This document shows, in pieces, positions 1-64,000 of a DNA stretch of 64,000 nucleotides. Where the stretch lies: assembly GCA_019448385.1 (NCBI GenBank), contig JAGTXO010000026.1:312501-376500 (forward strand), given 5' to 3'. Every line of letters starts with the position of its first letter. Positions within the stretch are counted from its first letter, which is position 1. This DNA comes from Diacronema lutheri. Taxonomy: Eukaryota; Haptophyta; Pavlovophyceae; Pavlovales; Pavlovaceae. A model generated the notes under the pieces. The model worked only from the letters and a program-made list of their open reading frames with translations, did not search any database and was not told the DNA's origin. The position numbers and the translations under genes were made by a program.

Positions 1-349
1 GCTCAGGCCATACCCGCTCGCACCGCCATCGCTGGAGGGGCCGCCTGCGCCCGCCGCATCCCACGCAGGGCGCTCGTCCGCGTGCTGCGCGCGCCCAGCG
101 GCGGCCTCCGCACGCAGCTCGTCACGCACGCGCCCCTCGAGCGGGTCGACGCGCCCCTCGAGCGCCCTGATCTGCGTGTGCTCATCCGCGACAATTGCAG
201 GCGCAGCCGGCGCGAGCTGTGCGTGCGGCGCGTGCGGCCCATTGACCGAGGGAACGGGGAGGGAACGGGGGGGGTGGGGGGGGGGAGGGGGTAGTGCGTT
301 GGGCATCGGCGAGGCGCGCGCGGGGGTATGCCGGAGAAAAGAAAGAAGA

Positions 350-401
<52 letters not shown>

Positions 402-1208
402 CGTCCTCGCGCGTCGGAGTGCGCTGGCGACGGTGCGGTGCGGCTCAAGCGCGCAAGGCGCGGGCGTGCGCCCGCCCACACCCGCCGCTCGCGAGCGCAG
501 CCACGCGGCAGCCGTGCCGCGCCGCACATCGTCGGCGCCACCGTGGCTGCCCATCCTCGCAGGCTGCTCGTCGCCCTGCTGCTCGTCGCCATGCTGCTCG
601 CCCTCGAAGCGCATGTGCGAGCGGCTCGCCGGGCGCGGCGAGCGATGCGAGCCGCGCGGCGAAGCCGCTGCGCTGTGTGACGGCAGCGCGTGCGCAGCGC
701 GCCGCCGCGCGCCCGTGTGCGCGAGCGCAAAGGCGCCCCCTGCTCTTGCCGGTAGCTGATCATTTGCATCGAAGCCAGGCGACGGCGCCCGACGCGGCGG
801 GCGATGCGCGGACGCGGCCCGGCAGCCAGCGAGCGGCGCGGGCCACGCCGAGCTCGCATGGCGATGCGGGGTCGGCGTGCGCGCTCTCCGCTGGGGGCTG
901 AAGCGACTTGAGCGCAAGGCGCCGTTGTGGCGTCCCCCGGCCCAGCCGCTCCCCTGTCGTGGCTCGTGCAGCCCGTCGAGATCCAACGGTGCGCTCACTC
1001 GCGCAAGCGTGTCCGCGCCGCCGCGCCGCAGGAGGGCATCACGTGTGCGGTAGTGTTGCTCAATCTCGAGGAGGTGCTGGCGGCGGCTGAGAGCGTCCTC
1101 GGAAACGGGCGGCTGGCCGAGCTGCGCGTGCAAACTGCGGATCTGCCGATCGACGGCGTCGATCCGGTACGCCGTCCACACCTGGAAGGTCCGCCCTTCG
1201 GACTCCAT
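1..1208 (-). CDS. Hypothetical coiled-coil protein, 3' part outside the window
   Basis: I do not recognise a family. The first exon reads from the ATG at 1208 to about 999 (70 codons). It holds a charged, helix-prone stretch (VDRQIRSLHAQLGQ, later HLLEIEQHYRTRDALLRR) and ends at a good GTGAGC donor. A second coding-like stretch lies at about 245 to 1 in a different frame, with IRALEGR and VRDELRAE heptad-like text, and runs off the left edge. The 250-990 interval carries a 48-base G run (C in the gene's sense strand) and is read mainly as intron, although a middle exon is possible. The start is 23 bp from the start of the plus-strand neighbour, a spacing seen at other divergent pairs here. 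Exon borders after the first donor are unresolved. Confidence 0.4.
353..400. repeat. Poly-G tract (poly-C in gene sense)
   Basis: Forty-eight G on the plus strand, probably inside an intron of the minus-strand partial gene. It is the longest uninterrupted homopolymer in the window. Confidence 0.95.
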
Positions 1209-1231
1209 GGACGTTTCACAAGTTCGACCCC

Positions 1232-2802
1232 ATGGACGCATCGTTGCGCAGGCTGCTCGCGTTGAACACGAGCGTCTCTCTGATGGCGCTGGCGGTGAGG
1301 GCATCCCTGTCCACTCCTCCCGCCGTGATCTTTCTGCGGTTTGACGCCTGCCTCACGCCCGCTTGTCACGCTCGCAGGTTTCTGCGTTTGCCGTCGCGCT
1401 GCATCGCTCCCCACCGTCAGCCGCGCGCGCGCGGCAAACGAGCGAACTGCAGCCCGACCTGCTGCGCACGCACGCTACTCTTTCCGTCGGCTTTGCCCTA
1501 GAGAAGGCCGCGGCGGCAGCCGCTGGCCCTAGCCCGAGTACCTCGACGTCGCAGCACGCGGCCGACGCGACATTCAACGGCGCGCTCACGCTCGCCCTCG
1601 CCGAGGGCTCCATCCGCGCGTTCCACGTGGCTGCGGATGCGATCGGTCCGTCCGAGCTCGCCGACGCGGCCGTCACGGGCCCAAAGCTTGCGCCGCTTGC
1701 CGTTGGCGCCGCCAACCTGCAGGACGCTTGCGTCAGCGCCGCCAAGCTCAGTGTGGGTGCGGTCACGGACGGCAAGATTGCGCCCGGCGCGGTCGCGACC
1801 GAGGCGCTCCGAGACAGCGCGGTCACGGGGGCCAAGCTGGCGAACGGCGCCGTCGGCAGCCGCCAGCTCAACAAGTACTCCGTCGATGCGGTTGCGCTCG
1901 CCGACGGCGCGGTCACGGGCGCGAAGCTCGCCGACGGCGCCGTCGATGGGACAAAGCTCGCGCGCGGCGCGGTCAGCGGCACGCACCTCTCGCGCGGCGC
2001 GGTGACGGACGACAAGCTCGCGACGAGCGCCGTGCTCGAAGCGCACCTCGCCGACGCCGCTGTCGGCACGCGCCACCTCCAGCCGTCCGCCGTCGACTCG
2101 GCGCGAATTGCGGACGGCACCGTCGGCGCGAGTGACGTCGACCGGACACAGGTGCAGCTGCGCGTCGCGGGCACGTGCCGCGCGGGCACTTTCGTCGCGG
2201 CGATCGGCGAGACTGGCGGCGTGAGCTGCGGCGCGCTCGGGCTGCGCACCGTCGACGTGTACGGCACTCTGGACGAGAAGGCGCAGGCGAGCGCATGCGC
2301 CGGACGGTTGTGGCGCAAGCGGTGGCGAACGCGGCCGCGGCCGGGGCCGCCGGCCGGGCGCTCACCCACGCCGCGCGCGCGTGTTGCGTGCGCGCGCGGC
2401 TCCTGCGTGCGCGTGTCGAGCGCAGGTCGTGCGCGGCCTTGGCTTTTCGGCCTCGCGCGGCGAGTCGGCGGGCATCGTGCGGTTGCTCTACGACCGGCCG
2501 TTTGCGCACGCGCCCGTCACAATCGTCACGCCGCTCGTCGACGGGGTGAGCGGCGCGCGCACGCAGCGCGCGCGCGCCACGCGCGTGCGCCGCCGCGCCT
2601 GGTCACGGCCCACGTTCCCACTCTCCCGCCGCCGCGCTCCTCACGCGCCCGCACCGTGTGCCCCCCCAATCGGCAGGGGCTGTGCTCTGCCGGCGCGACG
2701 AGCGACGGCAGCGCGGCGCTCGTGCGGTGCCAGCGCAAGACGTACCGCGGCACGTGGGAGTACGAAGCGGTGCCGTTCAGCTTTGCGTCGATTGCAGTCT
2801 GA
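1232..2802 (+). CDS. Secreted/anchored repeat protein of bacterial 'AVTGAKLADGAV' type
   Basis: Exons 1232-1294, 1378-2280, 2426-2545 and 2677-2802 join in phase to 403 residues. Residues 1-29 form a hydrophobic signal or anchor (MDASLRRLLALNTSVSLMALA, then VSAFAVAL across the first intron). Residues about 95-275 are imperfect 9-14 residue repeats of the kind GAVTGAKLADGAV. They are followed by a cysteine pair motif, AGTCRAGTFVAAIGETGG then SC. From memory, this repeat plus cysteine motif is common in bacterial surface and tail-fibre-like proteins and unusual in eukaryotes. The second intron would use a GC donor (AAG then GCGCAG at 2281); the others are GT-AG. Function is unknown; a cell-surface or extracellular binding role is inference. 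Spliced introns and the shared divergent promoter argue against bacterial contamination. Confidence 0.65.
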
Positions 2803-2833
2803 TGAGGGGCTAGCGTGAATGCGGGGGGGGGTT

Positions 2834-2836
<3 letters not shown>

Positions 2837-2875
<39 letters not shown>
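2837..2875. repeat. Poly-G tract, intergenic
   Basis: An almost pure run of 39 G between two convergent genes. Just downstream, a 21-base direct repeat (2893-2913 and 2951-2971) occurs in the same intergenic stretch. Confidence 0.95.
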
Positions 2876-2877
<2 letters not shown>

Positions 2878-3046
2878 TCAGCCTCGCCCGGTCAGCCGCT
2901 GGTGCTGCGCGGACTCGCATTCACGTCGACGGCCACTGACGGAGCCCGGCCAGCCGCTGGTGCTGCGCGGAAACGCCACGACGCACAGCGCTTGCAGTCG
3001 TCGAACTTTTGGTTTGGCCCATGGTCTTGCATGCCGCGTGTCGGCA

Positions 3047-3457
3047 TCATTCGTGCGCGCTGAGCAGCCGCTTGCACCGGCGCTTAGCCGCGAGCGAGCG
3101 GGTTGAGGCCACGGCGCCATCCTCGCTGCTGTGAGACACAGCCGCGTGCGCGCCAAGGGATTCGGGAACGCCCGATGAGAATGCGGCAGGCGATCGCACA
3201 AAGTCGGGCGAAGCCTGGCAGGCAACGTCAGCGGTGAGGCGGTCGTCGGCGCGCGGTGCGGCACGCCGCGCGCTCGTGGAACCGCGGCTGTCGAGCATCT
3301 TCGCGAAGACGACGGGGTGCAGGTGGACGAAGGCCTCCAGCCGATCGTACGTCGTCTGCACTCGCGTGGGCTGTTCGTTGGCGTTGAGGCTCGTCTTCGC
3401 CCGTGTGCGTCGCGCCGTCGTCGCGAGCAGCGCATCCTCGCGGTTAGCCTTCGTCAT
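3047..3457 (-). CDS. Small hypothetical protein, 136 aa
   Basis: A single-exon frame with start ATG at 3457 and stop at 3047. I do not recognise a family. The product is basic and polar at its N-terminus (MTKANREDALLATTARRTRAK). It has one compact hydrophobic stretch, TYDRLEAFVHLHPVVFAKML, at about residues 36-55, which could pack as a short helix pair. The remainder is serine/alanine-rich with a basic C-terminus. No signal peptide or membrane segment is visible. It lies downstream of the TBC gene on the same strand and converges on the repeat-protein gene. A purine GGGA repeat at about 3493-3512 lies in its upstream region. Its reading frame looks less biased than surrounding shadow frames, which supports it as a gene, but evidence is limited. 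Confidence 0.4.
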   Translation of the reverse strand: MTKANREDALLATTARRTRAKTSLNANEQPTRVQTTYDRLEAFVHLHPVVFAKMLDSRGSTSARRAAPRADDRLTADVACQASPDFVRSPAAFSSGVPESLGAHAAVSHSSEDGAVASTRSLAAKRRCKRLLSAHE

Positions 3458-3639
3458 GTTGAAAGCGGTTGATGGCGCGAAAGAAACCACAGAGGGAGGG
3501 AGGGAGGGAGGGAGACCTTTTTTCAATTTTCCTCTTTTCAGTCACTCACTGACGGACGCACTGACGCTGGCCCCCGAGGCCCCGACCCGGCGGCTCGGGG
3601 CCGCGAGCGCGCGCGCCCCGTGCGCCGAGCTCTCAAACC

Positions 3640-5417
3640 TCACGCGCGGCCGGTCGGCCGGAGCGCGAGAAGATCCTGCATGAGCGGCACGATCAGCACG
3701 TTGGACACGTCGTCGAGCGCGTCGGCCACCTCTTGCTCGGACGCGGCGGCGAGGAGTGCGTCGCGCCGAAAGCGGAAGATGGCGACGGCGGCGACGGCGA
3801 GCACGTCGACCGTGTCGTACCCAATCACGCGGTCCCAGAGGAGGAGCACCTGCCCAACCTCGAGGTACCCGACGAACGCGAACACCAGCCAGTTGTACGC
3901 GAGCAGCGTCGGGTGCGCGCCGAGCTGCGCGAGGTGGTGGCTGAGCGCCGGCTCTGCCTCGAGGACGAGCACCTCGAACGTCTTGAGCACGTGCAGCAGG
4001 CAGCCGCGCCGCGCCGAGAGCGCGTGCAGCCCCGACCAGTAGCGCGCCCACAGCGCGCGCGAGAGCGCATACAGTTCGGCTGGTACGTCGCTCACATAAC
4101 AGAGCGGGCACGCCAACGACGCAAGCCCACGGAAGGGCACGAGCCCCGACGGCGGGAAGGCGACGCGCTTGCGCGCGCGCGCGCCGTCCGCGCCATCGAC
4201 GTCGGCGCCGACGGCTGCTGCCGCCACCGGCGGCGCGTCGCTCGCGCGCAGCGGCAGGCCGCCGCCAAAGGTGGCGTGCGCGCACAGCCACGGGTCGCGC
4301 GTGAGCGCCAGCGTGGCCTCCTCGAGCACCTCGGCGAAGACGAAGAAGGCCTCGTCGTCGAGCGCGAGCCGCACGTCCGCGCGCACGGCCGCGTCGGTGA
4401 GGAGGGACACGCGGTCGATCTCGCCGACGAGGCGCACGTAGTGCGCGGCGTTGCGCGCGGCGTCGCGCGGCGTCGGCGCGACGGCGAGCGCGCGCGCCCA
4501 CACGGCCTTGCGCAGGTTGGCGGGCACGCCCGTCCGCGCGTACCGGCGCAGCTCGGCCGGTTGCCCCGCTCGGAGCGCGTGCTCACCTGCGCGCTGCCGC
4601 TCGTCGACGAACCACGCGCGCAGCTGCTCGTCCGCGCCGAGGTGCCGCTCGGCTGCGCGGCTCAGCTCGGGCAGCGCCGCGCGGAGCTCATGCAGCTGGG
4701 GCGTGCGCAGCTGCAGCGGTACTAGGCCAGCCGAGCGGACGCCAGTGTACCTCGCCGACTGGTTTGGGTGCTCGAGCGCGCATACGCGCTCGAGCAGCTC
4801 GTACGGGTCGTAGGGGTGGAGCGCGCCACCGGCGGGCGCGGCGGCGGGCGGCGCGTCGGGCGCGGTGGGCGGCGCGTCGGTGGGCGATGGCGGGCGCGCG
4901 CCCGCGAGGCCGTCAGTGGAGAGCCACATGAACGGCCGGTCGAGCGCGCACGAGATGTGCCGCAGGCGCGCGAGCAGGTGCTCGGCCCACTCCGCCTGCA
5001 GCCGCCGCACCACGTCGAGCTGGTCGGCGCTCGCCGCGTCGGCCGGGAGCGGCGGGCCTGGGCGCGCGCGCGCGCCAGCCGCGCCTGCCGCGCGGCCCGC
5101 GCGGCTGCGCGGAGGGCAGCACGCCGCGTCGCACGCGCACGGGCGGGTGGGCGCGCGCGCGCGCCGCGTGCGTGCGCGCGCGCGTGCAAGCTCCCGAGCG
5201 CCGGCGCGGACGTTCGCCGCGCACACCTGCCGCCCGCACCCCTACCAGCGCGGCTCGCCGCATCTGCGTCCAGCGCGACGCGCACCTCGCGGCCGAGGCC
5301 ACGCCCGTCGAGCACGTGCTCGATCGCGACCGCGACGTCCGACGCGCGGTAGGCCGGCTTCATCGCCTCCTCGCGCGCCGCGCGTTTGAGCAGGCCGAGC
5401 ACGAGGTCGGGCTCCAT
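3640..5417 (-). CDS. TBC1D19: TBC-domain Rab GTPase-activating protein, TBC1D19-like
   Basis: Exons 5417-5246 and 5057-3640 (GT-AG intron of 188 bp) join in phase to 529 residues, close to the 526 of the human protein as I recall it. The TBC domain fills roughly the second half: GVPANLRKAVWARAL, then AALDDEAFFVFAEVLEE-type text, then SGLVPFRGLASLACPLCYVS and LLLWDRVIGYDTVDVLAV. The last segments match the pattern characteristic of TBC1D19 rather than classic TBC proteins. The family stimulates GTP hydrolysis by Rab GTPases in membrane traffic, but the usual arginine-finger IxxDxxR and YxQ motifs are not clearly present, so catalytic activity is uncertain. The start was chosen because exon 1 (MEPDLVLGLLKRAAREEAMK) resembles the family N-terminus. 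Confidence 0.85.
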
Positions 5418-5962
5418 CGCCGCGCGGCGACGGCACTCACCCGACGCGCACGGCGCCAGCCGCGGACGGCGGCGTCGCGCGCTCGACGCGCCAGCCCGCG
5501 GCCGTCACCTCTCGCCGCGGAGAGGCGGCCCAGCCGAGGCCGGCGCTCTTCGCCCCGGACCACACGACGACTCAGTTTTGGAATTTTGCGTGTTCTCTTG
5601 ACGACACAGTTGACGACACAGGCGGTCGCCGGTCGGTCAATCGCCGAGCGGCGCGAATGAGCGTGCGACGGTGCGAGTCGCCGCGAGCTGGAGAGCGCGT
5701 GCGCTGGCCATTGCGCTACACGTGTCCAGTGCTCCTTCAGCGCGCACCTATTCTGCGGGCGCGGCGCGTGGTGTGCCATTCGGCACGCCTATATACGGCG
5801 CGGTCCGGGCTGGTTCGACATACGAGGAGCTTTCACGGCCCGTGCACCTTAAAAGATAGTATTCGTTCGTTACCCGACAATTGACTTGTCCTGATTGTGC
5901 GAAATTAGGACGCCAGCGAGCCAACGAATTGGCGGTGCCGCGTGGCGACGGGCGGCGGCCGT
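5418..5962. promoter_or_regulatory. Divergent intergenic region with TATA-like element
   Basis: This 545-bp gap separates the starts of the TBC gene and the proline-rich gene. It is the longest gene-free stretch in the window and visibly richer in A and T toward 5780-5890. TATATA occurs at about 5791-5796, some 170 bp before the plus-strand start. TTGACGACACA is repeated at about 5597-5618. I see no convincing coding frame. A bidirectional promoter is inference from position. Confidence 0.4.
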
Positions 5963-6574
5963 ATGATGTTCGGCAGCCCCGAGGGCGGGAGCCCACCAAT
6001 ACCGCAGCGTGCAGGCTTCCCGCCGCTCCCGCCGGGCGCTCCTCCGCCGCTCCCACCTGGCAGGCCGCCGCCGCTCCCCCCGAACGCGCCGCCACTCATC
6101 CCGCAATCGGCGTCCATGCCGGCGGCGCCGACGCGCGAGGCCGTCGACTATGCCCGCCTGACGCGGCACTACGGTGACCCAAGGCACTTCCGTGGTGTAT
6201 GGATGGCCTCGCGGCCCACCAACCTCCGAAGCTCCGCCGATGCGCGCCTGCCCGCGCAGCCACGCGCCGCGGGCCTGCCGGCGCAGCAGCAGGTTGCGCA
6301 GCGCGTGCTTGACTCGCTCGACTGGATGCTGCGGCAGCACATAGAGGCGATGAAACGAAGCGACGTCGAATTTGCCGTCGATGACCGCCTGCGCGCAAGC
6401 ACGGCCGCCGGGCTCTGCGAGCAGCTCGCGGCGCTCCTCCGCGCGCGCCTCCCGCCGGACGCCGGCGAGTTCAGCGGCGATGGCGGTTGTATGCTGCCGA
6501 ACGGGATTGCCAACGCGCTGCACGAGCTGCTTCGCGACGGCGACGGCGCATGGTCCTCCTTCGCCGAGTGCTGA
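5963..6574 (+). CDS. Proline-rich hypothetical protein, 203 aa
   Basis: A single exon. The first in-frame ATG is at 5963; the frame opens earlier without an ATG. Residues 1-50 are a low-complexity proline tract (PPLPPGAPPPLPP and similar) of the kind that binds SH3, WW or profilin partners. The remainder looks folded and mostly helical: YARLTRHYGDPRHFRGVW, then QQQVAQRVLDSLDWMLRQHI, then LCEQLAALLRARLPPDAGEF, and it ends GAWSSFAEC. I do not recognise the family. No membrane segment or targeting signal is obvious. It lies upstream of, and on the same strand as, the hydroxyacyl-CoA dehydrogenase gene, 309 bp away. Frame continuity and the non-repetitive C-terminal half support a real gene. Confidence 0.5.
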   Translation: MMFGSPEGGSPPIPQRAGFPPLPPGAPPPLPPGRPPPLPPNAPPLIPQSASMPAAPTREAVDYARLTRHYGDPRHFRGVWMASRPTNLRSSADARLPAQPRAAGLPAQQQVAQRVLDSLDWMLRQHIEAMKRSDVEFAVDDRLRASTAAGLCEQLAALLRARLPPDAGEFSGDGGCMLPNGIANALHELLRDGDGAWSSFAEC

Positions 6575-6883
6575 TGTGCGAGTAACAAGCCCCCAAGAAA
6601 CCAAAAAAGATTTAGCCACCTCTTCCCCTCCCAGGACACGCATCGCGGCGCGTCACGCCCGTGCCCATGCCAGCGCATGCTTCTCGCCATCACCCTGTCT
6701 GATCACGATCCCCACACAGTCTGAGTTCGCAAGCACAACAAGCGTGCATCGCGAGGCACACGCTTCTGCCTAAAAGAGCGCGCAACGGAGTGCGCCCCGC
6801 GGCCGGTTACTTATATACTAACAACGGTTACTTATGGGGGTGTTACCCTATGCACATTATTTTTTTCGCTACGGACGGCGGCG
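6575..6883. promoter_or_regulatory. Intergenic region with TATA-like element and a 10-bp repeat 21 bp apart
   Basis: A 309-bp gap between two plus-strand genes. GGTTACTTAT occurs at 6805-6814 and again at 6826-6835. The first copy runs into TTATATA, about 70 bp before the dehydrogenase start codon. The 21-bp spacing is two helical turns. A core promoter role is inference. The upstream part (6580-6760) is comparatively AT-rich and holds no coding frame that I trust. Confidence 0.4.
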
Positions 6884-8734
6884 ATGCTTCTCCGCTCGGC
6901 GAGCTCGGCGCGGCGCTTCGGCACGGGTGGTGCGGACGGCGTGCGGACCGTCGGGGTGGGCGGCGTCGAGATCGTGGGCTACGGCATCGCGCGTGCGGCC
7001 GCGCAGCGCTTTGGTCCATGCGTCGGCACGACGCGGCGGTTCGGCACGGCTGTGGTCGACGACGTGCGGACTGTCGGGGTCGTTGGCCTTGGGCTCATGG
7101 GCCACGGCATCGCGCAGGCGGCCGCGCAGGCCGGCATGAAGGTGGTCGGCGTCGAGCGCGAGCAGGCCGCGCTCGAACTCGGCAAGAACCGCATCGACGC
7201 GAGCGTGACGCGCATGCTGGCGAAGCGGGTCGCCAAGGGCACGCTGACGCAGGAGGGCGCAGAGGCGGAGGCGGCGCGCACCCTCGCCAACCTGAGCTAC
7301 GACACGCGTATCGAGGCGGTGCACGACTGCGACTTGATCGTCGAGGCCATCGTGGAGGACATGCGCATCAAGGTGCCGTTCTGGAAGCAGCTCGGCGCGC
7401 TGTGCAAGCCCAGCGCCATCTTTGGCTCGAACACCTCGTCGCTCCCGATCACCGCGCAGGCGGAGGCATCGGGACGCCCCGCCCAGATGGTCGGGCTGCA
7501 CTTCTTCAATCCGGGTACTTCCTCGCACCCTCGTCGCCGCGCGCGCTTGCCCCGCGCCCCGCGCTCCCCGTCGCCTGCGCCCGCGCCTCGCGCGCGCCCG
7601 AGCCTCGCGCGCGCCTGCTCCTCGCGGCGCCATCGTCCGCAGTCCAGCTCATGAAGCTCGTCGAGGTCATCAAGACGGCGCACACAGAGCCTGCTGTCTT
7701 CGAGACGGCCAAGGCATGGGCGGCGCGGCTGCCGGACAAGGTGGTCGTCTCCGCCAAGGACACGCCCGGTGCGTCCACGCCGTTGGCAGCGAGCCGGCAG
7801 AGCGCGCCCGTGGCCGCGCCGCGTGCTCTCACACTCGGTTGCCCGCCGCGTGCTCTCACACTCGGTTGCCCGCCGCGTGCTCTCACACTCGGTTGCCCGC
7901 CGCGTGCTCTCACACTCGGTTGCCCGCCGCGTGCTCTCACACTCGGTTGCCCGCCGCGTGCTCTCACACTCGGTTGCCCGCCGCACCGCGTGTCGCGGCC
8001 GGCGCGCAGGCTTTATCGTCAACCGGCTGCTCGTACCGGCAATCGCGCAGGCGCTCGCGATGGTTGACCGGGGCGACGCCTCCATCGTTGACATTGACAT
8101 CGCGATGAAGCTCGGCGCTGGCCACCCGATGGGCCCCGTCCTGCTCGCAGGTGCGCACCTGCCCCTTGCGCGCGCGCGAACTTCGCGGCGCGCGTTCCGA
8201 TGCGTTCCGATGCGCTCCGATGCGCTCCTCGCGCGACGCACTTCGCTGCCCCCCTTAACCTCCCCCCCCCCCCCCCCCCCCCCGCCTTGGCGTGCCATGC
8301 ACAGACTACGTGCGTTCGATGGCCACACGATGGCCGCGCGGCGTGCTGCGCGCACGGACAGATGGCAGGCCGCGCGGGGCGTCGCGCGCGCCGCGCGCCT
8401 CAGCCGCGCCCTTCACCGCTGCCCCGCGCCACCTGCCCGCGTGCCGCAGGTGGGCCTCGACACGACGCGCGCCATCCTGGCGGGCTGGGTGCGTGCGCGC
8501 GCTCTCGGCGGCGGCTGCGCGCGCCGGCGTCGTCTCAGCCCGCCAGGCCTCCGCCCCCGCGGCGTTGCGCTCGGCGCCGTGCGCGCGGCGCAGGTGGCCG
8601 CGTACCCCAACGAGCCTGCCTTCTTTGTGCCGGCGTGCCTTGAGGCGAAGGTGGCTGCCGGGCAGCTCGGCCGCAAGACGGGGCGCGGCTTCTACCACTG
8701 GGATGGCGACAAGCCACTCGGCGTCGCGCAGTGA
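6884..8734 (+). CDS. 3-Hydroxyacyl-CoA (or 3-hydroxybutyryl-CoA) dehydrogenase
   Basis: NAD-dependent oxidation of 3-hydroxyacyl-CoA in fatty-acid beta-oxidation, probably mitochondrial or peroxisomal. Exons 6884-7514, 7643-7768, 8010-8146, 8450-8488 and 8594-8734 give 357 residues. The functional NAD-binding loop is [17 protein letters not shown] (about residues 65-80). Family motifs follow: NTSSL, LHFFNP reading across the first junction into [28 protein letters not shown] and [11 protein letters not shown]. The third intron's donor is uncertain: a GC donor at 8147 keeps frame, while GT at 8151 does not, and two residues usual before VGLD are then missing. The N-terminus holds a degenerate copy of the NAD-binding segment 41 residues upstream. 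Intron 2 contains six 27-bp repeats, and intron 3 a C run. Confidence 0.85.
6911..7129 (+). repeat. Imperfect in-frame coding duplication (two copies, 123 bp apart)
   Basis: The stretch 6911-7006 is repeated imperfectly at 7034-7129, inside exon 1 of the dehydrogenase. Both copies encode RRFGT, then VRTVGV, then [10 protein letters not shown] or [10 protein letters not shown]. Only the second keeps the complete GxGxxG loop; the first has a glutamate at the second glycine. Confidence 0.8.
7819..7983 (+). repeat. 27-bp tandem repeat, six copies, intronic
   Basis: Unit GTGCTCTCACACTCGGTTGC plus CCGCCGC, six near-identical copies, within the second intron of the hydroxyacyl-CoA dehydrogenase gene. 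The period is a multiple of three, so all frames stay open, but a protein reading would interrupt a conserved KDTPG/FIVNR join. Confidence 0.9.
8262..8283. repeat. Poly-C tract, intronic
   Basis: Twenty-two C in the third intron of the hydroxyacyl-CoA dehydrogenase, on the sense strand, about 165 bases before the acceptor. Confidence 0.95.
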
Positions 8735-8846
8735 ATGTCGTTGTGTGGACAGAGGAGACCACCTGAACACACACAATTTCAATCATCATCGTCGTGATGT
8801 GTACAAAATGAACAGCGAAACAAATCCAACACCCTCGCCCGGTCGA

Positions 8847-8873
8847 CCCCCCCCCCCCCCCCCCCCCCCCCCC
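8847..8873. repeat. Poly-C tract, intergenic
   Basis: A run of 27 C between two convergent stop codons (8734 and 8877). It would lie in the 3' untranslated region of one or both genes. Confidence 0.95.
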
Positions 8874-8876
8874 TGC

Positions 8877-11835
8877 CTAGGCAAAATGCGTCTTCGTCTT
8901 GAGCGTGAGTGGCGCTCGGTGCGGCGACATAAAGTCGCGCGGGATCGACGTGTCCCACTCGCGCGTGACGAGCCCGGTGATCTGCTGCGCGACGAGCGCG
9001 CCGACGGCCGGTGCGAGCTTGAAGCCGTGGCCCGAGAAGCCGTTACACGCCCACAGGCCCTGCACGCCCGTCTCGCCGATCATCGGATGCACGTCGTCCT
9101 GGTTGACGGTGTACCTGCCCGCCGGCCAGCGGCGGGGCGCGCGGGGGCGAGCGCGCGCGGTGAGCGACGGGCGACGGGCGCAATGCACAACGAGCGTAGT
9201 GCACAACGAGCGTAGTGCACAACGAGCGTAGTGCACAACGCGCGTAACGCACATGGAGCTAAAGCCGGAGACCTCGCCCGACTGCGGCAGGCCGGGCAGC
9301 CGGTGGAGCAGGCACGCGAGGTAATCTTGCTTGACGTCCGGATCGAGCGCCGGATTGCACGCGTCCGGCTCGTCGAGCACCTCCGACTCGAAGCGGTGCG
9401 CGACGGATCCGAAGACGAGCTGCCGACTCTGCCGCCGGGGCATGAAGTAGATGCCCGACGGGCCCCAACTGTCCGCGGTGAACGGCAGCTCGAGGTACTC
9501 GTCCGGCACGTGCTTGTGCGCCACCTGGATGCGCGTCGGCTTGGCGGTCGTCGACATGGTCACGCCCGCACTCCGCATCAGCTTCTCAAACCACGGGCCC
9601 ATCGCGTTGACGACGATGGGCGCGGCGATGCGCTCGCCCGCCGCGGTGGCGACACCCTCGCAGCGCGAGCCATCCGCGGAGAGCAGCAGGCCCTCCACGC
9701 CGCAGCCGAGCCGCACCTCGGCGCCCTCGCGCCTGCACACGGCGAGCATGTCGGCGAGGCACGCGTTCGGGTCGACGTGCCCGCAGCCGTGCTCGTAGAC
9801 GGCGGACAGCGCGCCGACGTCCTGCGCGAGCTCGGTGCCGTCCGCGTCGAAGGCGGGGAACGGCGCCGTGGAGATGAGCGGGAAGCGCTCGGCGAGCGCG
9901 CGCTCGTCGAGCACGTCCGCGCGGATGCCGTAGCGCGCGAGCCGGACGACCATTGCGTCGTTCTCGCAGCGCGGCTTGCCGAGCATCCACAAGGCGCCCG
10001 TCTGTACAAAGGTCTCGGCGGCATCGGCGAGGCGCGTGTACGCGCGCCAATCCTTGTACGCCGCCATCCCGTCGAGCGCGAGCTGCATCGTCTCGTCGAA
10101 GGAGTAATAGGCGCGCTGGAAGCCCGTCGAGTAGCCCGATGAGCCGTGGCCGAGCGCGCGCTCGCGCTCGAGCACGACGACGCGCATCTCGGGCGCGCGG
10201 CGCTTGAGCTGGTAGGCGATGTTGAGCCCCATGATCCCCGCGCCAGCAATGACCACGTCCGCCGTGCTCGCCGCCGCCGCACCGCCGGCAAAGCCCCACG
10301 GTGCCGAGCCGGCGCGCGCGGTGTGTGCGCCACGCGCGCTCGGCATGGCGGGAGCGCGTCCGTCATTAGCGCCGGCGCTCGGCGAGGAGAAGCGGCGGAC
10401 GCCACGCGCGCCACCGGTCGCGCTCGCCGCGGCCGCCGCCGGCGCGCCGCGCATCACCGCCGCCGCGGCGAGCAGGCCGGGCTGCGAGTCGGCCTGCTCC
10501 GCTGGTGGTGCATCTGCGCTGGCGCACGTGCCCTCATCGCCGTCGCGGAAGCGCAGGCCGACGGGCCCGCGCTCCTTGGCGGCGAGGGCGACGATCGCAA
10601 ACGCCTCGCGGCTCGACGGCGCCACGTCAAGCGCGCGCGCCGTCGCGAGGAGCTCGGCCGTCGTGCGCGCGACCGCTCTACGCACAAAGGCATACAGCTC
10701 GTCCGGCTGGGCGGTCGTGAACGCTCGCGCGTCGTGGTGCTCAATCGAGTCGCCGATGACGGCGCCTGCGGAGGAGACGGACTCGGGCACGAAGATAATG
10801 CCACGACGCACCACCGTCTCGAGCGCCGCCGGCTCGCTGAAGAGCAGGTTGGTCGCGCCGACGAGCGCGCGCGCGCGCAGCGACGCGGCAATCGGCACGT
10901 CGACCAAGTAGGACGATGAGCACGGCACAACAGCGTCGCACTCGATCTCCCACCAGCGCGCGTCGGGGGCGAGCTGCTCGACGCCACGAATGCGCGAGCG
11001 CGATGCGTCCATGTCGAGCGCGAGCACGCGCGCGCCCGCGTCGCGCAGCTCGGTCGCAACGACAGAGCCAACGGCGCCGCAGCCGTGGACGAGGAACGTG
11101 CGGCCGCGCACATTGCCGTCAAACGTGGCGCTCACCGCGCCGACGACTCCGTGCGCGGTGGTCGCGTTTGGGCAAATGTCTAGGTTGGGCAGCGCCGCGA
11201 GCACGTACGGCGAGCGCTCGGCGAGGCCGGCCATGTCGTGCACCGAGATGTTGAGGTCGCAGCCGGTGTACACTTGCCCGCGCAGCTGGTCGAGGACCCA
11301 CGCGACAGAGTCGAGGAGCGCGTGCTTGTCGGAGGCAGTGAACGTCGCGACATCCTTGGACGCGGCGCATACGAGCTTGGCGCCCGCAAAACCCGTGCCG
11401 TACGCCGCGTGCTTCCTCGCCATGCCGTCGGCGAGAGCGCGCACCTGCGCGGGCGCACACACGTTGATGGGAGGTGCGCGCGGCAGGGTAAGGGCGCGCG
11501 CGCGCGGAGCGGCGGGCGAGTAGGTGCGCGCCGCGCGTCGGGCGAGTAGGTGCGCGCGCGCGCGCGCGCACCTCGGCGCGCGCCGCGTCTAGGCTGGGGT
11601 AGCTCCACAAGCGTAGGCCGCCGTTGCCAGGCACGTCGAGCGTCGCCGCGCCGCTGATGCCGACAAACACGGTGCCGAGGCCATTGGGAAGGGTCGCCTC
11701 GAGAATGGACGACGAGGGAAGGGCAGGGGCCTGACGTGGCGCCGTGCGCGCCGCGAAGATCGACGCCGTGGAGAGTCGAGCGACGTTCGCATGGCCGTGG
11801 CCGAAAATACGCGAGAGAGAGCCGCTGCTGGCCAT
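8877..11835 (-). CDS. Fusion: Glu/Leu/Phe/Val-type dehydrogenase + FAD-dependent DAO-family oxidoreductase
   Basis: Exons 11835-11572, 11444-9253 and 9114-8877 join in phase to 897 residues. The N-terminal half is a leucine/phenylalanine dehydrogenase-like enzyme. MARKHAAYGTGFAGAK keeps both family active-site lysines at their 12-residue spacing (about residues 99 and 111), followed by DLNISVHDM and a Rossmann loop GCGAVGS near 209. After a disordered linker, DVVIAGAGIMGLNIAYQLK near 485 starts a glycine-oxidase/DadA-type flavoprotein. It continues with HGSSGYSTGFQ and ends with the family's ACNGFSGHGFKLAPAVG. The C-terminal conserved text (FSSM/YTVNQDDVHPMIGET) is restored only by splicing the 9115-9252 intron, which carries 16-bp repeats. 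Both halves act on amino or imino acids, so a bifunctional enzyme or channelled pathway is plausible but unproven. The N-terminus may be organelle-targeting. Confidence 0.8.
9184..9247 (-). repeat. 16-bp tandem repeat, four copies, intronic
   Basis: Unit TGCACAACGAGCGTAG on the plus strand, four copies, filling the donor-side half of the last intron of the dehydrogenase/oxidase fusion gene. Confidence 0.9.
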
Positions 11836-11955
11836 CAAAAGATTTGTGCCCAGCAGCTTCCTACGGCGAAAAGGGGGCGCGTGGCTTATTAGAGGGAAAC
11901 AGAGAATGGGAATCTGGGAGGCGCTTCGCGAAGCATCGGCAACTTCGCGCCGCTC
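11836..11955. promoter_or_regulatory. Divergent promoter region
   Basis: 120 bp between the start codons of the dehydrogenase/oxidase fusion (minus) and the methyltransferase (plus). It is relatively AT-rich at 11836-11910. No clear TATA box is seen. Confidence 0.35.
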
Positions 11956-13161
11956 ATGGCACGCCTCGTGTCGCGCCGTGCGCTGTGGCGCGCGCTCTCC
12001 ACGGGCGAGGCGTCGGGCAAGCACGAGCCATTTGGCGCCGTTGGCTCGGGATATTACTCGGACAACACGCGCGGCTGCTACGACGTCGTGCGGCGCGCGC
12101 GCCCCCTCGCCCTGCGCGCGCTCGCCGACGTGCTCTCGGCGCGCGCGGCGCGCGGCGCACCCGGCCGGCGCGAGACGTTCACGCTGGTGGATTATGGGAC
12201 GGCAGACGCGGGGACATCGATGCCTCTGCTCAAGGAGCTCGTCGTCACGCTCCGCAGCGCCGAGCCTGACACGCCGATCGCCGTCGTATACGAGGACCAG
12301 TCGACGAACGACTGGAACTCCGTCTTCGCGCGCGTGCATAACCGGCTGCTGGGCGCGGAGCCGTCCTACCTGGCCGACGGAGCGGGCGCGGGCAAGGTGT
12401 TCGTCTTTGCTTCGGGCGAGTCCTTCTACGCGCAGTGCTCGCCTGACGCGACCGTCGATCTCGGCTTCTCCGCGACGGCGATGCACTGGCTGACGGCCGC
12501 GCCAGCACGCATGCCCGACGCGCTGTTCGCCGCGCTCACGGCGGACGCGGCGGCGGCAGAGGCGTACCGCGCGCAGGCGCGTGCTGATTGGCGGACAATC
12601 ATGCTGCAGCGCGCGCGCGAGCTCAAGCCCGGCGGCGCGCTCGTCGTCGCAAACTTCACGGTCGACGATGGCGGCCGCTTCCTGGGCAACTCGCAGCACG
12701 CAGCGCGCTCAATGTTTGACATGTTCACCGAGCTGTGGGCAAGCATGGCAACGGAGGGGCTGATCACGCGCGCCGAGTTTGAGGCGACCAACTTCCCCAT
12801 CTTTTATCGCTCGCTCGCCGAATGCCGGGAGCCCTTTGACGACCCGGAGTCGCCGATCTCCACCGCCGGTTTGCGATGGGTCTCGGGCTCGACCGACCTC
12901 GTGCGCTGCCCGTACCACGTGCGCTGGTTGGCCGAGGGCGGCGACCCGCTCGCGCACGCGCGCCGCTTTGTGCCGACGACGCGCACCTGGTCCAACTCGA
13001 CGTTCGCCTCGGGGCTCGACGCTCGCACGCGCTCCGCCGCGGAGCGCGCGGCGCTCGTCGAGATGCTGTTCGAGAGGTACGCGCAGCGCGTCGCGGCCGC
13101 GCCCGCCGAGCACGCGATGGACTACGTGCACGCTTACCTGCACCTCGCGAAGGGGCCCTAA
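11956..13161 (+). CDS. SABATH-family SAM-dependent carboxyl methyltransferase
   Basis: A single exon of 401 residues, the usual family length. It transfers a methyl group from S-adenosylmethionine, in known members to carboxyl groups of small acids (salicylate, jasmonate) or to xanthine nitrogens. Visible motifs: SGYYSDNTRGCY near residue 31 (substrate and SAM contact), FTLVDYGTADAGTS near 75 (motif I of the Rossmann fold), EDQSTNDWNSVF near 112 (the family's D-x-x-x-ND-x-N), GESFYAQ near 155, and DLGFSATAMHWL near 171, where the family has a conserved S-x-x-x-x-HWL. Substrate cannot be told. It is divergent from the amino-acid dehydrogenase/oxidase fusion with 120 bp between starts, so co-expression is possible. 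No targeting peptide is evident. Confidence 0.85.
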   Translation: MARLVSRRALWRALSTGEASGKHEPFGAVGSGYYSDNTRGCYDVVRRARPLALRALADVLSARAARGAPGRRETFTLVDYGTADAGTSMPLLKELVVTLRSAEPDTPIAVVYEDQSTNDWNSVFARVHNRLLGAEPSYLADGAGAGKVFVFASGESFYAQCSPDATVDLGFSATAMHWLTAAPARMPDALFAALTADAAAAEAYRAQARADWRTIMLQRARELKPGGALVVANFTVDDGGRFLGNSQHAARSMFDMFTELWASMATEGLITRAEFEATNFPIFYRSLAECREPFDDPESPISTAGLRWVSGSTDLVRCPYHVRWLAEGGDPLAHARRFVPTTRTWSNSTFASGLDARTRSAAERAALVEMLFERYAQRVAAAPAEHAMDYVHAYLHLAKGP

Positions 13162-13204
13162 GACGCTTGGAGCTGCTGCTCCTGCGCGATGCAAAAGAGA
13201 TGCG

Positions 13205-14662
13205 TTAATTCAAAAATGTACCCTCAGCGAACGCATCCCCAGCTCCATCCGCGTCCGTGCCCTGCGCCGGCGCCAGCGCGGGCTGGAGCGCCGCCGCGGC
13301 CGCTGTGCAGTTGGCCACGTGCGCGGGAAAGTGCTCGCTCAGCCGAGCGGGCAGGTCGGCCTCGTCGGGCAACGCGTGCCCGGCGGCCAGCAGCCGCGTC
13401 GCGACAAAGAGCACACTCGCGCACAGCGCCTCGTCGGGCATGCGGTGCGTGGCGAGCGCATGCAGGCGCGCGGGCGCGTCCGACATGCCGGCGAGCGCGT
13501 GCGTCAGCGCGTAGAGCAGGTCGCCTCGCTCGCGCGCCTTGCGCGAGAAGGCGTGGCCGAGCGCGGGCACGTGCAGGAGCGCAACGTCGCCGTACGCGTC
13601 GCGCAGCTTGCCGCGCTCAGCGAAGGTCTGGACGGACAAGACGGCCATCGTACCCGGCCGCTTCCGCCCGTTCGGCCAACGCGCCTCGGGGTAGTTGACG
13701 ATGCGTGCGAGGCTGGGCTCGCGCATCGCCAGCCGAAAGGGCAGCTCGAGCGACACGCGTCCCCACGGCTCGCCGCGCCAGCGGTCAAAGGCATCGCGCA
13801 GGAGCGCGGCGAAGGGGGCGCGCGGCGCCGAGAGCATCATCCCGTTCTCCAGCGTGGGCAGCGGCGCCCGGCGGAAGGCGATCGAAAAGTCATGCCGCCG
13901 CAGCCGATCGATTGAGCCGAGCACAAACGTGTCCGGCTCGATCGCGACGCCGCCGCGCTCGAGCAGGAGATCAAGGCGCAGGATGTCGCTGCGCTGGTCG
14001 GCGCGGAGCTGCGCGAACGGAACGACGCGTGCTGCGCCCGCCGACGCGTTTCGCCTCACCGGCTGCGCGTGCATCTCGACGCGCGCGAGCGAGCGCGCGC
14101 AGCGCAGCGCGTCGTCCTCGGGCGGCAGCGCATCGACGTGCAGCACGATGTGGCGCGGGTTCCACACGAGCGCGGCTGTGAGCAGCGAGAGGCACGCCCA
14201 CACGGGCAGCGCCGCGCCGCCCAGGTGAAGCACGTGCAGCACGTCCGGCACGACGGCGCGCTCGCGCTTGGGCGCGGAGAACGGGAAAAGGTACGTGAGC
14301 ACCACGCGGTCTCGGCGGCCGCTGAGCCGGTGAATCGTGCCGCTGGGGTCGTCGGCGCGGACGTACAGGAGCGTCAGATTGGCACGCGGCGGCAGCCGCC
14401 CCAAGAACGCCTCGTGCGGCAGGTGCGGCACCGCGCACGTCGCATTGATCGCGTCGAGCAGCGCGCTGACCGCCCACTTGCGCGGGGGCCGCGTGTCGCC
14501 GTCATAGTCGAGGTGGCAGCGCACGTCGCGGAGGTCGTGCGCGCCATTGAGCGGGCCAAAAAGCACGGAGACCTCGCCACCCAGCCGCGCGCTCAGCGGG
14601 TTGACGGGCGGCAGCCGTGCGCTCATCGCGAGGAGGACCGCCGCTGCGACAACGACCCCCAT
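13205..14662 (-). CDS. Type II membrane glycosyltransferase, GT32-like
   Basis: A single exon of 485 residues. A hydrophobic segment near the N-terminus (VVVAAAVLLAMSA, residues 3-15) suggests a signal anchor with a lumenal catalytic domain in the Golgi. The core RSDILRLDLLLERGGVAIEP followed by DTF at about residues 233-255 matches the GT32 (alpha-mannosyl/galactosyltransferase) block SD-x-x-RY-x-x-L-x-x-x-GG. The usual DxD metal site is replaced by E-P-D here. NATC, NLT and NAS sequons are present. It is convergent with the methyltransferase, with only 43 bp between stops. It starts 29 bp from the next plus-strand gene. Donor and acceptor sugars are unknown; assignment to GT32 rests on one block. 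Confidence 0.65.
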   Translation of the reverse strand: MGVVVAAAVLLAMSARLPPVNPLSARLGGEVSVLFGPLNGAHDLRDVRCHLDYDGDTRPPRKWAVSALLDAINATCAVPHLPHEAFLGRLPPRANLTLLYVRADDPSGTIHRLSGRRDRVVLTYLFPFSAPKRERAVVPDVLHVLHLGGAALPVWACLSLLTAALVWNPRHIVLHVDALPPEDDALRCARSLARVEMHAQPVRRNASAGAARVVPFAQLRADQRSDILRLDLLLERGGVAIEPDTFVLGSIDRLRRHDFSIAFRRAPLPTLENGMMLSAPRAPFAALLRDAFDRWRGEPWGRVSLELPFRLAMREPSLARIVNYPEARWPNGRKRPGTMAVLSVQTFAERGKLRDAYGDVALLHVPALGHAFSRKARERGDLLYALTHALAGMSDAPARLHALATHRMPDEALCASVLFVATRLLAAGHALPDEADLPARLSEHFPAHVANCTAAAAALQPALAPAQGTDADGAGDAFAEGTFLN

Positions 14663-14691
14663 GCTGTCCCACCATCAAAGCGAGGCGGAAT

Positions 14692-15426
14692 ATGGTCGCG
14701 CTCTCGTATCGGCTGGCGCGCGGCTTGTCGGGCGTCGCCGCCCTCGGCGGCGCGTCGGCGCTGGCGGTGACGTGGCACTTTGCGCACGACAAGCAGTTCC
14801 GCGCGAGGCTGCGCTCCGAGCACGGCGCGATCGCCGCGCAGATGGACCGGCTGCTTGCGGCGCACGCGCCGCGCACCGCCGTCATGATGCGCGTGTCGGA
14901 CGAGTGCGACGACGACCACCACGCGGCGCGCGCGGCGCCGCGCGCGGAGCCGAGCCGGCCGGGTGTGATGCCCGCGATGCCTACGGGCATCCTCACGACC
15001 CTCGAGTCCTTCTCTGCGCACGACGCGCTCCCGGATGTTGCGGCCGACGAGGCGGACCCGGTGGGCGCAGATGCGCCGCCCGTGCGCCGCGCGTCGTGGA
15101 GGGTCGACGGCGCGCTCGCCGACGCGGCTACTGTCGACGCGCCGGGCCCGCGCGCGTCCACGTCCGACGCGTCGCACGCGCGCCTGCCCGACGCCGACTT
15201 GCACGTGCAGCTCAGCTGGCTGCGCACCAAAGAGGGCCTCGCGGCCGCCGAGCTCGAAGGCGCGAGCGCGGAGCTGCGCGAGCAGAGACGGCTGCTCGGC
15301 AGTGGCTTCCGCGGCGGTGGCGCTGCCCTCGCAGAAATGGAGCAACGCGTGCGACACCTGCGCATGGAGCTCAGGGACCTCGCCGAGGCGAAGCTCGCCG
15401 TCAAGACGCACGGCCTGATGCGCTAA
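14692..15426 (+). CDS. Hypothetical protein with C-terminal coiled coil, 244 aa
   Basis: Start ATG at 14692, 29 bp from the divergent glycosyltransferase start. I do not recognise a family. Residues 6-28 (YRLARGLSGVAALGGASALA) are small and hydrophobic, possibly a membrane segment or mitochondrial presequence. The middle is acidic and disordered. The last 70 residues form a strong heptad-like helix: LSWLRTKEGLAAAELEGASA, ELREQRRLLG, LAEMEQRVRHLRMELRDLAE. It is convergent with BCS1 (123 bp between stops). A structural or membrane-tethered role is possible, but nothing fixes it. Confidence 0.55.
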   Translation: MVALSYRLARGLSGVAALGGASALAVTWHFAHDKQFRARLRSEHGAIAAQMDRLLAAHAPRTAVMMRVSDECDDDHHAARAAPRAEPSRPGVMPAMPTGILTTLESFSAHDALPDVAADEADPVGADAPPVRRASWRVDGALADAATVDAPGPRASTSDASHARLPDADLHVQLSWLRTKEGLAAAELEGASAELREQRRLLGSGFRGGGAALAEMEQRVRHLRMELRDLAEAKLAVKTHGLMR

Positions 15427-15549
15427 AGAAACGCGAGTGTGGGTCTCGGCGTCTCGCGCTCGGTCGCGCAGGATGCGCGGCGAATCGGTGCTCAACGACA
15501 AGCGGGCGAGAGGAGGTCTGACACTGACGGCCGGAAATGCTGGCTACGT

Positions 15550-17010
15550 TCATGTCGCGCTCCGGCTTTGCCGGCCGTGCGCGCCGCCGTCGTCACGCGA
15601 GCCGTGCACGGCGCCAGGGCCGGCCGCCGCGCCCATCTGGGCGAAGAGCTGCTCGTGCATCAGCCGCGCTTCCTCGAGCTGCGCGCGCAGGTCGGGCGCG
15701 CACGCGAGCGCGTCCTCCGCCGAGCGGCGGTGCACGAGGAAGTAGCCCTGCAGCGTCGCCATCGAGACGGGCTCGCCGCCGAGCGCCGCGGCGAACGCGC
15801 GCGCGGCCGCGTCGTCGTGCGGGAAGAACTTTGCGAACATGCGCTGCGCCTGCGAGGCGGTCGCGTCGCCCACGCAGCGCATGACGTCGACGCGCCCCGG
15901 GCGCACGAGCGCCGGATCGAGCCGCTCTGGGTGGTTGGTCGTCATGAAGAGGAGCCGTTCCTCCCCCGCCGCGACACCATCGAGCGTGTTGAGCAGCCCG
16001 GAGAGCGTCACAAACGACCGCGTCCGCTCGGCCGCGGCCGCAACCGATCCGCCGACGCCCGGCGTGCCGCTGGCGCCGCCGCGGTGGACAAAGGCGGCGT
16101 CCACGTCCTCGAGAAGGACGACGGAGCGCGGCGGGATCGTCGAGAGCGCGTGCGCTAGCCGATCATCCGTCAGCCCGCTCTCGCCCAGGTTGAGCACGCA
16201 GATGTCGTACCCAATCGCGCCGGCGAGCGCCGCGATGAAGCTCGACTTGCCCGAGCCGGGCGGGCCGTGGAAGAGGTAGCCGCGGCGGTAGGGGATGCCG
16301 CGCTGAACATACCAGTCGGCCGAGCCAAGGAACTCGCGCACGTCCGCCACCACCTCCTCTGCCAGCCCGTCCTGCAGCACGACGCTCTCGAGCGGCCGGC
16401 GGACGCGCGGCGCGCCAAACGGCCGCCATTCGGTGCCCCAGTTGGTGTAGATGGTCGTCGTCGTCTCGTCCTTTGCGGAGGCGAGCTCGCGCGCGTCACT
16501 AAGCAGCGCGTCGAAGAGGGCGCGCGAGCGGCCGAACGTCGTCAGCCGCACGCTCTCCCACGGCCGGCCGGTCTGCAGGTCGGTCGAGCCCTGCTCGCGC
16601 GTGCGCTCGACGAGAAGCATCGTCGAGCCATACCAGAGCACGTGTCGGCCGGGGCACGGCTGGAAGTCGAATCGCGTCGCGGCGGCGCCCGGCGCAAAGC
16701 GCGTCATCGTCGTCTCAACCGTCAGGTGCTGGCTCATCGTCGAGCCCGAGCGCGCGGCGTGCGTGCTGAGCAGGTTGAGAACCCACGGGTACGAGCGGTC
16801 CTTGGACGTGACCTCGAGCGTCGTGAGCAGGTGGCGCTGCGCGAGCGCGAGGGACGTGCGTCCAGCGCCACGCAACACGGCGAGGCCCGTGCCGAGGATG
16901 CCCAGCCCAAATCCCGCCGAGAAGTACGGGTTGTTCGTAAGGTCGAGGTGCGGCACGAGCGCGCCGACCTCCATCGTGCCCAGCTCAAAGGGAAACTGCG
17001 GGGAAGCCAT
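15550..17010 (-). CDS. BCS1: BCS1-type mitochondrial AAA ATPase
   Basis: A single exon of 486 residues from the ATG at 17010; the frame opens slightly earlier without an ATG. BCS1 folds and translocates the Rieske iron-sulfur protein during respiratory complex III assembly in the mitochondrial inner membrane. An N-terminal hydrophobic segment (FSAGFGLGILGTGLAVLRGA, about residues 30-49) is the expected single transmembrane helix with internal targeting signal. The BCS1-specific region follows (DRSYPWVLNLL, TNWGTEWRPFG). The AAA module has Walker A HGPPGSGKSS near 235, Walker B RSVVLLEDVDAAF near 285, and the second region of homology TTNHPERLDPALVRPGRVD near 350. Length and order agree with BCS1 across eukaryotes. 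It is divergent from the TM2-domain gene with 32 bp between starts. Confidence 0.9.
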   Translation of the reverse strand: MASPQFPFELGTMEVGALVPHLDLTNNPYFSAGFGLGILGTGLAVLRGAGRTSLALAQRHLLTTLEVTSKDRSYPWVLNLLSTHAARSGSTMSQHLTVETTMTRFAPGAAATRFDFQPCPGRHVLWYGSTMLLVERTREQGSTDLQTGRPWESVRLTTFGRSRALFDALLSDARELASAKDETTTTIYTNWGTEWRPFGAPRVRRPLESVVLQDGLAEEVVADVREFLGSADWYVQRGIPYRRGYLFHGPPGSGKSSFIAALAGAIGYDICVLNLGESGLTDDRLAHALSTIPPRSVVLLEDVDAAFVHRGGASGTPGVGGSVAAAAERTRSFVTLSGLLNTLDGVAAGEERLLFMTTNHPERLDPALVRPGRVDVMRCVGDATASQAQRMFAKFFPHDDAAARAFAAALGGEPVSMATLQGYFLVHRRSAEDALACAPDLRAQLEEARLMHEQLFAQMGAAAGPGAVHGSRDDGGAHGRQSRSAT

Positions 17011-17042
17011 TTGGCTCAACTGCTGGAGCGGCGTATGGTTTC

Positions 17043-18725
17043 ATGAGCGGCAAGCGAGGGCGGGAGTTGATGAGCACCTCGACGAACGAGCGCGGGGCGG
17101 ACGTGGCCGAAGCAGCGATGATTGGGCTCGACGAGCTTGTTGGAGCCTCGCCCGCCGATGACGTGCGCGCCTACCTCGGCATGCCGGCCACGGACGCGTC
17201 GCAACCGCAAGCGCATGATGCGCTCGACTCGGCGGAGTCGGACGCGCTCAACGGTTTCCTGCGCGACGCGGACGCGGCGACGCTGGACGGGTACCTGCAC
17301 GACCTGCTCGGGCCCGATCCGCTGAGCGCGAGCGCGAGTGCCGCACCGAGCAAGGCCGCTTCCGAATCGACATCGCACGGCGCGCCATCGGCCGAGTCCA
17401 ACCCGCCCCGCGCGCACGCGCCTCCGCTCGCTGTCGCGCGGCCTGTGGCGAACGGCGGCGCGAGCGCGAGCGCGAGCGGCATGCGCAAGAGCCCGGTGGT
17501 TGTCGTCGCGCCCTCGCGCGGCGTCAAGCGCGTCGAGCTCTCGCGGCAGATCGTCGGCGACCAGCACCTCAACGCGCCCGCGCCGCGCGCGCCGCCCACC
17601 GCCGGCGCGGCGCACAAGCGCGCCTTGGATGCGCAGGTCTCGCCGGGCAGCGCGTCAGGCTCTGGCGCCGGCTCGTCCTCCGCGCTCTGCTGCGCTGGCC
17701 CGCCGGCTGCGCCCGCCGTGCCCGCCGTGCGCGAGCGGTGCGAGCTGTGCGGCGCGAATAAGCGCGGCTTTGGTCGCGGTTATTGCTCAAACGTTGCGTG
17801 CCGCGAGCGCTCGACGGTGGTGGTGCGGTACGAGCAGCGTACCGAAGGTGGCGGCAAGGCGGCCAAGCTGCACACGCTCGACGACAGCGCAGTCTACGCG
17901 AACGGCGCGGGAGACGACGCTGACGACGACGGCGCCGAGCGCAAGCCGCGTGTGCTCGTCACGGCCTACCCAGCGCCTGCGCCCGCCGTCGGCGTTGGCG
18001 GCGGCTCGGGCTCGTCGAGCTGCGCGCAGCCGCAGCTCGCCGCGAGCTGGGTCGAGGGCACCAACCGCGCCCCGCCGCCCACCGACCAACCACCAGCGTA
18101 CGAGACAATCCAGCCGCACGCGCAGCCAGCCGCGCACTCGCACTCGCTGTCGCCGTCCAACTCGTCGGCAACGGCGCGGACGGACGAGGCGCGCGGCGCG
18201 GTGGAGAAGCAGGCGGAGTGCGACCTCTTGAGCGAGTGCTACATCCTCGCGCTGCCGCTCGGCTTCCTCGGGCTGCACTGGTTCTATTTGGGCAGACCCA
18301 AGTGGGGCGCCCTCTACTTTTTCACTTTTGCGCTCCTCGGAGGCGGCTGGCTCGTCGATCTGCTGCGCATGCCGCTCCTCGTACGCAGGGCGCGCGTCGG
18401 CTTTGGCGACGGCAGCCCGCTGCTCGAGCTCTCCGACATGTACACGCTCGCCGCCTCGCCGATGGGCCTCCTCCTCGGGCTGCACCACTGGGCGCTCGGG
18501 CGGTACGGCTGGGCCGTGATGCACGTGTGCACCGTCGGCTTCTTCGGCGCGGGCTGGCTTCTCGACCTCCTCAGGCTACCGTGCCTCGTCTCCGAATACA
18601 ACCAGAAGAAGAGCGAGTCGCTCGCGCTCGTCGCGCGTGTCGGCCCGGGCTCGAGCTCGCGGCGCAGCGGCGGCGCTGCCGCCAAGCCGCCCGGCATGCT
18701 GACGGGCGACGTTGGCCTCGTGTGA
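17043..18725 (+). CDS. TM2-domain membrane protein with a cysteine-rich motif
   Basis: A single exon of 560 residues. The first 220 or so are polar, alanine/serine-rich and probably disordered. A cysteine cluster, RCELCGANKRGFGRGYCSN, lies near residue 232 and may bind zinc. After another disordered stretch, residues about 395-520 hold two consecutive TM2-like units: LGFLGLHWFYLGRPKWGALY with GGGWLVDLLRMP, then MGLLLGLHHWALGRYGWAVM with GAGWLLDLLRLP. Each has two membrane helices joined by the family's short turn. TM2 proteins occur across eukaryotes and bacteria with little-known roles. An alternative start lies 27 bases downstream. It is convergent with FtsH. Confidence 0.75.
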   Translation: MSGKRGRELMSTSTNERGADVAEAAMIGLDELVGASPADDVRAYLGMPATDASQPQAHDALDSAESDALNGFLRDADAATLDGYLHDLLGPDPLSASASAAPSKAASESTSHGAPSAESNPPRAHAPPLAVARPVANGGASASASGMRKSPVVVVAPSRGVKRVELSRQIVGDQHLNAPAPRAPPTAGAAHKRALDAQVSPGSASGSGAGSSSALCCAGPPAAPAVPAVRERCELCGANKRGFGRGYCSNVACRERSTVVVRYEQRTEGGGKAAKLHTLDDSAVYANGAGDDADDDGAERKPRVLVTAYPAPAPAVGVGGGSGSSSCAQPQLAASWVEGTNRAPPPTDQPPAYETIQPHAQPAAHSHSLSPSNSSATARTDEARGAVEKQAECDLLSECYILALPLGFLGLHWFYLGRPKWGALYFFTFALLGGGWLVDLLRMPLLVRRARVGFGDGSPLLELSDMYTLAASPMGLLLGLHHWALGRYGWAVMHVCTVGFFGAGWLLDLLRLPCLVSEYNQKKSESLALVARVGPGSSSRRSGGAAAKPPGMLTGDVGLV

Positions 18726-18898
18726 GCGGCCGCCTGCGTGCCAGCCCCTCCCAGTGAAGCCCCAAAAGGAAGCCTAGCGGTCGGAATGACGCGCACGGAC
18801 GAGAGGAGGTGGGCCCGAGCGGCCGCTGGGGCATTGCGCTCTCTCGCCGCGCGCGCACACCGCCCCGCTGGCCCGCGCGCGCCGTGCGCTCGACGCGG

Positions 18899-21166
18899 CT
18901 AGATGCCGGGCGGCGGCGGCTGCCTGACGGGCACGGCGAGCTCGGTGACCATGGCCGTGAGCTCGTCCGCGTTGACCGTCTCGCGCTCGACGAGCTGCTC
19001 GACGAGCCGGTCGAGAAGCGCGCGGTTCTGCGAGAGCGTATCGCGGCACGTCTCGTACGCCTTGCGCACAATCTTCTCCACCTGCTCGTCGATGCGCTGC
19101 TGCGTGGCCTCGGACGCCATCTTGGGCGTGTTGAAGCCCGTGCCCATCGGCAGCTCCCACGCGGTCGAGCCGAGCGAGTCTGCGGCGAAGCCCCACTGTG
19201 TCACCATCTTGCGCGCAACATCCGCGACGCGCTGCAGGTCGGACGACGCGCCGGTCGTCACCTCGTCGCGCCCGTACACCAGCTCTTCGGCGACGCGCCC
19301 GCCGAGCGCGACCGCGAGCTGCCCGTCGAGGTACCTACGCGAGTAGAGCCCGGAGTCCTGCCGCTCGTCGGACGGGACGAAGAGCGTGAAGCCACCCGCG
19401 CCGTTGGAGCGCGGCACGATCGTCACCTTGCCAATCAGGTCGAACTGCGGCGTGAGCGCGCCCATGATCGCGTGCCCTGCCTCGTGGTAGGCGACGAGCC
19501 TCTTGCGCGCGTCCGACGCCATCCCCGTGCGCTGCTCGAGACCAACAGTCAACCGGTCGAGTGCGTATTCGACCTCCGCCATCGTGATCTCGCTCTTGTC
19601 GCGCCGCGCGGTCACGATGGCCGCCTCGTTGAGCAAGTTGGCCAACGCCGCGCCCGAGAAGCCCGTCGTCCTCGCAGCGACGCTCGCGAGTTCAACGTCC
19701 GTGCCGAGCGGCTTATCGCGCGCGTGCACCTTGAGGATCGCGAGGCGACCCGCGCGGTCGGGCAGATCGACGGGCACGCGACGGTCGAAGCGGCCGGGGC
19801 GAAGGAGCGCCGGGTCGAGCACGTCGGCGCGGTTGGTTGCAGCGAGCACGACGACGCCCGTCGCCTTGTCGAAGCCGTCCATCTCAGTCAGGATCTGGTT
19901 GAGTGTCTGCTCGCGCTCGTCGTTGCCGCCGCCCATGCCCGCACCGCCGCCGCGCGCCTTGCCGATCGCGTCGATCTCGTCAATGAAGATGATGCATGGC
20001 GCGGCGCCCTTCGCGCGCTCAAATAGGTCACGGATCCGGCTCGCGCCCACGCCGACGAACATCTCGACGAACTCCGAGCCCGACGCGGAGATGAAGGGAA
20101 CGCCCGCCTCGCCAGCGACCGCGCGCGCGAGCAGCGTCTGGCAGGGGAGCGGCGCGAGGAGGGGGCAGGGGCCGCGCGTCGCGTGGCGCGCGCGCGATGA
20201 GGTCGTGCGCGCAGCCGCGCGGTGCGCGCGCCGTCTGCCGGCGCGGCGCGCGCCGGCCGGCCGGCCGAGCCGTGCGCGTGCGCACACCTTGCCCGTGCCG
20301 GGCGGGCCTTCGAGCAGCACGCCGCGCGGCGCCCTGGCGCCGAGCGCGACAAACTTGCCGGGCCGCTTGAGGAAGTCGACGATCTCCCTCAGCTCGAGCT
20401 TGGAGCCATCGCAGCCCGCCACGTCCGCAAATGTGACACCCGTGTCCGGCGTGATCCGAAGCTCGGACTGCGCCTTGCGCAGCTGCGAGAGCATGCTGAG
20501 CGGATTGCCGCCGCCGCTGCTCGACGAGCTGCCACCGCTGCCCACCCGTAAGAAGAGCGCCCAAAAGAGAAGTAGCGGCAGCGCCACGCCCGCGAGAAAC
20601 TGCGCGAGCGGGTTCTCGTCCGGCACCGGCATGACCGAAAACGGCACGTTGCGCGCGGTGAGCAGGTCGACGAGCTGTGGATGGACGGCGGGGATGATCG
20701 CGACGCGTTGGGTCTCGTCCTTCACCGTTTGCATCCACAACTCGCGCTCCGTCGGCGAGAATTGTGCGCGCCGGACGCCGCCGCGCTTGATCTCGAGCAC
20801 AGCCTCCGAGTAGCCGACGCGAGAGATCGACGAGCCCGAGCTGCGCCACGTGAGGTGGAGCGCAAACGTCACCGCGAAGGCGGCGAGGAAGACCAACGGG
20901 CTGTACAGCCGCGCAAACCACCCGCCCCGCCGCCGCGGCTTCTTTTGCTGCGGCGGCGGTGAGTCCGAGCTGTTGGTCGACTGCATCGCGACGGACGCGC
21001 GCGCCGCCGCCACGGGGGCAAGATGCGCGCCGAGCGCGGGCGCGAGGGCGACCGCAAGCGGCGCCGGCGGCGCCACGCGTGGTCGTGCCACCCTGCGTAG
21101 CAGCGGCGGCGCATGTCCGCTCGGCGCGCGGAGCGCTCCGCAGACAGCCAAGGACAGCCACAACAT
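18899..21166 (-). CDS. ftsH: FtsH-type AAA metalloprotease, plastid-targeted
   Basis: Exons 21166-20288 and 20137-18899 give 705 residues. FtsH is a membrane-bound ATP-dependent zinc protease; in plastids it degrades damaged photosystem and thylakoid proteins. The start at 21166 gives a signal peptide ([17 protein letters not shown]) and a basic transit-like stretch, matching a complex plastid. An in-frame upstream ATG exists. Two membrane segments ([17 protein letters not shown] and [19 protein letters not shown]) flank the exposed loop. Next come Walker A GPPGTGK, Walker [33 protein letters not shown] and the protease zinc motif [11 protein letters not shown]. The only intron splits Walker A between GPPGTGK and TLLARA; it is 150 bp and lacks stops. 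It lies 35 bp from the divergent NAXE start. Confidence 0.92.
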
Positions 21167-21201
21167 TTTCTGCTGCGCCCACTCGAAAGTCCGTCCAGCG
21201 A

Positions 21202-22144
21202 ATGCGATCGTGCCGACGCCTACTCGCGTCGCTCGCCACACCGCTCGCGCTCGCGCTCTCGCGCGCGGCGTTCCTCCCCGGCGGGCGGGCGGCGAGCCCG
21301 GCTGCCTCCTGCTCGTCTATCGCCATGTCCGCCGCGCCCGTCCCGACGCTCACCGCCTCGGCCGCGGCCGCGCTCGACGAGGAGCTGATGGCGCAACCAG
21401 GCTTCAGCCTCGACCAGCTGATGGAGCTCGCGGGGCTGTCGGTCGCGGCGGCGATCGAGAAGCACTTCCCGCTCGAAACGCACCCGCGCGTCCTCGCCGT
21501 GTGCGGACCCGGCAACAATGGCGGTGATGGCCTCGTCGCCGCGCGCCACCTGACGCACTTCGGGCGCTCCGTGCGCGCCTCGGCCGTGCCGCCTGCTCCG
21601 CGGCCGCCGCTCCGCGCACCTCGCATCTTACGCGCGTACCTCACGCCTTGTGCGCGTGCCTCTGTCCTCGCGCCCGCCGCAGGTGACCGTCGTGCTGCCC
21701 AAGCGCAACACGAAGGTGCCCATTTTCAGCAACCTGGTCGTGCAGCTCGGCGCGCTCGGCGTGCCCGTGCTCGAGCAGCTGCCCGAGGGGTCCGAGCTCC
21801 CCGCTCGCTTCGACGTCATCCTCGACGCCATCTTCGGCTTCTCCTTTGCAGGCGACGCGCGCCCGCCCTTTGACGCGATCTTGGCCGCGCTGCGCGACAG
21901 CACGGTGCCAGTCGCATCCGTAGACGTTCCGTCCGGCTGGGACGTTGACAAGGGCGACGTGCGCGGCGTGGGCGTGCGCCCGGCCGTGCTCGTGTCGCTC
22001 ACCGCGCCCAAGGGGTGTGCCGCCGGCTTTGGCGGAGCGCATTACCTTGGCGGCCGATTCGTGCCGCCCGGCATCGCCGACAAGTACAGCTTGCGCTCCT
22101 TGCCCGCCTACCCCGGCGCAGAACAGGTTGTCAGGCTCAAGTAG
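21202..22144 (+). CDS. NAXE: NAD(P)H-hydrate epimerase (YjeF N-terminal domain)
   Basis: Exons 21202-21570 and 21683-22144 (GT-AG) join in phase to 276 residues. The enzyme interconverts R and S forms of hydrated NAD(P)H so that the dehydratase can repair them. Motifs: [13 protein letters not shown] near residue 73, [18 protein letters not shown] near 101 (the family's signature loop), VPVLEQLPE, then [15 protein letters not shown] with the catalytic aspartate region near 175, and [15 protein letters not shown] near 205. There is no C-terminal dehydratase domain, as in eukaryotic NAXE. The N-terminus ([20 protein letters not shown]) looks like a signal peptide with an A-x-F-like cleavage context, suggesting plastid targeting. 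It shares a 35-bp divergent promoter with FtsH and is convergent with the kinase fusion. Confidence 0.88.
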
Positions 22145-22221
22145 CGCGCCTGCGGGCGCGCCCACACGCGATCGAAGAACACTTGCCCCAGCGGCTCGAC
22201 CACCACAACGTGGGCCTCTTT

Positions 22222-22970
22222 TCAGCTCATGCTCGCCGCCACCTTTTCAAGCATGCCGATCAGTGAGTCGATGCCGGTCAGGTAGCCGTCCTCGTCAGAG
22301 CCGGGTGTCCACGCCTCTCTGTGGGAGAGCACGCGGCCCGTGACGGCGTGCGACTTTGCAAAGTCGATCATCTTCACCTCGAGCGCGGCGGGCGACGCGA
22401 ACGAGAGCAGCTCCTCCGCCGTCGGGCTTGCAGACCTGAGGAGCTCGGCGTGCATGTCGTAATCGTACGTGATCAGAATCGACGAGCGCAAGAGCGCGAC
22501 GCGCGGGAAGAAGGACGAGCGCTCGAGCGCGGTGCGCATGCGCTCGAGCTTGATGAGGACAGCGCGGCACAGCACCTTGGACCCGCCGAAGAAGGCGCTG
22601 AAGCACGCGCGGATCTTGGCCTCGTCTCTGAGCTGCCGGAAGTTGAAATCAAGAGGCGTCGACTCCTTGCCGCCCGGCTTTGAAACGACCGCCGCGTCGA
22701 TGCGAAAGCCGAGCGTCGGGGTGGACGTGAGGCTGTCGCGGTAGGCGAGGTATCGCGCCTTTGTGATCCCGCCCACCTTGCGCTCGTCCGCGCGCGCTTC
22801 CTTTGTGCTGATCGAGTCCTGCGTGCGAAGCGGCGCGGCAGCGCCGCAGCCGCGGCAGGGTCCGGGGCGGGTGAGCACCGCGCCGGACCGTGCGCGCCGG
22901 GAGCAGCGTGCGCCGGGCGGACGCAACCATGGCGCAGCGTACACGACACTCCCACCTCGCGTTGCTCGCC

Positions 22971-23058
<88 letters not shown>

Positions 23059-25121
23059 TCGGGCGCGCGAGGCGCGCGCCGCCCGCGCGGGTGCGCTCGG
23101 GCGCTCGCCATCTTTTTGAGCAGGTCGTGTCGCGGGGTTTGGTCGGCAAGGTCCGACTCGAGGGTCGTGCGAATGCCCATCTTGATGTCCATCACGCACG
23201 GCGACGACATGCCCGCCGTCAGATCCTGCATCATCAGCCTGCACTCGTCACCCGCCCCGCCGCCTCCGCCCTCGCCGCCTTGCTCGACGGATTGGCGGCT
23301 TGGTCGAATCGAGGAGCGACCGAGCCGCTCGTGCTGCTCGTTGGCGCCCTGCATGCCGTACAGGATGGGCGCGTACGGCGCGATGTCCGACGCGGCGATC
23401 TGCGCGTAAAAATCATACTCTTCTCGCGTCGATCGCTTGACGAGGCTCGTGCCGCCCGCGCGCTCGATCGCACCAGCATGGCCGCTCGCCTGCAGCAGCG
23501 GCGTGATGGCAGTTTCAATATCCGAGTTGGAGACGGAGACAAGCGTCGTTGGCTGCTCGACGAGCGGAGCGCGGCCGTCCTGCGTCAGCCAGCCGTGCAG
23601 CCGCAGCTGGTTGAGCGTCATCCGCTTGGCAAGGTCCCGCGTGAGCAGCGCGCGCATCACCTCCTTGAGGGAGTCCGAGGTGGCGCGCGCGTGCTTGCCG
23701 TTGGTCGGCAGCTCGATGATGGGTGGTGCGTTCTGCGCGACGGCGCGGACGGAGGCATGCAGTCGGGGCGCAACGGGACGGCTGAGCGCCAAGAGACCGA
23801 GCAAAGCAAATGAGAAGAGAGAAAGCGAGAGCTGCCGTGCGATGCTCCAATCCGGGGGCTGAGGCGCGCCCCTCTTCCTCCCCCCCCCCCCCCCCCTCAC
23901 TTTCGACTACCGCCAACCTCTCGGCCCATCGACGGGCGCGCCTCGAGCTGCCCACAGCGTGCGCGCGTACCTTGATCAGCTCCATCACGAGCATCGCCGT
24001 GGGCGCCATGAAGGGCGCGTGCCCAAAGCACCACATGAAGAGCGTGACCCCCACCGCCCACATGTCACACGCCCTGCCGTCATACGTGCCTGCAAGCCCC
24101 ACTTGACACATCTCGGGAGCGAAGTAGGCGGGCGTGCCCGCCGTCTTCTGCGTCGCGTCAGCTGACGCATCGACGAAGAGCGCCGTGCCGAAGTCCGCAA
24201 TCTTAAGCATCCCGCCCGTCCTGCGCGAGTCGTCGTGGCGCCGCGGGCCGGTGGGGGGGGGGGGGGGGGGGGTGAACCGCAGCGCGGCGCAGCAGCCGGG
24301 AAGGGGCATGAGGCGGCCGGGCGGAACGCCCTGACAGCGCGCTCGCGTATTGCGCTCTGCACCTCGGGGTGTGCCCCCACGCATCTCCGCCTCCCCTACG
24401 CGCCGCGCGCACCGCGGCCGGCGCGCGGCGCTGCGCGGCCAGCGAGCGCGGGCGCGGCGCACAGACGCGCGGGCGCTGCCGGACGGGCGCGCGGCGCAGA
24501 CCGCGAGACGAGGAGGTTGTCCGGCTTGATATCGCGGTGCACGATCCCGTGCATGTGCAGGTACTCGAGGCCGAGCACGAGGTGGCGCATGTGCGACCAG
24601 ATCGTGGCCTCTTTGAGCACGGCCGCAGTCCCGTCCTTGCCGACCGCCTGCGACGCGCCGCCGTCTACAAACTCGAGGACGATGAAGACCTCGTCGGCCT
24701 TTGGATCGTCGATCACCTCGACCATCCCGACGCAGTTCGGGTGCCTGATCTTCTTCATCAGCGCAATCTCGGCTTTCACGGAGTCGAGCGCGGAGCCGAA
24801 CCGCCCCTGCCGCTGCCGGCGGAGCGCCGACCTTTTGAGCACCTTGACCGCGAACTTTTCGGCCCCCTCGGTTGCAAGGTACACATCGCCAAAGGAACCC
24901 TTGCCCAGCTGCTTGACCATCGTGTACTGGTTCACGTGCTGGATCTGCATGTCCTTGTCACGCTGCAGCTTCACGCTGAACGTCGACTGCGCCGTGAGGC
25001 GCGCCACCGTGGTGCGCCGGCTCTCGGCCGCGTCCGAGGTGTAGCGCGTGTTCCATGTGACGTGGCTGCTGTTGGCGCTGTACGACCCTCGCGTCGATTC
25101 ACCCACGCACTGGTTGCCCAT
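22222..25121 (-). CDS. Fusion: Ser/Thr protein kinase (CaMKK/SnRK-kinase-like) + inositol polyphosphate kinase
   Basis: Exons 25121-24502, 24220-23971, 23732-23109 and 22818-22222 join in phase to 696 residues. The N-terminus MGNQCVGES fits N-myristoylation plus palmitoylation, so membrane association is likely. The kinase spans residues about 66-370: Gly loop LGKGSFGDVY (72-81), lysine 93 in AVKVLK, HRDIKPDN near 192, DFG near 216, then GTPAYFAPEM. The C-lobe ends at RMTLNQLRLHGWL. The second enzyme follows: PCVMDIKMG near 468 is the inositol polyphosphate kinase signature (PxxxDxKxG), RSSILITYDYD is the ATP-contact SSLL-type block, and VKMIDFAKS near 650 the catalytic DFA. All key residues of both kinases are present. 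The third intron would use a GC donor (ATG then GCGAGC) and carries a hexamer repeat. Phase agreement at each junction supports one gene. Confidence 0.82.
22974..23058. repeat. GGGCGC hexamer repeat, about 14 units, intronic
   Basis: A perfect hexanucleotide array in the third intron of the kinase fusion gene, 50-135 bases downstream of the GC donor in the direction of transcription. Confidence 0.95.
23880..23896. repeat. Poly-C tract (poly-G in gene sense), intronic
   Basis: Seventeen C on the plus strand within the second intron of the minus-strand kinase fusion. It is the only intronic tract here that is G-rich in the sense orientation. Confidence 0.95.
24253..24272. repeat. Poly-G tract (poly-C in gene sense), intronic
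   Basis: Twenty bases in the first intron of the kinase fusion, about 30 bases before its acceptor at 24221-24222, where a polypyrimidine tract is expected. Confidence 0.95.
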
Positions 25122-25236
25122 GCCGCTCGCCGCCGCCCGAGCGGAACGTCACTACTCGAGGGGCGCAACGGCACGGCAGACTTTTCGCGACCCAACCTTT
25201 TGTCGGGGAAGACATCGGAAAGACAGCCAAGACAGA
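25122..25236. promoter_or_regulatory. Divergent promoter region
   Basis: 115 bp between the start codons of the kinase/inositol-kinase fusion and the TIR-like/LRR gene. No TATA box is seen. Any control element here would be shared. Confidence 0.35.
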
Positions 25237-27906
25237 ATGGGGCAAACGTGCTCGAGGCGACGCCCCGAGGACGTACGTGTGACTTTCCCGCCGTCGCCAA
25301 AGGCGGCGCCGGCCGCGCCGATCGTCGCGCCGAGCATCCCCGTGGCGCTCTCGCCGACTGCCCGGCCGGTGGGCGCGACGCCCTCGCTGGCCGCACGAAA
25401 GGGCACGCCGGCTGCACCGCGCGAGCCCGCGCCCGCGCCAGCTGCGGACGCTCCTCGGATCGAACGGCGTGCTGCGCCACGAGCAGCCGGTGCATCGCCT
25501 GCTGGGGGGCCGAGCCAGGCGTTGGCACCAACGGCGGCCGCGGCATCGAGTGCGGTCATGGTGGCGTCGCCGGCCGAGCCTCGCGCGGCCGCGCCCGCCC
25601 AGCAGCTCACGCTTAAGCCCGCGGCCGCCGCGGCGCCCGCGGCGCTCGCGGCGCCCGCGGCGCCCGCGGCGCCCGAGTCCGCGCGCGCGGACGAGGTGCC
25701 TCAGCTCGCCTTCGGCCGGCTACGTGCGCAAACGGCGGGCTGCTCCATCGACGCGGCGAGCGAGCGCGCGATCACGCTGCGCCAGCTGCGCCATGTACTC
25801 GCCCTCGCCGCGGAGCTGTGCGTCACAGAGCGGTGGGCGTCGGCCGACCCGGCGCGGCGCGGCGAGCCTATTGCGCCCGACGCACTCACGGTGGACGAGC
25901 TTTGCCGCGCGCTGCTGCCCGGCGCGACGGACGGCGGGCGGCGTTCGCTCGTCGAAGCCCTCGCCACGAGCCCGCAGCCCACTGAGTACTTTGTCGTCTC
26001 GTCGTACGCTGACTCGTGCGCTGAGCTCCTCTCGGCGCTCGAGCAGCACGCGCGCGATCGCGCGCTCGGCGACGGCGACGCGCTCTATTGGGTGTCGGCG
26101 TTCGCGCTGCGCGAGGCGGAACGCGGGTTGAGTGGCGCGAGCGCGCCCTTCCGCACCGCGCTCGTCCGCTCGCGCGGTGTCGTCTGCCTCCTCGGACGCA
26201 AGGCGGCCGTGCTCTCGCGCGCATGGCCTGCGCTCGAGCTCGGCCTCGCGCTCGGCGTGCTCACGCTCGACGAGCCGGCCGGCAAGGCAGCGGCGCGCGC
26301 GGGCTCGCGCGCCGGGCGGTTCGCGAGCTTTGCGGGCGCGCGCACTTTTGACGTTTACGCGACCGCGCCCACCGCCGCCGCAGGCGCGGCGGGCGCGGGC
26401 GAGGCCGCGGCGGGCGCGGGCGCGGCGAGCGTGGGCGCGCTCGGCACCCTCCCTCGCACGGTCGGTTTGCTCGACGACCTTGACGAACGGTTGAGCGACG
26501 AGGCGCTCGCGGCGAAATGCAGTCGCGAGAGCGCATTCCCTGGGAAAGTGGCGCACCGCGCTTTGTCAACGAGTGTGCGAGACTCGGCGTATGACCTGCG
26601 GCTCATCGGCAAGGAGGCGGCGGGCAGGGAGGACGCGCTCGATGCGACCGTGCGCGCGGCGTTTGGGCTCGCGGTCCTGCCGCTCCTCGCGCGCGGCGGT
26701 CCGGGCAGCGACATGCTGCCGCGCTACCTCGCCGCTCTCCGCTCCTCACACCTCCGCCGCGCGACCCTCTGTCTGCACCGCGCGCACGCGGCCGCGCCGG
26801 CCGCGCCGGCCGCGCGTGCGAGCGGCAGCTCCGAGCCGCTCGAGGTGCAGCTCGCCGACTGCCTGCCAAAGACGCTCGAGGTACTCGTGGCGCGCGCGCT
26901 CGACGCGGACACGATGGCGCCGGCGCTCGCGCGCCTGTTGAGTGCACCCAAGTCCAACCTCACCATCCTCGACGTGAGCTGCTGCTCGCTCAGCGCGCAC
27001 GGCGCCGCGCTGCTCGGCGGCGCGCTCGGTGCAAGCCGCACGCTCGCGTCGCTCTCGCTGCGCGCCAACCCGCCGCTCGAGCCGCATGGCGTGCGCGCAA
27101 TTGGCGACGGTGTGCGCGCGTGCAAGACGCTCTTGGCGCTTCACCTCGACGGCACGCGCGTCGGACGCGCTGGCGCGGAGGCGCTCGCGAGCGCGCTGCG
27201 CGCCGGCTGCGCGCTCGCCGAACTGCGCATGGCCGCGTGCGACCTGGCGGACGACGGCGCGGCCGCGCTCTGCGACGCGCTCAAGCGCACGCCCACGCTG
27301 CACACGCTCGGCCTCGAACGCAACGGCCTCGCGAGAGCCGCGCCTGACGCGCTTGCAGCGCTTCTCGCGGTCAAGCGCTGCGCGCTGCGCGAGCTGCTCC
27401 TCTCGCACAACCAGATCGGCGAGCTGGGCGCCGACGCGCTCGGCGGCGCGCTCGGCGCCAACGCGTCTCTCGAGACTCTGGACCTCAGCTCCAACCCCCT
27501 CGGCGACTCAGGCCTCGTCGTCCTCGCCTCGCGACTCGGCGGGAACGGAGCGCTCACCGACCTCCGGTTGAGCAACGTGCAGTGCGACGACGCGGGCGCC
27601 GCAGCGCTCGGGCACGCGCTCGGCTCGAACCGCACTATCCGCTCCCTCGACATCTCGTCAAACCCGATTGGTGACGCGGGCGCGCGCGCGCTCGCAAAGG
27701 GCCTCGAGGACAACGTGGCGCTCGTTGTGCTCGATCTGCGCGCGACGCTCCTCGCCGATCAGGGCGCCATCGCCGTCGTCGACGCGCTCGAGGCGCACGC
27801 CCTCGAGGACGGGGACGGGCAGCGCGTGAAGAGGCGGATTGCGCTCGCACGCAGCCAGATCACGGCGGACTTGCCGCGGCTGCTCAACTCGAGCGTTCAC
27901 GTGTAA
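25237..27906 (+). CDS. N-myristoylated TIR-like / leucine-rich-repeat protein
   Basis: A single exon of 889 residues from the ATG at 25237, chosen because MGQTCSRRR is a strong myristoylation/palmitoylation signal. Residues 20-160 are alanine/proline-rich and disordered. Residues about 249-350 (TEYFVVSSYADSCAELLSAL, GDALYWVSAFALRE, GVVCLLGRKAAVLSRAWPAL) resemble the TIR-like/HET-like domain that algae couple to repeat arrays. There the family has FVSHSW, YWVD and RAWCLWE, and several of those residues are altered here. Residues about 566-865 are RNI/NLRC3-type leucine-rich repeats of 28 residues (LDLSSNPLGDSGLVVLASRL, LDISSNPIGDAGARALAKGL). No nucleotide-binding NACHT or NB-ARC motif is seen between them. 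An immune-receptor-like or scaffold role is inference. It starts 115 bp from the kinase/inositol-kinase fusion. Confidence 0.75.
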   Translation: MGQTCSRRRPEDVRVTFPPSPKAAPAAPIVAPSIPVALSPTARPVGATPSLAARKGTPAAPREPAPAPAADAPRIERRAAPRAAGASPAGGPSQALAPTAAAASSAVMVASPAEPRAAAPAQQLTLKPAAAAAPAALAAPAAPAAPESARADEVPQLAFGRLRAQTAGCSIDAASERAITLRQLRHVLALAAELCVTERWASADPARRGEPIAPDALTVDELCRALLPGATDGGRRSLVEALATSPQPTEYFVVSSYADSCAELLSALEQHARDRALGDGDALYWVSAFALREAERGLSGASAPFRTALVRSRGVVCLLGRKAAVLSRAWPALELGLALGVLTLDEPAGKAAARAGSRAGRFASFAGARTFDVYATAPTAAAGAAGAGEAAAGAGAASVGALGTLPRTVGLLDDLDERLSDEALAAKCSRESAFPGKVAHRALSTSVRDSAYDLRLIGKEAAGREDALDATVRAAFGLAVLPLLARGGPGSDMLPRYLAALRSSHLRRATLCLHRAHAAAPAAPAARASGSSEPLEVQLADCLPKTLEVLVARALDADTMAPALARLLSAPKSNLTILDVSCCSLSAHGAALLGGALGASRTLASLSLRANPPLEPHGVRAIGDGVRACKTLLALHLDGTRVGRAGAEALASALRAGCALAELRMAACDLADDGAAALCDALKRTPTLHTLGLERNGLARAAPDALAALLAVKRCALRELLLSHNQIGELGADALGGALGANASLETLDLSSNPLGDSGLVVLASRLGGNGALTDLRLSNVQCDDAGAAALGHALGSNRTIRSLDISSNPIGDAGARALAKGLEDNVALVVLDLRATLLADQGAIAVVDALEAHALEDGDGQRVKRRIALARSQITADLPRLLNSSVHV

Positions 27907-27953
27907 GGACGTGGCTATCCCCACAGTGTGAAGCGCAGGCAGTCTGAGCCGAC

Positions 27954-30900
27954 TCAACCGCGCCTGCTGTCGTAGCCGCCTTCGTCCGCGTGCTCGGCGC
28001 GGCCCGCGTGCGCCACGCGCCACTGCATGACGCACGTGTCCGCCGCGCCGATCGTATAGACACGCGCATCGTCGCACGCCCACGCGACGCCGCCGACGTG
28101 CCCGGCGTGCGCGATGCCCACCCTGCACGCGCTCCCCTCGACGGAGGTGGGGTGTGAGAAGAGGTTGACTTTGCCAAACTCATCCGCAGAAACGAGCAGT
28201 CTGCCCGAGCGAGAGCGCGATACCGCGTGCACGTCCGTGCCGTCGGAGAGCTGCGACAGGATGCCCGCCACCGGCCAGCCGATCGGCGAGCTCCACGTCG
28301 CCCACTCCACGTCCGCCACCTGCACCGCGTCGAGAACCTGCGAGAGCGCGCGCGCACGGGCGCACGGCGCGCGCGCGTGGGCGGTGCGACGCCACGCGGA
28401 GGTCGCGGCGGGGCCTGGCGCGAGCGCGGCGCGGCGCGGCCGGTGCGCGCGCACCCGCTCGCCGCCATTGTGCACGTCCCACCACGCGAGGAGCATGGCT
28501 GTGCAGCTTGACTGGAGAAGCTGACTGTCTGCAGACCAGTCGAGCGAGCGGACAGCCGCGGCGTGCGCGCCGAGCAGCCGGAGTGGCTCGGGCGCGCCCT
28601 CGACGAACGCGGCGTGGATCTCGATGAGCCCATCCGCGTACCCAACCGCCAGGAGCGACGAATCGGGCGAGAAGGCGAGCGACGCCACCTCGCCGGCGTG
28701 CGGCGTGCCAATCTGCGCGGGCAGCTCAGTCAGTGACTCAGGCTCGAGCAGCAGCGTCCGGCCGTCCTCGCACCCGACGGCGAGCAGCGACGCGTCCGGC
28801 GCCCACGCGAGCGCGAGCGGCGGTGCGCGCACTCGGCGCATGCAGACCATTGCGCGACGCTCCGCGTCCCACACGCGCACCTGCCCGCCGCAGCGCGGCC
28901 GGGGGGCGGGGGGGGGGGGGGGGGGGGGGGGGGGCGGGGGGGGAGGGGGGGGGGGGGATGGGAGGGGGGGGATGGGAGGTGGGGGGGCATGGGAGGGGGT
29001 GGGCAGCGCGGCCGGCGGGCGGAAGGGGATGGGAGGGGGCGGGGAGGCGGGTCGTCGTCACGCGCGCGCGTGGCGCACGCCGGTCGCGCGCTGCCGGGGC
29101 CCAATGTCGGTCTCGACGCGCGTGCGCGCGCGCGCCACGCGGTGTGCGCGCCAAAGAGGCGGCGCGCGCGCACAGTGCAATCGTCACCGGCAGTGGCAAA
29201 AATGGCGGGAACGAGCGGGTGCGCGGCAAGCCCCCACAGCTCCGAGCGCGCGCCGTCGCCGAGCGTCGGCGCGGGCGTGCGCAGCATCGCGTGCCCCTGC
29301 AGGAGCAACCGACAGTGTGGCCTACTTCCACCCAACTGCCACAACTCGCCCGCACGCGTAACGATCAGTAACGCCCCGCGCGCGAAGGCGAGCGCGCGCA
29401 CGCACGGCGCGTCTCCGCTCAGCAGGCAGCGAAGGCGGCCATACTCGTCGGTGAGGCTCGTCGCGAGCTGCCCGAGCTCGACCGGCCGCGCGGCGCGCGC
29501 GTCGGCGGGCGAGCCATCGGCAGGCCAAAGCATGAGCCGACCGCCCCGCCCGCCCGCGGCAATGCCCTCCGCCGACGCGGCAATGGCGAAGATGGGCCAC
29601 TGCGAGTGGAGGCGGAGCGAGCGGACGACCTCACACGCGCTGCCCCACTCCAGAACCATCCCGCGGCTCGTGCCCGTAACGAGCGCGCCGCTCCCCGGCA
29701 GCCATGCTGCGCACAAGACCGTCTGCACGCCCACCGCGCCAAACTGCCCCTTGCGCGCCGTCCACCCGCCGCCGCCACCGCCACCACCGCCGACGAGCGG
29801 CCTGCTCCAAAAGCGCACGTGCCTCTGCCCGTACGAGACCATGCTCGACTCACGCGGCGAGAAGGCGAGGCCGAGCACTGCGCCCGCGCCGCCGCGCGTG
29901 AGCGAGAGGAGGGTACCCGCGCGCCAGTTCCACAGCGCGATCGTGCGCGCCGCCGACACGTCGGCGCTCGCGAGCAGGCTACCGTCGGGCGAGAAGGCGA
30001 GCGCGCCCACGCCGTCGCGCTGCCCGCCGCTGAGCAACGCCTCGGTCGAGAGCGATCGGCTCGACCAGACGTGGATCGCCGCTCGCTCGCTCACCTCCCC
30101 CGTCGCGACGAGCACGCCGCCCGGGTGCATCGCGATCGCGAGCACCTCAGCGCCATGCTGCGCATAGAAGCGCTGCGATGGCGGCGGAGGCGTGCGCGCG
30201 CCGCCGGCCGCGTTCGCGTCCGCGCCCTCCTCGCCCGCCGCCATCACGACGGCGACGGAGCCGCACGGGAAGACGAGCTCGCCCGACGCGCTCACGTGCA
30301 GGTGCTCGCGCGCGCCGTGCGCGCGCACGCCGTGCACAAACTCGAGACGCAGCTGCTCGGCCGGCGGCGCGAGCGCGGCCGCGCCCGCGCGGCGCGCGTG
30401 CTCGGGCGGCGGCGCGAGCGCAAGCCACGGACGCGCCCCGTCCATTGCACCGGGCGCGCGCAGCTGCGTCTCGAGCTCGAGGCGGCGGAGCAACTCGACG
30501 CCGCCGTCAAGGGACGCGACCGACCCCGCCGACGCGCCGCCGCCCACGCCGAGCGCGCGCGAGAGCGGCGCGACCGACTCGTCGTGCCCGGCGGCCGCGG
30601 CCCAGAAGGGTTGCGCGCGCGCTCGCGCCGCCTGCGCGCCCGACGCGGCGAGCAGCAGCTCGCGCTTCACGCCAACGGGCGCGCGTGCGCGCCGCCGGCG
30701 CGCTGACGCGGCGGGCGCGCCGAACGCGCCCGCCGCGAGCGGCGCAAGATCCGTCGCCACGTCCTCGTCCTCGGCCGACTCGGCGCCGGGCGCGACGTGC
30801 GCGCCCGCGTCGGCAGTGTACCGCCACTGCAGCAGCGCGCCGTCGGCGCCGCCCGTGGAGAGCAGCGCGTTATCGTCGTGCGTGAAGCGCACCATAGACC

Positions 30901-33900
30901 CGCCACCCGGCGCGTGCGCAACGTACCGCTTCGTCGGCGCGCCCGGCGTGCACGCCGGGAAGCGGTGGAGCGAGACCGTCCCTGATGCGTCCGCGGCCGC
31001 GAGCGTGTCGCCCTCGCGCGAGCAGTCGACCGACTGCGCGAGGCCAAAGCCGGCCGAGGCGGCGAAGGCGCGCGGCGCGACCGTGCCGAGCGTCGCCCAC
31101 TGCAGCACGCACGTCGTCGTCGCCCACACGACGTCGCGCGCGTTGGCGGGGCGCGTGACGCGCCGCGCGCCCGCCGTCGCGTCCGCGCCCGGCGCGACGC
31201 GCGCGCGCGCGGAAGGCACCTCCCAGAAGAAGAGCTCCGCGGCGGTGGAGACGGAGCGCAGCAGCCAGCGCTCCGCGCCCGCGATGCCCGGCTGCAGCGG
31301 CGCGCCTCCCTCAAGCTCCGCGTGGCGCAGCAGCACAAGCGCCTCCTCCGACCAGTCGACGTGGCTCACGCCGCCCGCATGCCCGTTCAGCGCGTGGCGC
31401 CGCTCGAGGCCCGCCGCGGGCGCGAGGATGTACACGCCGCCGCCGGCCGACGCGGCCGCGACGAGCGAGCCGTCGGGCGCCCACTTGAGGTCGAGCACCG
31501 CGCCGCCCGGGCAGTGCGCGCGCAGAGCGCGCCGCCCACCCGCGCCGGCCGCCGCGCCGGCCGCCGCGTCCGCGAGCAGCGCGGCGATCGCGCGCTCGGC
31601 GGCGGCGGGGGCGGGCGCGTGGAGCGACGCGGCATCGAGCAGCTCGACCGTCCCATCGTCCAGCCCGACGAGCAGCGCGCTGCCGTCGGGCGAGAAGGCG
31701 AGCGCCGTGCCCGCCGACGCGAACCGGCGGAGCGCGCGCGCGCGCCGCGCGCCGAGCGCCCACAGCCGGAGGGCGCCGTCCGCGCCGATCGTCGCGGCGA
31801 CGGGCGCGCACGGCGAGGTGGCGAGCGCGTGGCGCACGCTGCGCGCCGCGCCTGGCGCGCCGGGTGGCACGCCGCCGAGCACGAGCCCGCGCCGCAGCGG
31901 CCGGCCCTGCCCGGCGACAATGAGCCGCGCGCCGCCCGCGCCCTCCGCGCCGTCCGCGGGCTGGAGCGGCAGCTCAAAGAGCTCGCCGGCACGCGTGCCG
32001 ACGAAGAGGCGCGTGCTGTCGGACGCGAGCGCGCGCACGGAGAGCGACGCGGCCGACGCACCGAGCGGCCGACCAAACTCGTCGTGCAGGCCGTCGAGGG
32101 CGTCGCGCACGTGCAGTGAACCGATCGTGTCGAGTTCGGCCGACCAGAAGCACGCCTTGGGCGCGCGGCCGGCGGAGACGAGCGAGCCATCGGCGCGCAG
32201 TGAAAGGGCGTGCACCGCGCCCGCGTGCGCGCGCACCGACCGCGCGAGCGCGCCCGCCTCCCACAGCAGCAGCTCGCCGTGCGCCGTGCCGGTGACGCAC
32301 GCGCCGCGCGGCGTGAACGCGACGCAGAGCAACGCCGTCGGCGCGCGCAGCTCGTGCAGCGCGGCGGAGCGGCCGACGAGCGCGGTGTGCACGGCGGGGC
32401 CACCGCGCGCGCCCGCACCGCCGTGCGGCGGCGTCGCCGCCTCGAGCGACCAGAAGCGCAGGTGCATCGCACCGGCGGTCGCAAGGCCGCCGTCCGGCGA
32501 GAAGGCGAGCGCAAAGACAAGGTCCGCGCCCGCGCTCGCGCGCGCGAGCAGCGTGTGCGACTCCCACGCGAAGACGGCGAGCGTGTGCTGCGCGTCGGCG
32601 CCGACCGACGCGAGCAGCCGCCCGTCCGCCGAGAAGGCGAGCGCGCGCACCGACCGGCGGTGCGCGCCGCGCAGCGTTGCGAGCGGCTGCGACGTGCGCG
32701 CGTCCCACACGCACACATACGGCGCAGCGCCGCCCTGCGCGCTCGCGACGACACCACCCGACGGGTGAAGCGCGAGGGCGCAGACGGCGGAGGTGTGCCC
32801 GGCGAAGAATCGCTGTATCGACGTTGCGCCACGCACGCTCGCGATCACACACAGGCACGCGACGGGATAGATGAGCTCGCCCGATGCCGTGAGGAGTAGC
32901 GAGCCGCGCGACTCGGCCGAATAGCCGTACGCGTGCTCGAGCTCGAGGTGGCCGTCGGGCAGCTCGGAGCCGAGCTCGTCAGCCGGCTCCCACCCGGACG
33001 GCGCGTGCACCGCCGCGTAGCCCGGCGGCACCGCTGCAGTCGCCGCGAGTGCGGGCGCGAGCGCGAGCGCACCGGGTTGGACGTCGCGCCAACTGAGCGC
33101 GCCCGCAATCGACGCGCCCGCCGCCTCCGGCCCGTCCGAGCCGTCGACCGTGGCGGCCCACGCGTCGGCGGTGAGCTCCTCCTCGAGCTCAGAGTCGACG
33201 TCCTCCAGCCGCAGCTGCGCGCGGCGCGCGACGCCGCCCGCGCCGTCGGCGCGCGCCGAGCCCGAGTCGCCGGCCATATTGCCGCCCGCAATGGCGTGCC
33301 TCCACTGCATCACGCACCCGTCAACCGCGCCGGCGGTGAGCAGCGCGGTGTCGGTCGCCGTCCACGCGATAGCGCCGACGCGCCCGCCGTGCGCGAGGTA
33401 GCTCACCGTGCCCGCGACGAAGGACGCTGCCGGGTAGGCAAAGAGCGAGACGCCGCCAAACTCGTCGCCCAGCGCGAGCGCGCGCGCGTCCGTCGATCGG
33501 CAGACGCACGACACGAGCTGCGGCTGCTCGAAGCGCGCGAAGACGCCCCTGCTCGCCCAGCTGAGCGCGCACGTGGCCGTCGCCCAGCTCGTGCCGCGCG
33601 TCGCCGACGCGGGCAGCTGCTCGCACGTGCGCGCGTCCCAAAAGCCCAGCTCGTACTGGTCGCTGTTCGCCATCAGCGTCGCCGAGTCGGCCGACCAGTC
33701 GAGGCTGACGATGCAGCCGTCGAGCGCGACGCACACGCCGTGCGCGCGGCAGCCGTCGAGCGCGGCGTAAAGCTCGACCGTGCCCGCCGCCGTGCCCACC
33801 GCCAGCCACGCGCCGTTGGGCGAGAAGCCGAGCGCGCCGACGCGCGACGGCCCCTCGCGCGAGATGACGAGCTCGTCGGTCAGCGACTCGACGGCGAGAA

Positions 33901-35986
33901 TGGCGACAGTCGAGCTGCTGTCGAGGAGCGCAAGGGCGAGCGCAGAGCCGTCGGGCGCGGCGGCGATGGCGGCCGCCTCGCACGAGATGAGCCGCATCCC
34001 CACCATGCACTTGCGCTCCGCCGACCAGACGCGCAACGTCTTGTCCGCGCCCGCGCTCACAAGCAGCGCGTCCGCGCCGGCCAGTTGTGCGAGGATGCAC
34101 GCGCCGCCTACCGCCTCGGACGGCCGGCGCGCAGACGCGTGCTCGGCGACGGGCGGCGGGCGCGGCGCCGCGTGCCCCTGCGCGAGCATCGTGAGCGTCG
34201 GCAGGTCGAGGCCCTGCTCAAAGGCGAGCTCGAAGATCTCCGAGCCGCGCGTGCCGACGAGCAGCCGCTCGCCCGCGCACGCGAGCGCGCGCACGCATGG
34301 CGTCGCCGACCCGGCGAGGGAGCGCGGCCTGCCGGCGGTGTCGGCAAAGCCGCGCACCATCTCGCGCAGCTCGTACACGCGCAGTGGCGGCAACGACGCC
34401 TCGAGCGTCGCTGGCCACTCGGCCGGCCACAGCGAGACGCGCCCGTCGCGCCCGCCGGTCGCGACGCCACCCGGCCACGCGACGATCGCAAAGATCGGTG
34501 CGGTCGATGCCTTGACATAATGGCACAGCTCGTTGCCGCGCCACAGCAACAGCTCGCCGCGCGCCGTCGCCGAGAGCAGACGGCCCGAGCCGTCGCGCAG
34601 GTGCGCGAGCGCGGTGAAGGTGGGCGAGTCGCGCAACGCGCCGAGCTGGCCGGTGATGTGCGCGTGCGCGGCGCCAAACCCGCCCTTCTTCGAGCGGAGC
34701 GTGCCGCCGTCCATGCTCCAAAACTTGAGCGAGCGCGCGCCCGCCGTCGCGATCGCGAGCTCGCCGCGCTCGTCTGCCGCCACCGCGAGCGCGAAAATCG
34801 CTGCCGTGTGCGCGCGCGCCTGCGCAAGGCGCACACCCCTGCGCCAGTCCCAGACGATCAACGTGTGGAACTCATCGTGCCCGACGGAGCACGCGACGCT
34901 CTCGGCGTCGAGGCCGCCACCGCCGCCCGGCGGATTCGCGGACGCGTCGGCGGTGCGCTGCGCGAACGCGACGGCCGCAACGCCGCCCTCGTGCGCGGCG
35001 GGCAGGACCATCGCCGTCTCGAGCGAGAGGGCAGACCACACAAAGATGGGCGCCGGCTCGCGCGAGCCGCCCACTTCCGCCTGGCCAGACGCGCAGTGCA
35101 CGCCGTCCGCGTGCACGGCGAGGCAGCTCACCTCGGCCGTGTGCCCCGCGTAGAAGCGCTGCGAGTGCGTGAGCGGGTCGTACACGACGCACAGCGTCGC
35201 GACGTGGTAGGCCACCTCGCCGCTCGCCGTGTAGTGCAGGTTGGAACGGCAGTCATGGGCGCGGTATCCGTACCTGCGCGCGAGGCAGCGCGCGGCGCGC
35301 GCGAAGCGGCGCGCGGCGCGCGCAGCGTCGTCGCTCGTGCAGCAAGGAGAGCAGCCGCACACGCACGCACGCGCGCGCACGACGCGGCGGCGGCGGTGCC
35401 CGTCGGCGCGCCCGCGCGTACACAAACTCGAGCTCGAGCTGGTTGGGTGGAGTGTCGGTGGAGTGGTAATCGGCCCAGCCGTCGGGCATGCTGCCCTCGA
35501 CGACGGGGTGGCGCAGATCCTCGCGCGCGGTCTCCGTCGGCACGATGTCAGGGCGCGGCGGCCGCGCGATCGGCACGCACAAGCGGTCAAACTCGACGTC
35601 CGAATCCGACTCTGCGCGAGCGCGCGCCGCGACGCGCGCGCGCGGCGCCGGAGGCGGTGGGCGTAAGCGCGCGCTTTGCGGAGCTGCAGAGCGCCGCAGA
35701 TGGTGGCCAGCTCGCACGCGCGCGCCGCGCGCGCACCGTAGTCACCGGACACGAGCGGCGGGGCTGCCTCCTGCGCGCCCAGATCCGCAAGCGCGCCGTC
35801 GCCGCCTTGCGCCGCGTCAGCATAGCTGCCGCCGCTGTTGGGCCCAAGCTGCACGCCGGCACTGACGGCGTACGGCTGTTGCCCGTCAAACGAGAGCATG
35901 TCTGGCCCAGCCCCCCGCTGTGCGGGCTTGCTCTGCTCGGGCTCCCTCCGTGAGCCACGGCCGTTCGACGAGGCCGCAGCGCCCAT
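27954..35986 (-). CDS. EML: EML-family microtubule-binding protein, three HELP-WD40 modules
   Basis: Exons 35986-35737, 35611-35422, 35273-29174, 28880-28455 and 28337-27954 join in phase to 2449 residues. EML proteins bind microtubules through tandem beta-propellers. Module 1 starts with the HELP motif LELEFVYGYRAHDCRSNLHY (completed across an intron), module 2 near residue 918 with LELEHAYGYSAESRGSLLLT, module 3 near 1781 with LRLEFVHGVRAHGAREHLHV. Each is followed by a dozen or more WD40 units (SQRFYAGHTAEVSCLAVHAD, VWATTTCVLQW-type spacers). Three modules match animal EML5/EML6. The N-terminus MGAAASSNG allows myristoylation. The intron at 28881-29173 holds a long C tract (sense) next to its acceptor. 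A cilium or cytoskeleton role is likely. Confidence 0.88.
28901..28958. repeat. Interrupted poly-G tract (poly-C in gene sense), intronic
   Basis: About 58 bases of nearly pure G on the plus strand, starting 20 bases before (in sense orientation) the acceptor of the EML gene's fourth exon. G/A-rich degenerate copies continue to about 29040. Confidence 0.95.
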
Positions 35987-36047
35987 TTTGTCCGTTAGTA
36001 GTATCTCAGGCAAATACTACTGTATGGGTACTAGTGTTCAATAATGT

Positions 36048-37568
36048 TCATAACCGCTGGCCGTTGCGGCGTCTCGGGCGGACTCGCAGCGCGAGCCGCC
36101 GGCGCGCGCGCGCGCGCTGCGGCGGCGGCGATGGCGGCTCCTCGTGGCGGATCGATTCGCTGCGCCCGTCGGCGCTGGGGTCCCAACGGAACGCGTCGTC
36201 ACCAAGCAGCGCGGCGAGGTCGGCGTTGTGCGGTGCATAAAAGCCGTCGACCGCCGCGCGCGTCTCGGCGCGCATCGGCGGGATCGACGCCCACTCGCGC
36301 CGCACGCCGTTCGTCGTGCGCGCCGCGCCGAGCGCGCGCGCCCACCAGCCCTCGTCCGCGGGCACGCGCAGCCCGACAAACGCGAAGACGCGCTCGAGCG
36401 TCTGCCGCGTCCGTGCGGCATATCCCTCGCTCGTCAGCACAAGGGCAAGCGACCGCCATTCGGGCGCGTACGCGCGCGCCCATACGCGCACAAAGGGCGC
36501 GTACAGCCCCTTGTAGTGCTGGTCGCAGTGGTAGAAGACGCGCTCGAAGCGGCGCTCGAGCGACTCGAAGCGCAGCGCGCACGCGTCCACGCCGTGCACC
36601 TCGGCGCACGCCGCCGCGTGCGCCGCCATCTCGGCGTGGTAGGCGGCAAAGCCGGCCTCGCTGCCGCCAAACTTTTTCCGGTAATGCGGATAGTGCCAGA
36701 AGGCGGCGTAGAGGCGGTCGGTCGGGTTGCGCAGCAGCGCGATCAGCCGCACGCGCGTGCCCTGCACCGCGCGCAGCAGGTACGGCACCTCGAGCGCCGC
36801 GCCCGCGCGCGCGACGAGCGCCGCATCGGCCGCGTGCGCCGCCGGTATGTGCGCGGCCATGCACGCGTTGAAGCGCGCGTCGGCGTCGGCATCGCGCGTG
36901 CGGTTCGCGTTGCACAGCTGCCAGCGCGCGCCCATCGTCGTGATGTACGGCTGGTGCAGCCGCTCCGAGTGCGTCCACGTGAGCGTGAGCATGCCGGCCG
37001 AGCCCTCGCCGCTCACTGCCGCGCGCGGCCGCGCAGCAATCTTCGCGGCGGCGCGCTCGAAGGTGCGCACGTACGCCGGCCACTTGTGATTCTGCTCAAA
37101 GTAGAAGGACGGCGCCGCGTGGCTCGGCCGCGCAAAGTCGTCGTGCCGCGAGAGCCGCGCGAAGAGGTCGGACGAGCCGCACTGGTACCCGCCGAGCACG
37201 TGCACGAGCGGCAGGCAGCGGAGCGCGCCGTCGGACGCGCGGCGCCAGCACGGGTTGCGCCACTCTTCCTCGGGCAAAAAGGCCGCGGGCGGCGCGTCCG
37301 GCTCGGCGGGGTCGAAGACGTCGGGCATGTACGCGGCCGCGGCCGCGCGAAGGGCTGCGGGCGCCAGTTCCGCCGCCGCCGCCGCTGCTGTTGCCGCGCG
37401 GATTGGCGGGACGGCGCCGTCCTCGACGAATGGTGGCGCGCTCGTGCTTCCGCGCTGCACGGGCGCCGCGCTCCAGATCGTGGTGGAGAGGAGCAGCAGA
37501 AGGACGCCGAGGGTGAATGGCACACACACAATCGGGCTGGCCGCGGCCATTGCCCTTGAACATTTCAT
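36048..37568 (-). CDS. Type II membrane sulfotransferase, CHST15-like
   Basis: A single exon of 506 residues. The start at 37568 (MKCSRAM) precedes a signal anchor, PIVCVPFTLGVLLLLLSTTIW; a second ATG 18 bases on is possible. Golgi sulfotransferases move sulfate from PAPS to glycans. The 5'-phosphosulfate site is VLGGYQCGSSDLFARLSRH near residue 128. The 3'-phosphate site is IALLRNPTDRLYAAFWHYPH near 279. Between them, FEQNHKWPAY and GEGSAGMLT resemble the GalNAc4S-6-sulfotransferase (CHST15) group, the type frequent in microalgae. The C-terminal tail after about residue 465 is basic and low-complexity. Its stop is 62 bp upstream of the EML start on the same strand. The acceptor glycan is unknown. 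Confidence 0.82.
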   Translation of the reverse strand: MKCSRAMAAASPIVCVPFTLGVLLLLLSTTIWSAAPVQRGSTSAPPFVEDGAVPPIRAATAAAAAAELAPAALRAAAAAYMPDVFDPAEPDAPPAAFLPEEEWRNPCWRRASDGALRCLPLVHVLGGYQCGSSDLFARLSRHDDFARPSHAAPSFYFEQNHKWPAYVRTFERAAAKIAARPRAAVSGEGSAGMLTLTWTHSERLHQPYITTMGARWQLCNANRTRDADADARFNACMAAHIPAAHAADAALVARAGAALEVPYLLRAVQGTRVRLIALLRNPTDRLYAAFWHYPHYRKKFGGSEAGFAAYHAEMAAHAAACAEVHGVDACALRFESLERRFERVFYHCDQHYKGLYAPFVRVWARAYAPEWRSLALVLTSEGYAARTRQTLERVFAFVGLRVPADEGWWARALGAARTTNGVRREWASIPPMRAETRAAVDGFYAPHNADLAALLGDDAFRWDPSADGRSESIRHEEPPSPPPQRARARRRLALRVRPRRRNGQRL

Positions 37569-37711
37569 ATTGCAACAAGGGCGGCAAATCACTCTCTGTC
37601 ACTGACACACACTGACAGGCAGACAGGCAGACACAGGGCGAGGGCGCGCAAGTTGCGCGCCGCGGGCGGCGCTCCGCGCGACCCGCTGCCCCCGCGCTCG
37701 ACCCCCCTCGG

Positions 37712-38490
37712 CTAGGGCGCGGGCGGCGGCGGCGTGGCGCCATCGACTCCGGTGTGCGCCGGAGTCTTGGCCGTCGGTCGCTCGTACGCCTCCGACGCTA
37801 GCACGGAGGGTACGGCAAGCGGCTCGGCGGCGATGGTGGCCTTGAGCGGCGTTGAAGTTTGCTGCGCGCCTGCCGCGTCGGCGCCGCGCGCGCGCGCCGT
37901 CGGCTCAGACGAGAGCGCCGACGCGGTGGACAGCTCCGTAGCGACGCGGCCTGGCACCGCCCGCTCGGGCGAAGCGCTCGGCGTGGATGCGACGTTGTGG
38001 CTCGAGTCGACTCGCGGGCCGCGCGGCGCCGCGTTGGACGAGGCGTTGGTGTCGGTGCGCGCCAAGCCGTTGCTGCTCATCCGCGTGAGCCCCAGCTGAC
38101 CGCCGTCCGTACTCCCCTTCATCGAGAGCGTGCGGCGGAGCACGGACGAGACGCGCGAGGTGGAGGCGCGCGCGGCGTGCGAGATCTTCTTGCTGCTGCT
38201 CGCGATCGCGCTCGACAGCGTCTGCCGCTCGTTCGCCGAGCGCGACATGCGCTGCGTCGCGATGACGGCGCGTGCAGCCTTGCGCAGTCTCCAGTTGCGC
38301 GCCATCTTTTGAATATTCTGGACGGTGCCGTGCAGGTGCTCGGTGGGCGCGGTCTCTTGCCGGACCCACGGGTTTTGCAGCAACTCCGCCGGCGTGATGC
38401 GCGCGCGCGGATCGAGCTGAAGCATCGCGCGCACGACGTCCTTCGCGTCTGCGCGCGCGCCAAGGAGGGAGGGTGGGGGGCATGTGCGCG

Positions 38491-38525
<35 letters not shown>

Positions 38526-39459
38526 GGGGTGGATGGATGTGAGGGAGGGGGGCATGTGCGCGCGCGATCGCGCGCGAGTGGAGCGAGTCGGCGTGCGCCC
38601 GGCACGGTGCGCTGCAGACTTAAAAGATGACGTGCGAGGCGGGTACTAGCCGCACGCCCGCCTGCTTCCTCTCCCCAGCGGTTGCCGCGCCCTGTGCGCG
38701 CGCGCCGCGCTCGCGCGCACGGTTCGAGATGGGCGTCCAGTGTGGCGAGGCGAACTCAAATTGGCCCGCCTGGATCTTGCGGAAGAGTGCGCGCATATCG
38801 CTGTCGGCAAAGGGCGGGTAGCCGCACAGCAGGATGTACAGGATGATGCCGAGGCTCCAAATGTCCACCTCCTTCCCGTAGCCCTTGTTCGCGAGGATCT
38901 CGGGAGCCACGTACGTCGGCGAGCCGACAGCCGTGCGCATCAGCTCGTCGGGCGAGCCCGCCTTGGAGAGGTTGGCGAGACCAAAGTCTGTAACGCGGAT
39001 CTGCGCTCCCTCCGAAGAGTCGGTGTACAACAGGTTCTCCGGCTTGAGGTCGCGGTGCGTGACGCCGTGCTCGTGCATGAAGTGGAGCGCCTTGGTCAGC
39101 TGCATGACCACGTCGGCAGCATCGCGCTCGGTATAAAAGCCGCGCTTGGAGATCCGCTCGAAGAGCTCGCCGCCGGTGGCGAGCTCCATCACGAGGTTGA
39201 GGTGCTCGCGCGTCTCAAAGACCGCGTGCAGGTAGATAATGTTTGGGTGCACGCCCACCTTCCGCAGGATCTCGACCTCGGCGCGCAGCTCGTCGTCGAC
39301 GGTGCCCGCCTCCTTGAGAATCTGCTTGCACGCGTAGTGGTCCCCCGTCGCGCGCTCGGTGCAATGGCGGACGACGGCAAAGCGGCCCTCGCCCAATACC
39401 GCGCCAAGCTCGTACTCGTCCTCGAGCCGAGGCGCTCGCGCTCCACAGCACCACACCAT
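37712..39459 (-). CDS. CaMK-type Ser/Thr protein kinase
   Basis: Exons 39459-38721 and 38448-37712 join in phase to 491 residues. The kinase domain covers residues about 14-270: Gly loop LGEGRFAVVRH (22-32), lysine 45 in HYACKQIL, acidic MELATGGELFERI, HRDLKPENLLY near 136, DFGLANLS near 158, SPTYVAPEIL, and DIWSLGIILYILLCGYPPF, all typical of the calcium/calmodulin-dependent kinase group. The intron interrupts just before AKDVVRAMLQLDP. A basic helix after the catalytic core (QKMARNWRLRKAARAVIA) could bind calmodulin or autoinhibit. The last 180 residues are Ser/Thr-rich and probably disordered. No EF hands are present, so it is not a CDPK. The intron has a C tract (sense) 45 bases before its acceptor. 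Confidence 0.88.
38494..38524. repeat. Poly-G tract (poly-C in gene sense), intronic
   Basis: Thirty-one G on the plus strand in the single intron of the CaMK-type kinase, positioned as a polypyrimidine tract about 45 bases upstream of the acceptor in sense orientation. Confidence 0.95.
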
Positions 39460-39661
39460 GTCAGGAGCGGGGCTGCGGGGAAGATTCACGGGAAGGGAGT
39501 TTGCCCCACCTCTCAAAAACTGTTGCAGCTTGCGAAAAGAAGAAAAGCTGGAAGCAAAATGAATTTGCTCTGGTCGCAGGCGTTCATGACTCATGAGCGT
39601 CAACGAGACCGAGTCGCACTTTACCCCAGCTGAGATATAGCGCATATAATTCTCGGCTATC

Positions 39662-39687
39662 GGGGGGGGGGGGGGGGGGGGGGGGGG
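39662..39687. repeat. Poly-G tract, intergenic
   Basis: A run of about 24 G (with one A near its end) some 48 bp before the candidate start at 39735, within the divergent interval between the CaMK-type kinase and the next gene. Confidence 0.95.
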
Positions 39688-39734
39688 AGGTATGCGACGC
39701 ATATGCGTCCGCATATCTGGGGTCGCCGCGGAAA

Positions 39735-40560
39735 TGTCAGTGTGGGCGCTTGTCAAAGACACGAGGTGGCCTGTGCAAGTAAGGAATTTAAAGTTAGCGC
39801 CTCCGAAAAACATTATTTTTCGGAAAATAATTGAAGCGGAGATCGCCGCCAGTGAAAGCACGATGGAGGAGATCGACCCGGAGTTCTTCGCGGCGCTGGC
39901 CGGCGACAGCGCGCACCCGCACTCATCGGCCATCCCTGCCGTTCTAGCCGGCGCTTTGGTCGCGGTTGACCGGCGGCTGCCCGTTCCGCGTCGGTGACCA
40001 AGTGATCGACGAGGTCCTCGACACGGGCCTGGTCACGTCGCTTTGCTCGAGCGACGAAAGCTACCGCGGCCCTGGCGGGCACACGAGGGTGCGCTTTGAC
40101 AATTCGTCACATGGCGAACGCTGGCGCACGTGGGGTCATCTCTCGCGTGCGTCTCGCCCTCCCGAACCCGCTCTCAAACTTTCCGTCAAGCGCAAGTCCG
40201 CGATGATCGATTTTTCCGCTCCTCGCCCGCTGTGCGCGGCGAGCGGCGCAGACGGCGGCTACAGCAGCGGTGTCGGAATTGACTCATTGTCAACGGGCCA
40301 GTCTTTGCGCGCGGACCCCGTGACGGGCGAGCTGTTCTGCGTGGCCTGCTGCTGCAAGGTCACCAATGCAGCGCACCTGGTCTCGCAGCACATACGCACG
40401 CAGAAGCACAGGCAAAAAATGATCAACTTCACCCAGCGCAAGAAGGGAGAGCGCATATGCCCCGCATATCTTGCGCATATTTCGAGCCTGTGCAAGATAT
40501 GCGATCCCGCGACGGCCCAATTTTCGCATACCATATTCCCCTTTTTTCAGCCTATATCTC
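39735..40560 (+). CDS. Candidate PWWP/Tudor-like plus C2H2 zinc-finger protein, 3' end unresolved
   Basis: Exon 1 (39735-39779) reads MSVWALVKDTRWPVQ, close to a PWWP-domain start (VWAKVKGxPxWPA), and ends at a GTAAGG donor. Exon 2 begins after the AG at 39946-39947 and reads in phase PALW then CPFRVGDQVIDEVLDTGLV and RVRFDNS, as in Tudor/PWWP barrels. Further on, ELFCVACCCKVTNAAHLVSQ then HIRTQKH is a U1-type zinc finger (CxxC, then H-x5-H). Together these suggest a chromatin or RNA-binding protein. Past about 40440 the frame stays open but loses protein-like character, and if continued it would overlap the convergent transporter gene, so the true end or a further intron was not found. A remnant of a mobile element protein is an alternative. 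Confidence 0.4.
40463..40503. terminator. Perfect 12-bp stem hairpin with 17-nt loop
   Basis: CGCATATCTTGC at 40463-40474 is exactly reverse-complemented by GCAAGATATGCG at 40492-40503. It lies beyond the last trusted coding text of the PWWP/zinc-finger candidate and about 100 bp past the end of the convergent transporter gene. Role in 3'-end formation is inference. Confidence 0.55.
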
Positions 40561-40600
40561 GGTTTGGGCAAGTCGCACTGGGGTCCGGGGGCGCTCGGCC

Positions 40601-42162
40601 TCACGACGTGTTCACGGAGATGAAGCCGTACTGCGTCGCGGCCGGCGGCTGCGGCGCGACGTACTGCGTGAACACCTTGTCACGCAGCTCGTCGGGCACG
40701 CCCTGCGCGCGCGCGTGGTCGAGCGCCGAGGCGATGAGCGGCGAGCGCGCCATCATGGGCGTGGCCATCATCGCCGAGCCAGAGTCGTACGTGAAGCAGG
40801 GCAGCCGGATCGACGCGTTGTACACGGCTGTGCCGAACAGCAGGATGCCGAGGCCCGCGAGCTCGAGGTAGCTCGAGGAGTTCCACTCCTCGCCAAAGGT
40901 GCCGTGCGAGATCGCATAGAAGATGAAGAGGTCTGCGCCCCACACGGTGATCGGGCGGAAATTGTCGAGGATCGCGTGCCACACCGAATTGAGCAAGTAA
41001 GTGACGAGCACGCCAAACGAGTTGTACAGGAAGATGAACAGAAAGTACCACACCAGGATATACTGGATCGTGCGGGACGACGTGACCATCGCGTACGTGT
41101 TGAACGGGTCCTCCACGTGCCCGTGGTCGTGCCCGGGCAGCACCCACGCAAGCGGGTAGAGCACGCACGTGCATAGCAGCGTGCCCCACAGGCCCTGCGC
41201 GCCAGCACGCGCGACGGCACGCGCGCGGCCGAGAGCGCGGTGAGCGCGCGCGCGCGTCAAGAGACGCGCGGCGGCTCGCGACCGGCCACACGCGCCGGGC
41301 GCGCGCGGGCGCGGGCGGGTGGGCGCGCACCTCCATGCCGATCACGAGGAGCGGCGGCGCGGACACCTCGCCCGTCATCATCTTCTCCTCAAAGGCGTAC
41401 TGCAGCGACTGCACGAGAGCGCCGCCCAGGATGAGCACAATGCCGACCAGCGGGTTCTTGCCTGTGCGCACAAACGAGCCGCGATGCGCGTGGGACGAGC
41501 GGGCGCGTGTGGAGGGACGGGCGCGCACGACGGTCAGGCCGGGAACGCGCTGCGACGCGCGCCGCGCTGCGCCGTGCCGCGCGCTCGCGCGCACCCTCAG
41601 CGTCGGCCGACGCGCCGAGGACGCTCGTGAGGCCGACCATACTAATCGCGAGCGCGAGCAGCGCTACCCCCATCCACTGGAAGCCGCGTTGGCGATCCTT
41701 GAGCATGTAGTGCTTCATCAGCGCGACGAAGACGATGCACGCGCCGCGCAGCAGCTGGTACACCGACACCGAGATGTACATGAGCCCAAACATGCACAGG
41801 ACGGTCGCGACGAGGTCAAAGCACGACGGCACCGCGAGGACCAAGTAGGTCCATGCGGGCATGCGCGCCTTGCCCGGCGCATTGATTGCGCGCGTGAGCG
41901 AGGCGCGCTCCTCGCTCAGCGCGCGCCGTTGGTACCAGTCGTACACAAAGTGCACCGGCAGCGCGCACGTCATCGCGACGAACATGATCCAGCTCTGGAA
42001 GAGCGGGAACTCAAAGGCCTCAAGCTCGCCCGTCTTGCCGATCGACTTGCACGAGAGCAGCATCTTGGAGGTGAGGCTGCAGCCCGTCCCCGAGACGAGC
42101 CCGACGATGAAGACCGTCACGTCCGTCAGCGAGCATCGCTTCCCATTGCTACCGCCTCGCAT
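40601..42162 (-). CDS. Drug/metabolite-superfamily transporter, SLC35F6-like
   Basis: Exons 42162-41595, 41461-41331 and 41194-40601 join in phase to 430 residues. About ten hydrophobic segments are visible, for example TDVTVFIVGLVSGTGCSLTS, WTYLVLAVPSCFDLVATVL and YILVWYFLFIFLYNSFGVLV. The text MLKDRQRGFQWMGVALLALA, then NPLVGIVLILGGALVQSLQY and FEEKMM, matches the conserved core of SLC35F6, a lysosomal/mitochondrial member of the nucleotide-sugar transporter superfamily with poorly defined substrate. The extracellular or lumenal loop HDHGHVEDP is histidine-rich. The start at 42162 (MRGGSNGKRC) is preferred; an upstream in-frame ATG at 42228 adds 22 residues. It is divergent from the lipid-kinase gene, 109 bp between starts. 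Confidence 0.82.
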
Positions 42163-42271
42163 GCGCACGACGGCCACGGCGTGACGAAGTGCTGCTTGTC
42201 GCTGTTTCCAAAAAACAAATTGAAACAATCCAAAAAATAAACATGTTTTATTCTGCGAGCGGACGTTCGTG

Positions 42272-43528
42272 ATGCTGCCGCACGCGCTGGCGGCGCTCGC
42301 CGCGTCCTATCTCGTGCGCGCAGCGCTGCGCTGGCGCGCGCACGCCAACGCGCTGCGCGATCTACACGGCCTCACGCTCGTCCGCCGCGCCGCCGCGTCT
42401 GTCGTGCTCATCGCGAACCCGATCGCCGGGCTCGGCGAGGCTGTCGTGGTCGCGCGTGCGATCTGCGCGCTGGCGCACCGGATGGGCTGCCGCGCGGAGG
42501 TGCGCGAGACGAGGCACGTCGGGCACGCGCGTCAGCTTGCCGCCGAGGCCGCCTCCGACGGCTTCACCCACGTCCTCTCCGTGGGCGGCGACGGGCAGCT
42601 GCATGAGGTCATCAACGGGCTGCACGACGCGCGCGCCCTCGACGGCGTGCGCGTGGGCGCGGTGCCCGAGGGCACGGGCAACGGCGTGTGCACGTCGCTC
42701 GGGCTGAACACCGCCACCGATGCCGCGCGCGCCTTTGCCGCCGACGACGTCGTCCTGCTCGACCTATGGGCCGTGCGCGCCGACCCGCCGACGGCGCGCC
42801 CGTTCGCGTGCGCGCTCTCGATCGGCTGGGGTGCGGTCGCGGACATCGACGCGCTCGCCGAGCGCGAGTGGCGCTGGATCGGCCCGATGCGAACGACGCT
42901 CATTGCCGCCGGCATTGCCGCGCGCCACCGCAGCGTGTGCGGCGCGGTCTGGTTCACGCCAGCGAGAGCGCAGCCGGACGGCGACATGCAACGCGCGGCG
43001 TCCCACGCGGAGCTGGTGAGGGCGCTCGCTGACGGGCGCGTGCGCGTGGCAGAGGGTGGGCCGTCCGGCTGCACGCACGTGCTCCTCGATCACTTCTTCC
43101 TCGTGCACGCGTGCAACGTCGCGTCGATCGCGCGCGACTGCCACCTGGCGCCCGACGCTCGGCCGGCGGATGGAAGCCTCACGCTGTGCGTCGTGCGCAG
43201 GCGATGCGGCCGCCTCGCCAGCGCGCACGTGCTCCTCTCCCTCCGTGCCGCCGCGCGCGGCGCACCGACGCCGACTGCGGCCGGCGGCGCGGGCGGGGAC
43301 GAGCACCTCGAGCGCTACCTGTGTTCACAGCTCGCGATCGTGCCGGCGAGCCCAGCGGCGCGCTTCGCCGTCGACGGCGAGCTGATTGTCGCGGACCGCC
43401 TGCACGCGAGCCATGCGCTCGGCGTGAGGGGGCGGCCGCAGCTCGTGCGCGTCCTTGCGTCGCCGCGCGCGCGCGCTGGCGCCGACGCGCTGCCGACGGC
43501 ACACGGCAATTTGCGCTCTGAGCGATGA
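42272..43528 (+). CDS. Diacylglycerol/sphingosine kinase-family lipid kinase
   Basis: A single exon of 418 residues. The family phosphorylates sphingoid bases, diacylglycerol or ceramide with ATP. The N-terminus (ALAALAASYLVRAALRW) may be a membrane anchor. The DAGK catalytic domain starts at SVVLIANPIAGLGEA near residue 44. The nucleotide-binding loop VLSVGGDGQLHEVINGL is near 100, and VPEGTGNGVCTSLGL near 132. The C-terminal half carries CALSIGWGAVADIDALAERE, matching the sphingosine/ceramide-kinase pattern (G..ADVD..SE). The domain ends with RFAVDGELIV, as in the family's DGE motif. Substrate cannot be read from sequence. It is divergent from the SLC35F6-like gene and convergent with the channel gene (132 bp between stops, including a 27-base C run). 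Confidence 0.85.
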   Translation: MLPHALAALAASYLVRAALRWRAHANALRDLHGLTLVRRAAASVVLIANPIAGLGEAVVVARAICALAHRMGCRAEVRETRHVGHARQLAAEAASDGFTHVLSVGGDGQLHEVINGLHDARALDGVRVGAVPEGTGNGVCTSLGLNTATDAARAFAADDVVLLDLWAVRADPPTARPFACALSIGWGAVADIDALAEREWRWIGPMRTTLIAAGIAARHRSVCGAVWFTPARAQPDGDMQRAASHAELVRALADGRVRVAEGGPSGCTHVLLDHFFLVHACNVASIARDCHLAPDARPADGSLTLCVVRRRCGRLASAHVLLSLRAAARGAPTPTAAGGAGGDEHLERYLCSQLAIVPASPAARFAVDGELIVADRLHASHALGVRGRPQLVRVLASPRARAGADALPTAHGNLRSER

Positions 43529-43550
43529 GTAAACTATGATCCTGCCGGAT

Positions 43551-43577
43551 CCCCCCCCCCCCCCCCCCCCCCCCCCC
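43551..43577. repeat. Poly-C tract, intergenic
   Basis: Twenty-seven C between the convergent stops at 43528 and 43661, followed by a T-rich stretch that could serve as a polyadenylation-proximal element. Confidence 0.95.
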
Positions 43578-43660
43578 CTTGTTTTCTCGCTTTTTTTTCT
43601 TTTCTTTTTGCATGCTGGTAACCACTACGCCCAAAGCGCTGGCCGGACTGCCGGATCACC

Positions 43661-46600
43661 TCACGCGAGCACCGTCACCGCGCCCGGCTTGCTCTCCGCC
43701 TGCGCGCTCTGAGCGATGATCGCCTTGGCCTGCTCGGCCGTGCGGAACGTGACCTCGGTCAGCCCGCTGAGCGAGGGCGCGACCTCGGCCTGCAGCTCGA
43801 CGAGCTCCTTCACCTACGCGGGAAGGCGCGGAAGGGCAGGCCAGCGACCGGGCGAGTGAGTGGCGGGAGCGCGCGGAGCCAACGGCCGCCGGACAAGCGC
43901 GCGCGTGGCCTCGACGACCGCCGCCGTGGTGACGCGGCGATGCGCTGCACGCGCACCCTCTTGTGCAGCTCGGCCTTGAGCGAGCCGTATTGGTCCTGCT
44001 GCAGCTGCCACGTGCGGAGCAGCGGCATCAGGAAGCCCGATGCGAAGCGGTGACGCTCGCTGTGCCCCGCCGCGAAGGCAACGACAGCGGTGAGGAATTC
44101 CGGTCGCGACGAGTCGAGCAGAGCGCCCTGCACGTCCTCAAGGTCGCACGCGCTCTCGGCGTCGTGCAGCAGGCGCTTGCCGAGCTTGAGCTCGCCTTTC
44201 GCCCAGTTGACGCACCGCTTCGCCTTGAGCAGCACCGTGCGCATCAGCTCGACGTGCTCGACTTGCAGGATCGCGCGCCGCTGCTCTGCGAGCGCGCGCT
44301 CAGGGCTCGGCCGCGCCGTGTGCGAGCCGGCGCGTCCGCCGAACGCGGCGAGCAGCGAGCTGACCACGTCGCGCATCTTGCCCTTGCCCCGCATCGCATC
44401 GTCAAAGGGCGTGTCGCCGTACCTGCGCGGCGAAGCGCGGCGCGGCGCGGCGCGGCGCGGCGCGGCGTCGGAGTTGGTGTCGGCGGCGCTGCGGCGGGCG
44501 GGCGGCGGGCGCGCGAGGCTGCGCGGCGCGAGCGATGCCCGGGACACGCGCGCCCGCGTGCTGCGCACCTGTCCTCGTGGTTTGCGACGAGCCCCTCGTG
44601 CGCGACGAGGAAGGTGCACGCGGCGAGGCGGTGCGCGCTCGCCGCGATGTGCAGCGGCGTGCGCCCGTCGTAGTTCTCGGCGTTCACGCCGCAGCGGTGC
44701 TGCAGCAGCCGCTTGAGCAGCGGCACGTCGTCGTCGGCGGCCGCGTCGCAGAGCGCGCGCGCCGCGTCGAACGCGCCCATGTTCGCGTCCGCGTCGAGCA
44801 GCAGCGCAGAGCATTCAGCATGGCCGTGCACGAACGCGTCGCGCAAAGGGGTCGCGCCGTAACGGTCGGGCGCGTTCAGAGCAGCGCGCGAGCGGATGAG
44901 GAGGCGGACGTGCTCGGCGTTGCCCGCCGTCGCGGCGGCGTGCAGCGCGGTGCGCCCGTCGTGCACCATCGCCACCGACGGGTCGGCGCTGCCCTGCACG
45001 AGGAAGGCGAGGTCGTCGAGCGCGGACGGATCGGCGGCCGCGGCGCACAGCCGCTCGGCGGTGCCTGCGGACGACGTGTCGGCGCCGTGCGCGATGAGGA
45101 GCTTGACGAGCTCGCCGTGCCGGCCCTGCTGTGCCTCGCGCAGCGCCGTCCGCCCCGCGCGGTCCGCCGCGTTCACGTCCGCCTGCGAGGCGAGGAGAAG
45201 CTCGACCACCTTCACGTGGCCGCGGCTCGCGCCGACGAGCAGCGGCGAGCGCTTGTCGTAGTCGACGCGGTTCACGTCGACGTAGCCCGAGGCGAGGAGG
45301 CGCTGCACCTTGGTGGGGTCGCCGACTGCGCACGCCGAGCAGAGGCGCACGGCCATCAAATTGTCGCGCTGCTTGCGCGCGGCCGCAATCACCTGCGTAC
45401 GTGCGACGGGAGCGCCAAGGACGGACAGCGGGGCGGAGCGGGCGCGGGGCGTCGGCGCGCTGAGCGCGACGGCGCGCGCGCCATGTGGCGGCAGGCGCGC
45501 TGCGCGTGCGCGCGTCGTGCGTGCGCGCCTGCTGTATTTGGTGCTCGTCATCCTCGTTGCTCGTCGTGGCGCCTGTCGCCGCGGACCGGCCGCTGCGCGC
45601 ACTGCGCGCCGAGCGCGCGGCCGAGCGGGCGGTGCGCGCGCTGCGAGTGGAGCGGCGCGAGCGGCTCGTCTTCGCGGAGAGGGCGGACCTGCCCGACCGC
45701 CCCGACCTGCTCGTCATCCCGACGCCTGCGCGAGGTCGCGAGGCGTGCGGGGAATGTGCGCGCGGCGCGCGTGCGCGCGCGCGTGTTCGAGTGCGCGCGG
45801 CGTGAGCTGCGTGTGACGCGCGGGCGGCCCGAGTGGCGCCCGCCTCCGTCCGTGCGCGCAGCGCGGCGCACCTTCGTACTGGCGCATCGCATTGTCCATC
45901 AGCACGTCGACCTGTTCGGGGAACATGCGTATGAGCAGGCGGTAATGCTCGGCGGAGAGCGTGGCGAGCCGCGTCTCCGCATCGGGCTCGGTGCGCGCGC
46001 TGTTGAAGTGCTTCATGCCGAAGACGAGCGCGACCTCGCCGAGCGTCTCGCCCGCGATCACGGTCGCGACGTTCTCCGGCTCGCCGCCCTCCTCGCGCGG
46101 CTCGTCGTACGTGCGCACCGCGCCCGCCTCGACGACGAAGAGCTCGTTGCACACGTCGGCGCGGCGGTAGAGCGAGCGGTCGGGCTCGCACACGCGCTCG
46201 CGGAGGAGGGAGGCGAGGCGGTCGACGAAGGAGTCGGAGCAGCCGCGGAAGAGCGCGCACGCCGAGACGATGCCGCGATGCGTGTGCCTGCTCACCTCCA
46301 CCTGCAGCGAGACGGGCACCGTCTCGATGATCCCGTCCGCGCGCGCGGCGGCGCCGTCCGCCCCCTTGAGCCGCGCGTGGAAGAGGCGCCAGATCTCGGC
46401 GTCGAGCTCCTTGGGCACGCGGATGTGCTCGAGGTAGGCGCGCACGAGCTGCAGCTGGCCGCGCTTCGCGACGATCTCGTCGTCCTGCTTCATCACGAGC
46501 GCCGAGATCTGGCCGACCGCCCACGAGTAGAGCGTGAAGTAGAGGACCATCACGCCGACCATCCATAGCGCCTCGCCGTGCGACATGGGCAGCAGCCCCG

Positions 46601-49600
46601 TGTCCAGGTTGGTGAGCGTGCCGACGGCGAAGAAGTTTGCGAGCAGCCATTTGCGCAGCAGCCGCAGCTCGACGCTCCGGTTGGGCGGGTCGACCCACCC
46701 CTCGCCGCCCATCGCCTCGGCGTACGCGGAGGCCCACGTGAGCGGCGCGGGCTCCGCCGCGCCGGCCGAGTAGGAGAAGAGCTGCCACAGGCACGAGAGC
46801 AGGTGCGCGGCAATCGCAAGGATGCCCACGTGCTGCACGATGCCGACGATCAGGCTCATGTCCGCGCGCCCCTTCTCCCACGCGCGGTACGCGGCCCACG
46901 GGTAGCGCAAGGCGACGAGGCGGAAGAGGCGCAGCGTGAGCGCGTCGAACTGCGACGCGCCGAGCGCGGCCGTCACGTAGTTGAGCGGCCAGAAGGCGAG
47001 CACGTCGAGCGCGAACGACGTGGTGAGGTAGTGCGCGCGGATCTGCGCGGGCGCGTACGTGACCACGGACTTGTCGTTCACAAAGGAGAGGATGAGTGAG
47101 AGGCCCATCTGGCCCCAGTAGACTGCATCGAGCGCGTAGTTGAGCCACACCACCCACGCCATCTGTGACGCCTCCGCGAAGAAGCACAGCTGCGTGGGCA
47201 GCGCGAGCAGGTCCCACAGCACCACGCAGCACACGAGCGAATGCCAACGGCGCGCGGCAATCGACCGGTGGTCGATCACGTACCATGGCCGCTCGCTGCG
47301 CACGCCCTCCGCGCCGGCCGCGCCCTCCGCGCCGCGCGCAGCCTCGTCAGCCGCAGCCGCGCCGTGCGCCTGCGGCGCGTCGAGCAGCGACGCGATCGCA
47401 CGGCGCGAGCCCAACGCGAGCGGGCCCACCTTGCGCTCCTCCGCCTCGCGCGCAGCGGTCTGCGCGTCGCGCAGCTCGCGCGCGCGCTCGGCGAGCGCGT
47501 CGCGCAGCCGCGCCCACGTCGCGAATCCGTCGGCACGACCGTCACCGTCGTCACGACCGTCACCGTCGACCGCGCCGTCGGCGGCCGCGCCACCGGGCGG
47601 CGGCGCGCTGCGATCGAGCGCGTTGCCCGAGAGCGCGAGCAGCGTGTGCTGCGCCGCGCGCTGCTCGCCGGGCGCACCGTCGCCGCCGCCCGACTCGCCC
47701 GGTGCCGCGCTCGCGACGCTGTGCAGAATGCGCAGCTGTAACGCATCGGCGCACCAGTCGATGAGGTCGACGCCCGCCACGCCGATCGGGATCGCCGTCG
47801 TCTGCACGGCGAGCGCGAGAAGCGTCGGCGCGTCGACGGGCGCGTTGGCGCGCAGCTTGCGCATCTCGAGACGCTCGCGCACGGCGTTGGAGAGCACGGC
47901 GCATGCGGCAGGCGAGCGGAGCGCGTCGCGCAGCCCAGCGAGGATCGTCGCGCGCTGCTGCTCGACGGACGAGCCATTGCGCCGTCGCTCGACGTCCGTC
48001 AGCCCGTCGGCGGGCGCGCTCTTTGCCCCCTCCTCCTTCCCCTCCTCCTCCGCGTTCTCTCCCTGGCTGGCGAGTACCCACGAGGCCGCACCCAGGAAGA
48101 AGTGCACGACGCCCAGCGAGCGGAGCGGGCGCACGCCGCCGTTCTCCTCACCGTTCGCGGCCGCGCCGCGCTGGTCGGGCGCGCCGGGGAGCTCAGCCGA
48201 CGTGCGCCGTTCCCCCAAGCCGCACTGGTTGGGTGCGTTGGTCAGCTCTGCAGAGGCGCGCCGGTCGGCCGCGCCGCGCTGGTTGGGTGGGTTGGTCAGC
48301 TCCGCAGAGGCGCGCCGGTCGGCCGCGCCGCGCTGGTTGGGTGCGTTGGTCAGCTCCGCAGAGGCGCGCCGGTCGGCCGCGCCGCGCTGGTTGGGTGGGT
48401 TGGTCAGCTCCGCAGAGGCGCGCCGGTCGGCGCCGGCGCGAGCCGAGTCGCCCTGCGTGCCGCGCGGGTTGCTGCCGCCGGCCGCGGCCAGTTTGCCGCC
48501 GCCGGCCGCGGCCAGTTTGCCGCCGCCGGCCGCGGCCAGTTTGCTGCCGCCGGCCGCGGCCAGTTTGCTGCCGCCGGCCGCGGCCAGTTTGCCCCAGTTG
48601 CGCCGCTGCAGCTGCGCGCCGAGCTCTTGTGAGAGGCTTGGCCGCCGACCGGCCGCTGCTGCAGCGGCCGGATCGCACGCGGGCTCAGCGCCCGTTGAGA
48701 CGGGTGCACGCGGGGCGAGGAGTGCCGCCGCCTCGTGCAGGTAGGCGAGGAGGGAGTGGATCTCGGCGCCGCCCATCTCGCCGAGCGAGCCGCGCAGCAG
48801 CCGCACGTCCGACAGCCGGATCTTGCCGCGGCCCGCCCGGTCAAAGATGGCGAAGAGCGAGCGGAGCAGGCCGGCCGCCTCGGCGATCAGCGCGAGGCTC
48901 TCGTCCTGCTGTGCGCGCGTGCGGCCGGAGCTGTCATCATCGTCAGCGTCGAGCGCCGGCGGCGATGTGCGCGAAGCGCCGCGCCGCGCGACGACAAGCG
49001 CGTTCGCGCCCGGCGGCGCCGCGTCGCCCGCGCCGGCCGGCGCGAGCGCGATTGCCCGCACGCCGCCGCCGTCGCTCGCACGAGCTGCGACGGGCACGAC
49101 CGGCGCGTGGCGCGACAAGAGCTCGGCCGTGCGCGCCGCGCCGACGGCGGTGGTCGCGTCGGCGTGGGCCTCGGCGCCAGCGTGCGCGGCGCCTCTGCCG
49201 CTTGCGCAGGGCGTGCGGCCGTCGTCCAAGTCTCTGGCGTCGCTGCCACGCAGCTGCTGCTGCAGCGGCGGCGGCGGCTCGGCCACTCCCGCGGCGCGAC
49301 TTTCACGGGTGGCGCCACGGCCGCTCGCCGACGTGAGCAACCACACGGACGCGGACGGGGCCGTCGACAGCCACGAGGTGCGCACCGTGCGCCTGCTCTT
49401 GGCGCCATGGCCGCCCTCGCCGCCCACGGCCGCCTCCGCCTCCGCCGCGCGCGCGCGTGCGCTCACGGGCGGTGCTGCACCGGGCGGCGTGAAGGCCGCG
49501 AGGCGCGCGATGAGCCTGGGCGAGCAGAGCAGTGCGACGTAGCCCACTTCGGAGAGGAAAATGCCGACCTCGTCCTTCGCCTGCGCACACGCTGGCCCTG

Positions 49601-52600
49601 GCGGCGCCCCGCCAGCCGCCGCCTTCGCCGCGCAGGCGCCGCCGGCCGCGCCCACGCACGCCGCGCGCTTTCCCCTCGCAGAGTCCTGGATGATGTCCGT
49701 GCCGCTCGCGAAGGGCGCAAACCTGGGTGACGCGCCGCGACTGCTGCCGCTGTGCCGCACGCTCGCGTCCTGCAGCATCTTTGAGAGGCCGCGCGCACGC
49801 TCGGACGCCTCGCCGCGCTGCGCGCCGAGCAGCGGCTCGACGGACATGGCTGCGCCGCCCGCGCCCGGCCGTCGCGGCGCGGCGGCCTTGGCCGACCGCT
49901 TGCCCGAGACGAGCGCGGCCAGCTCAGAATACAGCTCGGCCGCGATCACCTCGCCCTCGTCGCGCGGCACGCGCAGCTCGGCGGAGAGGAGGTACAGGAG
50001 CGCCGCATGTTCCTCCTGCCGCCGCACCGCGGGCTTGAGCTTCTGCCGGCCGTCGTGCGGCGAGAGGATGCGCTCGTACGCCTCGCGCAGCTTGGCCAGG
50101 CCGCGCTCCGCCTTAGGCAGGCGCAGCACGAGGCTGTGGAACGTGGACGCCGCGCCCGCCACGCCCACACCCGCGCCCGCGCCCGCGCCCGCGCCGCCGG
50201 CGGGCGGCGCGGCGGCCGGCTCGGTCGGCGGAGCGGTCACGCAGCTGTGCGCCAACGGCTGCACGCGGCCGCTAGCGCCGCGCGGCGCGTCGGGCGGTGG
50301 CGGCGGCTGCTGCGCCACCGACCTGCCCGGCACGTCCGGTCGTCGCGCGACGGACGCGTCGCGGCCACCGCCGCCGCCGTCGGCGTCCGGCAGCGTGTCG
50401 AAGCCGCGGAGGTCATGGTCGCCGAGCTGCTGCGAGCCGTCGGACGCAGCATCGTAGTCGTAGTCGGCATACGCCTGGATCCACGTGGCCGAGCGCTCGA
50501 GGAAGATATCATAGAGCTCTGCGTGCGTCGCGGTGAGCGCGCGCAACGCCGAGTCGAGGGCGGAGAAGGCGTGGCCGAGCTGGCGCACCTTGCGCGCGCC
50601 GTCCTCGGCGAGGGTCTTGCGCAGCTGCGCTCGGAACTTGAGCTTGTCGTTGGTCGCCTCCATGTCCTGCGCGACCGCGCCGTCAAACATGGAGCGCGTG
50701 CGCGCGTCCACGTGCACGGCCGTCGGCAGGCGCGCACCGCCGCACGAGATCAGTATGGCCGCCACCTCGTTGGCGTTTGCGAGCGCGTCGAAGAGCGGCG
50801 GGTTGCCGCGGCGGTCGAGTGCGTGGATGTTCGCGTTCGCGAAGAGCAGGTATTGCACCGTCGAGATCGAGCCCGAGCAGACGGCGAGGTGGAGCGGAGT
50901 GCGCCCATCGCTGTCGTGCGCGTTCACGCTCGCGCCCGCCTCGACGAGGAAGCGAAGCCTATCGACGTCGGCCGCAGCGGCGGCGGCGGCGGTCTGCGCA
51001 TCGAGCACGCGCTCGGACGGGACCGAGCCCGCCGTGCGCAGCATCTGCACGATGATCGGCTCCTGCGAGAAGATCGCCTCGTCGAGCGGCCCGCGGCCGT
51101 TCTTGTCGCGCGCGCCCACGTCGGCGAGGCGCGAGACGAGCAGCTCGACGACGCGCACCTGCCCAATCGCCGCGGCGTGGTGCAGCGCGGTGCGGCCGTC
51201 CTCGTTGACGACGCCCGTCGACAGCCCAAACGAGCAGAGCGCCTCAATCCGCTGCGTGTCGCCCGCGCTCGTCGCGTCGAAGAGCACGGCCGCCGGCCTC
51301 TGCAATTCGAACGGCGCGCCGCGCGCGAGCAGCGCGGCCGCGACCGCATCGTGCTTGTGCGTGATCGCTTCGGAGAGCGGCGTGGCGCCAAGGCGGTCGC
51401 GCGCGTCGAGCGACGCGCCGAGCTCGCACAGCAGCTCGACGACCGCGAGGTTGCCCTCCGCCGACGCGATATGCAGCGTCGTGCGGCCGTCATAGTTGGG
51501 CGTGTCGGGCGGCAGGCCCTGGCTGGCGAGCGCGCGCATCGCGTCCACGTCGCCCGAGAGCGCGGCGTACATCATCTGCGTGAGCGCGTCCTCGTTGCGC
51601 GACGTGATCTTCTCGCGCACCTTGTTGCTGAGCAGCTCAAACTCCTCCGCGTCGTCGCCTCCGCCTCCGCCTCCGCCCGCACCGCCCGCGCCGTCGGCGA
51701 GCTTATTGCCACGCACGTCGAGGCCAAAGCGGCGGTGCACGTTGAGCCGGATTACATCCGCCTGCTCGGGGTAGAGCGCGATAATCTCGTCGTAGCTCGA
51801 GCCGCTGAGCACGAGCAGCGTCACGTCGCCGTCCGCCGTCGCCTGGACGGTGTACGGCTGCGTCATGTTCAAGAAGAAGGCAATCTCGCCGACCACCTCG
51901 CCGATTGTCACGCCGTCCGACAGGCGCGGCGCGAGCGTCTCCACATGCACGTCGCCATTGCGCACGGAGAGCGTGCCGCTCGTTACCCACAGCAGCTCGC
52001 GCGAGCCGTCGCCCTTGCTGAAGAGCACCTCGAGCGGCATCACTGACCGGTCGCGCAGCGCGATCACGACTTGGTTCAAGAACTGCGGCGTGCACGCGCG
52101 CAGCACCCACGCGTGCTGCACGTGCACGAGGTGCTGCGCGGAGGCGACGCGCACCTTGAGCGTCGTCGGCAGCTGGTTGAAGACCGCCACGGCGCCAGCC
52201 GCCTGCTTGCGGTGCTGGAATTCAAAGTAGTCACGAATCCGTCGCGCGAGGTGCGGCGGCAGACTTGTCTGGCGCACAAACGCGTCGACGCCCTTGAGCA
52301 GCTCCTTGAAGTGCGCCGTGTTCTCGTCGGTGCGCACGAGGTAGTGGAAGAGCGTGCCGAGCACGAAGGCGTAGAAGACGATCTGGATCAGGCAGCTCGT
52401 CATCACGACGAGCAGGTCGGGTAGCGTCGCGAACGCGATCTGCGCGTACCCAAGCGTCGCCATCGACACCCAGCCCATGTACGTCGCGATCACGTAGTTG
52501 CCCCATGGGGAGACGCTCGGCTCGAAGGCGGTGTTGCCCGTGAAGAGCACGAATTGGCGTGACCACGACGGGAGCTCGTGCGCCGGGTCTGTCAGCCACC

Positions 52601-53409
52601 TGCGCGCGCGGAGAGGGGCAAGAAGTGCGCCGGGGGGGGGGGGGGGGGGGGGCGGGGGTTGGCGCGGCGTGCGCGCGCGCGGCGCGCGCCCGGGCCGGCT
52701 CGCGCTGCGCGCGCGCGTGCCAGAGGCAAGCCATCCAATGGGGCACGGCGAAGATGACGAGGGTGAACTTGAACGTTGCGAGAAACGTCGCGTTTGTGCC
52801 CAGGTCCTCGCCGATCCGCTGCATGTAGGCGAGCAGGTCCTTGACGCGCGCCATCCGGCCGAACTGCACCGCGTACCACACCTCCGAGCGCCCGACCGTC
52901 GCGAAGAGCGCACGGCCGAGGTGAAGGCCGACAATCGAGGCGAGGTCAAGCGCGATGCGCAGCGGTGTCTGCGCGCGCTCGATCGCCTCTTCCTCCGACG
53001 TTTCCTCCTCAGGTGAAATGCTGCTCGCGGCCGCGCGCGAGCGCCGCGCGGTGAGGACAAACATCGAGAGCTCGAACGCGTCCACGCAAATGTCGAGCGC
53101 AATGAAGATGGGCTCGAGGAGGCAGATGTCGGGAAACGCTAGGCGCATCGGGATCACCAGCATCTCGTAAGTCAGCTGCGGTAGCCGCGCCGACTCATAG
53201 TGCGCGCGCAGCCGCGTGCGCAGCCGCTCGTCCGCCGCGCGCCGCGTGTCCGCGTCCTTTGGCGTGGGCTCGTCGATGCCGACGAGATTGACGCGCCATG
53301 CGACGCCAAATCCTTTGTGCGGCCGCCGAGCGTGCACCTCCTTGCGCAGGATACTCCGCGCGGGCCCGACTGGCACGGTTCGGCGCTTGGTGCTGGGGCC
53401 CGCACGCAT
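43661..53409 (-). CDS. Tandem double cyclic-nucleotide-binding cation channel with ankyrin repeats
   Basis: Exons 53409-52715, 52599-45872, 45725-45529, 45392-44569, 44422-43957 and 43813-43661 join in phase to 3020 residues. Module 1: membrane segments from about residue 85 (PMRLAFPDICLLEPIFIALD, FTLVIFAVPHWMACLWHA), S4-like RSEVWYAVQFGRMARVK, pore-region YMGWVSMATLGYAQI, then a cyclic-nucleotide-binding domain near 405-522 (VMPLEVLFSKGDG, IGEVVGEIAFFL) and ankyrin repeats 552-848. A long disordered linker has two coding minisatellites and a weak EF-hand-like loop (DRAGRGKIRLSD). Module 2: six-helix domain near 2008-2272 (FALDVLAFWPLNYVTAALG, SYSAG..., pore FFAVGTLTNLDTGLL), cyclic-nucleotide-binding domain near 2330-2474 (GETLGEVALVFGM), then ankyrin repeats 2540-2830. 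Two introns would use GC donors. Two modules could form a dimer-type tetrameric channel. Confidence 0.85.
48162..48440 (-). repeat. Coding minisatellite, 54-bp unit (18 aa)
   Basis: Four near-perfect copies start at 48251, 48305, 48359 and 48413, with one or two degenerate copies toward 48162. They encode RRASAELTNPPNQRGAAD in the linker between the two channel modules. Confidence 0.9.
48471..48595 (-). repeat. Coding minisatellite, 24-bp unit (8 aa)
   Basis: Five copies of a unit encoding KLAAAGGS or KLAAAGGG, immediately N-terminal (in protein order) to the 54-bp array of the channel linker. Confidence 0.9.
52632..52652. repeat. Poly-G tract (poly-C in gene sense), intronic
   Basis: Twenty-one G on the plus strand, in the first intron of the channel gene, about 35 bases upstream of its acceptor in sense orientation. 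Confidence 0.95.
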
Positions 53410-53513
53410 GCCTCCGCAACGGCGTTACTCGAGGCTTTATAAACCCACGACCGGGCTCGCTTCCTTCGCGCGAATTCTGGTCGGAAGGTTGCGTAGCGCG
53501 AATCAAGCGCTCA

Positions 53514-55931
53514 TCAGCCGGACGACGCGGAGCACGAGGGCACGCGGCGGATTGCGCGCGCGCGCGCCGTTGGCGATGCGGGCCCCGAGCAGAGCGCGCG
53601 GTAGACCACCGCGCTCGGCGAGCGCACGGCGGCCGCGCGCGTCGGCGCGTCAAGCCTGCGCTCGCGCGTCGGGCGCGGCGTCCGCGGCGGCGCGCACGGC
53701 ACGCCGCCGCACCCCCGCTCGCCCGACGCGCTCGTCTCGCCGCCGCCGCCGTCCGACTCGTCGCCCTCGTCGTCGGCGCTCGGCTCGGCCTCGGTCTCGG
53801 AGCTGTGTGGCGCGCTGCTCTGTAGCTCGCTGCCCTTGCCCTCGACGAGGCCGCTCCGCCCAAAGTAGCCGTCGCCCTCCCCGCTGACGCTGCTGCTCTG
53901 CGCGCGCTTGCGCGCGCTGCCGTTCAGCATGAGCGCGGCGCGCGCGCGCGGCGCACGCGGCTCGAACGCGTCCACCTGCGAGGCGTCGCCGCTCGCGCCG
54001 TCGTCGCCGCCGTGCGCCGCACGCCGCCGCACGCCGTTGCGCGCCGCCGCTCTCGGCTCGTCAAGGTCCGACGCGTCACTGTCGCGCCGCGCGCGCGCGC
54101 GCGCGCCCCACGCCACGCACGCGCCGAGCTGGCCGCGAATTGCACCGGTCGGCCGCCAATCGACCTGCCCGCCCAGCCCGCCGCCGCCCGCCCGCCGCTC
54201 CTCGCTCCACCCATCGGCGCCCGCTAGCACGACGCGCGCGCGCTCGGCGATCTCGGCCGCGAGGTCGCACGCGACCGGGCGCGCGCGCGCACCGACGCAC
54301 GCGCCGTCGGCGCGCTCGCCCGCCGGGATGAGCCGCTCGACGACCTGCTCGGCGCTCAGCCCCGCGCCGACGAGCGGCGCGGCCGCTGCGCGCGCGTGCT
54401 CGGCCGCCCACGCCTTGAACCAGAGCGCGCGGTGGAAGGCGGATGCGCGCGCGCAGCACGTGCGGCCGACGCCAAAGCCGACGCCGCGCCGCGCGGCCGA
54501 GGCGGGAAGGTTGCGCGGCGCGGCGTCGGCCGGGCGCGCGCCGCAGCCGTACCACCCGGCGAGCGCGTCGGCGCACTCACCGCGCAGCCACATGCTGAAG
54601 AGCGCCGGGTGGTTAGAGCGGCCGCACGCCTCACAATCGCACCGCTCGCCGCCGCCGCCGCCGCCGTCGTCGACGCGCAGCGGCGCGCAGACGAGCTCGG
54701 GCCGCGTGCGCAGCGCGCGCCGAAACTCGTTGGTCCACGCGGCCGAGTCGAGCAGCCCTCGCGCCGCGCCGAAGAGCGACTCGACCTTGAGCGCCGCGGA
54801 GAGGTAGAGCGCGGACGAGGCGTGCCGAGGCGTCGTGAGGACGAGCTCCTCAAAGTCGGCGTCGAGCTCGCGCTTGAGCAGCAGCTCGGCCCAAAGCCGC
54901 AGGGCTTCCTCCCGGCCGAGCGCGCGCCGTTCGAATTGCGGCCACTCGCGCCCAAGCGCGTGGCCGCGCGGCTCATCGGCGGCGTCGCCATCGGCCGCAC
55001 CGTCGATCTTCCGACCGCCATCGTCGCTGTCACCGTCCTCGCCCGAGCTGCCGCGCGCGAGCACCGCCTCGCAGCGTTGCGCGCGCGCCACGCCGACGTC
55101 GCCCGCGCACGCGCCCGCTCTGCTTTGCTCGGCGTGCGCTCGTGCGGAGCTGGCGCGGGGGTGGCGAACGACGCTGGACGCGGCGCGTGCGCCATGCACC
55201 TCGCCTTCCGCCTCGTCCGCCCGGTCGCCCTCTGCGCGCTCGTCCGCCACGCGGGCGCGCATCGCCGCCGGCGCGTCGGCACGCGCGCGACAAGCGCCAG
55301 GCTCGGCTGGACGCAGGAGCGCCGAGCCGGCGCGTCGAGGGCTCTCGGGGCGCCGCGCCGGGCCGGCGAACGAAGTTTTTGGCGGTATGACGGCGTCCGG
55401 CGCGGCGCGAGTAGCGGCCGGCTCCAGCTCGCGCGCGCACCGTCGGCTGCGCGAGAGCCGGAGGCGCTTGGCGGAGGGACGGCCGGAGGTTGGCGCGGCG
55501 GGCGTGGGCTCGGGCGCGGCAGCGCGCGGTGGTGGCGTGCTCGCCGCCAGCGGCCGCCCGGTCGCGGATGGCAGCGCGCCGTCGGCGACGGCGTGAAGGT
55601 CGGGCGGGAAGACGTCCGCGGCACGCGGCGAGCACGGCGGCGGCTCGGTGTGCGGTGGCTGCGGCGCGCACTCCGGGGCGCGGCATGGCGTCTGCGCCCG
55701 CCGCTTGGCTGTGGCGCGTGGCGGCGGCTCGTCAAAGTCGTCGTCGCTCCCTCGGCGCGCACCGTCCTGCCTCAGCGTGGCGCGCGCGGCGCGCGGGCGG
55801 GCGTGCGAAGCTTGGCCCGAACACGCAACGCGCAGGACGAGCTCGCGATCGGCCGCCGACAGCCCTCTCAGCGCGGCGTGCAGCTCGCGCGCGAGCCGCT
55901 TCGCGCGCGCGAGGCATCCGGCCCCATTCAT
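53514..55931 (-). CDS. DUF4211-domain nuclear protein
   Basis: A single open frame of 805 residues from the ATG at 55931. An earlier in-frame ATG at 56027 would overlap the glutamate synthase start and is not preferred. The N-terminal 380 residues are low-complexity and rich in basic and proline stretches. Residues about 390-560 hold a folded domain: EEALRLWAELLLKRELDADF, YLSAALKVESLF, TNEFRRALRTRPELVC and the cysteine motif RCDCEACGRSNHPALFSMWL. From memory this matches DUF4211, found in plant and fungal nuclear proteins, with cysteines likely binding zinc. The C-terminal 230 residues are disordered, with many RR basic clusters. Function is unknown. It is tandem to the channel gene (104 bp from stop to channel start). 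Confidence 0.6.
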   Translation of the reverse strand: MNGAGCLARAKRLARELHAALRGLSAADRELVLRVACSGQASHARPRAARATLRQDGARRGSDDDFDEPPPRATAKRRAQTPCRAPECAPQPPHTEPPPCSPRAADVFPPDLHAVADGALPSATGRPLAASTPPPRAAAPEPTPAAPTSGRPSAKRLRLSRSRRCARELEPAATRAAPDAVIPPKTSFAGPARRPESPRRAGSALLRPAEPGACRARADAPAAMRARVADERAEGDRADEAEGEVHGARAASSVVRHPRASSARAHAEQSRAGACAGDVGVARAQRCEAVLARGSSGEDGDSDDGGRKIDGAADGDAADEPRGHALGREWPQFERRALGREEALRLWAELLLKRELDADFEELVLTTPRHASSALYLSAALKVESLFGAARGLLDSAAWTNEFRRALRTRPELVCAPLRVDDGGGGGGERCDCEACGRSNHPALFSMWLRGECADALAGWYGCGARPADAAPRNLPASAARRGVGFGVGRTCCARASAFHRALWFKAWAAEHARAAAAPLVGAGLSAEQVVERLIPAGERADGACVGARARPVACDLAAEIAERARVVLAGADGWSEERRAGGGGLGGQVDWRPTGAIRGQLGACVAWGARARARRDSDASDLDEPRAAARNGVRRRAAHGGDDGASGDASQVDAFEPRAPRARAALMLNGSARKRAQSSSVSGEGDGYFGRSGLVEGKGSELQSSAPHSSETEAEPSADDEGDESDGGGGETSASGERGCGGVPCAPPRTPRPTRERRLDAPTRAAAVRSPSAVVYRALCSGPASPTARARAIRRVPSCSASSG

Positions 55932-56025
55932 CCCCGAAAATGGCGCGCTCCCGGACTTCCCAACGCGAAAGCTGGCCAGTCCGGCGTACCAAGGGCCATT
56001 CTGCGTGCCTTCTCGCGCAAAAAGC
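55932..56025. promoter_or_regulatory. Divergent promoter region
   Basis: 94 bp separate the preferred starts of the DUF4211 gene and glutamate synthase. The glutamate synthase ATG lies in a GCATGC palindrome that also offers an ATG on the other strand. No TATA box is seen. Confidence 0.35.
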
Positions 56026-59000
56026 ATGCCTCGCGGGTGGACGCGCGGCGCGGCGGTGCTCGCGTGGGCGGCATTCGTCGGGCCGCTCGCCTCGGCGCTG
56101 AGCGCAATGCCTCGCGCGCGCGCCGCGCCGAGCGCGCGCCCGGTCGCGTGGCGCGGCGCGAGAGCGCTCGCGCAGCGCTCGCGCGTCGCGGCCGCGGCGA
56201 CGCGCGACCTGCCCGCCAACCCGGGCGCTGGTGTGCCCAAGTGGCGCGCAGACGCGTGCACCGAGTGGGAGGACCGCGAGCTTCTCTCGCTCACCGGCGA
56301 GCGCGATGCGTGTGGCGTCGGCTTCATCGCCTCGCAGACGGGCGAGTCGAGCCGCCGGATCGTGACGTACGCGCTGAACGCGCTCCGGTGCATGGAGCAC
56401 CGCGGCGGCTGCTCGGCCGATTACGACTCGGGCGACGGCGCGGGGCTGATGACGGCGATCCCGTGGAAAGTGATCGTCGACGGGCTTGACCTCGACCAGT
56501 CGGGCGGCCCGCCGCGCGGCCTGGGCATGATCTTCCTGCCGCCAGACGCGGCGGAGGCGGCGAGCGCGCGCGCGCTCTTCGAGGAGGCCGTCATCGCGCA
56601 GGGGCTCACGGTCGCGGCGTGGCGTGTGGTGCCGGTGGACAACGCGCAGCTCGGCGTGCTTGCCGCGCGCACCGTCCCGCGCATCGAGCAGCTCGTGATC
56701 GGCGCTGACCCGTCCATCCTGCCCGAGCAGCTCGAGGCGCGGCTGTACGAGGCGCGCAGGCGCGCTGAGCGCACGGTGCTGACGGCGGCCAAGGAGGGCA
56801 GCTGGCAGGGCGAGCCGTACATCGCGTCCTTCTCGGGGCGGACGGTGGTGTACAAGGGTATGGTCCGCTCCGCCGTCCTCGACGCCTTCTACCTCGACCT
56901 GCGCCGCGAGGACTACGCGTCGCGTCTCGCCATCTACCACCGTCGCTTCTCGACAAACACGATGCCGCGCTGGTCGCTCGCGCAGCCGATGCGCGTGCTC
57001 GGGCACAACGGCGAGATCAACACGCTGCTCGGCAACCTCAATTGGATGCGCGCGCGCGAGCGCGAGATCGTCTCCGCCTCCTCCGACGCCGCCCACTCGC
57101 CTCTCGTCGACCGCGCGCGCTCCGACTCGGCGAACCTCGACGGCGCCGCTGAGCTCCTCGCGCGCCAGCCAGGACGCGATCTGCCCGAGGCGCTCATGGT
57201 GCTCGTGCCCGAAGCGTTCGAGTCGAACCGCGAGCTCGACGGGCCCAAGTGGGCCGGCGTGAGCGACTTTTACAAGTACCACGCTTTGCTGCAGGAGGCG
57301 TGGGACGGGCCGGCACTGCTCGTCTTCTCGGACGGCAAGTGGATCGGCGCGACGCTCGACCGCAACGGCCTCCGGCCCGCGCGCTACCTGCGCACGTCGG
57401 ACGGGCTCGTGTGCATGATGTCCGAGACGGGCGTCGTGCCCGTGCCCGCCGAGACCATCGTCGAGAAGGGCCGCCTCGGCCCCGGCCAGATGATCGCCGT
57501 TGAGCTCAGCTCCGGCCACTTCTTCCACAACCACGAGATCAAGCCAAAGGTGGCCGCGCGCGCCGACTACGCCGCCATGCTCGCGACGCAGGCGCGCGCG
57601 GTCGAGCCGCAGCCCTTCGCCGCGCGCGCGACGATGAGCGAGCCCGAGCTCGTCCTCTCGTGGACGGCGTTTGGCTGGTCGCTCGAGGATGTGGGGATGG
57701 GCGTCGCCGACATGGCATCGACCGGCAAGGAGTCGACCTTTTGCATGGGCGATGACGCGCCGCTCGCGACGCTCTCGGAGCAGCCGCACATGGTGTACGA
57801 CTACCTCAAGCAGCGCTTCGCGCAGGTGACGAACCCGCCGATCGACCCGATCCGCGAGGGCCTCGTCATGTCCCTCGCCGTCTCCCTCGGCCGCAAGGAC
57901 AACGTGCTCGCAGGCGGGCGCGAGCACCTGGCAAAGTCGGCCGAGGCGCGCGGCAAGCCGACGCAGCTCACGCTGCGCACGCCGCTGCTCAACGACGCCG
58001 AGCTCGCGCTCATCGAGGCGAACGAGCAGATGGCGCCACGCCGCCTCTCGACGCGCTTCCCCGCCGACCTGCCCGGCGGCCTCGGCGCGGCGATCGACCG
58101 GCTACGCGCGCAGGCGGCGGCCGCGGTCGAGGAGGGCGCGCACGTGCTCATCCTCTCGGACAAGCCCGACGGGTCGAGTGGGCCGGCGGCGGTCGCGTCC
58201 GAGCTCTTCATCCCGCCGCTGCTTGCTGTCGGCGCCGTGCACCACGACCTGCTCGGCCAGTCGCTGCGCATGCGCGCGTCGCTCGTCGTGCAGACGGGCC
58301 AGGCGTGGTCGACGCACCACCTCGCGTGCTTGATCGGCTACGGCGCGTCGGCCGTCCACCCGTACCTCGCGTACGAGTCGGTGCTCAACTGGTTCAACGC
58401 GCCCAAGACGGTGACGGCGCGCAAGGCGGGGTCGTTGAGCGCCGTGCCGAGCGAAGAGGCGGCGCTCGCAAACTACCGCGAGTCGGTCGAGGGCGGGCTG
58501 CTCAAGATCCTCTCCAAGATTGGCATCTCGCTGCTCGAGTCGTACCACGGCGCGCAGATCTTCGAGGCGATCGGCCTGTCGGAGGACGTCGTGTCGCTCT
58601 CGCTGCGCGGCACGCCCTCGCGCCTCGGCGGCATGTCGCTCGCCGAGCTCGAGGAGGAGGGGCGCATGTTCCACCGCAAGGCGTTCGGCGACGCGGCCGC
58701 GCCGACCAAGCTCGAGAACTACGGCTTTGTCAAGTACTACACGGGGAAGGAGCACCACCACAACTCACCGCCGCTCACCAAGCTGCTGCACAAGGCGCTC
58801 GAGGCCGCCGCGCGCGGCGACGCGTACGACCAGTACGCGCTCTTCGCGCAGAGCGTGCGCGACAAGTCGCCGACGTGCCTGCGCGACCTGCTCGAGTTCC
58901 GCTCCGACCGGCAGCCGATCGCGCTCGACGAGGTCGAGCCCGCGTCGGAGATCATGCGCACCTTCTGCTCGGGCGCGATGTCGCTCGGAGCGCTCTCGCG

Positions 59001-61337
59001 CGAGGCGCACGAGACGATCGCCGTCGCGATGAATCGCATCGGTGGAAAGTCCAACTCGGGCGAGGGGGGCGAGGACCCGCTGCGCTTCTCGCCCATCACC
59101 GACGTCGACGAGGTGACGGGCGTCTCCGCCTCCTTCCCGCACCTCCACGGCCTGCGCAACGGCGACCTCGCGTCATCGGCAGTCAAGCAGGTGGCGTCGG
59201 GCCGTTTCGGCGTCACCGCCGGCTACCTGGCCAACGCGCAGCAACTGGAGATCAAGATGGGGCAGGGCGCCAAGCCGGGCGAGGGCGGTCAGCTGCCGGG
59301 CACCAAGGTCGACGCGTACATCGCGCGGCTGCGCAACGCCAAGCAGGGCATCACGCTCATCTCGCCGCCGCCGCACCACGACATCTACTCGATCGAGGAC
59401 CTCGCGCAGCTGATCTACGACCTGCACGAGGTGAACACGCGCGCGCAGGTGTCGGTGAAGCTCGTCGCGGAGGTGGGGATCGGCACGGTCGCGGCGGGCG
59501 TCGCCAAGGCGAACGCGGACGTGATCCAGATCTCGGGGCACGATGGCGGCACGGGCGCGTCGCCGCTCTCGTCGATCAAGCACGCCGGCTCGCCGTGGGA
59601 GCTCGGCCTTGCCGAGGCGCACCAGACGCTCGCGCAGAACGGGCTGCGCGAGCGCGTGACGCTGCGCGTCGACGGCGGCCTCAAGACGGGGTACGACGTG
59701 GTGCAGGCGGCAATGCTCGGCGCGGACGAGTACGGCTTCGGCACAATCGTGATGATCGCCGAGGGGTGCATCATGGCGCGCATCTGCCACACCAACCGCT
59801 GCCCCGTTGGCGTGACGACGCAGGACGAGGCGCTGCGCAAGCGCTTCAGCGGCACGCCCGCCGACATCGCGAGCTTCTTTGAGCTCGTCGCGCAGGAGGT
59901 GCGGCACACGCTCGCGGCGCTCGGCTACACATCGCTCCGCGATGTCGTCGGCCGCGCCGACCTGCTCGCGCGCCGCGCCGAGACGGCCGCGCTGCCAAAG
60001 ACGCGCGGCCTCGACCTCTCGTTCCTCACCGCACCCGCCGGCGGCAAGGTGTCGCGCACGATCAAGTCGACGCCGCACGCGAACGGCGCGGTGCTCGACG
60101 ACGAGCTGCTCGTCGATTCGCGCGTCCGCGCCGTCCTCGAGAGCAACGGCGGCTCGGCCAAGCTCTCCGCCGACATCCGCAACACCGACCGGACGGTCGG
60201 CGCGCGCCTCGCCGGCGAGATCGCGCGCCGGTACGGCGACAAAGGCTTTGGCGGCCAGATCGAGGTCAACTTCCGCGGCTCGGCCGGCCAATCGTTTGGT
60301 GCGTTCAACCTCGGCGGCGTGCGCCTCACAATCGAGGGCGAGGCGAACGACTACGTCGCCAAGGGCATGCACGGCGGCGCGATCGTGATCAAGCCGCCGA
60401 GCGCCGCGCAGTTCACGCCGACCGACTCGGCGATCATTGGCAACACCTGCCTCTACGGCGCGACCGGCGGCGAGCTCTTTGCGAACGGCCGCGCCGGCGA
60501 GCGCTTCGCCGTGCGCAACTCGGGTGCGCGCGTCCGTGCCGTGCCGCCGCGCGGCCGAGCGCGCGCGCGCGCACTCGCCGGCCCTGTGCCAACCGCTCGC
60601 CGGCCCTGTGCCAACCGCTCGCCGGCCCTGTGCCAACCGCTCGCTGCCGTCCGCGCGCCAACTCCACGCGACGCGCAGGCGCCGAGGCGGTGATCGAGGG
60701 CGCGGGCGACCACTGCTGCGAATACATGACCGCAGGCATTGTTGTCGTACTGGGCAGCGCTGGGCGCAACATTGGTGCGGGCATGACGGGCGGCCTCGGC
60801 TATTTCTACGACCCAGCAGGTCAGGGCGAGCGCGCGCGGCGACGCGGCGCGGCGTGGGCGTGGAAGGCCGGCTCGCGCCTCTGCTGCTGCAGGCACCTTT
60901 GGCCACTCACACCGCCCCACGACGCGCCCACGCGCGAATGCGTGCGCGCGCGCGTGGCTGCAGGCGAGCTGCCGTCGCAGGTCAACCTCGACATCGTCTC
61001 GGTGCAACGGCTGCCCACCGACGCGGCCAAGCAGCAGCTGCGCGCGCTCATCGAGGCGCACGTGCGCGAGACGGGCTCCGCGCAGGGCTCTCAGATCCTT
61101 GCAAACTTTGAGGCGGAGGTGGCCAACTTTTGGCAGGTGAGCCACGGGCGCGCAGCGTTGCTCGACCCTCTCGTGGCCTCGCGCGCCCGTGCCCCTCCTG
61201 GCTGACGTCTGCGCGCCCCTCCCCTACTCGACTCCTCACCCAACCCGATGTGCGAGCAGGTCGTGCCCCCAGCCGAGGCGGACCGTGCCGAGACGCGCGT
61301 GGAGGTGCAGCTCGCGGCCCGGGCTGTGGCGAGGTAA
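56026..61337 (+). CDS. glsF: Ferredoxin-dependent glutamate synthase, plastid-targeted
   Basis: Exons 56026-60523, 60679-60819, 60964-61136 and 61260-61337 join in phase to 1629 residues. The enzyme makes two glutamates from glutamine and 2-oxoglutarate, closing the GS-GOGAT ammonium-assimilation cycle. A signal peptide ([19 protein letters not shown]) plus basic stretch precede the glutaminase domain, whose catalytic cysteine is in [11 protein letters not shown] near residue 94. Conserved blocks: [34 protein letters not shown] and [11 protein letters not shown]. The FMN domain has [10 protein letters not shown] and GLKTGYDV. The 3Fe-4S cysteines are in [15 protein letters not shown]. The C-terminal beta-helix ends [19 protein letters not shown]. 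There is no NADH-oxidising beta-subunit region, and the short C-terminus (KFWQ-VVPP type) fits the ferredoxin form. The first intron has three 22-bp repeats. Confidence 0.95.
60576..60641 (+). repeat. 22-bp tandem repeat, three copies, intronic
   Basis: Three copies of CGCCGGCCCTGTGCCAACCG plus CT in the first intron of the glutamate synthase gene. Confidence 0.9.
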
Positions 61338-61406
61338 ACGCGTTCATGGACAGCGGCCTGTCCACCTTGGGAAACATGTGCTTTTGGCATCGTCGAAGAT
61401 GTTGCA

Positions 61407-61429
61407 CCCCCCCCCCCCCCCCCCCCCCC
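61407..61429. repeat. Poly-C tract, intergenic
   Basis: Twenty-three C between the convergent stops of glutamate synthase (61337) and the fibrillin gene (61462), followed by a TTTAAAA element at about 61440-61446. Confidence 0.95.
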
Positions 61430-61461
61430 TCTTTTGCCCCTTTAAAAGAGCCCGAGACCCC

Positions 61462-62622
61462 CTAATCCGACGGCATGCTCTCCCAACCGTCATCTGCTGA
61501 CGCGCTGCCCCCTGGCGCGCTCCACTCCTTGTCCATGCGCACGAGCACGTCCGGCGCGCCACCAAGCGAGCGGACGATGAGTAGGTCGTCGTCGAGGTAC
61601 GAAACGACGATCGATCGCGAGAAGGACGCGGGTGCCTGCAGCGGCAGCTTGATGCCTGCGGGCGCAGCGCGCGCTGCTGTGAGGCGACGCCCGGCAAGGC
61701 GCGCATTGCCGCGCGGCGAGGGGCCGTCCGGTGTGCGGGTGGGCGCACACCGAAAAGGTCGCTCTCCACCTCCTTGTACTCCTCGACGAGTACGGAGCCC
61801 GTCTTCGCCTCAAGCGTCGTGAAAAGCTTGATCGTGTTCTCGAGCGAGAGCACACGCACCTTGAGGGACGCCTCGACGCGCGGCTGGTTGCGCGTGATCG
61901 TGAGCGTCGTCTCGCCAACGTCGAGCAGCGTCGCGCCCGAGGGCGATTTGGGCGCGGCGGCGGCGAGGCGGAGGAGCGCAACGAGCGAGACCATCCCCGG
62001 CGTTTGCCCGCCCGCGTAAAGGAACTTCCACTTGCCGTTGAGCAGCGGAGAGGTCGCGGGCGCCTCGGTCGGATTGAGCTTCTCGAGCTGGAGCAGAAGC
62101 TCGGCGATCAGCTCCCGGTCGACCTAGCGCGCGAGATGTGCGCGCGCGCGAGAGAAGACTCTGCCGTGAAACCCGCGCAAGGCGTCTCGCCTCGTCCGAG
62201 TCGCGCGCGCGCGCGCGCGCGCGCGCGCGCGCGCTCGGCCGTGCTCCCGCCGCGCGGCGAGCGGCGCAGACCTTGCGCGAGGCCTGGTTGTCGCCGAGCG
62301 CCTGCAGGCCGTCGCCAAGCTCGTTGATCAGGCTCTCCTTGGCGATTGCGAGCTCATCGTCGCCGTCGCCAAACATGGAGAACGCGTCGTCCTCGCTGGA
62401 CTTGGCCGACGGCGACGCGCCGGCCGTGCCAGCCGTGCTGCCGCCCACGCCGGCCGTGCTGCCGCCCAGGCCGAGCGAATCGGGCGGCGGCGGCGGCAGC
62501 GGGGAGGACATGCGCACGGCGGCGAGCACCCGCGAGGCGAGCACGGCCGGCGGCCGCGCCGCCGGCGCGTGCATGGCCGCCGCACACGATGCGCAGAGCG
62601 CAAAGCCGAGGATGCGCAGCAT
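61462..62622 (-). CDS. Plastid fibrillin (PAP/plastid lipid-associated protein)
   Basis: Exons 62622-62272, 62123-61751 and 61655-61462 join in phase to 305 residues. Fibrillins are lipocalin-like proteins of thylakoids and plastoglobules that protect or carry lipids. The start at 62622 gives a signal peptide (MLRILGFALCASCAAAMHAP) and a basic stretch for a complex plastid. After an acidic linker comes the family core: VDRELIAELLLQLEKLNPTE, LLNGKWKFLYAGGQTPG (the PAP signature L-x-G-x-W-x-L-x-Y), LSLENTIKLFTTLEAKTGSV, and the C-terminal SIVVSYLDDDLLIVRSLGG followed by DVLVRMDKEW, where the family has YLDEDLRISRG...NLFVL. All three segments come together only after splicing, with phase agreement. 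It is convergent with glutamate synthase and tandem behind the Rubicon-homology gene. Confidence 0.9.
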
Positions 62623-62779
62623 TCTCGCGAGTTCCGCCGCAAAACGGCCGCTGCCGGAGCACAGGATGGATCTCATCAGGAGATTCAAGGAGGTGAGGTC
62701 GTTCGCGGGACTCGTCAACGTCAGCCTCACCGCCAGGCACGGAGCGTGCCTCAGCCCGGCACGGAGCGTGCCTCAGCCC

Positions 62780-64000
62780 TCACAACCCGCCGCTCAGCGC
62801 ACTGGCGATCACTGCCTCGACCTCCGCATCTTCCGCATCGTTGTCCTCGGAATCGTCGGCGGCGCCGCACGCACGCAAGGCCCGATTCGCCGCCTGCAGC
62901 GCGGACGCAATGTCGGCGGGCACGGCGTCGACAGCTTCGGCGCCAAAGGCGGTCGCCTCGCCGTGGCGCGCGCGTGCGCCGTCCGCCGCCGCGCCGACCT
63001 CCGCGCCATCGAGCAGCCCGTTGGCCCCCGGCGACGGCGGCGCCGCGCCCGGGCCGCCGGCCGCCGGCAGCATGGCGCCGACGCGTGCTCGCAGCACCTG
63101 CAACGCGCTGTCGAGCGGCAGCAGCGTCGCGCCCGCGCTGTGCCGAGCGAGCGCCAGCAGGTCGGCCATCGAGAAGAGCTCCGGGTTGATGAGCAGCTCG
63201 CACATTGGCTCGCACGGCGCCCGCGCCGTCGCGCCGCGCGCCGCCGGGCTGCTCGGCGGCACGCGGTCCGTACCAATCCACGAGACCGCGCGCACCGCGT
63301 CCGCCATCGCAGCGTCGACTTCCGCGCCGATCGCCGCCGCCTCCGCCGCCGCCAGCCGCGAGGCGTGCAGGGCAAGCACGTGCGCCTCGCAGCGCAGCCG
63401 CCGGAGCTGCGTGCGTGCGCGGCGCGGCGCAGCGCGCGGAGAAGGGCGCGCGGTGGGTTCAGCGACAAACGGGCGGTCAAAGCGGCAGCGCGCGCACGCG
63501 CGCGCGCGCTGCGCACTCGGCGCGCGCGCACCCGCTCGAGCTCGGGCACGCGCGCGAAGAGCGAGGGGTTGAGAGCTGAGATGCACACGACCCGTTGCGC
63601 GTGCACGACGTGGAGGAACTGGCGCGCCCACTCGCACACCTGCACGCGCAACGCGCAGCGCGCAGCGCCGGCGCCGTTTGCCGGGAAAGGGGGCACGGAC
63701 GACGCGGGCGCAGCATGGGGGCACGGACGACGCGGGCGCAGCATGGGGGCGTACAGCGAGTGGACGGGTTTTTTTTTGGGGGGGGGGGGGGGGGGTTGGT
63801 TGGTTTGTCCCCGCCACCCTTTGCGCAGGCAACGCCACCGTAGCGCAGGCAACTCGGTGTGGCGCCGCACCTTTGCAGGCCGCTCGTCCCAGCCATGGAT
63901 GAGGCGCGTGGGTATGGTTGCCTCGCCGCCTGTGTGGCACGTGCCGCAGTAAAGCGCGTCCGTGTAATGGCAGTAACGCATGCGGCCGACTGCGCTCGCG
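62780..64000 (-). CDS. Rubicon-homology (DUF4206) zinc protein, 5' part outside the window
   Basis: Exons 63406-62780, 63639-63532 and one from 63871 past the right edge join in phase. The visible start is GRMRYCHYTDALYCGTCHTG then EATIPTRLIHGWDERPAK. Across the intron it continues VCEWARQFLHVVHAQRVVCI then SALNPSLFARVPELER. This is the Rubicon-homology domain of Rubicon, PLEKHM and DEF8 proteins (C-x-YT-x-x-YC-x-x-CH, IPxRxxHxWD, ISxLNPxLY), which binds Rab7 in endosome and autophagy control. In the window the protein then has LRRLRCEAHVLALHASRLAA, a helical region with NPELFSMADLLALA, and an acidic C-terminus ending SALSGGL. The upstream intron has a T9-G19 run and a duplicated 28-bp stretch. 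The N-terminal domains are beyond the edge. Confidence 0.8.
   Translation of the reverse strand, partial: RERSRPHALLPLHGRALLRHVPHRRRGNHTHAPHPWLGRAACKGAAPHRVACATVALPAQRVAGTNQPTPPPPPQKKTRPLAVRPHAAPASSVPPCCARVVRAPFPGKRRRRCALRVARAGVRVGAPVPPRRARATGRVHLSSQPLALRARARARAGARAPSAQRARACARCRFDRPFVAEPTARPSPRAAPRRARTQLRRLRCEAHVLALHASRLAAAEAAAIGAEVDAAMADAVRAVSWIGTDRVPPSSPAARGATARAPCEPMCELLINPELFSMADLLALARHSAGATLLPLDSALQVLRARVGAMLPAAGGPGAAPPSPGANGLLDGAEVGAAADGARARHGEATAFGAEAVDAVPADIASALQAANRALRACGAADDSEDNDAEDAEVEAVIASALSGGL
63680..63745. repeat. 28-bp direct repeat, two copies plus part, intronic
   Basis: A stretch starting GGCACGGACGACGCGGGCGC and ending in GCATGGG is repeated head to tail within the intron of the Rubicon-homology gene; a T9-G19 homopolymer pair follows at 63769-63796. 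Confidence 0.85.

Follow-up and report, generated by a model that had tools for sequence, protein, structure and literature searches.

Does a single gene of the haptophyte Diacronema lutheri encode both a protein kinase and an inositol polyphosphate kinase (IPK) and, if so, to which kinds do the two kinases belong? The question was raised by a sequence-only reading of the window, a 64,000-nucleotide stretch of the D. lutheri genome, in which four exons were joined in phase on the minus strand. The reading preferred here, with a probability of roughly 0.7 judged from sequence, is that one gene specifies a bifunctional signalling enzyme in which a CaMKK-like Ser/Thr kinase is directly followed by an IP3 3-kinase (IP3-3K).

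Gene structure and surroundings

The four-exon structure proposed earlier was recovered in phase, giving 696 codons and a TGA stop on the minus strand from 25121 to 22222. All coordinates of the gene below refer to this strand. Exon 1 (24502–25121) encodes the MGNQC start, the N-terminal segment and the kinase N-lobe up to HRDIKPDNLLVS (residues 1–206 plus two bases); the stop-to-stop ORF around it spans 24396–25148, with nine sense codons upstream of the ATG. Intron 1 (24221–24501; 281 bp, GT–AG) contains a poly-C tract and would yield a 241-residue product if retained. Exon 2 (23971–24220) runs from LKIADFG through APEM to LIK, ending at residue 290, and is followed by intron 2 (23733–23970; 238 bp, GT–AG), retention of which would give a 441-residue out-of-frame product. 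Exon 3 (23109–23732; residues 291–498) encodes the end of the kinase C-lobe, a CaMKK-like tail, a linker and the IPK fold up to and including PCVMDIKMG. Intron 3 (22819–23108; 290 bp) is of the GC–AG type, and its retention would give a frame-shifted product of 709 residues. Exon 4 (22222–22818; residues 499–696 and the stop) encodes the remainder of the IPK domain with SSIL, MIDFAK and DEDGYLTGIDSLIGML.

The GC donor of intron 3 was checked for alternatives. A single GT dinucleotide is present in 23160–23000, at 23157. With the GC–AG join, the distance from KKM to [V/I]TK.RY is 17 residues, the same as in human ITPKA, which supports this splice. Intron 3, which lies within the IPK-coding part, also holds a perfect array of the hexamer GCGCGG (14.7 copies, 22971–23058).

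Pfam matches to both families on the 696-residue product were complete: Pkinase at residues 66–339 (profile positions 1–263 of 263, E = 8.1e-54) and IPK at 456–689 (2–190 of 190, E = 1.7e-30). When single exons were searched, the start of the IPK match was found with exon 3 alone and the rest with exon 4 alone. The protein kinase domain (23586–24926) extends across introns 1 and 2 and retains K93, E118, D197 and D216. It is followed in the same coding frame by the Met-free linker TQDGRAPLVEQPTTLVSVSNSDIETAITPLL (23493–23585; residues 340–370) and by the IP3 3-kinase-type domain (22246–23492; about residues 371–689), which extends across intron 3. All of the motifs listed in the earlier reading (LGKGSFGDVY, HRDIKPDN, DFG, APEM, PCVMDIKMG, SSIL and DFA) are in the product. 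An AlphaFold2 model of exon 4 alone, calculated without an alignment, had a mean pLDDT of 42.3 and was not used.

The GC content of the window is 66–80% in 2 kb steps, mostly above 70%, and its genes are spliced; for the D. lutheri nuclear genome a value of 73.25% is given in the text of PMC8379373. On the 5′ side of the fusion gene lies an LRR gene in divergent orientation, the two start codons being 115 bp apart (25122–25236). The ORF of the LRR gene (25237–27906, plus strand, ATG at 25237; 889 residues) has C-terminal LRRs of the ribonuclease-inhibitor/NLR type and starts with MGQTCSRRRP; this and the MGNQCVGES start of the fusion (minus strand) are both possible acylation starts. The 115 bp gap, together with the possible acylation starts of both proteins, hints that the two genes share a promoter and perhaps that their products share a membrane site. 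The middle of the LRR ORF (SSYADSC … RSRGVVCLLGRKAAVLSRAWPALELGLAL) appears TIR-like by eye; no TIR family was among its Pfam matches at E values up to 0.001. Farther on, an ORF at 27954–29057 (minus strand) matches the second β-propeller of the EML (echinoderm microtubule-associated protein) type (E = 1.1e-66). On the 3′ side lies a YjeF_N (NAD(P)HX epimerase-type) gene in convergent orientation at about 20854–22144 (plus strand), the ORF of which ends 78 bp from the fusion gene; the profile match is divided between two ORFs, as would be expected of an intron. An ORF for an FtsH-like AAA/M41 protease (18899–21316, minus strand) overlaps the YjeF_N ORFs on the opposite strand. A sigma-70-type scan returned no promoters and four terminator-like sites, this bacterial model being uninformative for a eukaryote, and searches with Rfam (gathering threshold) and ARAGORN found nothing.

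Identity of the two halves

Among solved kinases, taken as the best 60 of 2635 matches to PDB sequences, the kinase half is nearest in sequence to CaMKK2 (179 bits), followed by CaMKK1 (154 bits) and, as the best non-CaMKK, STK11 (125 bits). The top match was the CaMKK2 chain 6cmj (residues 62–348, E = 9.2e-52). The similarity extends into the tail, which reads LHGWLTQDGRAPLVEQPTTLVS here and LHPWVTRHGAEPLPSEDENCTLVE in 6cmj. A hallmark of CaMKKs is an Arg-Pro-rich insert between β3 and αC; it is absent from the fusion kinase, which has just KRSALRRQRQGRFGSALDSV at this site. CaMKK2 also carries a calmodulin-binding peptide after the kinase domain, whereas the fusion has the IP3-3K-type domain there, and no counterpart of the CaMKK calmodulin peptide (chain 1ckk) is visible in the linker. 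Because it is without the insert and the peptide, the kinase half is termed CaMKK-like rather than a CaMKK proper.

The IPK half is, as judged by sequence, of the IP3-3K type and not IP6K- or IPMK-like. All seven distinct PDB sequences matched at E values up to 0.01 were IP3-3Ks (best E = 5.6e-36). Six more matches appeared at E values up to 10, four of them IPMKs at 11.2–12.0 bits (E = 0.87–1.6) and the other two L11 ribosomal proteins, chance matches with scores of 14.6 bits; no IP6K was among the PDB matches at this threshold. Subtype HMMs scored 133.7 bits for IP3K, 32.9 for IP6K and 11.2 for IPMK, these being small models (two sequences each for IP3K and IP6K, one for IPMK) drawn from two IP3Ks, one IPMK, an Entamoeba IP6K and a fragment of human IP6K1, with algal IPKs absent. 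The best of 200 shuffled sequences reached 5.1 bits with the IP3K model. DxKxG and the following LG[F/V]R or IGF are 57 residues apart here, 61 in both ITPKA and ITPKB, and 25–27 in IPMK and two IP6Ks; the fusion IPK carries a long IP-lobe insert, and the IPMK and IP6K sequences compared are without it. Of the subtype-specific columns, 34 of 103 IP3K-only positions were matched versus 11 of 64 of the IPMK/IP6K type.

Identity to ITPKA (9qgk) is 38% and to ITPKB (2aqx) 35%, and the IP-lobe insert and the aligned substrate and ATP residues are common to all three. The two animal enzymes differ in not being fused to a kinase, and the fusion has extra stretches without counterpart at residues 418–438, 446–454 and 623–644 and scant space for an N-terminal calmodulin-binding segment. 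IPMK (6m88) and IP6K (4o4c) share the IPK superfamily and the PxxxDxKxG and DFA motifs with the fusion, but show 23–25% identity to it, the short DxKxG-to-LG spacing and weak scores.

It is unlikely that the IPK half of the single protein is instead a multikinase or an IP6K, with higher inositol phosphates or inositol pyrophosphates as its products. In a survey, IPKs are described as promiscuous and position assignments derive mostly from enzymes of mammals and yeast (PMC8024741). The domain is picked up by the IP6K model, and some IPMK/IP6K-type columns match, but the subtype scores and the IP-lobe insert point to IP3-3K. The half is not closest to IP6K, at 32.9 versus 133.7 bits and with a spacing of 57 versus 27. 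An IP6K or IPMK assignment was therefore rejected on the subtype scores, the PDB matches and the DxKxG spacing (57 versus 25–27). The earlier proposal that the protein couples phosphorylation to inositol pyrophosphate synthesis was not borne out, the IP6K and IPMK scores being far lower: with an IPK half of the IP3-3K type such synthesis is unlikely, and in calcium signalling the enzyme would probably convert IP3 into IP4.

The ITPKA residues that contact IP3 include Arg and Lys residues of the IP-lobe insert. K389, D472, K474, R491, R525, K545 and D650 of the fusion align with K209, D262, K264, R285, R319, K336 and D416 of ITPKA, the position of K336 being alignment-dependent (S in one alignment, K in another). 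ITPKA M288, Y289 and Q317 are replaced by L, L and A. The IPK N-lobe (residues 371–455), with K389 as the presumed ATP lysine, contributed just 6.4 bits to the PDB matches and was placed by a weaker alignment. The changed substrate-pocket positions could indicate that catalysis is confined to one half, the other being a pseudo-enzyme or scaffold; this is a distinctly unlikely account, as the canonical catalytic residues that were checked are present in both cores. Each half is predicted to be active.

Continuity of the coding sequence across the join

The preferred reading, two kinases in one chain, depends on the join between them. In exon 3 a single reading frame passes from the end of the kinase C-lobe (RMTLNQLRLHGWLT) through the linker into the IPK fold as far as PCVMDIKMG. 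Since this exon alone reaches from the kinase end across the linker into the IPK domain, the fusion is independent of any splice. A start codon and promoter in exon 3 had been named in the sequence-only reading as a sign of two separate genes. The in-frame Met residues around the join are 316 and 328, both within the kinase, and then 417, beyond K389; the stretch from the kinase end to K389 is free of both stops and Met. A clean start of a free-standing IPK is ruled out by these positions.

Codon preference was scored after training on exons 1, 2 and 4 together with the FtsH-like gene nearby, 1194 codons in all. Exon 3 was kept out of the training set and alone provides an out-of-sample test. 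In windows of 25 codons its frame had the highest score throughout 23755–23096, a stretch that takes in the linker; the linker window (23575–23501) scored +6.5 versus −19.8 and −20.1 in the other frames. The weak windows of exon 3 scored 0.0 (23485–23411) and −1.9 (23350–23276), with the other two frames lower still. Scores in this frame were near zero in part of intron 2 (+0.7 and +0.2 in two windows within 23890–23771). The five windows lying entirely within intron 3 were negative in all three frames, and downstream of this intron the exon 4 frame was positive up to the stop.

That two adjacent genes, one for a kinase and one for an IPK, were merged by the earlier exon joins is very improbable and was rejected. 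In favour of two genes, the kinase-side product would be cut short, at 241 or 441 residues, if intron 1 or intron 2 respectively were retained, and M316 or M328 is a conceivable start for an IPK-side product. The join, however, sits within exon 3, away from the splices; neither stop nor Met separates the kinase end from K389, and codon preference keeps to one frame. An assembly chimera that joined unrelated reads within exon 3 is scarcely credible and was likewise rejected: simple repeats lie close by in intron 3, but a misjoin would have had to preserve both frame and codon preference, which are continuous through exon 3, and within the exon no tandem repeat reached a score of 50. At the level of sequence, a single-gene fusion with kinase and IPK in one polypeptide is thus confirmed, and the earlier claim of a CaMKK-like kinase ahead of a complete IPK is upheld by the Pfam matches, the codon preference and the Met positions.

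Proposed function and significance

The N-terminus of the product, MGNQCV, has Gly2 and Cys5, and Val6 falls outside the strict PROSITE myristoylation pattern MGxxx[STAGCN]. We take MGNQCVGES to resemble the N-termini of plant CDPKs. A membrane anchor through the MGNQC start is predicted and plausible. The acylated N-terminus would hold the fusion at the membrane where phospholipase C makes IP3. In animals, IP3 3-kinase removes this calcium-releasing messenger. The C-terminal half would phosphorylate IP3 to IP4 and so end IP3-driven calcium release, while the N-terminal half would phosphorylate the activation loops of downstream CaMK/SnRK/AMPK-type kinases. Through the covalent tie both outputs would be co-localized and equal in number.

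Vertebrate IP3-3Ks have a calmodulin-binding segment just before the catalytic core. Mammalian ITPKs are described as calmodulin-stimulated and nematode members as being without this segment (PMC9694693). In the fusion, the linker between the domains is 31 residues long and no calmodulin-binding segment of either parent family was seen in it. None of the eight best basic amphipathic 18-mers lies wholly within the linker; apart from residues 39–56, which have a low helical moment, all fall inside a domain or at its boundary. The 696-residue product contains no IQ motif, and no EF-hand was among its Pfam matches at E values up to 1; control by calcium thus found no support. As only a short CaMKK-like tail is left at the join, mutual regulation is possible: each domain may control the other in place of calmodulin, or another input may replace calmodulin. 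A partial likeness is found in mammals, where AMPK is phosphorylated by CaMKK-β and an inositol phosphate kinase is likewise physically tied to this CaMKK-fed pathway; as described in PMC3499638, that tie is non-covalent and involves IPMK rather than an IP3-3K.

Relatives were sought in prokaryotic and viral contig collections. The prokaryotic scan with the fusion returned 23 stretches, two of which were relatives, both planctomycete MAG loci matching the kinase half only (residues 60–299 and 60–317). The viral scans returned one stretch matching a pattern with the fusion and 48 with a three-row IP3K-type alignment, with no relatives in either case. No fused relative was found in these collections; being built on short peptide patterns, the scans reach mainly close relatives. 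No kinase–IPK fusion was found among the matches listed in the open-licence literature searched, and the main text of a Phytophthora infestans kinome study dealing with unusual accessory domains contains neither 'inositol' nor 'CaMKK' (PMC3019232). The architecture is undescribed in this sense and may yet be present in deposited eukaryotic proteomes.

What is new here, by sequence comparison, is the unusual pairing of two known kinds, a CaMKK-like kinase and an IP3-3K-type domain. Gene fusions point to functional coupling. We propose, tentatively and with somewhat less than even confidence, an IP3 3-kinase outside the animals with a CaMKK-like kinase as a permanent part of the same chain. A single molecule would then both remove IP3 and start a kinase cascade, and its two domains would control each other in place of calmodulin, at the point where both parent families bear calmodulin-binding peptides. 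IPK names need care, since 'IP3K' is also applied to plant and fungal IPKs in the text of PMC11000326, and the oomycete 'ITP3K' homologues are described as more IPMK-like (PMC9694693). The survey text, which counts five IPK genes in Emiliania huxleyi, dates the origin of IP3-3K to a late stage, within the metazoans (PMC8024741). An IP3-3K-type domain in an alga challenges the origin given there; if the assignment is true, the subtype would be older than animals or would have been transferred. IP3 receptors are reported from green and brown algae and as not found in diatoms in the relevant text of PMC11085791. In a lineage with little-mapped IP3 signalling, a CaMKK-like/IP3-3K fusion would tie removal of the calcium messenger to a kinase cascade.
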